Of a stretch of 64,000 nt of DNA, positions 1 through 64,000 are shown one piece after another; position 1 is the stretch's first letter; the number at the start of each line of letters is the position of its first letter. Source of the DNA: Maricaulis maris MCS10 (lineage in GTDB: Bacteria; Pseudomonadota; Alphaproteobacteria; Caulobacterales; Maricaulaceae); the NCBI RefSeq assembly GCF_000014745.1, contig NC_008347.1:3178001-3242000 (forward strand), read 5' to 3'. A program made the position numbers and the translations under genes. Below the pieces are notes generated by a model. The model saw nothing but the letters and a program-made list of their open reading frames with translations, ran no database searches and was not told where the DNA came from.

Positions 1-109
1 CACATCCGCCCCAACTGGTCGGGGGAGGTCGGCGAGAACCCTGCTCGGCGAAGTTTTCGCTCAGCGGGGCTGGTTTGCTTTGCGTTGATGGCGATGGATT
101 GAGGTTTTG

Positions 110-1675
110 ATGTTCGACACACTCACAGAACGACTTGGCGGCGTCTTCGACAAGCTCACCGGACGCGGTGTTCTGTCGGAGAAGGATGTCGATGCGGCGC
201 TGCGCGAAATCCGCGTCGCCCTGCTCGAAGCCGATGTCGCCCTGGATGTTGTGAAGGCTGCGACCAAGCAGATCCGTGAACGCGCCGTCGGTGAAGACGT
301 GATCCGCGCCGTGTCGCCGGGCCAGCAAGTCATCAAGATCGTCCATGACGCGCTCGTCGACCTGCTGGGCGGGGAAGGCGAGCCGGTCGGCCTGTCGCTC
401 GAGGGCGAACCGCCGATCGCCATCCTGATGGCCGGCCTGCAGGGCTCGGGCAAGACCACGACCTCGGCCAAGCTGGCCAAGCGCATCCAGGAAACACAGA
501 AGAAGAAGGTCCTGCTGGCCTCGCTCGACACCCGTCGCCCGGCGGCGATGGAGCAGTTGCAGCAGCTGGCCGGACAGATCGACGTCGCCTTCCTGCCGAT
601 CGTGCCAAACCAACGCGCCGTCGACATCGCAAAACGCGCGATGAATGCGGGTCGCCTGCAGGGCTTTGACGTCGTCATACTCGACACCGCCGGTCGCACC
701 TCGATCGATGAAGAGATGATGGCCGAGGCGCATGATATCGCCCGCGTCACCAATCCGCGCGAGACCCTGCTGGTCGCCGATGCCCTGACCGGTCAGGACG
801 CCGTCGAGACCGCCCGCCGCTTCCATGACCGCCTGCCGCTGACCGGCCTGGTCCTGACCCGGATGGATGGTGATGGCCGTGGCGGCGCTGCCCTTTCCAT
901 GCGCCACGTCACCGGCCTGCCGATCAAATTCCTCGGTGTGTCGGAAAAACCCGACGGGCTCGACGCCTTCGACGCCAAGCGCGTCGCCGGCCGCATCCTC
1001 GGTCGCGGTGACATCATCTCGCTGGTCGAGAAGGCCGCGCAGAATGTCGACGAGGAAAAAGCCGCCCGCATGGCCAAGAAAATGGCCAAGGGCAAATTCG
1101 ATCTCGACGATTTGCGCGAACAGTTCAGCCAGCTCAAGACCATGGGCGGGCTTGGCGGGATCATGGGCATGCTGCCGGGCATGAACAAGAAGATGCAGGC
1201 CCAGGCGGCCGCTGCCGGCATGGACGACAAGATGCTGACCCGCCAGGAAGCCATCATCCTGTCGATGACCAAGCAGGAACGCGCCAAGCCGGAAATTCTG
1301 AAAGCCAGCCGCAAGAAGCGCATCGCCGCCGGTTCCGGCGTCCAGGTCGCGGACGTCAACAAGCTGATCAAGATGCACCGCCAGATGGCCGACATGATGA
1401 AGAAGGCCGCCAAGGGCGGCCGCGGCGGTCTCGCCGGCATGATGGGCGGTATGGGCGGCGGCATGCCACCAGGCATGGGCGGCCAGATGGGCGGCATGAA
1501 CCCGGCCGATATGGGCCGCGCCACACAAGACCTGCTCGGCGGCAAGGCGCCATCCGGCTCACAGCTGCCTGGCCTGGGCAATTCAAACACCAGCAAGCCT
1601 GCGAGCCTGCCGGGACTGGGTGGCGGCATGCCGCTCGGTCCGGACGGGTTGCCGCTCGGTCTGCCGAAGAAATAA
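110..1675 (+). CDS. ffh: Signal recognition particle GTPase Ffh
   Basis: This is the SRP54-type GTPase that binds signal sequences through its C-terminal M domain and delivers ribosomes to FtsY at the inner membrane. The 521-residue protein shows an N-terminal helical bundle, then the G domain with G1 motif GLQGSGKTTT near residue 110, the DTAGR motif near residue 195 and the TRMDGDGRGG segment near 250. The Met-rich M domain ends in a long Gly/Met/Pro-rich tail (about residues 430-521), longer than in E. coli Ffh. ATG at 110 is preferred over the TTG one codon earlier because GAGG at 101-104 is well spaced. It leads a cluster of translation genes. Confidence 0.97.
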   Translation: MFDTLTERLGGVFDKLTGRGVLSEKDVDAALREIRVALLEADVALDVVKAATKQIRERAVGEDVIRAVSPGQQVIKIVHDALVDLLGGEGEPVGLSLEGEPPIAILMAGLQGSGKTTTSAKLAKRIQETQKKKVLLASLDTRRPAAMEQLQQLAGQIDVAFLPIVPNQRAVDIAKRAMNAGRLQGFDVVILDTAGRTSIDEEMMAEAHDIARVTNPRETLLVADALTGQDAVETARRFHDRLPLTGLVLTRMDGDGRGGAALSMRHVTGLPIKFLGVSEKPDGLDAFDAKRVAGRILGRGDIISLVEKAAQNVDEEKAARMAKKMAKGKFDLDDLREQFSQLKTMGGLGGIMGMLPGMNKKMQAQAAAAGMDDKMLTRQEAIILSMTKQERAKPEILKASRKKRIAAGSGVQVADVNKLIKMHRQMADMMKKAAKGGRGGLAGMMGGMGGGMPPGMGGQMGGMNPADMGRATQDLLGGKAPSGSQLPGLGNSNTSKPASLPGLGGGMPLGPDGLPLGLPKK

Positions 1676-1682
1676 CTGATAC

Positions 1683-2201
1683 ATGACTTTGACCCATCAC
1701 ATACGCGCTGACGAAGCCGACCTACTCAGGACATCTGTCGATGCTGAGGGCATGGTTTTGGCAAGAGCCGCATGTCATCACATCAAAGAGGGGTGGGTCG
1801 AAGCCGAAGCCGTTTGGATCATGCGCCGGGATCAGGCACCAGTATGCCTGACCGCAGAATGGTTCGAAACCGATTCCGGCGATCGCTATGGCGCTATCAG
1901 TGCAAAATTGGACGATGAGCCCGATGAATCTGCTGTCCAGGTTCGTGGTTGTGAAGCGTGGATTCACGACGTCGATATCCTGTCGGTTCACCACAACCAA
2001 TATGGCCAACACGACGTAACAGTCGATGCCGGCGTCGAATTCAAATCTAACACCAACGAAGTGTTCAGTGTGTGTGTGGCCGACCCGCGCGACCACGATC
2101 AAAAGTTTCTCCTTATTCAAGGAGAGAACCATCATCACCGGCTCGGCGGAATGGCCATTGCTCGCCGTTGCCTGACATCTGAAATTCAAAGATCAAACTG
2201 A
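1683..2201 (+). CDS. Hypothetical protein inserted between ffh and rpsP
   Basis: I do not recognise this 172-residue protein. It is soluble-looking, with no signal peptide or membrane segment, is acidic in the middle and carries a His-rich stretch (ENHHHRLGG) near the C terminus. It starts 7 bp after the ffh stop and ends 12 bp before rpsP, so it is probably co-transcribed. Its bases look less GC-rich by eye than those of its neighbours, with many AT-ending codons, which suggests later acquisition into a conserved cluster. No good Shine-Dalgarno precedes the ATG. Confidence 0.7.
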   Translation: MTLTHHIRADEADLLRTSVDAEGMVLARAACHHIKEGWVEAEAVWIMRRDQAPVCLTAEWFETDSGDRYGAISAKLDDEPDESAVQVRGCEAWIHDVDILSVHHNQYGQHDVTVDAGVEFKSNTNEVFSVCVADPRDHDQKFLLIQGENHHHRLGGMAIARRCLTSEIQRSN

Positions 2202-2213
2202 AGGAATACCCCT

Positions 2214-2672
2214 ATGTCTCTGAAAATCCGTCTCGCCCGTGGTGGCGCCAAGAAGCGTCCCTATTACCGTATCGTCGTTGCCGACAGCCGTTCGCCGCGC
2301 GATGGCCGCTTCATCGAAAAGATCGGTTCCTACAACCCGATGCTGCCGAAAGACGGTCAGCGCGTCGAGCTGGACATGGAAAAGGTGAAGGCCTGGATCG
2401 CCAAGGGCGCCAAGCCGACCGATCGCGTCGGTCGCTTCATCCACCAGATCGAGGCTGACGCCTGGAAATGGGAAGCCAGCAACAACCCGCAAAAGGCCGA
2501 GCCGGGCCAGAAAGCCAAGGAACTCGCTGCCGAGAAGGCCGAGAAGGAAGCTGACCGCAAGGCTGCCGAAGAAGAAGCCAAGGCCGCCGCTGCCGCCCCG
2601 GCTGCTGAAGAAGCGCCTGCTGAAGAGGCCCCGGCCGCTGAAGCTGCTGCCGAAGAAGAAAAGTCCGAATAG
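2214..2672 (+). CDS. rpsP: 30S ribosomal protein S16
   Basis: This is ribosomal protein S16 of the small subunit. The N terminus ([23 protein letters not shown]) and the segment [16 protein letters not shown] are family hallmarks. The conserved core ends near residue 85. A long Ala/Glu/Lys-rich tail follows to residue 152, made of repeats such as [18 protein letters not shown]; such acidic extensions are common in alphaproteobacterial S16 but absent from the roughly 82-residue E. coli protein. The gene is followed by a 199 bp gap holding a palindromic element before rimM. Confidence 0.97.
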
Positions 2673-2700
2673 GACCCTTTCTCCTGACACGCTGGGTGGA

Positions 2701-2849
2701 CGGTCCTTCCCCTTGATGGGGAAGGTGTCCGCGCAGCGGACGGAAGGGGTGAAACGCAAAGCGTGAATTCGCCGACTGTTTCACCCACTCCGACCCCTCC
2801 TTCGCCCAGGCGACGGAGGGCCCACCTCGCCCATCGAGGGCGAGGGCCT
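2701..2849. repeat. Composite palindromic intergenic element between rpsP and rimM
   Basis: The gap contains nested inverted repeats. Hairpins are visible at 2705-2725 (CCTTCCCC/GGGGAAGG), 2727-2741 (GTCCGC/GCGGAC), 2795-2820 (CCCTCCTTCGCC with one mismatch) and 2825-2845 (CCTCGCCC/GGGCGAGG). An outer pair, GGGTGAAAC at 2747-2755 and GTTTCACCC at 2778-2786, encloses a small ACGC-AAA-GCGT hairpin. The layout resembles REP-like mosaic elements dispersed in Caulobacter-group genomes. Only one copy is in this window, so its repetitive nature is inferred. Confidence 0.6.
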
Positions 2850-2871
2850 TATCCCTCTCAGGATACACATC

Positions 2872-3429
2872 ATGACCGAGCCCGCCGACGATCTCGTCTT
2901 TATTGCCGCCATCGCCGGCGCCCACGGTGTCCGTGGCGAGTGCAAGGTCAAGAGCTTCGCCGGCAATCCGGCTGACGCTTTCAAGTATGGCGCCTTCCTG
3001 GATATTGACGGCAAGACCATACTGACCCCCAAGGCCGCGCGTCCGGTCAAGGACGGTTTCGTGGTTCGCTTCGCCGAGCCTCTCGACCGCGACAAGGCCC
3101 AGGCCCTGAAGGGTACAAAGCTCCACGTCCTCCGTTCGGCCCTGCCGGAACTGGAAGAGGACGAATTCTACCATTCCGACCTGCTCGGCCTGAAAGTCCA
3201 GGGCCTCGACGGCGCCCCGATGGGCACTCTCAAGGCCGTCCACAATTTCGGCTCCGGCGACCTGCTGGAAATCACCGGCACGCCCGACCGCAATGGCAGC
3301 TGGATGCTCCCCTTCACCCGCGAATTCGTCCCGCATGTCTCGATTGCCGAGGGCGTGATCACGATCGACCCGCCGGAAGATGTCGGCTCGAAGGCTGAGG
3401 AAGAGGGTGGCGGAGCGCCGGATGACTGA
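2872..3429 (+). CDS. rimM: 16S rRNA processing protein RimM
   Basis: RimM assists maturation of the 30S head and binds S19. The 185-residue product begins with the typical [20 protein letters not shown] segment of the RimM N-terminal beta-barrel, followed by a PRC-barrel domain from about residue 95 ([17 protein letters not shown]). The C terminus has the acidic Glu-rich end usual for the family. The stop overlaps the trmD start (ATGACTGA), so the two are translationally coupled. Confidence 0.95.
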
Positions 3430-4162
3430 CGCCACCAGCCCTTCCCTGCCTTGGACTGCGACCGCGCTCACCCTCTTCCCGGATGCCTTTCCGGGACCGC
3501 TGGGTGTTTCGCTGATTGCAACAGCTGCGAATCATGGGTTGTGGGCGCTTGAAACTGTGGACATCCGGGATTTTTCCCGTCATAAGCACCGCTCCGTGGA
3601 CGACACCCCAGCTGGCGGAGGCGCCGGTATGGTGCTCAGGCCGGATGTCGCGACGGAGGCGATTGATGCGGTGCAGTCTCGCTGGCAAGGCGGGAAACGA
3701 CCGTTGATCTATTTGACGCCGCGCGGAAAGCCGCTTGCCCAGACCCGGGTTCGGGAATGGGCGAAGGGTCCGGGCGTTGTCGTGTTTTGCGGACGCTTCG
3801 AAGGCCTCGACCAGAGGGTGATCGAAAGCCGCGAGATGGAAGAGGTCAGTGTTGGCGATGCCGTACTGGCCGGGGGCGAAGCGCCCGCGCAGGTTCTCAT
3901 AGAGGCCTGTGTGCGATTGCTCCCCGGCGTGTTGGGCGACCCGATGTCGACCGAAGACGAGAGTTTCGAGGGTGATCTCCTCGAATATCCTCACTACACG
4001 CGACCGCGCGTGTTCGAGGATCGGGAGATCCCGGAAGTACTGCTGTCGGGACACCATGGCCGGGTCGAGGCCTGGCGCCGGGAGCAGGCGGAAAAAATTA
4101 CGAAGGCGCGTCGCCCCGACCTCTGGACGAGGTACAAGGCCCGCAAGGAGAATGCACGATGA
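3422..4162 (+). CDS. trmD: tRNA (guanine-N1)-methyltransferase TrmD
   Basis: TrmD makes m1G37 in tRNAs reading CNN codons, using S-adenosylmethionine bound in a trefoil knot. The knot motifs are visible in the 246-residue protein: [14 protein letters not shown] near residue 120 and [11 protein letters not shown] with LLPGVLGDP near 145-175. The start at 3422 lies inside the rimM stop and gives the normal family length. A longer in-frame start would run back into rimM and is not needed. The stop overlaps the rplS start by ATGA. Confidence 0.96.
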
Positions 4163-4557
4163 ACATGATCGAGCAGCTTGAACAAGAAGAAGCCGCCCGC
4201 GTCCTGGGTGAAAAGACAATTCCGGATTTCAGCGCCGGCGATACGCTGCGCGTCCATGTTCGCATCAAGGAAGGCGAACGTGAGCGGATCCAGGTCTTTG
4301 AAGGCGTCTGCATCGCCCGCAATGGCGGTGGCCTGAACGAGAGCTACACTGTCCGCAAGATCTCCTTCGGTGAAGGCGTCGAGCGCGTTTTCCCGCTCTA
4401 CTCGCCGAATGTCGAGCAGATCGAGATCAAGCGCAAAGGTAAGGTCCGCCGCGCCAAGCTCTACTATCTGCGCGATCGTCGCGGCAAGTCGGCCCGTATC
4501 GCCGAACGCGTCACCGGTCGTGGCATCGAAAAGCGCGAGCCGAAGAAGAAGGGCTAG
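4159..4557 (+). CDS. rplS: 50S ribosomal protein L19
   Basis: L19 lies at the subunit interface. The 132-residue product shows the family features [36 protein letters not shown] and [19 protein letters not shown], with a basic C terminus. It overlaps trmD by 4 bp (ATGA) and is the last gene of the ffh-rpsP-rimM-trmD-rplS run. A strong terminator follows 26 bp after the stop. Confidence 0.97.
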
Positions 4558-4583
4558 TCCCGCCTCTTCGCGACAGCGACACG

Positions 4584-4617
4584 AAAAACCCCGTCAGCCT
4601 GGCTGGCGGGGTTTTTT
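4584..4617 (+). terminator. Rho-independent terminator after rplS
   Basis: A run of A is followed by CCCCGTCAGCC (4589-4599), pairing with GGCTGGCGGGG (4601-4611) through a mostly GC stem with one G-T pair, and then six T residues. The innermost pairs must open to form a loop. Position and T-run make this the clearest terminator in the window; it closes the ribosomal protein operon. Confidence 0.9.
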
Positions 4618-4731
4618 CTTGACTGGCAGTCAGTCCAAGCGCCTGTCCTTGCGACTGGTCCCGCCAGGCTTTCTGTGCGGAAATATCGATGCTCGCCCAT
4701 CCAACTGCCTGATCACAGGATCGCCACCGAC

Positions 4732-6348
4732 ATGTCGATGACGCCGCAAGAAGCCTTTGCCCGTTCCCAATCCGGCTTCGCCGCCTATCGTGACCATCGC
4801 TTTGTCGATGCGGAATCGGTGGCCGACGCCATCCTCGCCGGACTGCCAAAGGATCCAAACGGGCTCTATCTCAAGGCCATTTGCCGGCGCGCCCGGCAGG
4901 ACCGGACCGCCGCGCTGCACTGGATCAAACAGGCCTGTGATGCCGCGCCGGGCCAATTGGGTTTCGAGCTCGCAGCCGCGCAGATCCTCGGTGATCTGAA
5001 AGAGTTCGACGCAGCGCGATCTCGCTTCAAAGCGATTGCCGACGCTTTTCCGACGGCTGTCGACCCCCATCTGATGCGCGGTCTTCTGGAACGGCAGGTC
5101 GGTGATCTGGATGCGGCCCGCCAAGCCTATCAACAGGCTCTCGATCTCAGCGAGACCAACATCGAGGCCCGACGCGGCTTGGCCTGGGTCTGCGAGAACC
5201 AGCGCGACTGGGCCAGCGCCCGGATCCATGCCGATGCCGTGCTGGCCAGTGAGCCGACGGATCCGGTCGCCCTGTCCGCCCGTTCCGGTGCTGATATGGC
5301 CGATGGAAAACCGGAGGCCGCCCGAACGCTGATCGAGACCCAGTTCGATGCCAGCCGCTCGACAGCGTCCCACAATGCTTCAGTCTGGAGACGCCTGGGC
5401 GATGCGTGCGAAGCGATGGGCGATCACGAGGCCGCCTTCTCAGCGTGGGAAGCCGGTTATGGCGCATTGCGCGAGCACCTCGCCCCGGGAGGGCAGTTTC
5501 TCGACGAGATGCACGGGCTGGACAGCCTCAAACGCTTGAAGACAGCCTATGGCAAGCTGTCCCCGCCCAAATCGGGGTCGGCCCCTGAAGGGCGGTCGCC
5601 GATCTTCCTGGTCGGCTTCCCGCGTTCGGGCACGACCCTTCTCGAGCAGATCCTCGCCAGCCATTCCGCGGTTACATCCAGCGATGAAGCAGCCTTGTTG
5701 CAGCCCATCCTCGATGAAGCCGGCGACTCAACGGAGTCTCTGCGCCGGTTTTTTGCCGCCCTGCCGCGCAACCGGGCCCGTTTGCAATCGGAATACTGGG
5801 AGCGGGTCGACCGGATGGCCACGCCCGGGAGCGCCGTATTCATCGACAAACTGCCGCTCAACCTGCCCTGGCTTGGCGTGATCGGGCACGTCTTCCCCAA
5901 TGCACGCATCATCCTGGCCCTGCGGGATCCGCGAGACGCGGTCTTCTCCACGTTCAAACGCCTGTTCCGGCTGAATACGGCAATGCTGCGCACTTACACC
6001 CTCGCCGACACGGTCGCGCTCTATGAGGCTGCGATGGCCGCGGCCGATGCCGGCCGACGGATCGCGCCTGATCTGCGGGTGACCGAGCTGCGATATGAGG
6101 ACCTCGTCATTGACATGAAGGATGAGATCGCGCGCGTGCTGTTGGCACTCGGCCTGGAATGGGAAAGCGAGATGGCCGACTATCGTGAACGCCTGTCGCC
6201 CAGCCTGTCGACACCCTCCGCGCCGCAAGTTGAACAAGCCATACACGACAAGGCCATTGGTGCCTGGCGACACCAGGCCGCGGCACTGGCACCTTATGCC
6301 GATCAGCTGGCTCCGTGGGTCACTCGCTGGCGCTATCCGGAGAGGTAG
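4732..6348 (+). CDS. TPR-repeat sulfotransferase family protein
   Basis: This is a predicted PAPS-dependent sulfotransferase with an N-terminal tetratricopeptide region. Residues about 5-250 contain degenerate TPR helices (for example DLDAARQAYQQALDLSETN). The sulfotransferase domain follows, with the 5'-phosphosulfate-binding motif FPRSGTTLLEQIL near residue 295 and the 3'-phosphate motif region ALRDPRDAVFSTFKR near 400. The substrate is unknown; proteins of this layout act on proteins, lipids or glycans. ATG 4732 was chosen because ACAGGA lies 11 bp upstream; ATG 4738 and a start at 4675 are possible alternatives. It appears to be monocistronic. Confidence 0.87.
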   Translation: MSMTPQEAFARSQSGFAAYRDHRFVDAESVADAILAGLPKDPNGLYLKAICRRARQDRTAALHWIKQACDAAPGQLGFELAAAQILGDLKEFDAARSRFKAIADAFPTAVDPHLMRGLLERQVGDLDAARQAYQQALDLSETNIEARRGLAWVCENQRDWASARIHADAVLASEPTDPVALSARSGADMADGKPEAARTLIETQFDASRSTASHNASVWRRLGDACEAMGDHEAAFSAWEAGYGALREHLAPGGQFLDEMHGLDSLKRLKTAYGKLSPPKSGSAPEGRSPIFLVGFPRSGTTLLEQILASHSAVTSSDEAALLQPILDEAGDSTESLRRFFAALPRNRARLQSEYWERVDRMATPGSAVFIDKLPLNLPWLGVIGHVFPNARIILALRDPRDAVFSTFKRLFRLNTAMLRTYTLADTVALYEAAMAAADAGRRIAPDLRVTELRYEDLVIDMKDEIARVLLALGLEWESEMADYRERLSPSLSTPSAPQVEQAIHDKAIGAWRHQAAALAPYADQLAPWVTRWRYPER

Positions 6349-6405
6349 GCCTTCCCTTGCGGTTTTGAGTTGCTAGTGTGGTGACAGCAACTTTTGGGGG
6401 CGACA

Positions 6406-8460
6406 TTGGCGTTGTCAGGCGTTCGTATCGGCGTACTCGGGCTACTTCTCGTCGGTAGCTGGGGCTATTTTGGGTATCACTGGATGGCCCAACATGGCGA
6501 TCCGGACGTGGCCGATGTCACAAGTCCGGCTTCTGGCGACACTTCACCGGCACTGTCTGATCCCACCGCCCTTGGCACGCTACCGGATTCTGCGACTTTC
6601 ACGCCGACGCCGAACTTCGTTTCTGAACTGGCTCCACCGGCCCGCGGCACGGAAGTATTCGAGGCCGAGGGTGGGGTTCGCTACGCGCTGTATCAGCTCG
6701 AGCACACCAATATGGGGGAGGATCCCCGGGAATATGTGCGGATCATCTCGGAACCCGTCACCTCGGGAGGGGTGGATTCGGTGGCCAACGGGACCGTGGT
6801 TTTCAATCCGGCCTTCCAAACCCTGGAATTCCACACCTTGCGCGTCGAGCGCGACGGCAGTTTTGAGGACCGGACAGACAGCACGACCATTGAGTTCGCC
6901 CGCCGCGAGACCCGGCTTGAGCGCCGGATGTTCGACGGCCGGGCAACGGCTATCGTCCGGTTCAGCGATATCCGCATCGGCGACCGGGTCGAGTATTCCT
7001 ACACGATCACCGGTCGCAATCCGGCTCTGCCGGCCAATGACAGCCGGGAAATCCGGCTCGGTTTTGGCGCCCCTGTCGAGCGCATGCTGGTCACATCAAC
7101 CTGGCCGAATTCGCGCCCGCCCCATTATCGCCAACTCGGGCCCGCCGCCGCGGCCAATGTAACCGCCTCCAGTGAGGGTCCCGCCCAGACGCTCCGCTTT
7201 GGCCCGATACCGACAGCGACTTTCACCGGGGAGCGCAGCGCGCCGTCCTGGATCCGTCAGAGTCCGTCTCTGCAACTGTCTGATTTTGCAAATTGGGAGG
7301 ATGTATCCCGGTGGTCGGCACCCATGTATCAACCAGGATCGTCTGACGCCGTTGATGAGATTGCCGACAGGATCAGGGCCGAGCATGCCGATCCGGCCGA
7401 TCAGCTGGTGGCAGCCTTGCGCTTCACCCAGGACGAGATCCGCTACCTCGCGATCAGCTTTGGCGCAGGTGGCTACGTCCCGGCCATGCCGCCAGAGACG
7501 CTCGAACGGCGCTATGGCGATTGCAAAGCCAAGACGGTCTTGCTCATTGCCCTGCTTGAGGCCCTGGATATCGAGGCGGAAGCGGCTCTCGTTCACACCA
7601 GTCAGGGCCGGGCATTGCTCGATGGCCTGCCCCGGCACACCGCGTTCAATCATGTGATCGTACGCGCTTATTTGGACGGTGAGGCCTATTGGCTTGACGG
7701 GACACGACGCGAGCAGGGCGGACGGCTCGACACCCTGGACCAACCCGATTTCGGCTTCGCCTTGCCGATCAACACGGACGGGGCTGCACCCGTTGCAATG
7801 GAACCGACCCAGTTCGGCGAATCTTTCTTTGAAGGCGAGGAAGCGCTGACAATCCATTCGATCAACGGCGATGCAACACTGGAGGTGACCTATACCGCCC
7901 GCAACCTCGGGGCCGATCGCGCCCGGACCTCATTGTCGCGAACCGGTCGAGCCGACCTGCAGGAGCGCTTCCTTGATCAGTATGGCGCGCGATTTGGCGC
8001 TGTCTCTTCGACCCGGGATCTGACCATCGAAGACGACCGCGAAACCAATGTATTGATCATGCATATGCAGATCGGGATCGAAAACGTGCTGACACCCCAT
8101 GAGGATGGGGAACGTCTTCAGGCGAGTGCACGGATGCAGATGCGCTCGCCAACGAACGGCAATGCCGAACGCAATCGTCGCTTCCCTCTGACGCTGACCT
8201 ATCCGGTGCACCAAACCGCTCGCCTCGTTGTGGACCTGCCAGATGCCATGGCTGACTGGACGCTGGAGCCGGAGGCGCGACAATTGACCGTCGACGGGAT
8301 CGATTTCTCAACCGTCCGGAGCCGGGACGGCAATCGCATCACGCTGGACTACACCTTGCTGGTCGACCGCCCCTATCTGCCCCCAGAAGAAGCCGCCGCA
8401 GCCCTGGCCCTTGGCGACCAGATCAACCAGTTGACCCGGTGGTCCCTGGTCTCGCCATAA
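6406..8460 (+). CDS. DUF3857 and transglutaminase-like domain protein, membrane anchored
   Basis: The protein (about 684 residues) has one N-terminal hydrophobic segment (RIGVLGLLLVGSWGYF) likely to anchor it, with the rest outside the cytoplasm. A DUF3857 region (about residues 80-270) precedes a transglutaminase-like cysteine protease fold. The catalytic triad is intact: Cys in YGDCKAK near residue 373, His in FNHVIV near 416 and Asp in WLDGT near 431. A DUF3858-like beta region ends the protein. The start is uncertain: TTG 6406 sits behind GGGGGCGA, and TTG 6394 is the alternative. The substrate is not known; solitary genes of this type are common in proteobacteria. Confidence 0.82.
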   Translation: MALSGVRIGVLGLLLVGSWGYFGYHWMAQHGDPDVADVTSPASGDTSPALSDPTALGTLPDSATFTPTPNFVSELAPPARGTEVFEAEGGVRYALYQLEHTNMGEDPREYVRIISEPVTSGGVDSVANGTVVFNPAFQTLEFHTLRVERDGSFEDRTDSTTIEFARRETRLERRMFDGRATAIVRFSDIRIGDRVEYSYTITGRNPALPANDSREIRLGFGAPVERMLVTSTWPNSRPPHYRQLGPAAAANVTASSEGPAQTLRFGPIPTATFTGERSAPSWIRQSPSLQLSDFANWEDVSRWSAPMYQPGSSDAVDEIADRIRAEHADPADQLVAALRFTQDEIRYLAISFGAGGYVPAMPPETLERRYGDCKAKTVLLIALLEALDIEAEAALVHTSQGRALLDGLPRHTAFNHVIVRAYLDGEAYWLDGTRREQGGRLDTLDQPDFGFALPINTDGAAPVAMEPTQFGESFFEGEEALTIHSINGDATLEVTYTARNLGADRARTSLSRTGRADLQERFLDQYGARFGAVSSTRDLTIEDDRETNVLIMHMQIGIENVLTPHEDGERLQASARMQMRSPTNGNAERNRRFPLTLTYPVHQTARLVVDLPDAMADWTLEPEARQLTVDGIDFSTVRSRDGNRITLDYTLLVDRPYLPPEEAAAALALGDQINQLTRWSLVSP

Positions 8461-8462
8461 GG

Positions 8463-8861
8463 TCAGCCGGCCTCCTCGATGCGGTGCATGTCGTCATCGG
8501 ACAGGCCGAAATGATGGCCAATTTCGTGGATCAGGACATGGGTGACCAACTCGCCCAGCGTGATGGATCCGTGGTCGGCCCACTCATCAAGGATGGGACG
8601 CCGGAACAGGACTACGCGGTCCGGTTCCGGCGATGGATCGGCGAGCGATTTCTGTGACAGGTCAACGCCCATATAGATGCCTGTGAGTTCAAACGGGTTG
8701 TCCACGTCCACGGCCTTGAGGGTTGCATCATCCGCGAAGTCGGCAATGAAGATCTCAAGCCCGTCACACAGGCGGAGCATCTCCGCCGGCAAGGCCTCAT
8801 AGGCGCTCCGGGCCAGCGCTTCGAAGTCTTCCAGATTCGGCGCCAACAGGTTTGCGACCAT
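8463..8861 (-). CDS. Zincin-like metallopeptidase family protein
   Basis: This is a 132-residue small zincin of the type placed in the Zincin_1/DUF1025 family. The zinc motif HEIGHHFGLSDDDM lies at residues 112-125 (His112, Glu113, His116), and the segment GIYMGVDL is typical. The family has no signal peptide and no defined substrate. The gene is convergent with the transglutaminase gene, with only 2 bp between the stops. Confidence 0.88.
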   Translation of the reverse strand: MVANLLAPNLEDFEALARSAYEALPAEMLRLCDGLEIFIADFADDATLKAVDVDNPFELTGIYMGVDLSQKSLADPSPEPDRVVLFRRPILDEWADHGSITLGELVTHVLIHEIGHHFGLSDDDMHRIEEAG

Positions 8862-8980
8862 CAGACAGCCCTTTCATGCTTGCCATTTGCAGTGTGAACC
8901 CAGGCTCCGCGCTTGCACAGGCTGCCCGTCAGCCCGGTCTGCACGCAGGGTCGCGCTGTGGCTCTTCCTGCTTGTCGCGT

Positions 8981-8995
8981 GAACAAAAATGGAAC
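8981..8995. promoter_or_regulatory. LexA (SOS) operator upstream of mmcB
   Basis: The sequence GAAC-AAAAATG-GAAC is the reverse complement of GTTC-N7-GTTC, the known alphaproteobacterial LexA box. It lies 11 bp before the preferred ATG at 9007. It also covers the upstream ATG at 8989, which argues against that codon being the true start. Confidence 0.72.
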
Positions 8996-9006
8996 AGACT
9001 GCCGTT

Positions 9007-9486
9007 ATGGACCTTGACCCTGTCGCCTCTGTTGCCAATCCGGACATAGACGATGCGCAAGCATTGAGGCGTGGCGCGGCCCGCCTGCTCTGGCACATGG
9101 GCTATAGCGCCATCCCTGAATTCATCCTGCCGGACGGCCGCCGTGCCGATCTGGCAGCGCTGGGACGCAAGGGCGAGATCACTATCGTCGAAATCAAGTC
9201 CGGCATTGCCGACTTCCGGGCCGACAACAAATGGACGAATTATGCGGGTTATTGCGACCGGCTATATTTTGCTGTGTCCCAGCGCTTCCCCCATGACGTG
9301 ATCCCGGACGAGGCCGGCCTGATCATCGCCGATGGATTTGGGGGCGCCGTGGTCCGCGAATGTCCGACATTCACACTCGCGCCCGCTCGTCGCAAGGCGC
9401 TGACTTTGCGATTTGCAAGAGCTGCGGCCGACCGGCTCATGCGCCCCGGGGAGGCGGGCAGCGACATTCTTCCCGGTCGCAACTAG
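9007..9486 (+). CDS. mmcB: MmcB family DNA repair protein
   Basis: MmcB is an SOS-induced protein of alphaproteobacteria linked to mitomycin C resistance; its biochemical activity is unproven. The 159-residue product has a restriction-endonuclease-like core: Glu38 in IPEFILPDGRRADL, Asp48, and ExK at Glu62-Ile-Lys64 in VEIKSG, then ADNKWTNY and CDRLYFAV. ATG 9007 is preferred to ATG 8989 because a LexA operator overlaps the latter. The gene stands alone, with no partner repair gene beside it. Confidence 0.88.
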   Translation: MDLDPVASVANPDIDDAQALRRGAARLLWHMGYSAIPEFILPDGRRADLAALGRKGEITIVEIKSGIADFRADNKWTNYAGYCDRLYFAVSQRFPHDVIPDEAGLIIADGFGGAVVRECPTFTLAPARRKALTLRFARAAADRLMRPGEAGSDILPGRN

Positions 9487-9494
9487 ACACCTGG

Positions 9495-10172
9495 CTATCC
9501 GGTCAACCGGTCAACGACTCGCAGGAAGGCGTCCCAACGTGGCGCGAACTGGCTATCGACAGCGTCCAGAATGGCTGGCGATGCCTTGGTCGGTGAGCCG
9601 CAATCGACGGGCGGGTGCGGGTCGTATTCGAGGCCAAGCTGTATGGCCTGGGCGAGCCCTTCGCCGAAGACTTCCCGGACAATGGTCAGCGCAAAATCGA
9701 TGCCCGCGGTCACACCGCCGCCGGTAAACACCGACCCGTCCCGGACCACGCGAGCCTGGACCGGTATGGCACCAAAGCGGGGCAGCGCTGAATGATAACG
9801 CCAGTGTGTGGTGGCCTTGACCCCGTCAAGCAACCCGGCGGCCCCGAGAATGAAAGCACCGGTACAGACCGAGGTGACATACTGCGCCCCCGCCGCCTGT
9901 CGGCGCAGGAAATCGAGTGTGGCGTCATCCTCCATCGCCTGATCAATGCCCCAGCCACCGGGAACACAAATCAAATCAAGCTGGGGGCAATTGGCAAAAT
10001 CCGTATCCGCAAGAATGAAGGGGCCGCAATCAGTGCGGACCGGTCCCTGCTGACGCGCCACAAGATGGACGGTGGCGCCGGGGATACGGTTCAGGACCTG
10101 CAGGGGTCCGGTGAAGTCTAGTTGGGTCAGGTCGTCAAACAGCAGAAAACCGATATGGCGCAAGCGAGTCAT
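9495..10172 (-). CDS. DJ-1/PfpI family protein, isonitrile hydratase-like
   Basis: This 225-residue class I glutamine amidotransferase-fold protein closely follows the Pseudomonas isonitrile hydratase pattern as I recall it: IGFLLFDDLTQLDFTGPLQVL at the N terminus, ICVPGGWGI, and the nucleophile elbow YVTSVCTGAFILGAAGLL with the catalytic Cys. ATTHWRYH and TGGGVTAGIDFAL follow. Isonitrile hydratase converts isonitriles to N-substituted formamides, but many relatives have other roles. The start at 10172 matches the family N terminus; a longer in-frame start 81 bp upstream adds unrelated residues. Confidence 0.85.
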   Translation of the reverse strand: MTRLRHIGFLLFDDLTQLDFTGPLQVLNRIPGATVHLVARQQGPVRTDCGPFILADTDFANCPQLDLICVPGGWGIDQAMEDDATLDFLRRQAAGAQYVTSVCTGAFILGAAGLLDGVKATTHWRYHSALPRFGAIPVQARVVRDGSVFTGGGVTAGIDFALTIVREVFGEGLAQAIQLGLEYDPHPPVDCGSPTKASPAILDAVDSQFAPRWDAFLRVVDRLTG

Positions 10173-10259
10173 GTCTATCTCCGATCCCAGCCACTCAAGG
10201 CTAGCGAGGCGTTGATTCCGGAAACATGACAAAGTCCGGGCAAATCCGGTCAACCCGCA

Positions 10260-10649
10260 TCAGTCGTCGGACCGGGTATCGCAAGCAACCCTCCAGGGCG
10301 GGTCGATCCGGTTCTTGCCGGCGTGGTAGAGCTTGATCTTGTGACCGTCGGGGTCGAGCAGGACAGCCTCGCGCCAGAGCCAGCTTTCATCGCGCGGTGA
10401 GGTCTCGAATCGGAAGCCCGCCGTCTGCAAGCGCCGGAATTCCGCATCCACATCATCCGCCTCGAGATAGATGACCGCGCCCGGCTGAACCGATTCGTCG
10501 ACATGCAGCGAGAACGTCGTATCGCCCTGTGGGGCCAGAAATCGACAATAATGGGGGCTGTTGACCAGCAGGCGAAATCCGAGGCGTTCGTAAAAAGCTT
10601 TTGACCGGGCGATTTCGGAAACCGGGATGGTAATCTGGTTAAGGCGCAT
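10260..10649 (-). CDS. VOC (glyoxalase/bleomycin resistance fold) family protein
   Basis: A single-domain vicinal oxygen chelate protein of 129 residues. The two beta-alpha-beta-beta-beta modules start at LNQITIPVSEIARSKAFYERLGF and at PGAVIYLEADDVDAEFRRL, and AVLLDPDGHKIKLYH ends the fold. Possible metal ligands are His at the C-terminal motif and Glu in YLEADD. The start lies 11 bp inside the end of the DUF4340 gene, so it is the last gene of the ABC operon. The substrate is unknown. Confidence 0.82.
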   Translation of the reverse strand: MRLNQITIPVSEIARSKAFYERLGFRLLVNSPHYCRFLAPQGDTTFSLHVDESVQPGAVIYLEADDVDAEFRRLQTAGFRFETSPRDESWLWREAVLLDPDGHKIKLYHAGKNRIDPPWRVACDTRSDD

Positions 10650-11685
10650 CGACAGCCTCGGTTCCGGGGTCCGCTATCCGCTCAAGCGGACGGATCAAGC
10701 GGTCGATTGTCAGGTCAGACATCAAATAGGCCCAGCCTTCTGTCCTGGCATTGAGCGCGACGGCCTGGCCCTCGGCATCATCCGTCAGGGCCGAAGCCGT
10801 AATCAAAGCCCAGCGCGTTTCACCAAGTGCCTTGACGTCAATACGAACACGGAGCCCCGCAAACGTGTCGGCAGTGTGATGGGCCACGAATGAGCCCCCC
10901 AGCCGGTCAGCCGCGCGGACATCGCGGAACCGCAACCGGCCAAGCGTTGTTGCGGGGCCATTGCCGGCAGCTGCCGTGATCGGCTGCCAGCCGGCAGGCT
11001 GGCGCAGCGAGAAATTGCGCGATGTCGTGGCGGCCCGCACCAATCGATAGGCCGGGCCGGTTTCTGGCTGGATGTCCACACGAGCGATATCGCTGGCGCC
11101 AAGCGCTAGGAAATCAAGATCAAGCCAGGCATCCGCCGGTAGCAGGTCGACCGCGGTGGCGGCCCTGGCTCCGGACCGGGCGGCATAGGCTCGTGACCGG
11201 TCCGGCTGCCGGACATAGACAAGCGTGTCGCGCGCGTCGCCCAGGATAATTTCGGCAAGGGTGTCGCCTGCCTGGTCACGCACCGCGATCAGGGTGCCGC
11301 CTTGCGCGTCGCCCGGTGCGGCCAGGCCAAGTCGGCCAAGTCGATCCGGATTGGCAGTACGAGCCCCTTCGAAAACCAGCGAAGTCAGATAGGCGTCCAA
11401 TGCGGCAAGGCTTTCCGGGCGCACCGGATAGCCGTCCCGACTGGGCATCTGCCAGACGCCGTCGGCCCGGACCAAGGTGGCGCGTGATTCACCCACTATC
11501 TCGATCTCCTGCGCCGATGCGACCGCCCGGGACCAGTCGGGCAGGACCGGGCCGCTGACCTCTGGCCGCCAGACGGCTCGCGCGTCCAGAATGGCTGTCA
11601 CCACAGCCGCCGCCGACAGCACGGCCGCAGCCGTGGCAACAGCGACTAGCTGAGCCCGCCGACGGGCGTTCGCGACCTGGCTCAT
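10639..11685 (-). CDS. DUF4340 domain protein, membrane anchored
   Basis: A 348-residue protein with an N-terminal transmembrane segment (LVAVATAAAVLSAAAVVTAI) and a large outside domain matching the DUF4340 type, which regularly accompanies Gld-like ABC transporters. The visible repeat-like beta structure includes VRADGVWQMPSRDGYPV and LAEIILGDARDTLVYVRQPDRSRAYAA. It overlaps the upstream GldG-like gene by ATGA and the downstream VOC gene by 11 bp. Its function is unknown; I infer that it is a periplasmic partner of the transporter. Confidence 0.8.
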   Translation of the reverse strand: MSQVANARRRAQLVAVATAAAVLSAAAVVTAILDARAVWRPEVSGPVLPDWSRAVASAQEIEIVGESRATLVRADGVWQMPSRDGYPVRPESLAALDAYLTSLVFEGARTANPDRLGRLGLAAPGDAQGGTLIAVRDQAGDTLAEIILGDARDTLVYVRQPDRSRAYAARSGARAATAVDLLPADAWLDLDFLALGASDIARVDIQPETGPAYRLVRAATTSRNFSLRQPAGWQPITAAAGNGPATTLGRLRFRDVRAADRLGGSFVAHHTADTFAGLRVRIDVKALGETRWALITASALTDDAEGQAVALNARTEGWAYLMSDLTIDRLIRPLERIADPGTEAVDAP

Positions 11686-13526
11686 GCGCGCCTCCGCCGG
11701 CGTCGGACAAACAGGCCCGCAACCCCGAACAGGATCACCAAGGCTGGCGGAACGCCAATTGTCCAGAATTGGAGGTCTGCGTTCAGCGCATCAATATCCC
11801 GCCGGAAGTCCCGCTCGATGCTCCGCAATTGCTCTCGGGTCCGGGATATCTGTTCGCGCAGGCGGATCGCTTCCTCCCGGTCGCTCTGACGTGAGTCGGA
11901 CAGCAAGGCGGAGGCCTGCCCACTGCCAAGCAGAACATCCAGCCGGGCCTCGGCCTCGGCAATTTCACTCTCGAGCTGGTCCTGTGTTTCGATGTATCGC
12001 GCTTCCGCATCGGCGCGCAGATCTTCGACACGGGTCATCGGCCGGACAGACGGTGTGCGCGACCGCAGATTGACCAGTGCCGGATCGCCCGCCGCCATGT
12101 CGGTCAGGTTGAGCGCTAGGGTCATGTTATCAGCGACAAACTGGGTACCGGCACCGGGATCATTGCGAACATAATAGCTGTCATCAAGCCAGTCGACGTC
12201 GGCCACAATGACGATGTCGACGGGCGCAGCGGAAACTTGGCGGTGGTCGCCCGGGTTAAAGGCGACATCGCCGGCCGGCGGGCCATCCGGAAAGGCTGTT
12301 TCTATCGATCCGGTGACGCGAACAGCGAGAACGGGCGGCTCGGGGGCGGCTTCGTAATCTTGCAAAAGGGCATCGGGACCCGGTGCTCCGGCTGCAATGT
12401 CGGCATCTAGCAGCGCGCCTTCAGGCGATGTCGCCAGGAGCGGTGTAACGCGCAGGTTCGGAACGGAGGCGGCCTGCAATGCGCCCGGTGATCCGAAATT
12501 GAGGCCCAGGTCGAGTGTCGCAGTCGAAAGATCGGTCTGACTGATCTGACCCGGCCCCAGCGAAAACCAGAGTGGATAGGCCCGGCGGCGGGCGCGGCCA
12601 TCGGCCTCGACAATTTCCACCGGCAGTCCGAGCTGTCTGTCCATGCTGACGGTTTCGCGATCATAACTGACGCCCCAGCGCGGCAGCAGCGGTCCCAGAT
12701 CGGAGGCACGCCGCGCATTGAGCGGTGGCAGGCCATCCGGTCCCGGTCGCAGGGCGACGTGTGCCAGCGGGTCGATGAAGGCGAGCACGCGACCCCGCTC
12801 GAGCGCGAACTGGTCGACCAGGTAGTATTGCGCCTCGGTCAGGGCCCCGGGGTGCAGGATCAGCAAAGCCGCCGCTTCGGGTATGGTGTCGAAATCGCGC
12901 GACAACCAGACAAGGTCGTAGGCGGCATTAAGCTCGGCGATGAAGGTGTTCGGTGCACCCTCATCCGGGCTGAGCGGTAGGCTGGTGAGGATCGCCAGGC
13001 GTGGGCGCTGCGGTCGTTCGATGTCGACAATCAAACGCGTGAGGGCGTATTCGAGCCGGGCCTCGGCCTCTTCCCTGAAAAGCGGAATGACCGCCACATC
13101 GTCAACCGAGTTCCGCGCCACCAGGCCCAAGAACAGACGGTCCCCGCCGTCGCTCGGCATGGCCGTCAGCCCCGCCGCCAGTGCCGCATCCTCGTCATCT
13201 GAAAACGGCTCCGGATCGATCTCGACAACACGGATACGGCCGCCCGATCGATCTGCATAAGCGTTGAGGAATTGACGCACACGCGTCGCATACGCCCGGA
13301 TTGCCGGATATTGCGCCGCATCGGCCCGTGAATAGTAAAAATGCCATTCCACAGGCTCTTCGAGCCGGTCCATGACGGCAACCGACCCTTCCGACAGCCG
13401 GTAGAGGCCGTCCTGGGTCAGGTCCAGTCGCGCACTTCCCAGCCAGCGACCTGCCAGTCCGTTGCCCGCCAGAAACACGACAATCAGGCTGATCACCATC
13501 AGGGGCAGAAAAAGCGAGCGTTTCAT
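11682..13526 (-). CDS. GldG-like ABC transporter auxiliary protein
   Basis: This 614-residue protein resembles the GldG/ABC-type uncharacterised transport family. It has an N-terminal transmembrane helix (SLFLPLMVISLIVVFLAGNGLAG), a large periplasmic domain with the PEWHFYYS-like start of a GldG fold (EEPVEWHFYYSRADA), a coiled coil at about residues 500-580 (ESEIAEAEARLDVLL, RLREQISRTREQLRSIE) and a C-terminal helix (PPALVILFGVAGLFVRRRRR). It overlaps its neighbours by ATGA on both sides. In Bacteroidetes the homologues serve gliding motility; here the cargo is unknown. Confidence 0.85.
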   Translation of the reverse strand: MKRSLFLPLMVISLIVVFLAGNGLAGRWLGSARLDLTQDGLYRLSEGSVAVMDRLEEPVEWHFYYSRADAAQYPAIRAYATRVRQFLNAYADRSGGRIRVVEIDPEPFSDDEDAALAAGLTAMPSDGGDRLFLGLVARNSVDDVAVIPLFREEAEARLEYALTRLIVDIERPQRPRLAILTSLPLSPDEGAPNTFIAELNAAYDLVWLSRDFDTIPEAAALLILHPGALTEAQYYLVDQFALERGRVLAFIDPLAHVALRPGPDGLPPLNARRASDLGPLLPRWGVSYDRETVSMDRQLGLPVEIVEADGRARRRAYPLWFSLGPGQISQTDLSTATLDLGLNFGSPGALQAASVPNLRVTPLLATSPEGALLDADIAAGAPGPDALLQDYEAAPEPPVLAVRVTGSIETAFPDGPPAGDVAFNPGDHRQVSAAPVDIVIVADVDWLDDSYYVRNDPGAGTQFVADNMTLALNLTDMAAGDPALVNLRSRTPSVRPMTRVEDLRADAEARYIETQDQLESEIAEAEARLDVLLGSGQASALLSDSRQSDREEAIRLREQISRTREQLRSIERDFRRDIDALNADLQFWTIGVPPALVILFGVAGLFVRRRRRRA

Positions 13527-14266
13527 CGTCCGCCTCCGCGCCGCTCGGCCACCAGCACACCGGCAATCGTCAGGGCCAGTACGATAAGGCCCAGAAAGTA
13601 GACGAGGTCCGGAACACCGATCACGCCGTTCCGGAAAGCGTCAAAATGCTCAAACGCACTCAATCCGGCAACGAATTCCGACACGCTGGCGGGCGCATTT
13701 TCGCCAAGTGCCGCCAGCACGAGTGGATGACCGGCCATGGTCAGAATGAACGCCGCGCCGGTGCCGAGCACGAAGGCGACCACCTGGTTGGACGTGGTCG
13801 CAGACAGGGCCTGTCCGACCGCCAGATATCCACCCGCCATCAGCCAGGCCCCCAGATATCCCGTGGCGATGGCGGCGTTGTCGGGTGCGCCGAGATAGTT
13901 CACAGCGAGCCACATCGGGAAAGTCAGCGCCAGAGCCAGCGCGGCCATCGACCAGGCGGCCAGGAATTTGCCGCCCGTGGAAGCCCACAGCGGTATCGGC
14001 AATGCCATCAGGAATTCCAGCGTGCCGCGATCACGCTCCTCGGCCCAGGCACGCATGGCCAGGGCCGGCATCAAGACAACAAACAGCCATGGCAGGTAGT
14101 CGAACATCGGCGCCAGATCGGCCCGGTTAGTGTCGAAGAAGCGCCCGACATGGAAGGCAAATGCCGGCGCGGAGCAGGCGAAGACCGCCAGGAAGACATA
14201 GGCCAATGGCGTCTGGAAATAGGCGCTGACTTCACGCCGGTAGACAGCTTCGAGGGAATGGATCAC
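13523..14266 (-). CDS. ABC transporter permease, GldF-like
   Basis: A 247-residue ABC-2 type permease with about six hydrophobic segments. It begins with a short cytoplasmic stretch ending VYRREVSAYFQTPLAYVFLAVFA, the usual start of this family, followed by WAEERDRGTLEFLMALPI, the conserved intracellular loop. It overlaps the ATPase gene upstream and the GldG-like gene downstream by 4 bp each (ATGA), indicating coupled translation of one complex. Confidence 0.88.
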   Translation of the reverse strand: MIHSLEAVYRREVSAYFQTPLAYVFLAVFACSAPAFAFHVGRFFDTNRADLAPMFDYLPWLFVVLMPALAMRAWAEERDRGTLEFLMALPIPLWASTGGKFLAAWSMAALALALTFPMWLAVNYLGAPDNAAIATGYLGAWLMAGGYLAVGQALSATTSNQVVAFVLGTGAAFILTMAGHPLVLAALGENAPASVSEFVAGLSAFEHFDAFRNGVIGVPDLVYFLGLIVLALTIAGVLVAERRGGGR

Positions 14267-15000
14267 GCCGCCCCCCTGGCATCTGCAGCCGCCTGCGTCA
14301 GACTGCGGAAGGCGCCGTCGACGGTCCTGTCCGGACCCGAGGCGGCAAGCGCGTTCGGCGTTCCGTCAAACAGGATGCGACCCTGGTCGATGACAATGGC
14401 CCGCGAACACACGGCCGGAACTTCCTCGAGAATATGAGTCGAGATGATGATCGCCTTCTCCGGCGCCATGTCCCGGATCAGCTGGCGCACGCCATCTTTC
14501 TGGTTCGGATCGAGCCCGTCGGTCGGCTCATCCAGGATCAGCACGGCCGGATCATGAGCGATGGCGGCGGCGAGCGCAGCGCGGCGTTTATAGCCCTTGG
14601 ACAACGTGCCGATCGGGTGATCGGCCATGGCGCCCAGGTTGGCACGCTCCAAGGCCAGGCCGGTCGCGCGTTTCAGGGACTCACCGGAAAAGCCACGGGC
14701 CCGCAGTCCGAACATGACAAAGCTGCGCGGCGTCATGGCGGGATAGGCCGGCGCGCCTTCGGGAAGATAACCCAGGCGCGACTGGGCCTCGAGGCGCTGG
14801 GCAGTGCAATCATAGCCCGCAATCGAGGCGCTTCCGCCATCTGCCTCAAGCCCGCCGGCAAGCATGCGCATGGTGGTGGTCTTGCCCGCACCATTGGGTC
14901 CGAGAAAGCCGAGCACTTCACCGCGCTCCAGGGTGAAACTCACTCCCTGGACCGCACGGAAGGACCCGAAATCCTTGATGAGTTGATCGGCAACCAGCAT
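14263..15000 (-). CDS. ABC transporter ATP-binding protein, GldA-like
   Basis: The 245-residue ATPase has Walker A GPNGAGKTTT near residue 40, Q-loop LGYLPEGAPAY, a signature variant LSKGYKRRAALA near 130, Walker B VLILDEPTDGLDPNQ near 150 and the H-loop IISTHILEEV. It is the first gene of a five-gene minus-strand operon (ATPase, permease, GldG-like, DUF4340, VOC). The promoter should lie in the 304 bp upstream. It is close to the GldA/NatA type of exporter ATPase; the substrate is unknown. Confidence 0.92.
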   Translation of the reverse strand: MLVADQLIKDFGSFRAVQGVSFTLERGEVLGFLGPNGAGKTTTMRMLAGGLEADGGSASIAGYDCTAQRLEAQSRLGYLPEGAPAYPAMTPRSFVMFGLRARGFSGESLKRATGLALERANLGAMADHPIGTLSKGYKRRAALAAAIAHDPAVLILDEPTDGLDPNQKDGVRQLIRDMAPEKAIIISTHILEEVPAVCSRAIVIDQGRILFDGTPNALAASGPDRTVDGAFRSLTQAAADARGAA

Positions 15001-15304
15001 GTTTCGCAGGGCTCATGATCTGACTGACCTAGCGTTACCGCGACGCGGCTCGCTTGGCCAGAGGCAAGGCAAGTCGTCCAATTCATGAGGGGAATTTGAG
15101 TGTCGACCGGACCGCAGCCTCTTGACCCGGGGGGCTGGGGGGGCTGTCTAAAACCAGGCTCGGAGGCGTTTTTGCGACCGGCCGACAAGTGAGACGGTGG
15201 TGGTCCCGTATGGCCGGAACGCGCCCGGAATGTGGCGACTTTGCGGCACTGCGTGAAATGTTTGTAAGCTGGACAGGTTGATTCAACTGGCAGGAGAATT
15301 CCGG
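15001..15304. other. Intergenic region between the ABC operon and DUF2794
   Basis: This 304 bp gap separates divergent genes, so it must hold promoters for both. I see no gene in it. A G6-CT-G7 tract lies at 15129-15143. It is flanked by TTGACC (15122-15127) and TCTAAA (15147-15152), a weak sigma-70-like pair with a 19 bp spacer pointing rightwards. Confidence 0.4.
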
Positions 15305-15640
15305 GTGCAGACAGTATCCCCGACGGCGAGGCCCAAACCGGAACCGGTGATGTGGACGCGGCGCGAACTCGACACCATCCTGCGTGTCTACGGACGTTTC
15401 GTCGCCCAGGGCGAGTGGAAGGATTATGCGATTGACGGTTTGCGCACTGAAGCCGTGTTCTCGATCTTCCGGCGCCATAGCGAAATGCCGATGTTCTCGG
15501 TGATCAAGACGCCCGCCGACGCCAATCGCCAGGGCCAGTTCAAGGTGGTTTCAGTCAGCGGGCAGATCCTCAAGCGCGGCCACGATCTCACCCAGGTGAT
15601 GACGGTGTTCGACAAGAAGAAATTCCGCGTGATCGACTGA
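15305..15640 (+). CDS. DUF2794 family protein
   Basis: A small conserved alphaproteobacterial protein of unknown function, 111 residues from GTG 15305. The start is supported by AGGAGAA at 15291-15297; an upstream TTG at 15278 lacks such a site. Conserved blocks include MWTRRELDTILRVYGRFVAQGEWKDYA and RHSEMPMFSVIKTP, and the basic C terminus ends DKKKFRVID. No signal or membrane segment is present. A bidirectional terminator follows. Confidence 0.85.
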   Translation: MQTVSPTARPKPEPVMWTRRELDTILRVYGRFVAQGEWKDYAIDGLRTEAVFSIFRRHSEMPMFSVIKTPADANRQGQFKVVSVSGQILKRGHDLTQVMTVFDKKKFRVID

Positions 15641-15666
15641 ATTCGGCGGGCAACCTCCGCGCCAAA

Positions 15667-15700
15667 GAAAAACCCCGGAGCACCAGCTCCGGGGTTTCTT
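15667..15700. terminator. Bidirectional terminator between DUF2794 and the Bax-inhibitor gene
   Basis: AACCCCGGAGC (15671-15681) pairs perfectly with GCTCCGGGGTT (15686-15696) around an ACCA loop, with AAGAAA on one side and TTCTT on the other. It lies between two convergent genes and can serve both. Confidence 0.85.
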
Positions 15701-15722
15701 GTTTCAGCCTGTCGGCGAGGCG

Positions 15723-16487
15723 CTATTCGCGGCTACCGAGCAAAGACAGGATGATCTGGAACATGTTGACGAAGGCGATGTAGAGGTTCAGCGCGCCCAT
15801 ATTCGTCATCACGGCCATTGAGCGCTGGTCACCAGCAATCTGGTAGTAAGTGACTTTCAGTGTCTGGGTCTGCCAGGCAACGACGCCCGCCATCAGCAGC
15901 AGGACGCCAAACTGAAGCAAAAGCTCGAGCATGCCGGACTGGAAGAAGAAGGCGTTCATCAGGCCCAGTGCAATCGCACCGAACATCGCCATGAACAGGA
16001 AGTTCTGCAGCGGCATCAGATTGCGTTTGGTCGTATAACCAAACACCGAGAGCGCCATGAATGAACCGGCCGTGATCACGAAGGCCTGAGCAATTGTTCC
16101 GAAATCAATCGCCAGGCTGCGGCCTCCAACTGATTGAACAACCTGGTTCTGGGAGGCGATGATGACCCAGAAGCTCAGACTGGCGCCGATCAGAACGACA
16201 ATGGCCCAGTAAAGGATCGCCGAGCCGGCCGGTGATGGATTGCGCATGAAGAACATCGAGCCGAACAACAGGGCCAACGGACCCCACTGAACCACGAACA
16301 GCAAGGGCGTGCCGAAAACCAGCTGTGTCAGGGGCGGGTAGGTGCCCACAGCGTAAGCGATCGCCGCCGACAGCAGCAGGCCGAGGCCCATCTTGTTGTA
16401 AACGCCGAGCATGAACTTGCGCAGGCCGGCATCCACCGACATGTCCAGCGTGCCGGCGCCGGAATAGGTGCGGGAAAAATCATTCAT
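15723..16487 (-). CDS. Bax inhibitor-1/YccA family membrane protein
   Basis: A 254-residue polytopic protein with seven hydrophobic segments. After a soluble N terminus, the first is MGLGLLLSAAIAYAVGTY, and the block VFGYTTKRNL precedes the fifth; both fit the BI-1 family (YbhL/YccA) of inner membrane calcium-leak-like proteins and FtsH modulators. The Asp-pair region near the C terminus is less clear. A short GCGCC/GGCGC hairpin lies in the leader at 16512-16527. It is convergent with DUF2794. Confidence 0.9.
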   Translation of the reverse strand: MNDFSRTYSGAGTLDMSVDAGLRKFMLGVYNKMGLGLLLSAAIAYAVGTYPPLTQLVFGTPLLFVVQWGPLALLFGSMFFMRNPSPAGSAILYWAIVVLIGASLSFWVIIASQNQVVQSVGGRSLAIDFGTIAQAFVITAGSFMALSVFGYTTKRNLMPLQNFLFMAMFGAIALGLMNAFFFQSGMLELLLQFGVLLLMAGVVAWQTQTLKVTYYQIAGDQRSMAVMTNMGALNLYIAFVNMFQIILSLLGSRE

Positions 16488-16681
16488 TGTTGACGTCTCT
16501 CTTGGCTACGCGCGCCCAAACAGGCGCTTTGTCGGCAATATATCATGATCCCGGGGCTGGAAGGCAAGTTTCGGCTGTCAGTGCAATGGGGGACTGGAGC
16601 GCCGCCAATCCCGCCCCATGGGTCGGCATTGCTTCTACACCCGAAATCACCCTAGCTGGAGGTCCGACCGGATGATGAGTC

Positions 16682-17221
16682 ATGACGCTTCGCCTGTTTG
16701 CCGCCCTGCCAGTCCCGGACAGCCTGCACGCCGAGATCGCGCGTCTGCAGAAAGGCGTTCCAGGGGCCCGCTGGCGTCCGCGGGAGAATTTTCACATCAC
16801 CCTGCGCTTCTTCGGGACCGTGGACGAGCGCCAGGCCGAGGACCTGGACGCGGAACTGGCCCATATCGCCATGCCGCCCTTCGATCTGGCGCTTCTGGGA
16901 TCCGGATGGTTCGGCAAGCTTGATCCGCGCGCACTCTGGCTCGGAGTCCGCCCCAGCGAGGCCCTGTCAGAGCTCAACGAAAAATGCGAACGGGCGGCGC
17001 GCCGTTGCAAGTTGGAACCGGAACACCGCAACTTCCATCCACACATGACGCTGGCATACCTGCAAGGCACCCCGATCGACCGGCTGACCCGGTTCGCCGA
17101 ACGCACCGGCGGCTTTGCCACCGAGCCATGGCGGGCGACCCATTTCACGCTTTATTCCAGCTGGACCTCGCGCGGTGAGAGCAACATCTATGAAGCCGAG
17201 GCGGACTATCCGCTGCTTTGA
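16682..17221 (+). CDS. thpR: RNA 2',3'-cyclic phosphodiesterase ThpR
   Basis: ThpR (formerly 2'-5' RNA ligase) belongs to the 2H phosphoesterase family. Both catalytic HxTx motifs are visible in the 179-residue protein: HITL at residue 38 and HMTL at residue 121. The N terminus RLFAALPVPD and the C-terminal FTLYSSW are typical. The last 16 bp overlap the convergent phosphatase gene. Confidence 0.93.
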   Translation: MTLRLFAALPVPDSLHAEIARLQKGVPGARWRPRENFHITLRFFGTVDERQAEDLDAELAHIAMPPFDLALLGSGWFGKLDPRALWLGVRPSEALSELNEKCERAARRCKLEPEHRNFHPHMTLAYLQGTPIDRLTRFAERTGGFATEPWRATHFTLYSSWTSRGESNIYEAEADYPLL

Positions 17222-17673
17222 TCGTTGCGCAGCCGGTCGATGAGGCCGTCAACGGCCCGCTCGATCATGTCCAGCACCTGGTCGAAACCGTCTTCACCAC
17301 CATAATAGGGGTCCGGAACATCGATGCCGGCTTCGCCGGACCAGTCCATCATCAAGCTGATCCGCGCGCCACGGCCGGCACCCGGCATCGCGCGCAAGGC
17401 GCGCAAATGGCTGCGGTCCATGGCAATGATGTGGTCAAAGCGGTCGAAATCATCCGGCTCGATCTCCCGCGCGCTGAGACCGGAAAAGTCATGCCCACGC
17501 GCCGTACCGGCAGCGGTGGCGCGCTCGTCCGGCGCTTCGCCGGCATGCCAGCCGCCGGTCCCGGCACTAGCCACCCGCCAGTCCAGGCCGATGGCTGACA
17601 ACCGGGTTCGAGCAACCGCATGGGCAGTCGGAGAGCGGCAAATATTCCCGGTGCACACAAAGAGCAGTCGCAT
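17206..17673 (-). CDS. Low molecular weight protein-tyrosine phosphatase
   Basis: A 155-residue LMW-PTP. The N-terminal P-loop C7-TGNIC-R13-S is complete, and the catalytic acid Asp121 lies in VPDPYYGG. Target proteins are unknown; homologues often act on exopolysaccharide tyrosine kinases or as arsenate reductases. It follows the histidine-phosphatase gene by 4 bp on the same strand. Confidence 0.93.
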   Translation of the reverse strand: MRLLFVCTGNICRSPTAHAVARTRLSAIGLDWRVASAGTGGWHAGEAPDERATAAGTARGHDFSGLSAREIEPDDFDRFDHIIAMDRSHLRALRAMPGAGRGARISLMMDWSGEAGIDVPDPYYGGEDGFDQVLDMIERAVDGLIDRLRNDQSSG

Positions 17674-17677
17674 GGGA

Positions 17678-18316
17678 TCAGCCAGAAATGGAAAACGCGT
17701 CCGGCAAAACGGTCAGGGACCAGTCCTCGCCCGTCCCGTAGAGCCAGAAAATATCGCCATAGGCGTCTTCGGGAAGCCGGCCCTCGCCGTCACAGCCAGC
17801 GGCATGCGCCGCTTCGGGGCCGGCATAGGCCGACATCCACAGACAGGAGGTGTTGGAATGCTCACCGACCAGGGTCCAGCCGGTCTCTGCAGCATCCACG
17901 TCGGCATAGGCATCTGCGCGGACACGATCGACCGTCTCGCCGTCCAAGCATCCGACGGCATAACCATCAACCGCCTGATGCGCGACCACCTCGATTCCGC
18001 CTGCTGCGGCAGTCAGGCGAGTCCGGCAGGCGGCACTGGAGAAAGCCCGGTCCACCGGCGTGTCGCCGATCAGCGCGGTCAGGCGCTCGACCATGAGGTC
18101 GCCTTCGGGGCTGAGCGGACAGTCCATCGCATTGCAGTCCGGCGAGACCTTCAACGCGTGTCGCACGACGAGCACGTGTCGGTCCGCCGCCTGAATATCG
18201 GCGCGGACATTCTCGGGCGCCAAGGCAAACAAGGCGGCGTGATTGGTATTGTCCAACGTATCGCCGCAGGCGCTCAATCCGAGTGCGGCGGTCACCAGTG
18301 CTACAACGAGCTTCAT
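17678..18316 (-). CDS. Histidine phosphatase family lipoprotein
   Basis: A 212-residue predicted lipoprotein with signal peptide MKLVVALVTAALGLSAC; LSAC is the lipobox. The phosphoglycerate mutase-like core begins VLVVRHALKVSPDCNAMDCPLSPEG, where RHA replaces the usual RHG, followed by AFSSAACRTRLTA. Six Cys in the mature part suggest disulfides. The start at 18316 is supported by GGAGGACC upstream. It lies between a sensor kinase and an LMW phosphatase on the same strand. Confidence 0.82.
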   Translation of the reverse strand: MKLVVALVTAALGLSACGDTLDNTNHAALFALAPENVRADIQAADRHVLVVRHALKVSPDCNAMDCPLSPEGDLMVERLTALIGDTPVDRAFSSAACRTRLTAAAGGIEVVAHQAVDGYAVGCLDGETVDRVRADAYADVDAAETGWTLVGEHSNTSCLWMSAYAGPEAAHAAGCDGEGRLPEDAYGDIFWLYGTGEDWSLTVLPDAFSISG

Positions 18317-18377
18317 CGAAAGGTCCTCCGGCGAGCACTCTAGCCCAGCAAATCGGGCAGGCGAAGCCTGGAGCACC

Positions 18378-19517
18378 TCAATCCTGACCGGAATCTTCCG
18401 GTTCGGCCTGGACGCGCAGGCGGACGGTCACGCAGGTACCGGATCCCGGTTGGCTGCTGATTTTCAAGTCGCCGTCCATCAAGGCAGACAAGCGGTGGCA
18501 GATCGACAACCCCAGCCCGCTGTCGCCGCCAGACTCGCTCCCGGACCGGCCCGCGATGCGTGCCAGCATGGCGGCATCCATGCCAACACCCGTATCGACG
18601 ACCTGGAACTCAACCCAGTTTTTCCCGGCACGGTCTGCGGACTGCCGCACCGTGATCGTCACCGATCCGCCCGGCGTGAATTTCATCGCGTTTGAAACTA
18701 GATTATTGAGAATCTGCCTGACCCGGACAGGGTCACCCAGCACGGGTGAATCGGCATTTTCACCGATTTCCAGGGCCAGCTCCAAACCCTTTTCACCCGC
18801 AAGTGGCTCAAACAGTCCCAGGATGGTTTGGGCAAGTTCAGCCGGGCGGAAGGCCACGCTGCGCAATTCAACGCGATTGTTTTCGAGGCGTGCCAGGTCG
18901 AATACGTCGGACACTCGGGCAAGCATGGCTTGCGCCGACCGCTCCACGGTCGCCAGAAGTTTGCGCTGTGAGGGATCGAGGTCCGTGTTCGCAAGCAAGC
19001 CGGACAGACCCAGAATACCATTCAGTGGTGTCCGCAGCTCATGGCTCAGACCAAGAATGAACTCAGACCGGGATTGGCTCTGGGCGCGCTCCGTATTCGC
19101 CCGCGCCTTCAACTCAGCTTCGCGCTCGCTGCTGTCATCGAGCTCATTCTCGAGCGCTTGATTTGAGCTTCTCAACCCATCCAGAATTTCGATCATGCGC
19201 CGGAATAGCCAGACAAAACCAACGATCAGGAATGCGGAGGCAATGGCATCTGTGAACCAGCGCAAGCGGGTCTGGATGAAAGCTGACAGGCCCGGAACCC
19301 CGGCATCCTCGACAAAGAACGGCCCGATCAACAACACGCCCGCGTCCAGCAGGTGATAGAAGGCCCAGACCAGCAACCCGACAGTCAACACCCGGACAGG
19401 ATTTATGATTTCCGCCTGACGAAGCGTTTCGGCATAGCGGAACATGTAGACAACCGCCGCGGCGGGTACCGCGGCGAATGCCAAGTCCAGCAATACTGTC
19501 AGCAGGATGGAGTACAT
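18378..19517 (-). CDS. Membrane sensor histidine kinase
   Basis: A 379-residue kinase with three transmembrane helices (about residues 5-26, 41-65 and 88-106), a coiled-coil linker, a HisKA domain with H159 in SHELRTPLNGI, and an HATPase with N box NNLVSNAMKF, DTGVGM and GLGLSI. No receiver domain and no adjacent response regulator is visible, so it is an orphan here. The short outside loops suggest that it senses membrane-associated or intramembrane signals. Confidence 0.92.
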   Translation of the reverse strand: MYSILLTVLLDLAFAAVPAAAVVYMFRYAETLRQAEIINPVRVLTVGLLVWAFYHLLDAGVLLIGPFFVEDAGVPGLSAFIQTRLRWFTDAIASAFLIVGFVWLFRRMIEILDGLRSSNQALENELDDSSEREAELKARANTERAQSQSRSEFILGLSHELRTPLNGILGLSGLLANTDLDPSQRKLLATVERSAQAMLARVSDVFDLARLENNRVELRSVAFRPAELAQTILGLFEPLAGEKGLELALEIGENADSPVLGDPVRVRQILNNLVSNAMKFTPGGSVTITVRQSADRAGKNWVEFQVVDTGVGMDAAMLARIAGRSGSESGGDSGLGLSICHRLSALMDGDLKISSQPGSGTCVTVRLRVQAEPEDSGQD

Positions 19518-19662
19518 ACGCCCCTCACCCTCCGCTTGGCCCCACCAGGATCGCCACCCTGCGCTGGAGCCCTAAAGGTCCGATTAACCCCATCATCAAA
19601 GGGCCAAGCAGCCTCAGGCCGACAGCCCCGCAAGTAAAGCCCTGATGGGCCAAATGAATTTT

Positions 19663-20895
19663 TCATTCATTGTGACCGAGACGTCGCTTGCGGCGCGCGA
19701 GCAGTTGAAGCCGCAGGGCGTTCAGGCGGATGAAGCCTTCGGCGTCCTTCTGATCATAGACAATATCTTCCTCGAAAGTGACGTGTTCGAGCGAGTAAAG
19801 CGAATGCTCCGACGAACGCCCCACAACGTTCACAGACCCTTTGTAGAGCTTCAGTCGAACCTCACCGGTGACGTCCTTCTGTGAATGATCGATCGCAGCC
19901 TGCAGCATCTCCCGCTCCGGCGAAAACCAGAAGCCCTCATAAAGAAGCTTGGCGTAACGCGGCATGAGCTCGTCCTTCAGGTGGCAGGCGCCACGATCCA
20001 GCGTGATCTGCTCGATACCGCGATGGGCGGCCATCAATATGGTGCCGCCCGGCGTCTCATAGATTCCCCGTGACTTCATGCCGACAAACCGGTTTTCCAC
20101 CAGATCGAGACGGCCGACCCCGTGTACGCGACCCAGGGCGTTCAACCTGGTTAACAGGGTGGCCGGGCTCATGGCTTCGCCGTTGACCGCAACGGCATCA
20201 CCGGCCTCGAAGGCGATTGTGACGTATTCCGGCTTGTCCGGAGCCGCCTCGGGCGCGTCGGTGCGCTGATAGACAATATCGGCTGCTTCCTCGGCAGGGT
20301 CCTCAAGAATCTTGCCCTCGGACGAGGTGTGCCAGAGATTGGCATCGACCGAGAAGGGCGCCTCGCCCCGCTTGTCCTTGGCGACTTCAATGCCATTCTC
20401 TTCGGCATAGGCGATCAGCTTGGTCCGGGAGTTCAGGTCCCATTCGCGCCAGGGCGCGATGACGCGAAGGTCCGGGTCCAGGGCATAGACGCCGAGCTCG
20501 AACCGGACCTGGTCATTGCCCTTGCCGGTCGCGCCATGAGCGACGGCGTCAGCGCCAGTGGCGTGCGCAATTTCAACCAGCCGCTTGGCAATCAGCGGAC
20601 GCGCAATCGACGTGCCCAGAAGGTACAGGCCCTCATAGACAGCGTTTGCCCGAACCATCGGGTACACAAAGTCGCGTACGAATTCCTCGCGCAGATCCTC
20701 AATGAAAATTTCGGAAACGCCAGCCGCCTCAGCCTTCCGGCGAGCCGGTTCCAGCTCTTCACCCTGCCCGAGATCCGCCGTGAACGTCACGACCTCGGCA
20801 TCGTAGGCATCCTGTAGCCATTTCAGGATAACCGATGTGTCCAGGCCGCCGGAATAGGCAAGAACGACCTTTTTGACAGGCTTTTTCGCGGACAT
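19663..20895 (-). CDS. argG: Argininosuccinate synthase
   Basis: ArgG condenses citrulline and aspartate using ATP in arginine synthesis. The 410-residue protein shows the PP-loop [15 protein letters not shown] near residue 12, then [17 protein letters not shown] near 120 and [33 protein letters not shown] near 175. The start at 20895 follows AGAAGGAA and gives the usual length; upstream in-frame codons are not family-like. argH is not beside it. Confidence 0.97.
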
Positions 20896-21030
20896 GAGCA
20901 ATTTCCTTCTTGATATGTCCATGCGCGTAGCGCTGCTCTTGCGGACAGGCAAGTGTTTCCCATCAGTTTCGGCATTATCCTGACGGTGGCAATGCTGGAC
21001 AGTCGCTCATTCCTGCCCATTCATGGCGCC

Positions 21031-22296
21031 ATGACTTCGTTCTCAAACGATCAATTCGCCCGCTTTCTCGCCCGCCCGGCCCGTTTCGAGCAGGACGCGG
21101 ACACACGCGAAAATGTCCAAGCATTGGCCGCCGGGGTCTGTCGCCATGTCGCGTCACTCGGCTATTCGACCAAGGCTGACTTGCTGGAAGCGCTTGAGCG
21201 TCGAGGACTCTCACCACTGTATCTACCAAGGTTGTCGGGCCTCGAAAGCCTGCCGGATGGACCGCTGGTAGCCGATCAGCTGGCCGTGCAGGTTAGTTCT
21301 GATGCCCTTTCACTTATGGTGCAGGCGCTGAATGACGGTCTGATCATCGAGCGGTTCGACCAATTCGCCAGCCGGCTGGCCAATATTTTTGTCTATGCCC
21401 GCGACTGCACGCGCGGATCGCTCGCCGATTACATCCCGGAATTGGCCAAGCAGGACCCGGAATCCTTCGGGCTGGCGACCTGCTCGATCGACGGACAGCA
21501 GGCCATGCTGGGTGACGCCCGGACCGCATTCTGCCAACAGTCCGTTATCAAGCCGATGATCTACGCCCTGGCAATGGGACTGAATGGCGAGAACCAGGTG
21601 CACCGCCATGTCGGTCGTGAGCCGTCCGGGCGCCGCTTCAACGAGCTCGCCCTTGACCCCGACAACCGGCCGCACAACCCGATGATCAATTCCGGCGCCA
21701 TCATGTGCAGCGCCATGATCCGCCCCCACTGGTCGGTGGCCGACCGCACAAGCCTGTTGGCTCGCTTCGTCAGTTCGGCGGCGGGCGGCGAACCGGTCGA
21801 CATTGATGAAGCGGTCTATGCCAGCGAACGCGCGACCGCGACGCGGAACCAGTCACTGGTCAAATTGATGGATGAGCACGATGCTTTTCCCGAAGGTAGC
21901 GATCCGCGGACCGCGCTGGACGTCTATTTTCGCGCTTGCTCGCTAACCCTGGACTGTCGCCGACTCGCCGTCGTCGCCGCAACCCTGGCCAATGGCGGTG
22001 TTTGCCCGACAACCGGGCACCGGGTGATCGATAGCCGTATTGTCCGCAACACCCTGTCATTAATGCTGACATGCGGGATGTATGACTATTCCGGGGAATA
22101 CGCGTTCAGCGTTGGCCTGCCAGCCAAATCGGGCGTGTCGGGCGGGCTGATGATTGTGGTGCCCGGCGTCGCCGGATTCGCGCTCTGGAGTCCACGGCTG
22201 GACCGCCAGGGCAATCCGGTGCGCGGCATCGAGGTGTCCCGCCAGCTGGTCGAACACTTCCCCTTCCACATCTTTGCCGGCGTGACGGCTTCCTAG
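21031..22296 (+). CDS. glsA: Glutaminase with N-terminal extension
   Basis: A serine-dependent beta-lactamase-like glutaminase (glutamine to glutamate and ammonia). The catalytic domain starts near residue 130 with SLADYIPELAKQDPESFGLAT, Ser171-x-x-Lys174 in QSVIKP gives the catalytic pair, and NPMINSGAI and AKSGVSGG follow. At 421 residues it is about 110-125 residues longer than E. coli YbaS/YneH. The extra N terminus (FARFLARPARFEQD onward) is helical-looking and reminiscent of the regulatory region of long glutaminases. It is divergent from argG and overlaps the convergent SdpI-like gene by 4 bp. Confidence 0.9.
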   Translation: MTSFSNDQFARFLARPARFEQDADTRENVQALAAGVCRHVASLGYSTKADLLEALERRGLSPLYLPRLSGLESLPDGPLVADQLAVQVSSDALSLMVQALNDGLIIERFDQFASRLANIFVYARDCTRGSLADYIPELAKQDPESFGLATCSIDGQQAMLGDARTAFCQQSVIKPMIYALAMGLNGENQVHRHVGREPSGRRFNELALDPDNRPHNPMINSGAIMCSAMIRPHWSVADRTSLLARFVSSAAGGEPVDIDEAVYASERATATRNQSLVKLMDEHDAFPEGSDPRTALDVYFRACSLTLDCRRLAVVAATLANGGVCPTTGHRVIDSRIVRNTLSLMLTCGMYDYSGEYAFSVGLPAKSGVSGGLMIVVPGVAGFALWSPRLDRQGNPVRGIEVSRQLVEHFPFHIFAGVTAS

Positions 22297-22991
22297 TCGA
22301 CATCATCCGGTGTTGCCGTCTGACGGGCCGGATCGGATCGCCAGACCAGATACGAAACGACCATGCCCGTGGCCGCCGGTATCAGGGCGGTGGCAATAAC
22401 GAGGCCGATCTGCCGTTCGGCCGACAGGAACCAGACCCCGGCCATCATCACCAGGCCGCCCGCCACCATCAACCGGCCCGTCAGGCGATGGGTTTTGTCC
22501 CAGGACAGGTCCGATGACAGGGTCCATGGGGTCCGAATTCCGACAAACCAGTTCGGTCGGGCCTTGCCAAGCACATTGCCGAGCAAGACGTAAAGCGCGC
22601 CGACCGCCGTCAATATCAGGGTCGGCACGAGCGTCTCATCGGCAGGCTCGATCCAGCTCAATCCCAAACCGACCAGGATGGTCTGAACCAACAGCAGGAG
22701 CGCGAGCACCCCCATCCACACGGTCTGCAGGACGATACGCGACCGTTCCAGATTGCGACCACGCGGATCTATCGACGGCAGGACGGCAAACAGGACCGAT
22801 AGCCCGGCCATGATCGCCGGCAACAGGAAAAAGGCCTCAAGCCGTCCGCCATAACGGTCGGGCTGACCGTCGATACCCCAATGCACCGGAATCTGGGTCG
22901 TCGCGTCAGTGCCCAGCCATCCAAGGCCGGCCAGAACCAGCGCCAGAGCAATAAACAACCCGGACAAGATCAGTTCGCGCTTCATGTTCAC
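22293..22991 (-). CDS. SdpI family membrane protein
   Basis: A 232-residue protein with about six transmembrane segments. The N-terminal DUF1648 block contains IPVHWGIDGQPDRYGG, and the SdpI domain contains NWFVGIRTPWTLSSDLSWDKTHRLTG, a hallmark of this immunity/signalling protein family. It is coupled to the upstream ArsR repressor (GTGA overlap with the GTG at 22991; ATG 22985 is an alternative with better GAGGA spacing). The pair mirrors the Bacillus sdpR-sdpI arrangement, although no SdpC toxin is seen here. Confidence 0.85.
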   Translation of the reverse strand: MNMKRELILSGLFIALALVLAGLGWLGTDATTQIPVHWGIDGQPDRYGGRLEAFFLLPAIMAGLSVLFAVLPSIDPRGRNLERSRIVLQTVWMGVLALLLLVQTILVGLGLSWIEPADETLVPTLILTAVGALYVLLGNVLGKARPNWFVGIRTPWTLSSDLSWDKTHRLTGRLMVAGGLVMMAGVWFLSAERQIGLVIATALIPAATGMVVSYLVWRSDPARQTATPDDVD

Positions 22992-23269
22992 AGGTCCTCA
23001 TTTTCGGCCGGGCGCTTGCCCGCCAGGTCCAGCAACCAGGCGATCGCTTCATCGGCGACGCTGGCGTTCAGACGATAGAGAATGGTCGTGCCATGCCGTT
23101 CGGCCACGATCAGCCCCGCCTCCCGGAGCGTCGAGAAATGTCCTGACATGGTCGGCTTTGAGACCGGAAACCGATCTGCCAGCACGCCAGCCGAGCTTGG
23201 CCCGTCACGCAGCATCCGGAGCACTTCGCGCCGCACCGGATGGGCCAGAGCCTTGAAGACATCACTCAT
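22988..23269 (-). CDS. ArsR-family transcriptional repressor (SdpR-like)
   Basis: A 93-residue winged-helix regulator: VFKALAHPVRREVLRMLRDG, recognition-helix region VSKPTMSGHFSTLREAGL, and wing ERHGTTILYRLN. There is no Cys metal site of the ArsR/SmtB type, so it more resembles autorepressor SdpR. It starts at ATG 23269 and is coupled to the SdpI-like gene. I infer that it represses its own operon. Confidence 0.88.
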   Translation of the reverse strand: MSDVFKALAHPVRREVLRMLRDGPSSAGVLADRFPVSKPTMSGHFSTLREAGLIVAERHGTTILYRLNASVADEAIAWLLDLAGKRPAENEDL

Positions 23270-23393
23270 CGTTTCGCAAACCTCTCGATGCAGCAATAGT
23301 TTGGCAGGAGGCTAATCACAAGGCCGCGTGCGGATTGCTGCCCGGCCTGCTTGATGCTTGCGTCCGCGGTTCAAGGCAGATTAAAACCGGCGC

Positions 23394-24086
23394 ATGTCAC
23401 AATCTGATTCCCGCCTGATCGTCGCGCTCGACCTGCCGACAACCGAAGCCGCTTGGTCGCTCGTCGAGGCCATTGGCGACACCGTCGAGTTCTACAAGAT
23501 CGGCCTCCAGCTCTTCCCGATGGGGGGCATGGACCTGTGCCGGCGTATCAAGTCGACCGGCAAGCAGGTCTTTCTGGACTTCAAACTGCACGACATTCCA
23601 GCGACGGTCGAAAAAGCGACGCGGTCGATCACCAGCGGCGGCGCCGACCTGCTGACCATCCACGCCGAGCCCGCCGTGATGCGGGCCGCCGTGGCGGGCC
23701 GGGAAGGGTCTGACCTGAAACTTCTCGGTGTCACGGTGATGACCTGTTACGACGACGAGATGCTGGCCGAGATGGGTTATGCCTTCGGTGCCCGGGACCT
23801 TGTCCTGCGCCGTGTCGAGCAGTCGCTGGAAGCCGGCGTCGATGGCGTCGTGGCCAGCGCTCATGAGGCGCGGGAGATCCGCGAACGCTTTGGCAAGGAC
23901 TTGTTGATTGTGACGCCAGGCATACGGCCGGCCGGAGCTGATATCGGTGACCAAAAGCGGGTCGCCACGCCGGCCAGCGCCCTGTCAGACGGGGCCAGCC
24001 ACCTGGTGGTCGGCCGACCGGTCAATGCCGCCGCCGACCCGAAAGCCGCCGCAGCTGCCATTGTGGCGGAGATCGCCTCGGTCTGA
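23394..24086 (+). CDS. pyrF: Orotidine 5'-phosphate decarboxylase
   Basis: PyrF converts OMP to UMP in pyrimidine synthesis. The 230-residue TIM barrel shows LIVALDLPT, the catalytic DFKLHDIPATV (Asp-x-Lys-x-x-Asp) near residue 62, TVMTCYD, VTPGIRPAG and a C-terminal LVVGRPV phosphate site. It stands alone on the plus strand between minus-strand genes. Confidence 0.96.
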   Translation: MSQSDSRLIVALDLPTTEAAWSLVEAIGDTVEFYKIGLQLFPMGGMDLCRRIKSTGKQVFLDFKLHDIPATVEKATRSITSGGADLLTIHAEPAVMRAAVAGREGSDLKLLGVTVMTCYDDEMLAEMGYAFGARDLVLRRVEQSLEAGVDGVVASAHEAREIRERFGKDLLIVTPGIRPAGADIGDQKRVATPASALSDGASHLVVGRPVNAAADPKAAAAAIVAEIASV

Positions 24087-24099
24087 GCCTGGATTTCGG

Positions 24100-24636
24100 T
24101 TAGTGACCAACCGGGTAGGTCCGCAGCGCGGCCCGTCTGTCCATGCGGAGAACCGGGGCAGAGGTGACCTGCCCGGGCGCCAGGGTCGAGACTCGCCCCG
24201 TCCCGTCAATGACAATTACACCGCGATAGACATAGCTGATCGATGGTGCGCGCCCGACACCCCCAACAAGACCACCGGAAAAGAAGCTGTCGTCCAGGCG
24301 AACGACTTCATGGGCCGTTTCCTGCGCACGGGGAGGCGGCGGGGCAACAGCCGCGGGTATGTGGCGGCGCGAGGGCGCCTGCACAGCCGGCAAAGGCGCT
24401 TGGCGAGCCACCGGCGGGGCGCCTGCGAGTTGCGGCGAGGGGCTGCGTGGCGCGGCATCCATGTCGTCGGGCATTTCGGTAAAGCGACAGGGCGGACCGG
24501 CATAATCCCCGGCCAGTGCCTGACGAATGTCCTGCGGCGAGCACTCACGCTCGATCGCGGTCTGGCTACTGGCCGATCCGGCAGTACAGGCAAGGCCGCC
24601 CAGCGCAGCGAGGCATGAAAGGACCACGTGTCTCAT
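24100..24636 (-). CDS. Hypothetical secreted Pro-rich protein
   Basis: I do not recognise this 178-residue protein. It has a signal peptide (HVVLSCLAALGGLACTAGSASSQ), a pair of Cys (ECSPQD, PPCRF), a Pro/Ala-rich middle (about residues 60-105) and a C-terminal region with repeated beta-like stretches (SYVYRGVIVIDGTGRV). It is convergent with pyrF, 13 bp apart. The Pro-rich part suggests an envelope-spanning or flexible linker. Confidence 0.6.
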   Translation of the reverse strand: MRHVVLSCLAALGGLACTAGSASSQTAIERECSPQDIRQALAGDYAGPPCRFTEMPDDMDAAPRSPSPQLAGAPPVARQAPLPAVQAPSRRHIPAAVAPPPPRAQETAHEVVRLDDSFFSGGLVGGVGRAPSISYVYRGVIVIDGTGRVSTLAPGQVTSAPVLRMDRRAALRTYPVGH

Positions 24637-24770
24637 TCCGACACACTATCAGGCCGTCCTATTTAACCTAAGCGCCTGCACCCGTGACGCGAAGGTCGCG
24701 CCGGCTCAGCCCTCGTCAGGCGTGTCAAGGATGGCCACAGAGAGCCGCTCGAGGACGTTGTTCACCGGCG

Positions 24771-24998
24771 TCAAAAGTCGCAGATGATGCCCTTCTTTTC
24801 CCAGTCACCGAAACGGGTCGGCTCCGGACCCTTGCGGCCGCCGGTCTCCGGCGCGAGTTCGGCCTGACGTGCAATTTTCCGGCGCTCTTCGGCTTCGGCA
24901 AGGGCCCGTCTGGCCTCGGGACTCAAGACTCTCGGCGCGGCGTCCGGGGAGGGGATGGTCGCTTTGTCCGTCCCGTCTTGCTGATCATCATCGCTCAT
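24771..24998 (-). CDS. DUF1674 protein, SDHAF4-like
   Basis: A 75-residue protein of the DUF1674/SDHAF4 family, whose eukaryotic members assist flavinated succinate dehydrogenase assembly. The family signature is the C-terminal [22 protein letters not shown], complete here. The start at 24998 omits an unlikely longer N terminus. It is divergent from htpX, with 53 bp between the start codons. Confidence 0.85.
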
Positions 24999-25051
24999 CC
25001 CATCTAGATAGTCTGACCAGCACGCCACGCCAAGACACACAGGCCCGGACA

Positions 25052-25948
25052 ATGACAGCAAACACATTGAGAACCTTCCTCCTGCTCGCCGGAATGACGG
25101 CACTCTTCATGGGAATCGGCTATCTGCTCGGCGGTGCCGCAGGCGCCATGCTGGCTCTGGTCGTGGCGGCCGGAATGAACCTGTATGCCTGGTGGAATTC
25201 AGCCGACATGGTGCTGCGCATGCATGGCGCCCGGGAAATCGGCCCCGATGAACGCCATCCCGCCCTGCGGCAATATGCCGGCGATGTCGAGCATCTGGCC
25301 CGCCGCGCGGGCATGCCGATACCACGCGTGTTCGTGATGCAGAGCGACCAACCCAATGCCTTTGCGACCGGGCGGGATCCGTCCCACGCTGCCGTCGCGG
25401 CGACTACCGGACTTCTCGAACGCCTGGACCGGGTCGAAGTTCAGGGCGTCATGGCGCACGAGCTCGCCCACGTCAAAAACCGTGACACGCTCACCATGAC
25501 CGTCACCGCCACACTGGCCGGCGCGATCGGCATGCTGGCCAATTTCGCCCTGTTTTTCGGCGGCAATAATCGCGCCGGACTGCTCGGAACGCTGGCAATG
25601 ATGATCTTCGCGCCGATGGCCGCCATGCTGGTCCAGAGCGCCATAAGTCGGGCCCGCGAGTATGAGGCCGACCGGGTCGGGGCCGAGATTGCCGGCAATC
25701 CGATGGCGCTGGCCAGTGCGTTGGAGAAAATCGAGCGCACCGCGCGCAGGACCGTGAATGCCGGTGCCGAACGCAACCCGGCCACTGCCCACATGTTCAT
25801 CATCAACCCGCTCAACGGGCAACGCATGGACAATCTGTTCTCGACCCATCCGGATACGGCGAACCGGATCGACCGGCTCCGCCAGATGGCCGGGGCCGGG
25901 GCAACATCCGGACCCGGGCCGTGGGCGCGACGCGGGCCGTGGGGATGA
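25052..25948 (+). CDS. htpX: Membrane zinc metalloprotease HtpX
   Basis: HtpX degrades misfolded inner membrane proteins. The 298-residue protein has two N-terminal membrane segments, the zinc motif HELAH at residues 136-140, two further segments after it, and the third ligand region [17 protein letters not shown]. It ends in a Gly/Pro/Arg-rich tail. The start at 25052 gives the standard N terminus ([19 protein letters not shown]). Confidence 0.95.
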
Positions 25949-26006
25949 GTCAGCCGCACGGCGGCTTGGCATCGACGGGACGGGGTCTGCGTGCTAGCCC
26001 GGCGCC

Positions 26007-27308
26007 ATGAGTGATGGTCTCGCCCCTCGCCGTGCTGCGGCGCTTGCCTATATGGCCGTGATGAAACAACGCCGCACGCTCGAGGCGGCGCTGGAGCACA
26101 CCCCTGAATTTGCTGCGATGAGCGATCGTGATCGCGCCTTTGCGCGCGCCATCACAGCGACCACTTTTCGGCGGCTCGGCCAGACCCGCACCGTTCTGAA
26201 CGGGCTGCTGTCGCGCCCCCTGCACGAGACGTCAGAAGGTGCGCAAGCCCTGCTCATCACCGGCGCCACCCAGCTATTGTGGATGGATGGCGCGCCGCAT
26301 GCGGTCGTGTCGTCAACCGTCGAGCTGGCCGATGCCCGCAGCGACGCGCGAAAGCTGAAAGGCCTGATCAACGCTGTCCTTCGGCGCGTCGATCGTGAGG
26401 GCCGGGAACGCCTCAAGCCAACCCTGCCTCGCGACAATCTGCCCGACTGGCTCCGCGATAGCTGGCGCGCCGCCTACGGCCCCGGCACGCTCAGCCGGAT
26501 GGCCAATGCAATCACGGTTGCGCCACCGCTCGATCTGACGGTCAAGGATCCGGACACACGCGAGCACTGGGCCCGGGCGCTCGACGCGACAATCCTGCCG
26601 AACGGCAGTTTGCGTCGGGACACAGTGGGCGATGTCCGGGCCCTGCCCGGCTATCGCGAAGGCGCTTGGTGGGCCCAGGATGCGGCCGCTGCCATCCCTG
26701 CCACCCTGCTGACATTGGGACCCGGTTCGTCTGTCATCGATCTGTGTGCGGCGCCCGGCGGCAAAACCATGCAACTGGCCGCGACCGGTGCTGATGTCAC
26801 CGCGCTGGACCTGTCCGAGAAGCGCCTCGAACGGGTGCGTGAAAATCTGGGGCGCACCGGCTTGTCAGCCACGCTCGTCGCCGGTGACGCCCTGACCTAC
26901 AAGCCGGCTCAGCCGGTCGATGCGGTGCTGCTCGACGCACCCTGCACTGCCACCGGCACATTGCGGCGCCATCCCGAAGCGGCCTGGATCAAGCGGGCTG
27001 ACGACACGGGACGGATGGCCCGGCTGCAGGATGAGATGATCAAGGCTGCAGCCGCCATGCTGAAACCCGGCGGACAGCTGGTGCTCTGCACCTGCTCGCT
27101 GCAGCCCGAGGAAGGCGAGGCGCTGGCTGGCCGGGTCGCGGGACGGCACCGGCAACTCAAGGAGTCGCCCATCCAGCCCGACGAGCTGGCGGGCGTCGAG
27201 AGCGCGCTGACACCGGCCGGCTGGGTTCGTCTGACACCGGCCCTATGGGCCGAACAGGGCGGCATGGACGGTTTCTTCATCGCCCGTTTTACAAAGCGCG
27301 CGGGATAG
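26007..27308 (+). CDS. rsmB: 16S rRNA (cytosine-967-C5)-methyltransferase RsmB
   Basis: The 433-residue protein has an N-terminal NusB-like RNA-binding domain (about residues 10-130) and a SAM methyltransferase domain. Motifs are [16 protein letters not shown] near residue 245, [15 protein letters not shown] near 310 (one catalytic Cys) and [12 protein letters not shown] near 360 (the second Cys in TCS). RsmB makes m5C967 in 16S rRNA. It precedes rpe by 67 bp. Confidence 0.94.
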
Positions 27309-27375
27309 CGCTGAAACTCGCCCCTCCCGACGTCTTCGACTTGCGCCGGTTTGGCCCCACTGTTATCGGATCGAC

Positions 27376-28035
27376 ATGGTCAATCCCGCTATCATTTCCC
27401 CCTCGATCCTCTCAGCCGATTTCGCCAAGCTGGGTGACGAGGTTCGCGCCATCGACGCCGCTGGTGCCGACTGGATTCACATCGATGTGATGGACGGCCA
27501 TTTCGTGCCCAATCTCACCATCGGCCCGGCTGTCGTGAAGGCCCTTCGCCCACACAGCAAGAAACCGTTCGATGTGCATCTGATGATTACCCCGGTCGAC
27601 CCGTATATCCAGGCTTTTGCCGATGCCGGCGCCGACATCATCACCGCTCACCCGGAAGCCGGTCCGCACTTCCATCGCACCGTCCAGGCGATCAAGGCTA
27701 CCGGCGCCAAGGCCGGCGCAGCCCTGAACCCGTCGACACCGGTCGAGGTGATTGATTACGTGCTAGACGAACTCGACCTGATCCTGGTGATGAGCGTCAA
27801 TCCCGGATTTGGTGGACAAAGCTTCATCACCAGCCAGTTGAAGAAGATCGAAGCCCTCAAGGCACGCATCGATCAGCGCGGCCTGTCGACCATGATCGAG
27901 GTCGATGGCGGTGTGAATCCGCAGACCGCCAGGGACTGCCTCGATGCAGGTGCCTCAGCGCTGGTCGCGGGGTCTGCGGTGTTCAAGGGCGGGCCGGACG
28001 CCTATCGCGACAATATTTCAGCCTTGCGTCGCTGA
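27376..28035 (+). CDS. rpe: Ribulose-phosphate 3-epimerase
   Basis: Rpe interconverts ribulose 5-phosphate and xylulose 5-phosphate. The 219-residue TIM barrel has [17 protein letters not shown], the metal and catalytic motif [35 protein letters not shown] and EVDGGVN. It is followed after 3 bp by the heparinase-like gene, a pairing often seen in alphaproteobacteria. Confidence 0.97.
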
Positions 28036-28038
28036 CCC

Positions 28039-29871
28039 ATGGCTCGCGCGGTGCGTCTGTCAGATTATGCTGTGGCGATCGTGGCCGCGGCGCGCCGTGA
28101 AGCGTCATCAACGTTGCACTCGGTCGGCCTGTTCACCAGCTTGCATGACCTCGGGGCCCTGCCCGGTGAAATCGGCCCGCTGCCTGAGGATTTTTATGCC
28201 AGTCGCCCCGATCGCGGCTCGGAAATCCGGGCCGGTCGGTTCCAGCTGGCCGGTGACCTCCTGTCTATCGACCCCGCACAGGACGACATCTGGCTGAAAC
28301 CTGCACCGACCCGCGCCTTTGCGCGGCGATTGCATGGATTTGGCTGGTTGCGCGACGTCATCGCCTCACCGGACACCCCGCCCGATCCCGCTGACGACCC
28401 AATGCCAACCGCCGAGGCTGGTGGTCCGTCCGAAAGTACGAGTGGTGCGGATGAGGCCAGAGCACTCGTCGATGACTGGATCCGGGCGTTTGGGCGCTGG
28501 AACAGCTTCGCCTGGAGCCATGGCGTCCTTTCAGCGCGGATCATCAACTGGCTGCGGGCTGGCAACACGCTTTTCGAAAGCGAAGAGGGCGACCGGAAGG
28601 CGCGGAATGCCCGACTGCGAAGCCTGCTGCGGCAGGCGCGCTATCTCCAGCGCACCATACCATTGGCCCATGACGGCGCGGTCCGGCTGCGTTGCGCCAT
28701 AGCCCTGTCTTTTGCCGGGCTTTCAGTGCCCCGGCAGGGTGCACTGCAAAAAGCCGGTCTGGCGGCGCTGGAAAAGGAAGTGAAGCGCCAGATCCTGCCG
28801 GACGGCGGTCATGTGTCCCGTTCGCCGCGTGCCGGCACCGAGACACTGATTGATCTGATCGCGCTGCGTGACGTGGCCGAAAAGGCCGGGGTCGAATTTC
28901 CCAAGGAAATCATCCGGGCGATCGACCGGTTGGCGCCAATGGGTCGTTTTTTCCGGATGAGCGATGGTGGTCTGGCCAGTTTTCACGGTGGTGGCGAGTG
29001 CGATCACGGGGCGCTGAAAATGGCCCTGGCACGCGACGAGACCGGCGCCAAACCCTTCGGTTTTGCCCCTCATTCCGGCTATCACCGCGCCGAAGCGGGA
29101 GGCGCCACGATCATTCTGGATGTCGGAAAAGCGCCGCCAGGTGTGCTGAGCACAGGAGCCCATGCCAGCGCCCTGGCCTTCGAATTGTGCACAACCGGAG
29201 GGCGGCTGGTGGTCAATTGCGGCTGGCATGATGACCAGCCATCCAGCTGGCGTGAGGCGGTTCGGGCAACGGCCGCCCATTCGACGCTGACCCTCGAGGA
29301 AACCTCTTCCGGGCGCCTGTTCGCTCCGGGCTGGCAGCGCGATCTGCTCGGCCCGCGACTCGCCTCTGCGCCAGGCCCGGTCACAGCCCGCCGCAATGAA
29401 GAGGATATGGGTGTCTGGCTCGAAGGCATCCATGAAGGCTATCGCGAAGAGTTCGGGCTGTCGCATCGGCGGCGGGTCTTCCTGGCAGCTGACGGCGGCG
29501 ACCTGCGCGGCGAGGATGCGCTCTTCCGGCCAGTGTCCGACGGACCCCCGGACGATGTCGACGTGCGCTATCGTTTCGCCATCCGGTTTCACCTGCATCC
29601 GGACGTCCGGGCGTCGCTGTCCCGGGACAATATGAGCGCCCTGCTCGTCCAGCCGGACGGGGATGGATGGCGCTTCCGGACCGATGGCGGCCCGATACGG
29701 CTTGAGCGCTCGGTGTATCTCGCTGCCGGTGCGCCTCCACAACGGGCGACACAGATTGTAGTACAAGGGGAGGCTGAGCCCTTCGGAGCGGGCGACAGAC
29801 CCCCCAACCGGGTGCGCTGGGCGTTTCAAAGGCTCGGTCAGGTTGGTGGGACCCAGGGGGAAACCGGATGA
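28039..29871 (+). CDS. Heparinase II/III family protein
   Basis: A 610-residue polysaccharide lyase-fold protein. The N-terminal half is helical (alpha/alpha toroid) and includes WIRAFGRWNSFAWSHGVLSARIINW; the C-terminal beta-sandwich has GYHRAEAGGATIILDVG, GAHASALAFEL and AAHSTLTLEE, which match the heparinase II/III-like family. No signal peptide is evident, as is usual for this alphaproteobacterial subgroup found near rpe and purH. Substrate and activity are unproven. An acidic, Pro/Ser-rich insert lies at about residues 112-140. Confidence 0.88.
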   Translation: MARAVRLSDYAVAIVAAARREASSTLHSVGLFTSLHDLGALPGEIGPLPEDFYASRPDRGSEIRAGRFQLAGDLLSIDPAQDDIWLKPAPTRAFARRLHGFGWLRDVIASPDTPPDPADDPMPTAEAGGPSESTSGADEARALVDDWIRAFGRWNSFAWSHGVLSARIINWLRAGNTLFESEEGDRKARNARLRSLLRQARYLQRTIPLAHDGAVRLRCAIALSFAGLSVPRQGALQKAGLAALEKEVKRQILPDGGHVSRSPRAGTETLIDLIALRDVAEKAGVEFPKEIIRAIDRLAPMGRFFRMSDGGLASFHGGGECDHGALKMALARDETGAKPFGFAPHSGYHRAEAGGATIILDVGKAPPGVLSTGAHASALAFELCTTGGRLVVNCGWHDDQPSSWREAVRATAAHSTLTLEETSSGRLFAPGWQRDLLGPRLASAPGPVTARRNEEDMGVWLEGIHEGYREEFGLSHRRRVFLAADGGDLRGEDALFRPVSDGPPDDVDVRYRFAIRFHLHPDVRASLSRDNMSALLVQPDGDGWRFRTDGGPIRLERSVYLAAGAPPQRATQIVVQGEAEPFGAGDRPPNRVRWAFQRLGQVGGTQGETG

Positions 29872-31769
29872 GCAAGGCGCCATCCAAGACACGCGGCGTC
29901 ACGTCAATCCGCAGCCAGATTTCGATGGTCGCGGTGGCCTTGTTCGATCTTGCGGCCGGCGCGATCTCAATGTGGGTTGCGGTATTGCTGCGCTATCGGT
30001 TCGAACCGATAGCGCCGCCGGACGACATCGTGCTGCAATCCGTCGCTGTTTTCGCTCTGGCTTGCGCCATCATTTTCCCGATTGAAGGGCTCCATCGCGG
30101 CCTGTGGCGCTATACAGCGCTGAACGATGCAGCGCGAATTGTGCGGGCCATCGTTCTGGCCAACCTTGTGTTTCTGCCGATCCTTTTCCTGATCAACCGG
30201 CTCGATGGATTTCCGCGCACCTCGATCCTGTTGGAAATACCGATCCTGTTGTTCATCCTGCTCGCTGCCCGCCTGTTTGTGGCGGCCTTGAGGACCCAGG
30301 GTCTGCGGGGCGCGCTGCAGATCGAGGATCGTACCAAGCCGACGGCGATCCTGGTGGGCACCGACCTGGAGCTGGATGACGCCTTGCGCGACCTTGGCCG
30401 GCGCAACGGATCCGCCCCCTTCCGGACAAAGGGCTTGATCGAACCTGGCGCGACCCTCACGGGACATGCCATTCGTGGCATTCCGGTCCTGGGCGGCCTG
30501 GAGGCCTTGCCCGCAGCCCTCAAACGCCTGTCTGAAGTCGAGAAGGAAGCTCCGCGACTTGTCCTGGCCGGTGCCCATACGGATGCCGACATCGTCAATC
30601 AACTCATCCGGATTGCCTCCCGGACGGGTGCAAAACTGTCCCGGGCACGACCCTCGGACGGCCGCGAAGCCTTTTCCCCGGTCGAAGCCGCGGATTTGCT
30701 CAACCGGCCGCCCCGCGCACCCAACCTGTCACCCGCTCGGCCGCTGATTGAGGGGCGCCGGGTCCTGATCACTGGTGCCGGCGGGACCATCGGGTCTCAA
30801 TTGTCACGGCTCGCGGCGACGCTTGAGCCGGAAAAACTGATCCTGTTCGACGCCTCGGAGGCCAATCTCTACGAAATCGACCTGGAGTTTGCCAAACGTT
30901 TCTCCGGTGTTGCCTGGCGCGCCGTGCTCGGCGATGTGCGCGACCGTGACCGGCTTGACGAGATTTTCCGCGAGGAACGGCCCGATGTCGTCCTGCATGC
31001 GGCCGCCCTCAAACATGTCCCGATGAGCGAGCGAAACCCGGGCGAGGCAGCACGCACCAATATTATCGGCACCGTCAACACGATCGAGATGTCGCAACAA
31101 TATGGCGCGCGTGTTGTCGCGCTGATCTCGACCGACAAGGCCGTCAATCCCGGCAATGTCATGGGGGCAACGAAACGCGCCGCCGAACTTTACGCCCGTT
31201 CTGCCGCCCCGCGCTCGGACACGACCCGTGTCTGCGTCGTCCGCTTTGGCAATGTGCTCGGCTCAACCGGCTCCGTCGTGCCCCTGTTCGAACGCCAGAT
31301 CGAAGCGGGTGACCCGGTGACCGTAACCGATCCGGAAGCGACACGTTATTTCATGACCGTCGAAGAGGCATCCGGGCTCGTGCTGGATGCCGCGGCCCAG
31401 ACCGCCGCCGATCCAGCCCTGAACGGGGCCCTGTATGTGCTGGACATGGGGCGCCCCGTATCAATCATGCGTCTGGCCCGGCAGCTGCTGCGCTTGCGCG
31501 GTCGGGACCCCGACGCACCGGGTGCGATCCGTGTTGTCGGGCTTCGACCGGGCGAAAAGCGTCATGAAAGCCTCGTTTATGACTTCGAGAGCACGATCGA
31601 GACTTCAATCGACGGCGTCTGGGCGGTTACCGGGCCGGCCCTTGACCCGGTCGCTGTCAGCGCCGGGCTGGATGCCATTGTCAAAGCAGCCGGCAGCAAT
31701 AACAGCGCTGGAGCATCCGCGGCGCTGGAGGCCCTTTGCAAATTGCGCCCCTCGCCCCTGGATGATTGA
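29868..31769 (+). CDS. Nucleoside-diphosphate-sugar 4,6-dehydratase (WbpM/CapD type)
   Basis: A 633-residue membrane protein of the polysaccharide biosynthesis family. Four N-terminal helices (about residues 20-130) precede a CoA-binding-like domain and a short-chain dehydrogenase domain with [16 protein letters not shown] near residue 300. [21 protein letters not shown] near 420 has Met in place of the catalytic Tyr, as in WbpM-type enzymes. It likely converts UDP-GlcNAc to a 4-keto-6-deoxy sugar for a surface glycan. It overlaps the heparinase gene by ATGA and lies before purH. Confidence 0.9.
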
Positions 31770-31831
31770 CTTGCCCCACCGCCGTGATACCTCGCCGCGG
31801 AGATGCCGGAACCAACTACGGAGAGCCTTCC

Positions 31832-33427
31832 ATGTCAGACCTTGATCTCGCCCCGGTACGGCGCGCCCTGATTTCCGTTTCTGACAAGTCCGGCCTGGTT
31901 GAGCGCGGACGGCAGCTGGCCGATGCCGGTGTCGAAATCCTGTCGACCGGCGGCACGCTGCGGAGCCTCAAGGAGGCCGGCATCCCGGCCCGGGACGTGT
32001 CCGAAGTCACCGAATTCCCGGAAATGATGGACGGCCGCCTGAAAACACTTCATCCGCGCGTGCATGGCGGCCTGCTGGCGCGACGCGACAATGGCGATGA
32101 TCGCGCTGCCATGGGTGCACACGGCATCCCGCACATCGATCTGCTTTACGTCAATCTCTACCCGTTTGAGGAAACCGTCGAAAAAGGCGGCGCCTATGCC
32201 GATTGTGTCGAGAATATCGACATTGGCGGACCTGCGATGATCCGCGCCGCGGCCAAGAACCACGCCTGGGTGAATGTCTGCGTGGATGGCGCCGATGTGG
32301 ACCGGGTCCTGGCCGACATGGCCGAACATGACGGGCATTCGCGGCTCGATCTTCGCAAGTCCCTGGCCGCCAAGGCCTATGCCCGCACGGCCGCCTATGA
32401 CGCCGCCATCTCAAACTGGTTTTCCGACACACTCGAAGATCCGGCCCCGGAATACCGCGCCTTCGGTGGCGCGCTGACCCAGGCCCTGCGTTATGGCGAA
32501 AACCCGCATCAGAACGCCGCCTTTTACAGAAGCGCCGAAAACCGGGCTGGCATCGCGACGGGCCGACAGGTCCAGGGCAAGGCCCTGAGCTACAACAATC
32601 TGGCCGACGCTGATGCGGCATTCGAGCTGGCCGGCGAGTTTGCTTCAGACGACGGCGCCGCCGTTGTTATCGTCAAGCACGCCAATCCGTGCGGCGTCGC
32701 TGTGCACGACACGCTGTCTTCCGCTTATGAAAAGGCCTTCGCGGCCGATCCGATTTCCGCTTTTGGCGGTATCGTGGCGATGAACCGCACGCTCGACGCG
32801 GTCACTGCCGGGGAGCTTGTGAAGATTTTCACCGAAGTCGTCATTGCACCCGACGCGGACGAGGACGCGCTCGCTGTTCTCTCCGCCAAGTCTAATCTGC
32901 GTGTCTTGCTGACAGGCGGGATGCCGGACCCGAAACAGGGTGGCTGGCTGACCAAAACAGTCGCCGGCGGCCTGCTGGTCCAGGAACGTGACATTGGCAT
33001 GATCGCGCCGTCGGAGTTGAAGGTCGTCACCAAGCGCGCGCCGACCGACGCCGAACTCACCGATCTTATGTTTGGCTGGAAAGTAGTCAAACATGTGAAG
33101 TCGAACGCCATTGTTTATGCCCGCAACGGCTCGACTGCGGGGATCGGAATGGGCCAGACCAGCCGCCTGGAAGCCGCCCGCCTGGCCGTCCGCAAGGCAG
33201 AGGCGACCGCCGCCGAAAACGGTTGGGATGAGCCGCGGACCAAGGGTTCGGTGTGCGCATCGGACGCCTTCTTCCCGTTTGCCGACGGGCTGCACGCAGC
33301 TGTCGACGCCGGCGCCACGGCGATCATCCAGCCGGGTGGTTCCATCCGCGATGAAGAAGTCATTGCTGCCGCTGACGAGGCGGGTATCGCCATGGTCTTC
33401 ACCGGGATGCGCCATTTCCGGCACTAG
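31832..33427 (+). CDS. purH: Bifunctional AICAR transformylase/IMP cyclohydrolase
   Basis: PurH carries out the last two steps of IMP synthesis. The 531-residue protein has the N-terminal MGS-like cyclohydrolase domain ([43 protein letters not shown]) and the C-terminal transformylase domain ([37 protein letters not shown]). The start at 31832 follows GGAGAG and gives the standard N terminus; an upstream TTG at 31766 would add unrelated residues. Confidence 0.97.
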
Positions 33428-33500
33428 CGGGACCTGGCGGCACTGCATGTGAATCAAGCAATCATTGTGTGGCCTCGGGTTTTCACGTCATTGTCGACGC

Positions 33501-34376
33501 ATGAAAATCAGCTTCCTCATCCGCGCCGTCAGCGCCATTGCCCTGGCGATTCTGGCCGGTCTGGCGGGATGCGCCACCGGCAACATGACCGGCTGGAGCG
33601 TTCCCAGGCGATCCCTAGAGGATCAGGTCGACCTGCTTCGCGAGCATGTTGAAATCCGGTTGCCCGACAATCAGGACACAGCTGTACCAGCGGTGATAAT
33701 GCTGCACGGCTGCGGTGGGCTGCGTGACGTCCAGGAGGCCTATGCGGCTGATTTACTGGATGCTGGCTATGCTGTGCTTCTGGTCGATTCCAATCGGGCC
33801 CGCGAGATCGACCGCTTCGGTGCCATGACCCAAGTCTGCACCGCGCTTCGTCTGTGGGGTCAGGAACGGGCGGCCGACATTCCCGCCGCGATAGCGCTGG
33901 CCCGCGAAAGCTCCGCGATTGATGCAGACCGGCTGGCCCTGATCGGCTGGAGCCATGGCGGTTGGACTGTGTTGGAAGCCCTCGACTACGCCGCGGAGGG
34001 GCGTTCAGCGCCTGCACTCCTGCCAACGCCTGCCGATCCGGCTTCGACACCCTTGTCGGGGGTACGGGCAGCAATCGCCCTGTATCCCTATTGCGGATTT
34101 CCGGTCCGCGCCGACGGCCGGGGCTTCCCGCGAACCATCCCGCTTCACATCATCCTGGCCGAACGCGACCTGGTCGCCCCGCCTGGCGATTGTGTTCGTC
34201 TATTCGACCGCTCCGAAGCGTCCGGGGTTGCGGTTGATCATGAAATCTGGCCTGGCCAGACCCACGCCTTCGACGAACCCAACGGTCCGCCCGACCCGCG
34301 CATACAATATGATGCGGACGCGGCTGATAGAGCACGCGCCCGCATATTGGTCTGGCTGGAAGAGGCGTTCCCCTAG
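33501..34376 (+). CDS. Dienelactone hydrolase-like lipoprotein
   Basis: A 291-residue alpha/beta hydrolase with a lipoprotein signal (AIALAILAGLAGC). The core shows VIMLHGCGGLRDVQEAYA, the nucleophile elbow IGWSHGG with Ser, a late Asp in ILAERDLVAPPG and the catalytic His in GQTHAFD. The dienelactone hydrolase family nucleophile is usually Cys; Ser here suggests an esterase-like activity. The stop overlaps the convergent dehydrogenase gene by 4 bp. Confidence 0.85.
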   Translation: MKISFLIRAVSAIALAILAGLAGCATGNMTGWSVPRRSLEDQVDLLREHVEIRLPDNQDTAVPAVIMLHGCGGLRDVQEAYAADLLDAGYAVLLVDSNRAREIDRFGAMTQVCTALRLWGQERAADIPAAIALARESSAIDADRLALIGWSHGGWTVLEALDYAAEGRSAPALLPTPADPASTPLSGVRAAIALYPYCGFPVRADGRGFPRTIPLHIILAERDLVAPPGDCVRLFDRSEASGVAVDHEIWPGQTHAFDEPNGPPDPRIQYDADAADRARARILVWLEEAFP

Positions 34377-37300
34377 CCGGGTTGGACGACTGACGCCATT
34401 TCGCCGAGCTGGGTCGAGGCGATGGCCAGCTTGGACAAGCTCCACCCGCCTGACTCGTCCAGCTGGCGCTGGACCGAGTCCACACGACCGGCCTCTTCTT
34501 CATTGATCGTGTTCCAGGCTTCGACCAGCGCGTCCGCCCAGTCGCGGGACGGATTTTCCACACCTGATGCGAGGGAACCACCCGCCTGCAGCGCGAAACG
34601 CATTGCTGATCCGGTGAAGGCCTGCTGGCTGGCATAGAAGTCTTCCATCAGGCGGCGGACGGCAAGCCGGTCCCAATGCTGCTCTGACGACACTTCCTGA
34701 CCAAGCCCGCGCAGACGGTCGAACTTGAATCGGGCACCGACGGCGTGATATATGTAAGCTGTTGATGCTAATGGCCAATCTGACTCCATGGCCATATCGA
34801 TAACGTCTGTCGAGGAGGTCAGAGGCCGCAATTCGGCGACTGCAAGAGCGATGTCTTCCGGGGCGCCGGCTTCAACGAAACGCTTCTGTCGCGACTTCAC
34901 ACCCCGGCGTTCATGGGTCGAGATGATTTCGTGGACCATCGAGCGCAGAGACTGGACCCCGGGCTGATAGGCTCCGATCACGTCACCAATCGCGTCCGGT
35001 TTCGCCGATTTCTTGTTCCGACCGCGACGCACAAGCCAATAGGTCTGACGGCGAAGAAGACGGATGATTTCCTCGTGCAAGGCTACCTGGACTGACGCCG
35101 GAGCCTTGTTGTCCAGCGCATTGATCGCATCTGTGATCTCGGCAAATCCGAAGATCTGCCGTCCGGCTTCGAAGGCCCGGGCAATGGCCGGCACTGTTGC
35201 TGTCGTTGAGTCGATCGCCCGGTGAATGAAGGTCGGGCCGCCCAGGTTGATCATCTCATTGGCGAGCACCGTCGAAATGATCTCGCGCTTCAGGCGATGC
35301 CCTTCCATGGCCTCGCCAAAGTCGTGCAGGCCTTTCGGGAAATAGTTGACCAGCATGGATTTGAAGTGCGGGTCATCAGGGACATCCGAGGCGACCAGCT
35401 GATCGAAGAGGGTGATCTTGGCATAGGAGGTCAGCACGGCCAGTTCCGGTCGCGTAAGACCCTTTTCCCGCGCCTTCAAGCCACGAACCTGTTCAACCGA
35501 TGGCAGGCCTTCGACCTCCCGATCAAGCTGCCCCAGCTCTTCAAGCCGGGCCATGAAACGTTCATGGGCGTCCAGGTCGGCCGCTGAGGTATGCTCAGCC
35601 AGCGACAGGGCCAGGGACTGGTCGTAATTGTGCCGGAGAACATGGGTCGCGACGTCGCTCGTCATGGATTCCAGCAGTTTGTCCCGGGCCTTCCGGCTCA
35701 TGTCGCCATTGCGAACCATCGGACGCAACAGGATCTTGATATTGACCTCATGATCCGAACTGTCGACGCCTGCGGAATTGTCGATGAAGTCCGCATTGGC
35801 GCGACCACCATGCTGGCCGAATTCGATACGCGCTGCCTGGGTGAAACCCAGATTGGCCCCTTCGCCTATCACCTTGGCCCGGACCTCATTGGCGTTGACG
35901 CGCAGGCCGTCATTGGTCTTGTCGCCGACTTCCCAGTGCTGTTCGGCAGTCGCCTTCACATAGGTGCCGATTCCACCGAACCAGAGCAGTTCGACATCCG
36001 CCTTCAAAAGCGCATGGATCAGCTCCAACGGACTTGCCGTGTCCTTTTCAAGACCGGTCAGGGCCTTGATCTCGGCCGAAAGCGGGATCGACTTCGCCGA
36101 TCGCGCGAAAATGCCGCCACCCTTTGAAATCAGCGATTTGTCGTAATCTTGCCAGGATGTACGTGGCAGGTCGAACAAGCGCTTGCGCTCATTCCACATC
36201 GTCTCGCAATCGCCCGGATCGGGGTCGATGAAAATGTCGCGATGATCGAAGGCCGCCACGAGCCGGATCTGTCTGGACAACAGCATGCCATTGCCGAACA
36301 CATCGCCGGACATGTCACCGACGCCGATAACCGAGAAGGCTTCGGTCTGGATGTCCTTGCCCATTTCGCGGAAGTGCCGCTTGACGGATTCCCAAGCGCC
36401 GCGCGCCGTAATGCCCATTTTCTTGTGGTCGTAACCCGCCGAGCCGCCAGAAGCGAAGGCATCGCCAAGCCAGAAATCGAACTCGTCCGTCGCCAGGCCA
36501 TTGGCGGTGTCGGAGAAGGTCGCAGTGCCCTTGTCCGCCGCGACCACCAGATACGGATCATCATCATCCCAGCATTCAGTGGCCGCCGGATGGATCACGG
36601 CGTCGTCGACAATATTGTCGGTCAGGTCCAGCAAACCACGAATGAAGGTCTTGTAGGCTTCGCGCCCGGCCTCGAACACCTCCTCGCGGGAGCCGTTGCG
36701 TGGCAGGGATTTCGGGTAGAATCCGCCCTTTGAACCCACCGGAACAATGACCGCATTCTTGACCTGTTGCGCCTTGACCAGGCCCAGCACCTCGGTGCGG
36801 AAATCATCGCGCCTGTCGGACCAGCGCAAACCGCCACGTGCGACCGGTCCAAAGCGCAGATGGACGCCCTCCACGTCCGGGGACCACACAAAGATTTCCC
36901 GGAAGGGCTTGGGCAGCGGCAATTCCTCAAGCAGCTCGCTGGCGATCTTGATCGCGATGCGAGGCTTGGGCTGGCCGTCTTCGCCTGTCTGGTAGAAATT
37001 GGTCCGCAGGGTCGCCTCGATCAGGTGGAAAATCCTGCGCAGGGCTCGGTCGTGATCCAGACTGGCGACGTCATCAAGTTGTTTGCGAAGCGTCTCGGAC
37101 ACGTCCCAAACAGCATCGGAACGCACTTTCTTGTCGTCGGTAAAGGCCGGGTCGAATTTGACCCGGGCCAGTTCAAGCAATCCCTTGGCTATATCGGGAC
37201 AGGCAGCAAGAGCCTCTTCCTGGATCGCCTGGGATGGATCAAGGCCGGTCTGCTGGCGGTAGCGCGCGCAAGTGCGCAGAAAGGCAGCTTCACGCCAGGT

Positions 37301-39301
37301 GACACCGATCTCGACGATCAGGCGATTGAAGCCATCATCCTCGGCACGCCGATCGGCAATTGCCAGCATCGCCTCTTCGAGATTGGGCGCAAGTTCCGCA
37401 AGGTCCCGGTCCTTGAGGGTGTCCGACTTCATCTCGAAGTCATGGATATGGGCCCGGTCGAACGGCTCACCATTGGCGCCGCGGCGATCGACCGGAAACC
37501 CGGTCTCCTGCACGACATAAAGGCCGAGGTTTTCCAGGACAGGCATGACCCGCGACAGTGAGACCGGTTTGCCGATCCGGTAGATTTTCAGACGCAAGTC
37601 ATCGGGGCCGTCGTCGGCTTCGCGGTAAACACGCACGGCAACACGGTCCGAGCCGGACAGAGATTCCAGCTTGGTGACATCAGCCAGCGCTTCCTCGGGG
37701 TCATAGAGCTCCCGATAGCCGGCCTTGAATGCATCCTGATAGGCCCCCATGCGCAGGCGGATCGCCTCGGGCGCATTGCGCCTGACATGGGTCTCCAGAT
37801 CGTCTTCCCAGGTGCGGGCCAGCCGGGCGACCTTGCGCTCGAGCTCCCCTGTATCCGGTTCCGGGTGATCGAACGGGTTCAGACCGATGATGTAATGAAC
37901 CCGCGCCAGCGAGCTGTCGCCAAACTGCGGATAGAAGGCCGAAAGCCGCCCGCCGAAGGCGTCACGGATCAATTCGCCCGCCTGCTCGCGCACTTTCGAA
38001 TTATAGCGGTCGCGTGGGACAAACAGCAGCGCCGACACGAAGCGGTCGAACTGGTCGCGGCGGATGAACAGTTTTGTCCGCGGCCGGTCATAGAGGTGGA
38101 GAATGCCGAGGCACATCTCCAGCAGATCGGTCTCATCCGTCTGGAACAGCTCGTCACGCGGAAAATTCTCGACCGTGTTTCGCAATTTTTTGGCGGAGTG
38201 CGTACCCGGCGTCTTGCCGGCCCGCTCCAGAACACGGCGCACCTTGCGCCGGATCAGCGGCACTGCACTGGCACTCTGGTCGTAGGCCTCGGCGGTGAAC
38301 AGGCCGACAAAACGGGCCTCGCCTATCACGGCACCATCTTCGCGATAACGTTTGACACCAATATAATCCATGTAGACGCGGCGATGGACGCGCGACTTCA
38401 TGTTGGCCTTGGCGACGATGATCGGGCTCGGTTCGCGCAGAAAGGTTTCGATCGCCGGCGTCAGCACCGCCGGTTCGGATCCTTTTCTGAGAACATGGCG
38501 TTCCGGATCCCGCAGGACCCCGCGGCCGGATTCGGGCCTGACACGGGGGTGGCGCTGCGCCATCGAGCCGTCTTCGTCGACCTCGAAATCATAGACCCGG
38601 CAACCAAGGAAGGCGAAATGGTCGTCACGAAGCCAGCGCAGAAATTCAAGGGATTCCGCTAGTTCATCGGGCGCGGCATGGGTTCGGGCGCCAGCGAGAT
38701 GCGCGATCGCATCATCCATCTGCGCGCGCATGTCGGTCCAGTCTTCGACCGCGACGCGTACGTCGTCGAGGGTCGCTGTGACACCTTCGATCAAGGTCCG
38801 GCGGGACAATTCATCAAGCGGTGGCAGATGAACCTGGATCATGGATTCGGCAAGGCAGCGCCCCGCCTCGCCAACCCGGGCGCCGTCATTGTCGCGACGG
38901 ACCTGCACGATGGGGTGGAACATCGCTATGATGTCATGCCCCTGGGCACCAACTTCGCCCATCACGGAATCGACAATAAACGGCCGATCTCGGCCGATGA
39001 TTTCCAGGACATCCCTCGGCAGCTCGGTGCCGTCGGAACGGGTCGCCGGTCGCATCCGCACAAGGATGTCGTCGCCGGGCCGCTTGTCGCCGAAGCGCCA
39101 GAAATCCATGCTCAGCGCAGCGAGATCGTCCGGGCCAACCCGTTCGAGGTCCTCGGCGAGGGCATCGTCATAGATTTGTGAGAAGAATGAGTTTCCCGGA
39201 TCACCGCATTCGGTGCCGAAAGCCTCGAGCCAGCGCGAACGCGCTGCCTCCATGAAATCTGCGCGACTGTAAGCGTGCGCGACTCCGACGACCGCCCCCA
39301 T
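34373..39301 (-). CDS. gdhZ: Large NAD-dependent glutamate dehydrogenase
   Basis: A 1642-residue glutamate dehydrogenase of the 180 kDa class (GdhB/GdhZ), which deaminates glutamate to 2-oxoglutarate. The long N-terminal regulatory half contains ACT-like segments (for example PFIVDSVMGEVGAQGHDIIAMFHPIV). The catalytic centre is GPVARGGLRWSDRRDDFRTEVLGLVKAQQVKNAVIVPVGSKGGF, followed by the NAD domain with GVGDMSGDVFGNGML. ATG 39301 follows AGGGAG. In Caulobacter the homologue GdhZ also moderates division; KidO is not adjacent here. It is the longest gene in the window. Confidence 0.96.
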   Translation of the reverse strand: MGAVVGVAHAYSRADFMEAARSRWLEAFGTECGDPGNSFFSQIYDDALAEDLERVGPDDLAALSMDFWRFGDKRPGDDILVRMRPATRSDGTELPRDVLEIIGRDRPFIVDSVMGEVGAQGHDIIAMFHPIVQVRRDNDGARVGEAGRCLAESMIQVHLPPLDELSRRTLIEGVTATLDDVRVAVEDWTDMRAQMDDAIAHLAGARTHAAPDELAESLEFLRWLRDDHFAFLGCRVYDFEVDEDGSMAQRHPRVRPESGRGVLRDPERHVLRKGSEPAVLTPAIETFLREPSPIIVAKANMKSRVHRRVYMDYIGVKRYREDGAVIGEARFVGLFTAEAYDQSASAVPLIRRKVRRVLERAGKTPGTHSAKKLRNTVENFPRDELFQTDETDLLEMCLGILHLYDRPRTKLFIRRDQFDRFVSALLFVPRDRYNSKVREQAGELIRDAFGGRLSAFYPQFGDSSLARVHYIIGLNPFDHPEPDTGELERKVARLARTWEDDLETHVRRNAPEAIRLRMGAYQDAFKAGYRELYDPEEALADVTKLESLSGSDRVAVRVYREADDGPDDLRLKIYRIGKPVSLSRVMPVLENLGLYVVQETGFPVDRRGANGEPFDRAHIHDFEMKSDTLKDRDLAELAPNLEEAMLAIADRRAEDDGFNRLIVEIGVTWREAAFLRTCARYRQQTGLDPSQAIQEEALAACPDIAKGLLELARVKFDPAFTDDKKVRSDAVWDVSETLRKQLDDVASLDHDRALRRIFHLIEATLRTNFYQTGEDGQPKPRIAIKIASELLEELPLPKPFREIFVWSPDVEGVHLRFGPVARGGLRWSDRRDDFRTEVLGLVKAQQVKNAVIVPVGSKGGFYPKSLPRNGSREEVFEAGREAYKTFIRGLLDLTDNIVDDAVIHPAATECWDDDDPYLVVAADKGTATFSDTANGLATDEFDFWLGDAFASGGSAGYDHKKMGITARGAWESVKRHFREMGKDIQTEAFSVIGVGDMSGDVFGNGMLLSRQIRLVAAFDHRDIFIDPDPGDCETMWNERKRLFDLPRTSWQDYDKSLISKGGGIFARSAKSIPLSAEIKALTGLEKDTASPLELIHALLKADVELLWFGGIGTYVKATAEQHWEVGDKTNDGLRVNANEVRAKVIGEGANLGFTQAARIEFGQHGGRANADFIDNSAGVDSSDHEVNIKILLRPMVRNGDMSRKARDKLLESMTSDVATHVLRHNYDQSLALSLAEHTSAADLDAHERFMARLEELGQLDREVEGLPSVEQVRGLKAREKGLTRPELAVLTSYAKITLFDQLVASDVPDDPHFKSMLVNYFPKGLHDFGEAMEGHRLKREIISTVLANEMINLGGPTFIHRAIDSTTATVPAIARAFEAGRQIFGFAEITDAINALDNKAPASVQVALHEEIIRLLRRQTYWLVRRGRNKKSAKPDAIGDVIGAYQPGVQSLRSMVHEIISTHERRGVKSRQKRFVEAGAPEDIALAVAELRPLTSSTDVIDMAMESDWPLASTAYIYHAVGARFKFDRLRGLGQEVSSEQHWDRLAVRRLMEDFYASQQAFTGSAMRFALQAGGSLASGVENPSRDWADALVEAWNTINEEEAGRVDSVQRQLDESGGWSLSKLAIASTQLGEMASVVQPG

Positions 39302-39714
39302 GGTGGCGCTCCCTGGACTGTTATGTTTATGACCCGACCCTAGTCCTGTTTGAAATGCAAGCAACCCGCCTACGCCGTTGAAAACGCAAACGTGCCATTC
39401 TTTTTCTCAAGCCTTGAAAAGGTAGCGATAACGGCGCCGCCGGGTAGGGACAGGGGAACCCGGCGGCGCCTGGCAGGCCTCATAGGCAGGCTGGGGGGAC
39501 GCACATTGAGGCCCGTTCTTCGCAAGCGGGACCGACCGTGGCGGTCATGGGGGGAGACCGCGAGAGCCGTTTGCCCGCTACGACTCTCATGTAGAAAGCC
39601 GACGGCGAATTTAAAGGCCGGATCGATCGAATTTCTTATGAATTCGCATCCACGGCGCCATTATCACCAGGATGTGATCGACCGTATTCTGCGGTAATCT
39701 GAGAGCTGGGCCGG
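39302..39714. other. Structured intergenic region upstream of the glutamate dehydrogenase
   Basis: This 413 bp gap separates two minus-strand genes. It holds a 13 bp perfect inverted repeat (39433-39445/39458-39470), smaller hairpins at 39534-39546, 39562-39588 and 39628-39646, and a 19-codon micro-ORF starting at 39638 with no clear support. The dehydrogenase promoter is expected within the first 130 bp above 39301. I see no convincing protein gene. Confidence 0.5.
39433..39470. repeat. 13 bp perfect inverted repeat
   Basis: GGCGCCGCCGGGT at 39433-39445 pairs fully with ACCCGGCGGCGCC at 39458-39470 around a 12 nt loop. No T-run follows on either strand, so it is not a standard terminator. 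It could end the isochorismatase operon, act in the dehydrogenase leader or belong to an unannotated RNA. Confidence 0.7.
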
Positions 39715-40257
39715 TCAGACCAGCGGCGCCTCGACGGGCCAGCTCCGCGTCAGCGACTGCCAGTCGATTACCGGCGCCATGCGGGCTACCAGGTCGAACG
39801 CCATGGCGCGGGTCTCGGTGACATCGCGTGGCTCTACGGCCAGCGCGCCCACGGCTTCGGGCACCACAGTCACAGCCTTGTCCCGATTGGCGTCGTCAAA
39901 CACGGTCGCGAGGATGGAGAATGGAGCCGAAAAACCGACCAGCAGGGCTGTGGAACCGGCGCTTCGTGCCAGGACCTGATGAAAGTACGGATCAGAGAAG
40001 GCAGACAGGCCTCTTCGCTGGAAGACGGCCTCCTGTGCATTTGGACGCAATCCATCGATGGGCGCTCGACCGGCCTGCGGTCCCTCCCCCTGAAACTGGC
40101 AATGGCAGACCCGCCAACCGGATTGGCGAGCGTGGCGGAGCAATTCCTTGATCCGGTCGATGACAATACTGTTTTCCGGATCAATGCGGCCATTGGGCCC
40201 GGTCACCTGGTCGCGCTGGCAATCGAGCAGGATCAGGCAGGGGTCAGCGAAGCTCAT
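39715..40257 (-). CDS. Isochorismatase-fold protein with degenerate catalytic triad
   Basis: A 180-residue protein of the isochorismatase/cysteine hydrolase fold. The N-terminal Asp is present (CLILLDCQRDQV), but the Lys position reads Arg (FQRRGLSAF). The position of the nucleophilic Cys reads Ser in GFSAPFSILATVFDDA, so classical amidase chemistry is unlikely. The residue assignment is by eye. It overlaps the GNAT gene by ATGA and is the last gene of a three-gene operon. Confidence 0.78.
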   Translation of the reverse strand: MSFADPCLILLDCQRDQVTGPNGRIDPENSIVIDRIKELLRHARQSGWRVCHCQFQGEGPQAGRAPIDGLRPNAQEAVFQRRGLSAFSDPYFHQVLARSAGSTALLVGFSAPFSILATVFDDANRDKAVTVVPEAVGALAVEPRDVTETRAMAFDLVARMAPVIDWQSLTRSWPVEAPLV

Positions 40258-40856
40258 GCGGCCTCCTCGGGCTTGCGTTCACCACCTTCCTCTTGCATGC
40301 GGGCGAGCGAGAGGTCAAACGGGCCGGGCCGGTCCCAGTCGCCATCCGGACGGATGACCACCATCGGATCGGCATCCATGGTGATAGCGTTGGCCGGCGG
40401 CACGAGGTCGCGCTCGATCTCGACATATTTATAGTCCGAGAAGCCGAACTCCGGGCGCTCGGCGCGAATCCGGAAGCCATGTGTGCGCCAGTATTTGACC
40501 CGGTTGAGCTGGGCATGACCCAGCATTTTGCGGTACCCGCGACGGGCGGAATAGCGTTGCGCTTCCTGCATGAGCACGCGCATCACCCCGTAGCGCCTGA
40601 ACTGCCGCAACACGGCGGCACGCTCGACCTTCGCGAAATCGGCAAAGAAGCGCAGTCGCAGGACGCCAACGGGCTCGGCACCACGCCAGGCGATCAAATG
40701 CGCCGCGCCGACCAGGTCATTGCCATCATACTCTTCCGAGTAAGGCGCAAACTGTTCACCCAGATAGATCACGCCGCGCAAGGTCATGGCCATCACAACC
40801 TGGTCGAGGTTGCGCGCGATGGTCACTTTGAGACTGTCGGGTATCGCGTTTTTCAT
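40254..40856 (-). CDS. GNAT family N-acyltransferase
   Basis: A 200-residue GNAT protein. The N-terminal LRGVIYLGEQFAPYSEEYDGNDLVGAAHLIAW followed by GVLRLRFFADFAKVERAAVLRQFRRYGVMRVLMQEA shows the beta4 strand and the R/Q-x-x-G-like acyl-CoA loop (RQFRRYG). The layout is also that of acyl-transferring autoinducer-synthase-like GNATs. The acceptor is unknown. It overlaps both neighbours by ATGA, so the three proteins are probably made in similar amounts. Confidence 0.85.
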   Translation of the reverse strand: MKNAIPDSLKVTIARNLDQVVMAMTLRGVIYLGEQFAPYSEEYDGNDLVGAAHLIAWRGAEPVGVLRLRFFADFAKVERAAVLRQFRRYGVMRVLMQEAQRYSARRGYRKMLGHAQLNRVKYWRTHGFRIRAERPEFGFSDYKYVEIERDLVPPANAITMDADPMVVIRPDGDWDRPGPFDLSLARMQEEGGERKPEEAA

Positions 40857-41491
40857 GAACCACCCTCCCATTTGCCGAGAACGGTCCGCTTCAACAGCAT
40901 GTCGCCCAGCTTCTGCGGAAAGCCGGTACTGCCGTAGAGCTCCGGGGCACCGTCAGGATAGGCACAGATTTCGAAATTCAGACGTCTCATCAATGCCTTG
41001 CCTTCCGTTGTCCGCGCCCGGGCATAGACCCGGACGTCGGAATAGAAACCGCGCCACCCGACCAGGAGCGCTCGCAGGGCCGCCGCCTGCGCGTGCGGCG
41101 TGCGCCCGGCCAGACCCCAAGACAGGAGGGCTGCCGCCCGCTCTTCCAGTCCGCACACCCACTCACGACGGGCATTGGCGAACCCAAATTCACCTGCAAG
41201 GAGGGCAGAGACACCGGATTCGCTAAGCGGGATTGAGGCAACGAAACCGTCAGGCCTGCCATTCCAACGACGCATGTGCAGCGATCTCCGGGTCCATTCC
41301 TGGACGCGTCCGATGTCGGCCGCACCCGCGATCTCACCCTCGATCAACTCATTGGCAAGTGCGTGGAATTCATCGATCTCGGACAATTGGACAGGCTTGA
41401 AATCCAAGGACCCAAAGGCCTTGTCGAGACGTTCAAGAGGAAACTTGAAGCCTGTATCCAAAGAGCTGGCCCTCAGCTCATCACTCACCAT
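40853..41491 (-). CDS. GNAT-like protein, first gene of the CtrA-linked operon
   Basis: A 212-residue protein I cannot name with certainty. The C-terminal part, with VGWRGFYSDVRVYARARTTEGKALMRRLNFE, resembles the end of a GNAT fold (beta-alpha with an Asn/Tyr after a Leu-rich helix), and DGFVASIPLSESGVSALLAGEFG resembles its central strands. There is no signal peptide. GGAG lies 8 bp before the ATG. A 5-codon ORF (MAERA) ends in TAATG, overlapping this start. The downstream GNAT gene overlaps by ATGA. Confidence 0.75.
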   Translation of the reverse strand: MVSDELRASSLDTGFKFPLERLDKAFGSLDFKPVQLSEIDEFHALANELIEGEIAGAADIGRVQEWTRRSLHMRRWNGRPDGFVASIPLSESGVSALLAGEFGFANARREWVCGLEERAAALLSWGLAGRTPHAQAAALRALLVGWRGFYSDVRVYARARTTEGKALMRRLNFEICAYPDGAPELYGSTGFPQKLGDMLLKRTVLGKWEGGS

Positions 41492-41511
41492 TACGCACGC
41501 TCCGCCATGTA

Positions 41512-41528
41512 GTTAATTCTTCGTTAAC
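41512..41528. promoter_or_regulatory. Palindromic CtrA-type box in a divergent promoter
   Basis: GTTAA-TTCTTCG-TTAAC is a perfect match to the CtrA consensus TTAA-N7-TTAAC on both strands. It lies in the 71 bp between the GNAT-like operon (start 41491, minus) and the LysR gene (start 41563, plus). It could therefore control either or both. CtrA itself is not in the window. Confidence 0.7.
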
Positions 41529-41562
41529 ACCGGCGCGCTATCAGTACTTCTGCGAAGTTGGC

Positions 41563-42552
41563 ATGGGGGGTATTCTCGGTTTGGATAACGATCTGCGGCG
41601 CAATGTTTTTGATTGGGACGATCTGCAGATCTTTCACGCAGTCGCCACCACAGGCTCGATGAGCGCGGCCGCGACTGTCCTCGGCTGCCAGCAGTCGACC
41701 GTGTCGAAACGGATGCGGCAGCTCGAAAGTCGCCTGTCAGCACAGTTGATTGAGCGAAGGGCTGATGGCGTTGTGCTGACCAGGGCCGGCTCCGCGGCGC
41801 TGGACTATGCGGTCACCATGCAACGGTCCGCGCAGCGCCTCGAGACCGAACTCGCCGGCATGGACCGCAGCCTGGCCGGTCAGGTCTCCTTGCGGGTACC
41901 GGATGGCCTGGCGACCTACTGGTTGGCACGACATATCCCGGAGTTTCAACGGGTTAACCCGGAGATTGTGCTGAAGATAATCAATGATCGATCGGCGGCA
42001 GCCAGCGACACGGCCGCAGCGCTCAGCCTGACCTTCACACCCGACAAGGCGATGGATACCGAAGCACGCGCCCTTGGCAGTGTGCACTACATGCCGATGG
42101 CGTCCCGGGATTTCATTGCCACCTATGGCGCACCACGGTCACTGGAAGACGTCCTTACACTGCGCTTTTTGCGACTGGAACAATACGACCCGTCCCTCCA
42201 CCTCTGGCAGCGAAAAGCCACGGCAACTGATGAGGTTGTAAGATATTCGTTCACAGCGGACATCAGTTCGGTGCTATTTGAAACCATACGCCATGGGGGT
42301 GGAATCGCCATGGCACCAACCTACCTGGCGTCCTTGTACCCGGATGAACTGGTTGTTCTTGACTATGACTTTCATCAAGACGTCCGCTTCTGGCTCAAGA
42401 ATTCACCGGGAAGCCTGGGAATAACCCGAATAAAGTGCGTTGCTGACTGGATTGCCGAACTGTTCAACCGTAGACTCCATCCTTGGTTCCGCGAAGAGTT
42501 TTGCCATCCAAGTGAGTTTAGCGACGTGGAAGTCATCAAACCACAGACGTGA
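41563..42552 (+). CDS. LysR-family transcriptional regulator
   Basis: A 329-residue LTTR. The helix-turn-helix is in DLQIFHAVATTGSMSAAATVLGCQQSTVSKRMRQLESRL (about residues 19-57), and the effector domain covers residues 100-310. It is divergent from the GNAT-isochorismatase operon, the usual arrangement for a LysR regulator and its target. It is followed after 7 bp by an XRE regulator on the same strand. The first 15 or so residues may not be translated, as LysR proteins usually start closer to the HTH. Confidence 0.9.
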   Translation: MGGILGLDNDLRRNVFDWDDLQIFHAVATTGSMSAAATVLGCQQSTVSKRMRQLESRLSAQLIERRADGVVLTRAGSAALDYAVTMQRSAQRLETELAGMDRSLAGQVSLRVPDGLATYWLARHIPEFQRVNPEIVLKIINDRSAAASDTAAALSLTFTPDKAMDTEARALGSVHYMPMASRDFIATYGAPRSLEDVLTLRFLRLEQYDPSLHLWQRKATATDEVVRYSFTADISSVLFETIRHGGGIAMAPTYLASLYPDELVVLDYDFHQDVRFWLKNSPGSLGITRIKCVADWIAELFNRRLHPWFREEFCHPSEFSDVEVIKPQT

Positions 42553-42559
42553 GGACGCC

Positions 42560-42946
42560 ATGAGTGCAAGAGGCCCGACCAGTATTGACCAGCACGTAGG
42601 GGCCCGTCTGCGCCTGCGGCGCAGCCTTCTGGAAATGAGTCAGTCAGAACTGGGCGAAAAGCTCGGTGTGACCTTCCAGCAAGTCCAGAAATACGAACGT
42701 GGCACCAACCGTATTGGCGCCAGCCGCCTGTTCAACGTCGCCAAGGTGACGGAAGTTCCGGTGTCCTATTTCTTCGAAGGCCTCGAAGAAGACGGGTCAT
42801 CCGAGCTCAAGGGCGGCGACTCCGACACCTTGTATGACTTCATTGCCAGCCCTGATGGTCTGGCTCTGGCCTCGGCTTTTGCCGGTATCAAGGATCAGAC
42901 TGTCCGTCGCCGGGTCATAGACCTGCTGCGCTCGCTCGCTGATTGA
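42560..42946 (+). CDS. XRE-family (Cro/CI-type) transcriptional regulator
   Basis: A 128-residue regulator with an N-terminal HTH_3 domain (HVGARLRLRRSLLEMSQSELGEKLGVTFQQVQKYERGTNRIG, about residues 12-55). Its C-terminal helical domain ends TVRRRVIDLLRSLAD. This subtype is common and often multi-copy in alphaproteobacteria. GAGG at 42551-42554 is 5 bp before the ATG. It is probably co-transcribed with the LysR gene; a GC hairpin follows. Confidence 0.92.
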   Translation: MSARGPTSIDQHVGARLRLRRSLLEMSQSELGEKLGVTFQQVQKYERGTNRIGASRLFNVAKVTEVPVSYFFEGLEEDGSSELKGGDSDTLYDFIASPDGLALASAFAGIKDQTVRRRVIDLLRSLAD

Positions 42947-42952
42947 TCATGC

Positions 42953-42977
42953 CGCGCCCGGCCACAGGTCGGGCGCG
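42953..42977 (+). terminator. Terminator-like hairpin after the XRE gene
   Basis: CGCGCCCG (42953-42960) pairs perfectly with CGGGCGCG (42970-42977) around a 9 nt loop, 7 bp after the XRE stop codon. Only ATTTG follows, so the T-run is weak. Confidence 0.55.
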
Positions 42978-43013
42978 ATTTGACCGCGACCTTTCTCCGA
43001 TCATCTCCGTTTG

Positions 43014-43047
43014 ACAGGCATCAACGTCTAACAGGCACCAACGCCTG
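43014..43047. repeat. 17 bp imperfect tandem repeat
   Basis: ACAGGCATCAACGTCTA (43014-43030) is followed directly by ACAGGCACCAACGCCTG (43031-43047), with 14 of 17 positions identical. A third partial ACAGC follows. Confidence 0.6.
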
Positions 43048-43164
43048 ACAGCGATGATGGCTGATAGAATGATGAACAGATCGGCCAGAAAATGGCCCTG
43101 TCCTCGCCCACACCGTGCCTCGCTTCGGCAGGAAGATGTTGTCTCCAGACACATGGAGGCCATC

Positions 43165-43326
43165 ATGACCCATCGCCCGAACAATCCGTTCCGCCCGCCG
43201 CTCCAAGCACCGGCAGCGCTCAGGATCGGCCTGCCGCACCTGCTGGTGAGCTCGCCCAAACGCCGGATAGCCGCTGACCAACGTCACGCGACCTATGTCC
43301 GGCTTCGCGAGTTGCGGTTCGCTTGA
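43165..43326 (+). CDS. Possible small basic protein
   Basis: A 53-codon frame (MTHRPNNPFRPPLQAPAALR onward) with GGAGG at 43155-43159, well spaced before its ATG. The product would be basic and Pro/Leu/Arg-rich, with no domain I recognise. It lies in a region otherwise without genes. The ribosome binding site is the main support. Confidence 0.35.
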   Translation: MTHRPNNPFRPPLQAPAALRIGLPHLLVSSPKRRIAADQRHATYVRLRELRFA

Positions 43327-43378
43327 GCAACCGCGGCCAAACAGCATCAACAGCCTGAAAGGGCTGACGATCCAGTTT

Positions 43379-43416
43379 CCAAACTGTCAGAAGGAGACCA
43401 AACTGTCAGACGGAGA
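43379..43416. repeat. 19 bp tandem duplication adjacent to tRNA-Gly
   Basis: CCAAACTGTCAGAAGGAGA (43379-43397) is followed directly by CCAAACTGTCAGACGGAGA (43398-43416), with one difference. It ends 1 bp before the 3' end of tRNA-Gly. It does not copy tRNA sequence, so it is not an attachment-site duplicate. Confidence 0.75.
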
Positions 43417-43417
43417 A

Positions 43418-43492
43418 TGGAGCGGGCGATGAGATTCGAACTCACGACATTCACCTTGGCAAGGTGACGCTCTACCCCTGAGCTACGCCCGC
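43418..43492 (-). tRNA. tRNA-Gly (GCC)
   Basis: On the minus strand the sequence folds into a full cloverleaf. The acceptor stem is GCGGGCG/CGCCCGC, followed by T and an encoded CCA. The D arm is GCTC-AGGGGTA-GAGC. The anticodon arm TCACC-TTGCCAA-GGTGA has anticodon GCC. The T arm is GTGAG-TTCGAAT-CTCAT, and the length is 75 nt with CCA. Anticodon GCC reads GGC and GGU glycine codons. Confidence 0.97.
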
Positions 43493-43530
43493 TCACGATT
43501 GGCGCGGTCAGGCCGCGCCGGGGAGCGGGG

Positions 43531-43559
43531 TATATCGCGCAAAGTTTCGAAGATTGCAA
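43531..43559 (-). promoter_or_regulatory. Promoter of tRNA-Gly
   Basis: Read on the minus strand, TTGCAA (43559-43554) is a -35 element and GATATA (43536-43531) a -10 element with a 17 bp spacer. The start point would be about 32 nt before the mature tRNA. A GGCGCGG/CCGCGCC hairpin at 43501-43519 lies in the leader. Confidence 0.55.
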
Positions 43560-43612
43560 GCACCTGTCTCCGTCCTCTTGCACATCACGCGCAGCCGGGC
43601 TTCAACACGGGA

Positions 43613-44134
43613 ATGATGACAGGCCGGACCCAACTCCTGGAGCGCCTCGATGCGCTTGGCATTGCACACCAAACCCACGACCACGCGCCGATCTTCACGG
43701 TGGCCGAGGGCGAGGGCATCAAGCAGTCAATGCCGGGCGGTCACACAAAGAACCTGTTCCTGCGGGACAAGAAGGGCCATCTCATCCTGGTGTCGGCACT
43801 GGGCGAGACAGCGGTCCCGATCAACAAGTTGCACCCCGTACTCGGTTGTGGTCGCCTGTCCTTTGGCAAACCCGAACTGCTCTTCGAGGCCTTGGGCGTC
43901 CGCCCCGGGTCGGTCAGTGCCTTTGCGCTGATCAATGATCCGGCAGCGCGCGTTCAATTCGTCCTCGATGCGGCTCTCATGAAGCACGAGCTGGTCAATT
44001 TCCATCCGCTTTCCAATGACGCAACGACGGCTGTCCGCTCGGTAGACCTGATCCGTTTCGCGCGGGAAACCGGCCATGAGCCCCTGATCATCGACTTCGC
44101 GACACTGGCCGCAACACGCGCTGCGGCGCAGTGA
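43613..44134 (+). CDS. Prolyl-tRNA editing (YbaK/ProX-type) protein
   Basis: A 173-residue free-standing editing domain related to ProX/PrdX, which hydrolyses mischarged Ala-tRNA(Pro). Visible family blocks are [45 protein letters not shown] and the [11 protein letters not shown] motif ([12 protein letters not shown]). [11 protein letters not shown] is also typical. ATG 43613 is preferred, giving the normal start before [10 protein letters not shown]. Confidence 0.9.
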
Positions 44135-44210
44135 CCGCTTGCATCCGCGACAAGCAGGGGCCACTTAGATCATCCAGATCATGACACCCGACAAGAACAA
44201 GGACTGCAGC

Positions 44211-45128
44211 ATGACCCTGATCGGTGGCACCGGCGACAATGAAATCGATAGCAATGACCTGGTCCGGGACTCCTCCGACCAGACCTTCATGCAGGATGTC
44301 ATCGAGCCGTCGCGCGAAGTCCCGGTCATCGTCGACTTCTGGGCGCCCTGGTGCGGCCCATGCCGCCAGCTCGGCCCCCTGATCGCGAAATGCGTGATGG
44401 AGGCGGCCGGCGCGGTCAGGCTGGTCAAGATCAATATCGACGAAAACCCCGGCATCGCGCAGCAATTACGGGTGCAGTCGATCCCGGCAGTGTTCGCCTT
44501 CAAGGACGGCCAGCCGGTCGACGGTTTTACCGGCGCACTGCCCGAGAGCCAGATCAAGGATTTCATCGCCCGCATATCCGGCAAGGGGCCGAGCGAGGCT
44601 GAACTGCGCGCCCTGGTCGACCGGGCTCTGGCCTCAATCGAGGCCGGCGACCTCAATGGCGCCTCCCAGGACCTTGCCGCCGTACTGCAGGCCGATCCGG
44701 GCCATCCCGGCGCGATAGGCTCTCTCGTCCGGCTCTGGATCAAGGCCGGCGATACCGACAAGGCCGCAAGCATCCTGGCGCAGGTCCCGGCCGACCGCGC
44801 CGATGATCCGGCCATTGATGGCGCGAGAGCGGCGTTGGAATTGGCCACCGGCGCGCCTGTCGACGACGCCGAAACAGCCGCATTGCGGCAGGCCGTCGCG
44901 GCCGATTCGAGCAATTTCCAGGCCCGGTATGACCTGGCCGAGGCCCTGTTGACCGGTGGGGACCACAAGGGCGCGGTCGATCAACTGATTGCCATCACGG
45001 CCCTGGATCGGGAATGGAATGAACAGGCGGCCCGCACACTCCTGCTGAAAGTCTTCGAAGCCGCCGGACCGGCATCCGATGTCACGCGCGATGGTCGTCG
45101 TCGCCTTTCAGCTATCCTGTTTTCCTGA
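44211..45128 (+). CDS. cnoX: Thioredoxin-TPR chaperedoxin CnoX
   Basis: CnoX (YbbN) combines a thioredoxin domain with C-terminal TPRs and protects chaperonin substrates from oxidation. The 305-residue protein has the active site [11 protein letters not shown] near residue 47, unlike E. coli, where the first Cys is missing; the cis-Pro segment QSIPAVFAF follows. TPR-like helices run from about residue 135 to the end. ATG 44211 lies behind AAGGA; ATG 44181 is the alternative. It leads a short run with a Trm112-like gene and DUF971. Confidence 0.88.
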
Positions 45129-45139
45129 GGACCCGCCCG

Positions 45140-45331
45140 ATGAGCGATACACAAACCCGCGACGTTGATCCCAAACTGCTCGAAATCCTGGTCTGCCCGG
45201 TGACCCGTGAAACGCTTCGCTATGACCGTGAAGCCCACGAGCTGATCTCCGAGGGCGCCGGCCTGGCCTACCCCGTCCGCGACGGCATTCCGATCATGCT
45301 GCCGGACGAAGCCCGGCAGCTGGACGACTGA
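45140..45331 (+). CDS. Trm112-like family protein (YcaR type)
   Basis: A 63-residue protein of the Trm112 family, with the typical [19 protein letters not shown], an intact single Cys, and [17 protein letters not shown]. Zinc-binding Cys pairs of the eukaryotic form are reduced here. It follows cnoX by 11 bp and precedes DUF971 by 1 bp, a conserved alphaproteobacterial order. Function in bacteria is unclear. Confidence 0.92.
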
Positions 45332-45332
45332 C

Positions 45333-45635
45333 ATGGCACGCCCCTGGCCGGAAACCCTGGACTTTTCCAGCGCCGACAAGCGGCTCCACGTGCGGTTTGA
45401 CGATGGTCAGGCCTTCGAAATACCGTTCGAGACCTTGCGGGTCGAAAGCCCCAGTGCCGAGGTCCAGGGTCACGGTCCCGGCGAGAAAAAAATGGTGACG
45501 GGCAAGAAAAATGTGGGCGTCCGGGCCGCTGAACCGGTCGGTCGCTACGCTGTCCGTATCCTGTTTGATGATGGCCATGACAGTGGCCTGTTCACCTGGG
45601 ATTACCTCTACGCACTCGGTGAAGCCGCGCGCTGA
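45333..45635 (+). CDS. DUF971 domain protein
   Basis: A 100-residue protein with the gamma-butyrobetaine hydroxylase N-terminal-like (DUF971) domain: LHVRFDDGQAFEIPFETLRVESPSAEVQGHG and the closing VRILFDDGHDSGLFTWDYLYALG. Stand-alone members have been linked to iron-sulfur cluster handling, but no function is proven here. It is translationally close to the Trm112-like gene. Confidence 0.92.
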   Translation: MARPWPETLDFSSADKRLHVRFDDGQAFEIPFETLRVESPSAEVQGHGPGEKKMVTGKKNVGVRAAEPVGRYAVRILFDDGHDSGLFTWDYLYALGEAAR

Positions 45636-45666
45636 CACACCAAATCCGATCAGGACGGGCGACTGG

Positions 45667-46641
45667 ATGACCGGCAGAACATGGCGATGGGGCATGGTTG
45701 GCTGTGGCGACGTCACCGAGCGCAAGAGCGCGCCCGCCTATCAAAAGGCCGCCCACAGCGAGCTTGTCGCCGTCACCTCACGCAGACCTGACCGCGCCGA
45801 GGACTATGCCCGGCGTCACGGCATTGCCGAAGTGCATGACACGCTCGACGGCCTTCTGGCCAGCGACACGGTCGATGCCGTCTATATCGCCACGCCCCCG
45901 GCCTCTCACCGTGACCTCGCCCTCAAGGTCGCCGCGTCCGGCAAGCCGTGCTGCATCGAGAAACCGCTGGCCAACTCATACCCTGACTCAAAGACCATAT
46001 CCGACGCCTTTGCGGCGAGGGGCACACCTCTGTTCGTGGCCTTTTACCGCCGCAGCCTTCCCCGCTTCGGCCAGATCGCCGACTGGATCAATCAGGGCGA
46101 GATCGGTGCGGTCCGGCATGTCCATTGGAGCCTGACCCGCGCGCCGAGTGACCAGGATCAGGCGGGAAGCGAGAATTGGCGGACTGACCGCGAAAAAGCG
46201 CCGGGCGGCTATTTCGATGACCTTGCCTGTCACGGACTCGACCTGTTCGACCATCTGGTCGGCCCGCTCCAGGACGCGGCCGGGCAAGCCAGCCACCAGC
46301 ACGGCCTCTACACGGCCCCCAGCGCCTTTGCTGCCAGCTGGCAACATACGGGCGGTGCGACGGGTAGCGGTCTGTGGAATTTTGCTGCCCGCAGCCAGGA
46401 AGACGCGGTGCGTATTCTCGGGTCGCACGGCGAGATCCGCTTTTCCGTCTTCGAGGAAGAGCCGGTCCGATTGATCACGGATGCCGGCGAGGTCGCACGC
46501 ATCATCGACAATCCCGACCCGGTCCAGCTACCGCATGTCGAGGCAATGATGGCTGATCTCAATGGCGGGGCTGCGTACACGGCCCGCGCCGAACACGCCC
46601 TGCGGACGGCACGGGCCATGGACGCCATCCGCAAGCCGTGA
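45667..46641 (+). CDS. Gfo/Idh/MocA family oxidoreductase
   Basis: A 324-residue NAD(P)-dependent sugar-type dehydrogenase. The Rossmann start is WGMVGCGDVTERKSAPAYQ, AVYIATPPASHRDLALKVAASGKPCCIEKPLA holds the EKP motif with its catalytic Lys, and the C-terminal domain contains FDDLACHGLDLFDHL with the conserved His. The substrate is not evident. It follows DUF971 by 31 bp. Confidence 0.9.
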   Translation: MTGRTWRWGMVGCGDVTERKSAPAYQKAAHSELVAVTSRRPDRAEDYARRHGIAEVHDTLDGLLASDTVDAVYIATPPASHRDLALKVAASGKPCCIEKPLANSYPDSKTISDAFAARGTPLFVAFYRRSLPRFGQIADWINQGEIGAVRHVHWSLTRAPSDQDQAGSENWRTDREKAPGGYFDDLACHGLDLFDHLVGPLQDAAGQASHQHGLYTAPSAFAASWQHTGGATGSGLWNFAARSQEDAVRILGSHGEIRFSVFEEEPVRLITDAGEVARIIDNPDPVQLPHVEAMMADLNGGAAYTARAEHALRTARAMDAIRKP

Positions 46642-46735
46642 CCGGCCAGCTGATCGCAGTGGTGCGCGAACGAACGACGACAGGCAGACGGACATTGGCT
46701 AGTCTTGGCCGGCACACGCCAGAGAGACCAGAACC

Positions 46736-47281
46736 ATGTCGAGCCCAACTGTTTCCAATCACCGCATTTCCACGATGTTTTTCGGGGGCCTTGCCGCCCT
46801 CGCCATCAGCACCGGCGCATTTGCCGGGCCCGACGAATTCGGCCCGGGCCCGCTGATCGAGGCCTATGGCCAGATCGCGCCGGTTGACGCCGACATGATG
46901 ATACCGGAAGGCGCCAGCTTTGCTGTGACCTTTGATACGGCAACACGGTCAGAGGCGGAAACTCTCAACCGGACGCTGACCAGCGCCGCGAGATTTCTCA
47001 ACATGCACGTCGCCAATGGCGTGGAAGCGGGCTCGCTTCGGGTCGCCGTTGTGGTGCATGGCGGCGCTGTCCATGACGTTTCGTCAGCGACCGCGGGCGC
47101 CAATGCGGATCTGATCGCAACACTGCTTGAGCATAATGTTCGGGTTATCGTCTGCGGCCAGAGCGCATCCTATTATGACGTCGGACGCAGCGACCTGCTT
47201 CCTGGCGTCGAAATGGCTTTGTCGGCGATGACCGCTCACGCGCTGCTGCAGCAGGCCGACTATACGCTCAACCCGTTCTGA
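46736..47281 (+). CDS. Secreted DsrE/DsrF-like family protein
   Basis: A 181-residue protein with a signal peptide (FFGGLAALAISTGAFA) and a DsrE-like sulfur-relay fold. VAVVVHGGAVHDV and the Cys in VRVIVCGQSASYYDV match the family Cys position. GVEMALSAMTAHALLQQADYTLNPF is the usual C terminus. Periplasmic DsrE-like proteins are of unknown role. It is convergent with the ubiH-like gene. Confidence 0.85.
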   Translation: MSSPTVSNHRISTMFFGGLAALAISTGAFAGPDEFGPGPLIEAYGQIAPVDADMMIPEGASFAVTFDTATRSEAETLNRTLTSAARFLNMHVANGVEAGSLRVAVVVHGGAVHDVSSATAGANADLIATLLEHNVRVIVCGQSASYYDVGRSDLLPGVEMALSAMTAHALLQQADYTLNPF

Positions 47282-47289
47282 AGCCTGGA

Positions 47290-48564
47290 TCAGGCCGCAT
47301 CCAGGCGTCTGCCCTTGAGGAGCCGTGGCGGATCCCCCGTCTCGCCGCCCGCCTGGCGCATGAAGAAGCGCCGGGCCGGCCCGATCTTGTTGACCAGAGA
47401 CATGCCGAGCCCGCGCAACTGGCGGACCGGCTCGATGTCGTTGGAGAACAGGCGGTTGAACAGGTCAGTACCGGCGGCCAGCGAGACGCTGTCAAATTTG
47501 CGCCAGTCCTCATAGCGGCGCAGCGTGATCAGCGCGCCGATATCAAGGCCGACCCGTTTGGCTTCGCCGGTGACTTCCGCCAGGGCGGCCGCGTCGCGTA
47601 TCCCGAGATTGAAGCCCTGACCGGCCAGCGGGTGGATGCCGCGCGCTGCGTCGCCGACAAAGGCGATCCGCTCGTCACAAAAACGCTCGGAATAGCGAAG
47701 CCCGAGCGGGTAGGTGAAGCGGGCGCCTTCGGGCCGCACATCGCCGAGAAAATCACCAAACCGGTTCTCGAGTTCTTCCTGGAAGACGGCGTCCGGTGCA
47801 TCCTTGAGTGCGTCTGCGATGGCGTCCGGTTCAGTCCAGACAAGGGAGGCTCGATTGTCAGGAAGTGGCAGGATGGCGAAGGGGCCCGATGGCAGGAAGT
47901 ATTCATAAGCCACGCCATTATGCGGCTCTGAATGACGCACTGTTGCCACGACGCCCTTCTGACCATACTGCCAGCCGGCCGTCCGGATCGCCGCCTGTTT
48001 GCGCAAGCGCGAAAACTTGCCGTCACACGCGACCAGCAACTGGCCTGACAGGATCCGGCCATCATCGAGATAGAGTTCAACGCCGTCACCGCGGGTCTCA
48101 TAGCGATCGGCCCTGGCTGGCGCGAAGACGCTAATCCCGGACTTCGATTTCAGCGCCTGGATCAGCGCAAAGCGTGAGTGCCGGTTCTCGGCCATCCAGC
48201 CGAGCGGCTCACCGTCATCGCCGTCGGAAATCTCGCGCCGGTCGAAGTGAAGACTGTGCGGCCCCGGTCCACCCGGCTTGTCGCCGCCATAAGGGCGTCC
48301 GTCGCACACCAGGATATGTTCGATCCGTTGGGTGTGAGGCCTTAGATATTCAGCGACACCAAGGGCTTCGAACATGCGCCAGGACGTATAGGCAAGCGCA
48401 GAGGCGCGGCCGTCGAACTCGGGCGCGATCTGCTCGTCCATTTCAAGCACATCGACGAGCGCTACCGTCAGGCCCGCCTGGTCCATGGCCAGCGCCAATG
48501 TCATTCCGGCCAGTCCGCCGCCGACGATCACAACATCGCCTTGATAGGATGGTGTCTGAGTCAT
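47290..48564 (-). CDS. UbiH/UbiF/COQ6-family FAD monooxygenase
   Basis: A 424-residue flavin hydroxylase, probably acting in ubiquinone ring hydroxylation. The FAD motif VIVGGGLAGMTLALAMDQAGL is at the N terminus, the DG motif LLVACDGKFSRLRK in the middle, and the GD motif IAFVGDAARGIHPLAGQGFNLGIRDAAAL near residue 285. It is divergent from ftsK. Which ring position it hydroxylates cannot be told from sequence alone. Confidence 0.9.
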   Translation of the reverse strand: MTQTPSYQGDVVIVGGGLAGMTLALAMDQAGLTVALVDVLEMDEQIAPEFDGRASALAYTSWRMFEALGVAEYLRPHTQRIEHILVCDGRPYGGDKPGGPGPHSLHFDRREISDGDDGEPLGWMAENRHSRFALIQALKSKSGISVFAPARADRYETRGDGVELYLDDGRILSGQLLVACDGKFSRLRKQAAIRTAGWQYGQKGVVATVRHSEPHNGVAYEYFLPSGPFAILPLPDNRASLVWTEPDAIADALKDAPDAVFQEELENRFGDFLGDVRPEGARFTYPLGLRYSERFCDERIAFVGDAARGIHPLAGQGFNLGIRDAAALAEVTGEAKRVGLDIGALITLRRYEDWRKFDSVSLAAGTDLFNRLFSNDIEPVRQLRGLGMSLVNKIGPARRFFMRQAGGETGDPPRLLKGRRLDAA

Positions 48565-48622
48565 GGGGCGCAGAATAGGCGCTTTGGGCCCGCTGAAAAG
48601 CGGCCAGAGCGTCGCAGTGCTG

Positions 48623-48637
48623 TTAACCTTTGTTTAC
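48623..48637 (+). promoter_or_regulatory. CtrA-like half-perfect box upstream of ftsK
   Basis: TTAA-CCTTTGT-TTAC at 48623-48637 differs from the CtrA core TTAA-N7-TTAA at one position. It lies 35 bp before the ftsK start, where a promoter would be expected. Confidence 0.45.
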
Positions 48638-48671
48638 CGACCGGGAAGACTTGCAGCGTTAGGAAGTAGGC

Positions 48672-51098
48672 ATGAGCCGCAAACCTTCGACCCGCAAAGC
48701 CAAGACGCCCAAATCAGCGCCCAAGGCTGCACCGCCCTGGCGCTTGCGGCTGACTGACCTCCTGTTCGGCACCGTCATGCTGGCGACAGGCGTATTCCTG
48801 ATGGCGTCCCTGTTGTCACACAATGTCCTCGACCCGAGCTGGAATGTCGCCTCGGACGGACGGATCGGCAACTGGATGGGGCGTCCGGGCGCTACGGCCA
48901 GTGACGCCCTGTTGCAGGCCCTTGGATGGGCCTCGGGCGGTCCGGCAATCGCCCTGGTCATATGGGGCGGTATCCTGATCTGGCGGACACCGCAGCAGCG
49001 GTCAGGATCCATCGGCATTTTCCGCTGGATATTCGCGGCCCTGGGAACGGCCGGATTCGCGGCCGCGGTGGCCTCACTGCCGGTTCCGCAAGCCTGGCCC
49101 CTGGCGCCCGGCCTCGGCGGCGTGATTGGCGATTTTTTCCTGGGCGCGCTCGCTTCCCTGCCGCTTGGACTTGAACTGCCCGGCGCCACAGCGCTCGCGG
49201 CCGGTTTCGCGCTATTGCTTTCAATCGCCGGTATTTTCTTCACATTCGGCCTGCGCGCCCGGGACCTGAGCGCGGCCGTGGATGTTGGCGGGTTGGCTTG
49301 GGCGACGCTGCGGGTCTGGTTTGATCGCTTGCGCGAACGTTTGACAGGTCGCTGGTCGGACGACGCCGAAACCGCATTTGACGATGACGCTGATGATGAA
49401 CCCCGCAATGAACCGGTCCTGAAGCGGGCCATGCGGGCGGCGGATTCTGCACCGGCTGCGGCCGCGATGGCCCGCAATGACGAACCCGGCGCACCGAACT
49501 ACAATCCCGCCGTCAAGGTCGCCCCCTCTCGCAAGTCAAAGGCATCTGATCGTGATACCCGCGAGGCCCAGGGCGCATTGCCCTTCGCCCGGAATGCCGG
49601 CTTCAAACTGCCCCGCCTCGACCTGCTCGCCAAACCGTCGGTCCGCAATGATGCCATCGATGAAATGGCACTTCGACAGAATGCTGAATTGTTGCAGGGG
49701 GTTCTGTCCGATTTCGGGGTCAAGGGCGAGATCGTCCAGGTCCGTCCGGGTCCGGTTGTGACTCTCTATGAATTTGAACCTGCGCCGGGCGTGAAATCCT
49801 CCCGCGTCATCAATCTCGCTGATGATATTGCCCGCTCGATGAGTACGATGGCGGCCCGTGTCGCGGTCGTACCGGGACGCAATGCGATCGGGATAGAACT
49901 GCCCAATCCGAAACGCGAAACGGTCTTCCTGCGGGCCCTGTTCAATTCGAAAGCCTTCGAAGATGCCAAGGCCGAGCTGCCGTTTGCGCTCGGCGAGACA
50001 ATTGGTGGGGAACCCTTTGTTGCCGACCTGACCCGCATGCCCCACCTGCTGATTGCCGGTACGACCGGCTCGGGCAAATCGGTGGGCATCAATGCGATGA
50101 TCCTGTCCCTGCTCTACCGGCTGCCACCGGAAGACTGCCGGATGATCATGATCGACCCCAAAATGCTGGAATTGTCGGTCTATGACGGTATCCCGCACCT
50201 TCTCTCCCCTGTGGTTACCGATCCCAAGAAGGCCGTCGTGGCATTGAAATGGGCGGTGCGGGAGATGGAGAGCCGCTATCTGCGCATGTCCAAGGTCGGG
50301 GTTCGCAATGTCGCCGGCTTCAATGAACGCGTCGCCGAAGCCCTGGAAACCGGCGAGCCACTCTCGCGGACTGTCCAGACCGGCTATGACAAGGAGAGCG
50401 GCGAACCGATCTTTGAGACCGAGACCATCGCCGCCGAGAAAATGCCCTATATCGTCGTGGTCATTGACGAAATGGCCGACCTGATGATGGTCGCCGGCAA
50501 GGAAATCGAGGGCGCCGTCCAGCGTCTGGCCCAGATGGCACGAGCCGCCGGGATCCATCTGGTCACGGCGACCCAGCGGCCGTCTGTTGATGTGATCACC
50601 GGTACCATCAAGGCCAATTTCCCGACCCGGATTTCCTACTCCGTGACCTCCAAGATCGACAGCCGCACCATTCTCGGCGAGCAGGGCGCGGAACAATTGC
50701 TGGGCATGGGCGACCTTCTCTACATGGCCTCGGGTGGCCGGGTGCGTCGACTGCACGGTCCTTTCGTGTCGGACAAGGAAGTCGAGGATGTTGCCGCCTT
50801 CCTCAAGAAGCAGGGCGCACCGGAATATCTTGAAGCGGTCACCGCGGGCGGTGATGACGATGAGGACGGCCAGTCCGGCATGGAGCTCGGGGACAGCGGC
50901 GACAGCCTGTTTGACCAGGCCGTGGCTCTCGTCGCCCGCGATCGCAAGGCATCGACTTCCTATATCCAGCGCCGCCTGCAGATTGGCTATAACCGCGCTG
51001 CCACCCTGATCGAGCAGATGGAAGAAGAGGGCATGATCGGCCCGGCCGACCATGCCGGTCGTCGCGAGATATTCCTGCCGGAGGGCGAGGGGGCCTGA
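48672..51098 (+). CDS. ftsK: DNA translocase FtsK
   Basis: FtsK couples septation to chromosome dimer resolution. The 808-residue protein has four N-terminal membrane helices (about residues 30-195), a short linker, the alpha/beta motor domain with Walker [13 protein letters not shown] near residue 463 and Walker [15 protein letters not shown], and a C-terminal gamma winged-helix domain ([28 protein letters not shown]). It has the short linker usual in alphaproteobacteria. AGGAAGTAGGC precedes the ATG. lolA lies two genes downstream. Confidence 0.97.
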
Positions 51099-51201
51099 GC
51101 CGGTTTGCGGCGGACGCTCCTCACTCCATCGTGAATGGCGCGGGCGTTCAGGCGCTGCAAAGGTCGCCATGCCGGGGGGCAGGACGATCGAGGGACGAAT
51201 C

Positions 51202-52068
51202 ATGAAGTTTTTCTGGCTGGCCGCCGGCCTGTCCTTGCTGGGCCCGCCGGTCCTTGCCCAGACCGCGCCACAGGCAAATGAATTGTGGCGGACCGACAAT
51301 GTCGACCGGCCGGAAGCTGTCCATGTGCCTCACGGCAGCGACTGGGCCTATATCGGCAACCAGTCCGGTGCCGGTGAGGAAACCGACCCGCCCGGACAGG
51401 GTTATGTCTCCCGCCTCAACCTGGTTACCGGAGCTTGGCAGGCGCGCTGGAGCGACGGTTTCGACGACCCGCTGGGGATCGTCTCGCAGGGTGACCGCCT
51501 CTACATGGTCGATGCCGGGCGTCATGTGATCGCGCTGGATATGGACAGTGGCGATGAGCTTGATCGCTGGACCCTCGAAATCGACAATATCTTCCTCAAT
51601 GACATCGCCATCGACCCTGATGGGCGCATCTGGGTGACGGACACACGCGGCGGCCGGGTGTTCGGCCTTGTGGAAGGATCCTGGCGGCTCCTGTTCGAGG
51701 GCGATCCCTTCACCGGCGCCAATGGCATCGAATTTGTCGATGGCTGGATTTATGTCGTCTGTTCCAGCGGCGTCGGCAATCTGATCCGCGTCCAGCCGGA
51801 CACGCTGGCGACGACCGTCTTGCTGGAGGGCGAGGGATCGCTCGATGGAGTGGTCACCGACGGTCGCGGCGGACTGGTACTGAGCGATTTGCGCGGCCGG
51901 CTGCTTCATTGGTCCGAGACAAGCGGCCTGACCGTGCTGGACGGGTATGAGGATGAGGAGATCATGCTCAACTCGATTGGCGGCACCCCGGATGGGCGTT
52001 TTATCTTCGCACCACACTGGTCCAGCTCCCGGCTCTCGGCTTATGAAATCCACTATCCGGCTCGATAG
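51202..52068 (+). CDS. Secreted beta-propeller (SMP-30/NHL-like) protein
   Basis: A 288-residue protein with signal peptide MKFFWLAAGLSLLGPPVLAQ and repeated propeller blades: DRLYMVDAGRHVIALDMDSG, DIAIDPDGRIWVTDTRGGRVFGL and DGVVTDGRGGLVLSDLRGRLLHW. It resembles the SMP-30/gluconolactonase superfamily, but I cannot assign a substrate. It sits between ftsK and lolA on the same strand, 103 bp after ftsK. Confidence 0.8.
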   Translation: MKFFWLAAGLSLLGPPVLAQTAPQANELWRTDNVDRPEAVHVPHGSDWAYIGNQSGAGEETDPPGQGYVSRLNLVTGAWQARWSDGFDDPLGIVSQGDRLYMVDAGRHVIALDMDSGDELDRWTLEIDNIFLNDIAIDPDGRIWVTDTRGGRVFGLVEGSWRLLFEGDPFTGANGIEFVDGWIYVVCSSGVGNLIRVQPDTLATTVLLEGEGSLDGVVTDGRGGLVLSDLRGRLLHWSETSGLTVLDGYEDEEIMLNSIGGTPDGRFIFAPHWSSSRLSAYEIHYPAR

Positions 52069-52159
52069 CGGCATATGTCGTGGCGAGGACTGGCGCGGGT
52101 GAGCGGATCATGAACATCAAGGTCTTGCTCACGCCGCAATCCCGGTTCAGCTTGGCGCC

Positions 52160-52825
52160 ATGATCACACTGCTTGCCTCCCTCGCCCTTTTGCAGGCGAC
52201 CGACCCGGCGCCGCTTCAAGACGAAGCGGCCCGGGAACCCGCAGCCATCCAGCAGTCACCCGAACAGGTGCCGCTGGACCGTGAGACCGCACTGGCCGGG
52301 ATCAATGCCGCGCTCAATTCCATCGACACGCTGCGCTCGCGCTTCATCCAGATCGCTCCGGACGGGTCCTCGGCCCAAGGCAATCTGGCCCTGTCACGCC
52401 CCGGCCGCCTGCGACTGGACTATGACGAACCCAACCCGCTGCGGATCATTGCCGACGGGACGACTATTGCAGTCGAGGACCGGGCGCTGGAGACGGTCGA
52501 CCGGATTCCCCTGCGCTCGACACCGCTCTGGTGGTTGTTGAAGCCGGAGATCGACATCGCCGAGGACGCGGCGATTGTGTCGCTGGAGCGGGAGTTCGGA
52601 TTTCTCTACCTGACGCTCCGTGATCCATCCGACGAGATGGAAGGCGAGATCATGTTCGTCTTCTCCCAATCCGATCACGCGCTCCGCGAATGGTTTGTCA
52701 CCGACGCTTTGGGAGAAATCACACGGGTGAGCCTAATCGATGTGCAATCCGATGTGACCCTCAATCCGCGGATCTTTGTCATCCCGGAGCCGGAATCCCG
52801 TCGTGATTCGAGGCGTGGCCGATAG
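52160..52825 (+). CDS. lolA: LolA-like outer membrane lipoprotein carrier protein
   Basis: A 221-residue periplasmic protein of the LolA/DUF1571-like fold that carries lipoproteins to the outer membrane. Family blocks are INAALNSIDTLRSRFIQIAPDGSSAQGNLALSRPGRLRLDYDEPNPLRIIADG and FVTDALGEITRVSLIDVQ. The N terminus MITLLASLALLQA is a short signal sequence, followed by a Pro/Glu-rich stretch. The ftsK-lolA neighbourhood is common in alphaproteobacteria and supports the call. Confidence 0.88.
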   Translation: MITLLASLALLQATDPAPLQDEAAREPAAIQQSPEQVPLDRETALAGINAALNSIDTLRSRFIQIAPDGSSAQGNLALSRPGRLRLDYDEPNPLRIIADGTTIAVEDRALETVDRIPLRSTPLWWLLKPEIDIAEDAAIVSLEREFGFLYLTLRDPSDEMEGEIMFVFSQSDHALREWFVTDALGEITRVSLIDVQSDVTLNPRIFVIPEPESRRDSRRGR

Positions 52826-53146
52826 AAGGTTGCGGCTTTTTGGACACACGCAATTTCTTTCTCATTTTTTATTTGTAAAAGTTTGGTCGCTGTGGCGTTA
52901 TTGTTACGCTGACTGAGAGGCAATGGATCGGCGTCGTCCCCCCGCTTGCGGATCCCCATCTCAGTCGCGCCGGATTGATCCCCTCCCGGCGCTGCGCTCA
53001 CACAGACAAGCGCATGGCTTTGCGCCCGGTCTCCTCCCCCTCGAGACCGGGCGCAATTCGTTTCAGGACCACTTGTCACCGGCTATCCCCCGTTTCTCAC
53101 ACCTGCGCCCCTGTTGCGGCGACGGATTGAGGGTTAAATACGCGTC
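52826..53146. other. Intergenic region with AT-rich start and hairpin array
   Basis: This 321 bp gap begins with an unusually AT-rich stretch (about 52845-52885) for this genome, then four adjacent stem-loops (52911-53054), then an ordinary leader for the next gene. No protein gene is supported; a 106-codon frame starting at 52923 overlaps the downstream gene out of frame. Confidence 0.55.
52911..53054 (+). ncRNA. Candidate structured RNA of four stem-loops
   Basis: Four hairpins follow each other almost without gaps. 1) GACTGAGA/TCTCAGTC (52911-52918/52959-52966), with an inner GGATC/GATCC. 2) GCGCCGG/CCGGCGC (52967-52973/52986-52992). 3) TGCGCT/AGCGCA (52993-52998/53009-53014). 4) a 12 bp GCGCCCGGTCTC/GAGACCGGGCGC (53022-53033/53043-53054). 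AATTCGTTTC follows the last, a weak terminator tail. The strand is assumed. It could instead be a 3' UTR of lolA or a leader of the next gene. Confidence 0.45.
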
Positions 53147-53755
53147 ATGCAATTCCATGATGACCCCGACGACGCTGACTTTCCGCGCCTGCTCGAAGAA
53201 ATCCCGCTCCTGTACAAGGCCAAGGCCTTTGCCGAGAGCCTGAATTCCAACTCCTGGTTCGCCCGCCTGGGTGAGCCGCTGGACGAGCGTGAAGCCTATC
53301 TGGCCCGCGCCTATCTGGATGGCCTTGGATTTCCCGATGCCGAGCCGGGCGTACTCACAGACTGGGAAGAAGCCGCCGGCGCGGCGGAAACGCTCGATCG
53401 TGATCCGGTAAGCTGGGAAGCCGAGGAGATGCTGCGCACCGGCCTCGTTTCCCGTGTGCTGGAACGCCTCGACGAAGAAGCCGTGCACGCAGCGCTGTCG
53501 ATGGTGGCCCAGAAGACCGGCGACAGCGCCCGCGACATCATCGAGGACGCGGCCGCCATGGATGATGTCGAGGACATGACCCTGGTCAATGCCGCAGCCG
53601 GTGCCCTCGCCCAGGCCGCCAATGGCGCAGCCTTGGTGATTCTGGCCGAAGCCGAAGACGATCAGCCGCCCCACCCCTTCCTGGCCCGCTGGCGCCTGTT
53701 CGCCCGCGGTCGCTGGCCCGTCGGCATTGCCGGCTCGACCTACAATATTCTTTGA
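53147..53755 (+). CDS. Conserved hypothetical acidic protein
   Basis: I do not recognise this 202-residue protein. It is very acidic (MQFHDDPDDADFPRLLEE at the start), mostly helical, without signal or membrane segment, and ends with a more hydrophobic, basic tail (FLARWRLFARGRWPVGIAGSTYNIL). That contrast suggests a conserved C-terminal contact site. It precedes xth by 25 bp and may be co-transcribed with it. Confidence 0.75.
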   Translation: MQFHDDPDDADFPRLLEEIPLLYKAKAFAESLNSNSWFARLGEPLDEREAYLARAYLDGLGFPDAEPGVLTDWEEAAGAAETLDRDPVSWEAEEMLRTGLVSRVLERLDEEAVHAALSMVAQKTGDSARDIIEDAAAMDDVEDMTLVNAAAGALAQAANGAALVILAEAEDDQPPHPFLARWRLFARGRWPVGIAGSTYNIL

Positions 53756-53780
53756 ATTCCCACACAGACGAGACCGCGCC

Positions 53781-54593
53781 ATGACCCTGACCCTTGCCAG
53801 CTGGAACATCAATTCCGTGCGCCTGCGCGCCGTCCCGCTCATTGCCGACTGGGTCCAGGAAGCCGATCCCGATGTCTTGTGCCTGCAGGAAATCAAATGC
53901 CTCGAGGAACAATTTCCCGAGGAGGCCTTCAGGGAAATGGGATTCAGGCATTTCCACGTGCGCGGCCAAAAGGGCATGCACGGGGTCGCGATCGCGTCAA
54001 AATATCCGCTCGAAGATCTGGGCGATGTCGAGCTGTGCCCACGAGGCGAAGCCCGCCATCAGCGGGTCGGTGTCGAGGGAATCGAGCTGCACAATTTCTA
54101 CATTCCCGCCGGCGGCGACGAACCGGATCCGGCCATCAATCCGCGCTTTGCCCACAAGCTGGAATTTCTGGATCGGATCGAGCGCTATTTCGCGGGACGC
54201 GCGAGTGAGAATGCGGCCCTCGTTCTGGTCGGAGACTTCAACATTGCGCCCTATGAGCATGATGTCTGGTCGCACAAGCAATTGCTCAAAGTGGTGTCCC
54301 ACACGCCTGTCGAGGTCGAGGCGCTCGAGCGGATCCGACAGGCCGGGCAATTCTCTGACGTGGCTCGTGAGCTCATTCCGATGGACGAGAAAATCTACAC
54401 CTGGTGGAGCTATCGGGCGAAGGACTGGCGGGCCGCCAATCGCGGGCGCCGTCTGGACCATATCTGGGCATCGCCCGCTGCCCGTGACCGCGCCCTGGCA
54501 GGCGGCCGCGATGCCTTCCGCATATGGGAAGACGAGCGCAGCCGTGAAAAGCCGTCCGACCATGCCCCGGTCGCGCTGACCCTGGGCAGTTAG
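53781..54593 (+). CDS. xth: Exodeoxyribonuclease III (AP endonuclease)
   Basis: A 270-residue base-excision repair nuclease. Motifs are ASWNINSVR at the N terminus, DVLCLQEIKCLEEQFP (catalytic Glu), GDFNIAPYEHDVW, WWSYRAKDWRAANRGRRLDHIWAS and the closing SDHAPVAL with the catalytic His. The start at 53781 gives the standard N terminus. The stop overlaps the convergent DUF922 gene by 4 bp. Confidence 0.96.
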   Translation: MTLTLASWNINSVRLRAVPLIADWVQEADPDVLCLQEIKCLEEQFPEEAFREMGFRHFHVRGQKGMHGVAIASKYPLEDLGDVELCPRGEARHQRVGVEGIELHNFYIPAGGDEPDPAINPRFAHKLEFLDRIERYFAGRASENAALVLVGDFNIAPYEHDVWSHKQLLKVVSHTPVEVEALERIRQAGQFSDVARELIPMDEKIYTWWSYRAKDWRAANRGRRLDHIWASPAARDRALAGGRDAFRIWEDERSREKPSDHAPVALTLGS

Positions 54594-55222
54594 AGGCGTT
54601 CGGCCATGAAGGCCTGGAGATCGAAATCGACCTGGTCGATGCCATGGTCGGTGACACGATCATAATCTCGCTGCCAGCCCCTCAGGCGGTCATTGGCAGC
54701 ATCGACCATTGATCTGACGTGCTCCTGCAAAGCCTCGCAATCAGGCTGTGGGCCGTCCTGGATGACGTCATTATACGTCTCGATCATGCCGAGGAAGGCG
54801 ATCAGCGCGTGGACATTCTCGTGCACGGTCAATACGTGCATCCGGGCGTCCCAGCGCTCCCGGTCAGACCGCCGCGCCCGGTCATAACCGGTCCAGTTCG
54901 GATAGAGGATTTCGACCTCGAGCGGGATCTCCAGCAAGGTCAGTGAGCAGCCCCGGGGCGTCAGCTCGTACTGCATGTAATAACTGCCCGAGGTACGCGT
55001 CTCGGCTTCATAGCCCAGCGGGCCCGCAAAACGCATTGCCTCGACCGCGTCGCTGACCCGGCGTCCGTCAACATCATAATAACGGACCGACATGTTTACG
55101 GGCACTTGGTCGACCTGCGGCAGCTCAGGCAATTCCTGTGCTGCGGCGACCGAAAGGCCGAAGGCGGGCAAGAGGGCCAACAGGCCTGCCACAAACCGGA
55201 TTCTGGCCAGACCGCGCCCCAT
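54590..55222 (-). CDS. DUF922 family secreted Zn-protease-like protein
   Basis: A 210-residue protein with a signal peptide (VAGLLALLPAFGLSVAAAQ). The DUF922 features VRYYDVDGRRV, FAGPLG and the zinc motif H134-E135-NV-H138 in LTVHENVHAL are present, so it may be an active periplasmic metalloprotease. It begins 5 bp after the cenR stop and is probably co-transcribed with that regulator, which hints at a cell-envelope role. Confidence 0.84.
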   Translation of the reverse strand: MGRGLARIRFVAGLLALLPAFGLSVAAAQELPELPQVDQVPVNMSVRYYDVDGRRVSDAVEAMRFAGPLGYEAETRTSGSYYMQYELTPRGCSLTLLEIPLEVEILYPNWTGYDRARRSDRERWDARMHVLTVHENVHALIAFLGMIETYNDVIQDGPQPDCEALQEHVRSMVDAANDRLRGWQRDYDRVTDHGIDQVDFDLQAFMAERL

Positions 55223-55227
55223 ATCCG

Positions 55228-55914
55228 CTAGCTCTGCAACCGGTAGCCACCGCTTTCAGTAACGAGCAGGCGTGCATGGGCGGGATCCGGTTCGATCTTC
55301 TGGCGAAGCCGATAGATATGTGTCTCCAGCGTGTGCGTTGTCACCGCCGGATTGTAACCCCACACCTCGTGCAACAATTCATCACGCGGCACGGGCTTGC
55401 CGCCGGCGCGGTACAGGTATTTGAGAATATTTGTTTCTTTCTCGGTCAGACGGACCTTTTTCTCGTCTGACGTCAGCAAGAGCTTCATCGATGGCCGGAA
55501 CTCGTAGGGACCGACCTGGAAGACCGCATCCTCGCTTTGCTCGTGGCTGCGCAAATGGGCCCGGACCCGGGCCAGCAGCACCGAGAATTTGAACGGCTTG
55601 GTGACATAGTCATTGGCGCCCGATTCCAGTCCGAGAATCTGGTCGGCATCCGTATCCTGGCCTGTCAGCATCACCACTGGAGCCGTGATGCCGTTCTTGC
55701 GCATCAGGCGGCAGGCTTCCCGCCCGTCCATGTCTGGCAATTCGACATCCAGAAGGATCAGATCGGCCCGTTCGTTTCGAGCGATCGACATGCCCCCGCC
55801 TGCGGTTCCTGCGGCCAAGGTGCGAAATTCCTCATGCAGGGCGAACTGCTCGACCAGGGCTTCGCGGAGATCTTCGTCGTCATCGACGATCAGAATGGTT
55901 TTTTGAGCGTTCAT
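55228..55914 (-). CDS. cenR: CenR-type OmpR-family response regulator
   Basis: A 228-residue regulator closely following Caulobacter CenR, an essential cell-envelope regulator, as I recall its sequence. The receiver domain has D11/D12, phospho-acceptor D56 in ILLDVELPDMDG and K106 in VTKPF; the winged-helix DNA-binding domain has RLTEKETNILKYLYRAGGK and TTHTLETHIYRLRQKIEPD. No kinase is adjacent. Its leader carries a perfect 15 bp inverted repeat. ATG 55914 gives the usual N terminus (MNAQKTILIVDDD). Confidence 0.88.
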   Translation of the reverse strand: MNAQKTILIVDDDEDLREALVEQFALHEEFRTLAAGTAGGGMSIARNERADLILLDVELPDMDGREACRLMRKNGITAPVVMLTGQDTDADQILGLESGANDYVTKPFKFSVLLARVRAHLRSHEQSEDAVFQVGPYEFRPSMKLLLTSDEKKVRLTEKETNILKYLYRAGGKPVPRDELLHEVWGYNPAVTTHTLETHIYRLRQKIEPDPAHARLLVTESGGYRLQS

Positions 55915-55944
55915 GCTTTGATTGTGCCTATTTCGTTTCACAAG

Positions 55945-55986
55945 GCAATTCCTGCCGGGTGGCAGATTTTGCCCGGCAGGAATTGC
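55945..55986 (-). promoter_or_regulatory. Perfect 15 bp inverted repeat in the cenR upstream region
   Basis: GCAATTCCTGCCGGG (55945-55959) pairs fully with CCCGGCAGGAATTGC (55972-55986) around a 12 nt loop. It ends 31 bp before the cenR start. It could be a leader RNA hairpin or a large operator. No T-run follows on the minus strand, so a terminator for cenR is unlikely. Confidence 0.65.
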
Positions 55987-56166
55987 TGGTCTGGTCATTT
56001 TTGCCCAGCCAGGCTTACCCGCCGGTCTGGTCCCGAAATTGCTTGGTTAATGGCAAGTCCGGTTGCCCGGGCAAACCTCCGTGGTGGGGGAGGCGAAGTG
56101 GACATCCGAACTCAACAGGTCCGGGTGTCCCTCGCCGACCACCGCGCCTCCGGCATTGGGTCTTCC

Positions 56167-56679
56167 ATGGATTGGCAAGTCAGCCAGAGCGGCCACATCA
56201 CCTTGTCCTCCAAGCCGGATGCCGGCACCGTACGCGCAGCGCTGGGCCGTTCGGGAGTCACGAAGGCGTCAGACAAGCGTGAAGGCGATGGTGCGACACC
56301 GCTGGGCCGCTATCCCTTGCGGCGGGTTCTTTACCGGGCCGACCGGGTCGCCGCGCCGAAAACGGCTTTACCGGTCCGACCGCTCCGTCCTGATGACGGC
56401 TGGTGCGACGCGCCCGACGACGCAGCCTACAACCGACCTGTCCGGCGCCCCTATCCGGCCTCCCATGAGGCCTTGTGGCGCGAAGACGGGCTGTACGACA
56501 TCATCCTGGTACTGGGTCACAATGATGACCCGCCAATCAGGGGGGCAGGATCGGCCATTTTCCTGCACTGCAAGCGTGGCGATTATGAGCCGACAGAAGG
56601 GTGCGTCGCCCTTGATCCCGTCCATGTCCGCGCCTTGCTGGCAGAGGCCCGGCCAGGCGACTGGCTGACCATCCGCTAG
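56167..56679 (+). CDS. L,D-transpeptidase family (YkuD) protein without signal peptide
   Basis: A YkuD-domain protein of about 170 residues. The catalytic His134 lies in AIFLHCKRGDY and Cys146 in PTEGCVAL; the family segments SDKREGDGATPLGRYPLRRVLYRADR and RPLRPDDGWCDAP are intact. No signal peptide is seen, as in other members of this short subgroup. The start is uncertain: ATG 56167 fits the domain start, while ATG 56050 or GTG 56098 would add an N terminus. It is divergent from cenR and convergent with yggS, with no bases between the stops. Confidence 0.85.
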   Translation: MDWQVSQSGHITLSSKPDAGTVRAALGRSGVTKASDKREGDGATPLGRYPLRRVLYRADRVAAPKTALPVRPLRPDDGWCDAPDDAAYNRPVRRPYPASHEALWREDGLYDIILVLGHNDDPPIRGAGSAIFLHCKRGDYEPTEGCVALDPVHVRALLAEARPGDWLTIR

Positions 56680-57357
56680 CTAGACCTCGCGGTCTCCGAA
56701 CAGGCCGGTCCCGATCCGAACAGATGTGGCGCCGAGGGCGACAGCAACCGGATAGTCGGCACTCATCCCCATCGATAGATGTCCGATGCCGTTATCTGCC
56801 GCCAACCTCGCCAATAGAGCAAAGTGCAGGCCCGGTGGCTGTTCGACCGGCGGGATACACATCAGTCCACTGATTTCAAAGCCGAATTCATCTCGCATGC
56901 GAGTGAGGAATGCGGGCAGCTCGGACACCAATACGCCCGCCTTCTGGGTCTCCGCGCCCGTATTCACCTGGACATATAAACGCGGCCTGCGGCCCTGGCG
57001 GTCCATTTCCCTGCGCAGGGCATCGGCCAACTTGGGCCGATCGAGGGTTTCGATCACGTCGAACAGCGCCACGGCATCGGCGGCCTTGTTGGACTGCAGG
57101 GGGCCGATCAAGCGCAATTCGAGGTCCGACCAGACCTTTCGCCGCTCACCCCAGTGTGCCATCGCTTCCTGGACACGGTTTTCACCGAAAACACGTTGGC
57201 CAGCTGCCAGGGCTGCATCTAGCCGCTCTTCAGACTGGCGTTTGGAGACTGCGACCAGTTTGATGCTGTCAGACGGTCGGCCCGCCTCGGCCGCCAGTTT
57301 GCCAATATCGGTCAGGAGCATGTCGCGTCGGGTCGCGATGTCGGGAGCATCAGTCAT
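56680..57357 (-). CDS. yggS: YggS family pyridoxal phosphate homeostasis protein
   Basis: A 225-residue PLP-binding TIM barrel of the YggS/PLPBP family. The PLP Lys lies in IKLVAVSKRQ, followed by FGENRVQEA, RLIGPLQSNKA, VQVNTG and HLSMGMSADYPVAVALGATSVRIGTGLFG. The ATG shares two bases with the divergent ThiE-like start (CATG), so promoters must lie within coding sequence or one start is further in. Confidence 0.94.
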   Translation of the reverse strand: MTDAPDIATRRDMLLTDIGKLAAEAGRPSDSIKLVAVSKRQSEERLDAALAAGQRVFGENRVQEAMAHWGERRKVWSDLELRLIGPLQSNKAADAVALFDVIETLDRPKLADALRREMDRQGRRPRLYVQVNTGAETQKAGVLVSELPAFLTRMRDEFGFEISGLMCIPPVEQPPGLHFALLARLAADNGIGHLSMGMSADYPVAVALGATSVRIGTGLFGDREV

Positions 57358-57991
57358 GAAACCGCCCTACGATGCAGTGACTGGCTTGGCAAGCGCTGCC
57401 GCGAGGGTGGGCGGCAGTCGAGCCTGCGCCCTGCCGCCCCTCCTTGCCCTGACGGATCCGCAGCGGCAGCCCGACCCGGTCAAACTGGTGGAGATGCTGC
57501 CACCGGGGTCTGCCATCATCTATCGGCATTTCGGCCATCCTGACCGCCTGGCCATCGCCCGGGCGACAGTGGCCGTCGCCAGTGAACTCGGAATCCCGGT
57601 TCTGGTGTCATCCGACCTCGACCTTGCCTATGGCAGCGCCGCCACCGGAGTGCATTGGCCGGAACGAATGCTGCCGGCCGCGGCGCGGGCCCGCGCGCGC
57701 GGGTGTCGCCTGTTGTTTTCTGGGTCAGCGCACGCGCCCATGACGCTGCTCCGGGCGAAACAGGCCGGGCTTGACGCTGTCCTGGTGTCGACCGCTTTTG
57801 CCAGTGCCAGCCCGTCAGCCGGAACAGCCATGGGCCCCCAGGCCCTTGCGGCTTGGGCACGACGGACACCGGTCCCGGTCTACGCGCTTGGTGGCATCAA
57901 TCAAAAGACGGTCAACCGTCTGACAGGTTTGGGAATTTCAGGAGTAGCCGCGGTCGGTGCGATCAGAAACGCAGAGCCGACTCGAACTTGA
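57356..57991 (+). CDS. ThiE/TenI-like phosphate-binding barrel protein
   Basis: A 211-residue protein related to thiamine phosphate synthase/TenI. PLLALTDPQRQPDPVKLVEMLPPGSAIIYRHF and the closing VYALGGINQKTVNRLTGLGISGVAAVGAI phosphate site fit the family. The usual GVHLGQxD reads GVHWPERM, lacking Gln and Asp, so true ThiE activity is doubtful. ATG 57356 overlaps the yggS start; GTG 57377 is an alternative. It overlaps the convergent ntrZ-like gene by 29 bp. Confidence 0.8.
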   Translation: MKPPYDAVTGLASAAARVGGSRACALPPLLALTDPQRQPDPVKLVEMLPPGSAIIYRHFGHPDRLAIARATVAVASELGIPVLVSSDLDLAYGSAATGVHWPERMLPAAARARARGCRLLFSGSAHAPMTLLRAKQAGLDAVLVSTAFASASPSAGTAMGPQALAAWARRTPVPVYALGGINQKTVNRLTGLGISGVAAVGAIRNAEPTRT

Positions 57992-58394
57992 TTTCCGGCT
58001 GACGTTCTTCGTCATCACTATTGCGCACGAAAAAGCTGTCATCCGGCGACGCAAAACGCACCTGTCCGCCCAGACGGATCCGGTCGCCAAAGGTCACGAA
58101 GGCCCCGGCGCTGAGGTCATCATTGAGACGGGAATCGCTGCGGTCCTGATAACCCAGCGTCACGCCCCAGTGTTCGCCAAGTTCCAGATCGAAAGTGGTC
58201 GCTTCGTCGAGTTCCGGCGTCGGAGCCTCGGCCATTGACAGCGTAAAGGCCTCATACCAAGGCGCCACGGCCTCGCTGTCAGCCGTCACATCCTGGGCCA
58301 TTGCGGTAGGCGCACAGAGGAGCACGGCCGCGGCAGCACCGGCCACGGTCGACTTTTTACCAATGATTTCAAACGGTTTTTTCCGCTCGATCAT
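57963..58394 (-). CDS. NtrZ-like periplasmic regulatory protein
   Basis: A 143-residue protein with a signal peptide (STVAGAAAAVLLCAPTAMAQ). The C-terminal half, HWGVTLGYQDRSDSRLNDDLSAGAFVTFGDRIRLGGQVRFASPDD and the ending EIKFESALRF, resembles Caulobacter NtrZ, a periplasmic modulator of the NtrY kinase, and also small beta-barrel ends. ntrY is not in the window. The assignment is from memory of the family pattern and is moderately sure. Confidence 0.65.
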   Translation of the reverse strand: MIERKKPFEIIGKKSTVAGAAAAVLLCAPTAMAQDVTADSEAVAPWYEAFTLSMAEAPTPELDEATTFDLELGEHWGVTLGYQDRSDSRLNDDLSAGAFVTFGDRIRLGGQVRFASPDDSFFVRNSDDEERQPEIKFESALRF

Positions 58395-58498
58395 CGTACT
58401 TCTCCCTCACGCCCATCTGTTGTAGCGCAGCGTGGCACACCGACCCAACCAGATTCTGCTCAAATGATGAAAGAAGTGCGAGTCCTGTGGCGGAATTG

Positions 58499-59767
58499 TC
58501 AAAATCGCCAACCGAGCTCGACAAAGCCAGTCAAGGTCCGGGTTGCCTGTTGCACACGACCTGCCGGTTCAATGACCGGTTCATGCGTCACAGCAGACTG
58601 AATACCGAAAGCAACCAGCCCGCTGTCACCCACAAGACGTGAGGTTGCCGCTTGCCAGGTCCGGCCATCCGCATGAATGAAATCATCGCTGAAAGCCGCA
58701 AACTCCATCGCGGTCAGCCAGGCCCCCTGTTCCAGGCCGACCGACGCAGACCAGGCTTCAAGGTCACCATCGCTGTCGACGCCATTATTGCTGCGCCGCC
58801 AGCGGCCGCCGGCACGCCAGTCATTCCAGCGCCAGGAAAGCCCGACATCCTGACCGGACACCGGCACGAAACCGACCGCACCCTCGACACGCCCTGCCTG
58901 ACTTGCGGATGTGCTCATGGACCACTCATGCTCGCCCCGGCGGACGGAATAGGTGATCGAAATTTCCGTCACATCCCTATTGATCGCGCCCGATTGGCCC
59001 GCCGGGCCGGTCAAGCGGGGACAATAGTCTATGCCGCACTGGCTGACCTCCGGCGTGAACGACAGGGCCGCGCGAACCGTTCCTACCGATGAGGCCTGGC
59101 CCAGCGCTATGGAACGAAACACCAGTTTCGGGTCATGGCCTGAATGCGGGGTTTCAGTGCGGGCCATTGCCGGGCCCGCGGCCTGGAGGTGACCACCATC
59201 GGGCCGCACGAGCCGGGCTGCCGACGGCCCGCCGACCGGATCCAGTCGGGCCGCCCCAGCTCCATAACCCAACCGCAGCTCGCCCCAGCCGGTATCTGTA
59301 TAGACATAGCCATCGGAGATCATCGCCCGGCTCCGGTCTTCGGATCCGGCGCCGGCGCTATACAGACCACTGTCTGGCGCGATCGGGGCGGCCGTGGTGC
59401 CCGCCAATCCGATTGTGGCGCAATCGCCAATCCGTGGTGGGCAAGTGCCGACGCGCCCACCACTCTGGTCGCCATACAAATCACGTTCGGCGTGGCCGGT
59501 CAGGACCACCCCCCAACGCCGCCCGGTCTCAGTGAATGTTTCGAAATCAACGCCCAGCTCGATATCGGCGAGCAGATCCAGGCCACCATCAGGGGTATCG
59601 CCGGCCAACAGGACCAAGCCAATGTCACCACGCCAGCTGACGGCGCTGACATCGTCGGCGGCATAGGGATCATAATCTGGAAAATCAGTGGTTTGTGCCG
59701 ATGCCGGCGGGCCCGCAAGTGTTCCGGACAGAGCCGCGAAAAGTATCGCGCTTGTAGTCCGTTTCAT
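58499..59767 (-). CDS. Outer membrane beta-barrel (porin-like) protein
   Basis: A 422-residue protein with a signal peptide (SAILFAALSGTLAGPPASA). It has an acidic, Asp-rich N-terminal part and many alternating strands (SWRGDIGLVLLAG, GWGELRLGYGAGAARLD, EWSMSTSASQAGRVEGAVGF), and ends TLTGFVELGWRF with the terminal Phe of outer membrane barrels. The fold resembles gram-negative porins. Two Cys pairs (TCPPRIGDC, CGIDYC) may form disulfides. In-frame codons upstream of 59767 are not needed. No substrate is evident. Confidence 0.82.
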   Translation of the reverse strand: MKRTTSAILFAALSGTLAGPPASAQTTDFPDYDPYAADDVSAVSWRGDIGLVLLAGDTPDGGLDLLADIELGVDFETFTETGRRWGVVLTGHAERDLYGDQSGGRVGTCPPRIGDCATIGLAGTTAAPIAPDSGLYSAGAGSEDRSRAMISDGYVYTDTGWGELRLGYGAGAARLDPVGGPSAARLVRPDGGHLQAAGPAMARTETPHSGHDPKLVFRSIALGQASSVGTVRAALSFTPEVSQCGIDYCPRLTGPAGQSGAINRDVTEISITYSVRRGEHEWSMSTSASQAGRVEGAVGFVPVSGQDVGLSWRWNDWRAGGRWRRSNNGVDSDGDLEAWSASVGLEQGAWLTAMEFAAFSDDFIHADGRTWQAATSRLVGDSGLVAFGIQSAVTHEPVIEPAGRVQQATRTLTGFVELGWRF

Positions 59768-60032
59768 CGCTCGCGGTCCCGCCGATCGGCCCCGTCCCCC
59801 CGGACGTCGCGCCTTACAGGAGGCGAGCACGGCCCTCCGGTCAAGCGCCCGGAATGGGTTCAGTGCGTGTTCGCGCAAACATGTTGCAGGTTTGTCACTC
59901 CCGGTTGGGTGCCTTTCATCGCTGGCGCGCGCGAATTCGCGTGTTATACAAACCACTCTAAATCTGAGGCGCATTCGCGTCCTGCAGTTTCTCGTGCGTT
60001 TTCGCCGTCTTGTTTCGAAGGAGTCACGGCAC

Positions 60033-60527
60033 ATGTCGGACCGTCGGATTCTTGGATTGATCCTTTCTGCCGCCATTCTTGCACTTCCGGCTTGCGCCTC
60101 GCGCAATGCCGAAACGGCGGAATCATCATCGGAGTCGTCCGGATTCCGCCTGCCATCCCTTCCCAACCCGCTCGCCAGCAACCGCGTGGTTGAGCCGGAA
60201 GGCATCGGGGTGAACGGGTTCCTGTGGCGCGCCAGCCTCGATACGATCAGCTTCATGCCCCTGGCCGAGCTCGATCCGTTCGGCGGCGTCATCGTGACGG
60301 ATTGGTATGCCAACCCACAAATGGCCACCGAACGCTTCAAGCTGACGGTCTACATTCTTGACACACGACTGCGAGCTGATGCGCTGGCAGTCAGTGTCTT
60401 CCGTCAGGTGCGCAGCGAAAGCGGCGAGTGGATCGATGCCGAAACCGGCGCCCAGACGGCGTACGACATCGAGAACGCGATCCTGACACGTGCTCGCCAG
60501 CTACGTATCTCGCAACTGGAAAACTAG
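60033..60527 (+). CDS. DUF3576 lipoprotein
   Basis: A 164-residue predicted lipoprotein ([13 protein letters not shown], lipobox LPAC). The DUF3576 domain is visible in [36 protein letters not shown] and [28 protein letters not shown] at 60017-60023 precedes the ATG by 9 bp. It sits just before leuS, as in many alphaproteobacteria. Function is unknown; with leuS-lptE-holA it forms a conserved block. Confidence 0.92.
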
Positions 60528-60582
60528 ACCGGCTGCACAGGCTGATCGCATACCGGGGGCGCGGCGCGGCCGCGGGCCAGAC

Positions 60583-63180
60583 ATGACACGATATAATCCG
60601 CGCGAAGCCGAACCCAAGTGGCAATCGGCCTGGGATGCCTGTGACGCGTTCAAGGCCATTGGCCCCAGCGCTTCCAACAACAAGCCCAAATACTATGTGC
60701 TCGAGATGTTTCCCTACCCGTCCGGGCGGATCCATGTCGGGCATTCGCGCAATTACACGATGGGCGACGTGGTCGCACGCTACAAGCGCGCGCGCGGATT
60801 TGACGTGCTTCACCCGATGGGTTGGGACGCTTTCGGCCTGCCGGCCGAAAACGCCGCCCGGGACCGCGGCGTGCACCCCGGAGCCTGGACCCACGACAAT
60901 ATCGACGCCATGCGCGGCCAGCTGCAACGTCTCGGCCTGGCACTCGACTGGAGCCGCGAGATCGCGACCTGTGATCCGTCCTACTACCGGCATCAGCAGG
61001 CCATCTTCCTGAGATTGATGGAACGGGGTCTGCTTCACCGCAAGACGGCGAAGGTCAATTGGGACCCCGTCGACCAGACCGTTCTTGCCAATGAGCAGGT
61101 CATTGATGGTCGTGGTTGGCGCTCCGGTGCCCTGGTTGTCCAGCGCGAGCTGGACCAATGGTTCTTCAAGATCACCGAATATGCCGACGAGCTCACAGAC
61201 GCTCTCGAGGAACTGGATCGCTGGCCGGACAAGGTCCGCACCATGCAGTCCAACTGGATTGGCCGGTCCCGTGGCGCCGAGGTGAGCTTTCCGCTCACCG
61301 ATTCAGGCCTGGCCGAGCAGTTCGGCGCCACCATCGACGTCTTCACGACCCGTCCCGACACCCTGTTCGGCGCCAGTTTTCTGGCGCTCGCGCCCGATCA
61401 TCCCATCGTCAAGGCACTCGCCGCAGATGATCCTGAGATCGATCGCTTCATGCATGAATGCGCGCGCATGGGCACGACGGCTGAAGAGATTGAGAAGGCC
61501 CCCAAGCGCGGCGTTGATCTGGGCATCACTGTTCGCCATCCCTTTGACGAAAATTGGGAATTGCCGGTCTGGTCTGCGAATTTCGTGCTGTCCGGCTACG
61601 GCACGGGCGCTATTTTCGGCTCCCCCGCCGGGGACCAGCGTGACCTCGACTTTGCCCGCAAATACGACCTCGCCGTCCAGCCGGTTGTTTTGCCGCCCGA
61701 GGCGAGCGCGGACACGCATGTGATCGAGGACGAGGCCTATACCGGACCCGGCACGAGCTACAATTCCCGTTTTCTGGACGGTCTTTCAACGGCCGACGCG
61801 CTGGAACGCGCGATCACCGAGCTGGAAGCCCGCAAGCTTGGCAAGGGCGCGACCAGCTATCGCCTTCGGGACTGGTTGGTGTCGCGGCAACGCTATTGGG
61901 GTTGCCCGATCCCGGTCATTCATTGTGCCGATTGCGGCGTCGTTCCGGTACCGGAGGACCAGCTGCCGGTCGTCCTGCCCGAAGACGTGACCTTTGACCA
62001 TCCGAGCAATCCGCTGGAGCGCCATCCGACCTGGAAAAATGCCGACTGTCCAAAATGCGGCAAAGCGGGTCGCCGCGAGACCGATACGCTGGATACCTTT
62101 GTCTGCTCGTCCTGGTATTTCCTGCGCTTTACCTCGCCCTGGTCCGAGGACACGCCCTTCCTGGCCAGTGATGCCGAGCATTGGATGCCTGTTGACCAAT
62201 ATGTCGGTGGGATCGAACACGCCATCCTGCACCTGCTCTATGCGCGCTTCTTTACCCGCGCCCTGAATGATGCGGGCCTGATGAACATGAAATCCGGTGA
62301 GCCCTTTGCCGGCTTGTTCACACAGGGCATGGTCACGCACGAAACCTACAAGTCCGCCGATGGCAAATGGCTGTCGCCTGAGGAAGTCGATCTTCGCAAG
62401 GATGGCGCCGTGGAGATGTCCACCGGCAAGCCGGTCTCTGTCGGCGCGATCGAAAAAATGTCCAAGTCAAAAAAGAACGTGGTTGACCTGGACGCCTTTA
62501 TCGAAAGCTATGGCGCTGATGCCGTCCGCTGGTTTGTCCTCTCGGACTCGCCGCCTGAACGGGATGTCGAGTACACGGATAGCGGTGTTGAAGGCGTCTG
62601 GCGCTTTGTTCAGCGCTTGTGGTCGACGGTGACCTCCCTGCCTGAGGGGGCGCCCGGCCCGCTGACTGTAGCCGCGGATGCTTCAGGTCCGGCCCTCGAG
62701 ATCCGGCGGGCCGCCCACAAGGCGCTGCACGCGGTCACTGACGCGATCGAGGGCTTCCGCTTCAATTCCGCTGTCGCCCAGGTCCATGACCTGGTCAATG
62801 TCCTTCGCAAGTATGTGCCGTCAGATGACGCCGGTATTGCGGCCAAAACCGAGGCTCTGGGAATTCTGGCTCGCATCATTGCGCCCTTTGTTCCTCATCT
62901 GGCCGAAGAATGCTGGGAACATCTGGGCGGCGAAGGCCTGGTGATCGATGCGGCATGGCCGGAGGCGGACCCCGCCTTGCTTGTCGAGGACAGCGTGACC
63001 CTGCCGGTGCAGGTCAATGGCAAGCGCCGGACGGAAGTCACGGCGCCGAAGGGTGCGGCTCAGGATGTTGTCCAGGAGATGGTGATGGCCGATCAAACCG
63101 TCCAGCGCGCGCTGGAAGGGCTTACCGTCCGCAAGGTTATCGTGGTACCTGATCGTATCGTGAATATCGTCGCAGGATAA
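60583..63180 (+). CDS. leuS: Leucyl-tRNA synthetase
   Basis: An 865-residue class I synthetase. The HIGH motif reads HVGH in [16 protein letters not shown], the editing domain (about residues 225-420) has [20 protein letters not shown], and the KMSKS loop is KMSKSKKN near residue 626. The ATG at 60583 gives the family N terminus ([13 protein letters not shown]). It is followed by lptE after 4 bp. Confidence 0.98.
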
Positions 63181-63184
63181 GATC

Positions 63185-63688
63185 ATGCGTTCCAGCCGCC
63201 GTGCACTTCTTGTCGGTCTCGTCGTTTCGGCGGGGTTGGGTCTGTCCGCCTGCGGCTTTTCGCCGATGTATGGCGGGGCGGGTGTCAATAGCGCCCTCTC
63301 CGACATCCAGGTCGAGACGGGCCGGGAACAGGTTGATTTCCACCTGCAGGAAGCCTTGCTGGATCGTATGGGCGCGCGCCACGCAGTCGGCCCATACACC
63401 TTGCGGACTGAAAGCGAGACAACCCGTGCAGCGCTGGGTGTCGGTACCGACGCAGCTGTGTCGCGCTACGCCATCGGCCTGACCGTGGACTACGGCTTGT
63501 TCCGCGATGGCGATGTTGAACCGGTTGTCTCCGGGTCTGTCGAGACCGAAGCGTCCTACAATGTCCCACAATCGGTTTATGCCTCGGTCGCAGCCGAACG
63601 CGATGCAACCGAACGCGCCGCCCAGCTTGCGGCCGAGCGTATTGCCAACCAGCTCGTGCGAGCGCTCCGGGACGCCGACACCCAGTGA
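63185..63688 (+). CDS. lptE: LPS-assembly lipoprotein LptE
   Basis: LptE plugs the LptD barrel and helps insert LPS into the outer membrane. The 167-residue protein has a lipobox (VVSAGLGLSAC, then GFSPMYGG, the signature start of alphaproteobacterial LptE) and the C-terminal helix ERAAQLAAERIANQLVRAL. It lies between leuS and holA, the usual neighbourhood. The stop overlaps the holA GTG start. Confidence 0.93.
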   Translation: MRSSRRALLVGLVVSAGLGLSACGFSPMYGGAGVNSALSDIQVETGREQVDFHLQEALLDRMGARHAVGPYTLRTESETTRAALGVGTDAAVSRYAIGLTVDYGLFRDGDVEPVVSGSVETEASYNVPQSVYASVAAERDATERAAQLAAERIANQLVRALRDADTQ

Positions 63689-64000
63689 AGGCGTCCGCGC
63701 GCGAGGCTGATGCCCGGGTCAAGAATCCGGACCCGTCGATCCGCGCCTATCTGATTTATGGTCCCGACCGCGGATTGACCCATGAGCGCGCCCAGACGCT
63801 TGTCCGGGCAATCCTGGAAGACCCTGATGACCCGTTCGCCCTGACACAATTGACCGAGGAAGATCTGAAGTCGGACCCGGCTGGCCTGGCCGATGCCATG
63901 GCTGCCCTGTCGCTGACGGGTGGAAAGCGGCTGGTCCGGGTCCGTCTGACCGGCGAGACAGGAAGCGGGCCGATTATCGAGATCATCAAGGGTCTGGAAA
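63685..64000 (+). CDS. holA: DNA polymerase III delta subunit HolA (5' part, cut by window end)
   Basis: HolA is the clamp-loader subunit that opens the beta clamp. The first 105 codons are present. A GTG start overlaps the lptE stop (GTGA). Family segments visible are AYLIYGPDRGLTHERAQTLVRAI and GGKRLVRVRLTG, the latter preceding the AAA+ core. The rest lies beyond 64000. Start and order match other alphaproteobacteria. Confidence 0.9.
   Translation, partial: MKASAREADARVKNPDPSIRAYLIYGPDRGLTHERAQTLVRAILEDPDDPFALTQLTEEDLKSDPAGLADAMAALSLTGGKRLVRVRLTGETGSGPIIEIIKGLE

Follow-up and report, generated by a model that had tools for sequence, protein, structure and literature searches.

A conserved LysR-flanked GNAT pair with a cysteine-less isochorismatase-fold partner in alphaproteobacteria, a candidate split tandem acyltransferase

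Tandem GNAT proteins, such as VipF, the clavulanate-pathway tandem GNAT, and NpuN, pair two GNAT folds, one of which lacks the P-loop; in NpuN, the P-loop is reported to sit in the N-terminal half (PMC13060382). The locus examined here likewise pairs two GNAT folds (GNAT1, by prediction, and GNAT2), one of them without a P-loop. Unlike the known tandem proteins, however, these are encoded by separate overlapping genes, accompanied by a LysR-type regulator judged to be dedicated to them and by an isochorismatase-fold partner (ISO), and sequence comparison detects no kinship of GNAT1 with either GNAT2 or any GNAT model. GNAT2 resembles the YjcF/SACOL1063/ElaA GNAT family in its profile, in the predicted fold of a fused relative (locus L184), and, by eye, in most invariant residues, but it differs by a noncanonical P-loop, a GND after the EExD motif, and an extra conserved C-terminal RP[DE]GxWDxPG tail. 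ISO shares the domain and the triad aspartate of the isochorismatase superfamily (PF00857) but differs in the cysteine and the lysine; among solved relatives without the cysteine, alignments read by eye place serine in 4h17 and 8cib and glycine in 7l6j. As in other LysR systems with a divergent target operon, orientation, a short shared intergenic region, and joint loss in two genomes tie the regulator to its neighbors, but the target here is a paired GNAT. Literature searches of open-licence papers found no paper on this locus.

The genes lie in a 64,000-nucleotide stretch of the Maricaulis maris genome, the whole of which is referred to below as the window, and are arranged as follows:

39715..40257, minus strand: ISO, isochorismatase-fold protein of 180 amino acids, ATG start
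40254..40856, minus strand: GNAT2, GNAT of the YjcF/SACOL1063/ElaA type, 200 amino acids, ATG start, P-loop RRYGVM
40853..41491, minus strand: GNAT1, 212 amino acids, ATG start, GNAT fold by prediction, no matching family model, P-loop motif absent
41492..41562, no strand: promoter/operator region of 71 bp common to GNAT1 and LysR
41513..41527, plus strand: TTAA-N7-TTAA within GTTAA-N7-TTAAC, a CtrA-like box or LysR-type T-N11-A dyad
41563..42552, plus strand: LysR-type regulator with HTH_1 and LysR_substrate domains (Pfam), divergent from GNAT1-GNAT2-ISO
42560..42946, plus strand: XRE regulator with an HTH_3 domain (Pfam), beginning 7 bp past the LysR stop

The coordinates, strands, and ATGA overlaps at both junctions of the trio match those given by an earlier sequence-only reading of this DNA, as do the divergent LysR gene and the XRE gene close behind it.

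That reading suggested testing whether relatives keep the trio and the LysR gene together, and the unit passes this test. In a set of 61 genomes, own genome included, 30 had a strong GNAT2 match; each of these 30 has GNAT1 directly adjoining GNAT2 (a single-sequence search found 27 and a profile 3 more), a divergent LysR gene stood beside the unit in 29, and ISO lay beside GNAT2 in 24 and was missing in 6. The gene order is also kept in Phenylobacterium and Bradyrhizobium. GNAT1, GNAT2, ISO, and LysR form one true conserved unit in many alphaproteobacteria, and the arrangement is beyond chance because it is conserved across families. Within the genus, the trio is retained in 17 of 19 genomes, own genome included, and lost in two (G002 and G005), in both of which LysR is reduced to a remnant. 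We judge the LysR protein to be dedicated to the trio; its relative is unlinked to the trio in one genome (G053) and present without a trio in another (G028). When one genome was scanned for each species, 542 stretches matched the pattern, and 406 of them encode a GNAT2 relative. Among the best 80 of these 406, hereafter the named loci, an adjacency script found GNAT1 in 75, ISO in 71, and a divergent LysR gene in 71. The script missed GNAT1 in L157, L160, L161, and L191 owing to over-long open frames, although GNAT1 is visible there on reading, and L151 is cut by its own contig end. ISO is absent from eight named loci that have room for it, and six of the nine LysR misses fall at contig ends. 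A class-wide sample contained 27 genomes with a match, of which our own and G037 had already been read; 20 neighborhoods from 19 further genomes were added, leaving out G212, G219, G224, G337, G397, and G435. The unit adjoins purine and rnd-like genes in Bradyrhizobium and glutamate dehydrogenase in Maricaulis (names given by eye). Several lineages have amino acid or peptide genes near it: NAD-glutamate dehydrogenase in the window, and Asparaginase_2 and binding-protein-dependent and branched-chain amino acid ABC permeases elsewhere.

GNAT1 matched no Pfam or NCBIfam family at E values up to 1. The earlier suggestion that this first gene is GNAT-like is nevertheless supported by its predicted model (pLDDT 89.7), which has the strand and helix order of a GNAT, and by a Foldseek search that returned 94 PDB rows with E values of at most 0.001; the best 50 of the 94, examined by title, comprise acetyltransferases, alone or in complexes, and a single GNAT-like decarboxylase. 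GNAT1 is accordingly predicted to have a GNAT fold. In GNAT1 set A4, GNAT models were hit in only 2 of 42 rows, with the E values of the two fused rows. Of 40 stand-alone GNAT1 rows, 38, the window's included, have no P-loop motif where one would be expected, and the other two have a P-loop-like motif there. A recent duplication of GNAT2 was rejected as the origin of GNAT1, the two sharing no profile similarity (hhalign probability, 0.2%). In loci of other families (L244-L246, L251, and L252), a CTP_transf-like protein with a membrane-like N terminus takes the place of GNAT1, which is therefore not essential to GNAT2. GNAT1 is probably a structural or regulatory partner of GNAT2. A role in nicotinamide or NAD metabolism, hinted at in other families by the nucleotidyltransferase-like partner and a nicotinamidase-like fold, was left aside as too thin.

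GNAT2 matched the Pfam model Acetyltransf_1 (E = 3.6e-8), with Acetyltransf_7 and Acetyltransf_10 also above the cut-off, and Acetyltransf_1 was matched in all 19 GNAT2 rows. Its profile found YjcF, SACOL1063, PA0115, and ElaA as the best solved relatives. The earlier claim of an acyl-CoA loop was overstated, since the loop RRYGVM departs from the canonical [QR]xxGx[GA]. The same is true of 94 of 99 GNAT2 sequences, the window's included, in a set that excludes L242, considered one region with L183, and L248, whose GNAT2 the gene caller missed. With a canonical P-loop in only 5 of 99, GNAT2 might be noncatalytic or depend on an unusual donor, but it is probably the catalytic subunit of the pair. 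In the two plasmid records whose annotation places a gene in the right frame, GNAT2 is named just "GNAT family" or "hypothetical."

The two GNAT genes, separate in the window, are fused in one frame in 7 of the 80 named loci. Both halves of the fused protein of L184 were predicted as GNATs, and its GNAT2 half has a fold nearest to YjcF (TM score, 0.92 by target) and SACOL1063 (0.94). The pTM of the model is 0.54, and the placing of the halves relative to each other is therefore not predicted. The model aligns with VipF (7wx7) over 359 columns (E = 9.7e-8) but with an rmsd of 16.7, so that the halves are placed either differently or uncertainly. In three MAGs, the fused form adjoins condensation-domain, AMP-ligase, and exporter genes; these neighbors were assigned by Pfam in L183 only and by clustering in the other two.

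ISO contains a PF00857 domain (E = 3.9e-28), but at the Asp-Lys-Cys triad positions only the aspartate is kept, with lysine replaced by arginine and cysteine by serine. The loss of the nucleophilic cysteine noted in the sequence-only reading extends to the relatives: none of 71 has cysteine at the catalytic position, and 10 of 71 have one a single place after it. The aspartate is kept in 66 of 71 and the lysine replaced in 66 of 71. Cysteine-hydrolase activity was rejected for ISO, as the triad is not present.

The reading we favor, with a probability of about 0.5, is a split tandem GNAT under LysR control, which acts with a cysteine-less isochorismatase-fold partner and N-acylates a metabolite resembling an amino acid. 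GNAT1 and GNAT2 would form a two-subunit enzyme also when unfused. GNAT2 would be the catalytic half, taking an acyl group from acyl-CoA or a different thioester and attaching it to the metabolite's amine, and GNAT1, P-loop-less and probably noncatalytic, would shape the complex. ISO may bind or hydrolyze the same metabolite through noncysteine chemistry, and LysR could sense the substrate or product and, acting at the 71-bp region, switch on the divergent operon. It is plausible that the three proteins work on one small molecule, one of the two kinds of target named in the sequence-only reading. Support for the favored reading comes from the co-inheritance of the unit, the natural fusions, the joint loss with LysR, the kinship of GNAT2 with YjcF and SACOL1063, the amino acid or peptide genes in the vicinity, the condensation-domain neighbors of the fused form, and the P-loop missing from most GNAT1 rows. 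The noncanonical P-loop of GNAT2, the two GNAT1 rows with a P-loop-like motif, the N-terminal P-loop of NpuN, the replacement of GNAT1 in other families, the gaps in ISO and LysR linkage, and the low pTM of the fused model speak against it. The unit is widespread in alphaproteobacteria, yet GNAT1 is without a Pfam or NCBIfam model. Since it offers a GNAT pair that is naturally split and naturally fused, a cysteine-less isochorismatase-fold clade, and a dedicated LysR protein, a single metabolite search in one laboratory strain could reveal what each of them does.

Alternatively, the GNAT pair could modify a protein, at its N terminus or at lysine. N-terminal acetyltransferases resembling Ard1/Naa50 make up many of the best 50 of the 94 Foldseek neighbors of GNAT1, but the similarity is weak, with a best E value of 3.8e-6 and a TM score by query of 0.50, and a P-loop is missing from GNAT1. 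The likely catalytic subunit, GNAT2, is closest to YjcF/SACOL1063/ElaA, and a dedicated LysR protein and an isochorismatase fold suggest metabolism; a protein target is unlikely. Detoxification, in which LysR would sense an amine toxin or antibiotic and induce an inactivating acetyltransferase, fits the layout, a LysR gene with a divergent GNAT gene being usual for such systems, and self-protection is possible where the fused form neighbors condensation-domain, AMP-ligase, and exporter genes. Nonetheless, the fixed chromosomal contexts in Bradyrhizobium and Maricaulis point to a metabolic role and away from resistance gained by acquisition, as does the retention of the trio in most same-genus genomes, and we consider this explanation improbable.

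A further alternative is that GNAT2, with GNAT1, makes an acylated signal whose receptor is the dedicated LysR protein or, in one other family, a LuxR-like one. The regulator is the most constant neighbor of GNAT2. In 12 of the 20 class-wide neighborhoods, including ones with a substitute for GNAT1, GNAT2 or its operon has a divergent LysR-type gene at its flank (in L254 and L255, the LysR-like protein is short, 185 amino acids), a LysR gene lies within 0.3 kb of GNAT2 in three of three annotated plasmid relatives (divergent in one), and in all 10 genomes of family f109 that have both genes, a LuxR-like regulator comes directly after the GNAT2-like gene in the order read. The degenerate P-loop also fits a signal synthase, as do weak similarities among 19 GNAT2 rows, of which 5 resemble FeeM (best E = 0.0011) and 2 resemble Autoind_synth (best E = 0.02). 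However, neither model was listed for the window's GNAT2, and FeeM is under the cut-off in each protein where both are shown; with weak scores only, membership of GNAT2 in the LuxI (AHL synthase) or FeeM (N-acyl amino acid synthase) families was rejected. Moreover, most of the conserved GNAT2 residues are, by eye, common to YjcF and SACOL1063, catabolic control commonly involves a LysR gene next to an enzyme operon, and the f109 LuxR-like protein is under Pfam cut-offs (best PDB match, E = 0.006). Signal synthesis therefore appears quite unlikely. Its broader form is a long shot: GNAT2 and its constant regulator (LysR in most of the families read, LuxR-like in f109) would define a distinct class of alphaproteobacterial signal-making circuits. 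There, a non-LuxI GNAT, in many cases together with a GNAT-fold partner that has no P-loop, would produce an acylated signal resembling an amino acid, to be sensed by the regulator.

The proposed split tandem GNAT would be controlled through a region containing a motif that reads in two ways, TTAA-N7-TTAA being the CtrA consensus and a T-N11-A dyad the LysR-type consensus. The sequence-only reading had called the unit cell cycle linked, and the CtrA-like site at 41513-41527 is indeed the sole copy in the window (0.02 expected), but cell cycle control by CtrA is very doubtful given that the same bases form the LysR-type dyad, that, of 16 Maricaulis-clade loci besides the window, 6 have the exact site, 3 have it with one mismatch, and 7 lack it, that among 55 further loci one (L211) has it exactly and 7 with one mismatch, and that the motif is not enriched genome-wide (11 sites versus 14 for a reversed control). 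As a general feature of the unit, CtrA control was set aside, the site not being widely conserved. The XRE gene, which that reading had listed alongside the LysR gene, is still intact in the two same-genus genomes that have lost the trio and keep just a LysR remnant, and is therefore a bystander; it has a relative in 29 of the 80 named loci, and we judge it a neighbor, not a part of the unit. The window also contains an NAD-glutamate dehydrogenase gene near GNAT1-GNAT2-ISO, adjoined by a covarying C-rich-loop RNA (39425-39535).

The genome of M. maris MCS10 consists of one contig of 3,368,780 bp, and its GNAT2 protein shares 93% identity with the one from M. maris DSM 4734. Coordinates and strands in the window agree with the sequence-only reading of three overlapping minus-strand genes, with ATGA overlaps at both the GNAT1-GNAT2 and the GNAT2-ISO junctions. 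GNAT1 and the LysR gene are separated by 71 bases and run in opposite directions. The features are as follows:

41491-40853, minus strand: GNAT1
40856-40254, minus strand: GNAT2
40257-39715, minus strand: ISO, isochorismatase fold (PF00857)
41563-42552, plus strand: LysR regulator gene (HTH_1 and LysR_substrate), divergent from GNAT1
from 42560, plus strand: XRE regulator gene, 7 bp past LysR
34373-39364, minus strand: NAD-glutamate dehydrogenase, next after ISO on the same strand
41513-41527, plus strand: TTAA-N7-TTAA, the window's one copy of this motif, against an expectation of 0.02
39425-39535, minus strand: candidate RNA of two hairpins whose loops are rich in C, located between the NAD-glutamate dehydrogenase gene and ISO

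The trio and the divergent LysR gene form a real conserved unit, for which no family name was found here. Among 61 genomes, including that of M. maris MCS10, 30 carried a strong GNAT2 match (E <= 1e-30) and two more had weak matches only. GNAT1 directly adjoined GNAT2 in all 30 (27 by single sequence; G045, G049, and G056 by profile), a divergent LysR gene lay beside GNAT2 in 29 (the exception being G053), and ISO did so in 24; genome G028 contains a LysR relative and no trio. A scan of named genomes returned 542 matching stretches, 406 of them encoding a GNAT2 relative, from which the best 80 were taken, a set picked by similarity and rich in Maricaulis, Phenylobacterium, and Bradyrhizobium. 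Within these loci, an adjacency script recorded GNAT1 in 75, ISO and divergent LysR in 71 each, and the complete set of four in 63; since GNAT1 was also visible in L157, L160, L161, and L191, the totals rise to 79/80 for GNAT1 and 66/80 for all four. ISO was absent from eight loci despite room for it, and of the nine loci without LysR, six end near the gene and three (L183, L194, and L200) genuinely lack it. Taking the closest start of the downstream gene, 28/72 GNAT1-GNAT2 and 32/71 GNAT2-ISO junctions overlap by 4 bp. The genes stay linked in many alphaproteobacteria.

Two genomes of the same genus, G002 and G005, have no trio and provide a natural deletion. At the corresponding loci (L315 and L316), XRE is kept on one side at 92% identity and glutamate dehydrogenase with its RNA is retained on the other, with no match to GNAT1, GNAT2, or ISO better than E 1. 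Beside XRE, C-terminal remnants of LysR persist in L315 (residues 198-323, two pieces, E 7e-18) and L316 (residues 281-322, E 6e-4). The decay of LysR alongside the trio places this gene in the unit, and XRE, still intact at both loci, is excluded as a member.

The window GNAT1 protein had no match in Pfam or NCBIfam, and in a 42-row GNAT1 alignment GNAT models matched only two rows, with the E-values of the two fused proteins. However, the AlphaFold2 model built on this alignment (pLDDT 89.7) places strands and helices in GNAT order, and the 50 best of its 94 PDB matches (E <= 0.001) are all GNAT-type by title, with Ard1 on top among the matches listed (E 3.8e-6). GNAT1 thus belongs to no sequence family but is predicted to adopt a GNAT fold, in line with its earlier description as GNAT-like. 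The P-loop motif was not at its expected place in window GNAT1 or in 38/40 stand-alone rows, the two carriers being L149 and L193. GNAT2 matched Acetyltransf_1 (Pfam), and a canonical P-loop was present in only 5/99 sequences. Its invariant residues (R27, E41, E42, D44, D47, H53, R67, R69, K76, E78, and R79; 19 rows) are mostly common to YjcF and SACOL1063 in an alignment read by eye. A recent duplication of GNAT2 giving rise to GNAT1 was rejected, since the two profiles fail to align (probability 0.2%).

Both genes form a single open frame in 7/80 loci (L147, L171, L183, L184, L194, L200, and L207). On the GNAT2 tree (99 rows), four changes are required to explain the distribution of the fused label, and well supported branches force no fewer than two of these; two changes could reflect a single fusion plus a single split. 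The model of fused L184 contains two GNAT halves (pLDDT 85.9), whose placing relative to each other is uncertain given a pTM of 0.54. Structures nearest to its GNAT2 half are YjcF and SACOL1063, and the whole model aligns across 359 columns with VipF, a tandem GNAT, although the rmsd is 16.7. In three metagenome-assembled genomes (L183, L194, and L200), the fused form has genes for a condensation domain, an AMP-ligase, and exporters beside it; L183 and L194 add a phosphopantetheinyl transferase, and L183 alone a carrier protein (genes called by Pfam for L183 and by clustering for L194 and L200).

As proposed initially, ISO lacks the nucleophilic Cys. Aligned with 3hu5, it has the same Asp, but Arg at the Lys site and Ser at the Cys site. 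Across 71 relatives, these positions read D 66, N 4, E 1; R 46, H 20, K 5; and S 32, T 30, A 5, D 4, C 0, respectively, and 10/71 have a Cys one place past the catalytic position. Cys loss alone is not unusual, as solved relatives have Ser or Gly at this site (4h17, 8cib, and 7l6j, by eye); of interest is an entire Cys-less isochorismatase-fold clade linked to GNATs.

Amino-acid- or peptide-type genes neighbor the unit in several lineages: glutamate dehydrogenase in the window, an asparaginase-like gene in 8/80 loci (by clustering, with a similar L119 gene identified as Asparaginase_2), permeases of the BPD_transp_1 type in L247 and L251, and branched-chain permeases in L245 and L250. Such gene contents point to amino acids or peptides as putative targets. 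The unit is best read as a split tandem GNAT (GNAT1 plus GNAT2) that LysR would control and that would act on an amino-acid-like metabolite; a signaling role, possible but unproven, goes furthest among the interpretations that the data permit.

Cell-cycle control, also suggested by the sequence-only reading, is unproven. In its favor is the single TTAA-N7-TTAA site, but bases 41513-41527 can also be read as a LysR-type dyad. Besides the window, 16 Maricaulis-clade loci were compared: L132, L133, L134, L137, L140, and L162 have an exact copy of the site, L135, L136, and L138 differ from it by one, and the remaining seven (L141-L147) lack it. Among 55 further loci, one was exact and seven were off by one, and the genome holds 11 sites versus 14 for the reversed control. 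Immediately upstream of the LysR start, a block at 41546-41566 is conserved in relatives. Its core, CCAACTT on the GNAT1 strand, occurs in the window and 11/13 relatives compared (not L146 or L147) and persists in L141 and L145, where TTAA-N7-TTAA is lost; this block is a possible LysR operator.

At a threshold of E <= 1e-20, the GNAT2 family was found in 27/385 class-sample and 15/398 phylum-sample genomes, all 15 from the same class. In 12 of 20 class-sample neighborhoods, GNAT2 or the operon containing it lies next to a divergent LysR-type gene (L243-L249, L251, L252, and L254-L256; a short LysR-like protein in L254 and L255; GNAT2 position in L248 from the class-sample search). The place of GNAT1 between LysR and GNAT2 is taken in five (L244-L246, L251, and L252) by a protein of ~420-460 aa whose N-terminus looks membrane-like by eye; in Pfam, those of L244-L246 and L252 had a CTP_transf_like (nucleotidyltransferase) domain above cut-off. 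Four plasmids carry relatives. A LysR gene lies within 0.3 kb in all three annotated ones, divergent in one; GNAT2 is annotated as "GNAT" in one and "hypothetical" in another, the third has a called gene on the opposite strand, and the fourth has no annotation at GNAT2. In another family, f109, a GNAT2-like gene is directly followed, with a 4-bp overlap, by a LuxR-like regulator that falls below Pfam cut-offs (L260:5650-7139 and L261:5841-7111). The two are adjacent in 10/10 genomes holding both (14 searched; 11 places) and possibly represent a synthase/receptor pair. G164 has one extra lone GNAT match, G794 has the GNAT only, and G796 the regulator only.

The candidate RNA was found once per genome in 35/61 genomes, including that of M. 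maris MCS10 and the unit-less G002 and G005. Its structure is kept in 25 aligned sequences, with 12/25 pairs changing on both sides and, in an alignment fitted to the model, 98.6% of cells paired versus 36-50% in slid controls. Nine of 12 fetched RNA regions had a glutamate dehydrogenase match (on the other strand in L324) and three had none (L322, L323, and L325). No Rfam family reached cut-off, with sub-threshold likeness to 6C, sX13, and CcsR1. The first hairpin loop contains six C's, and in its C-rich loop the candidate resembles GsrN (PMC5869019).
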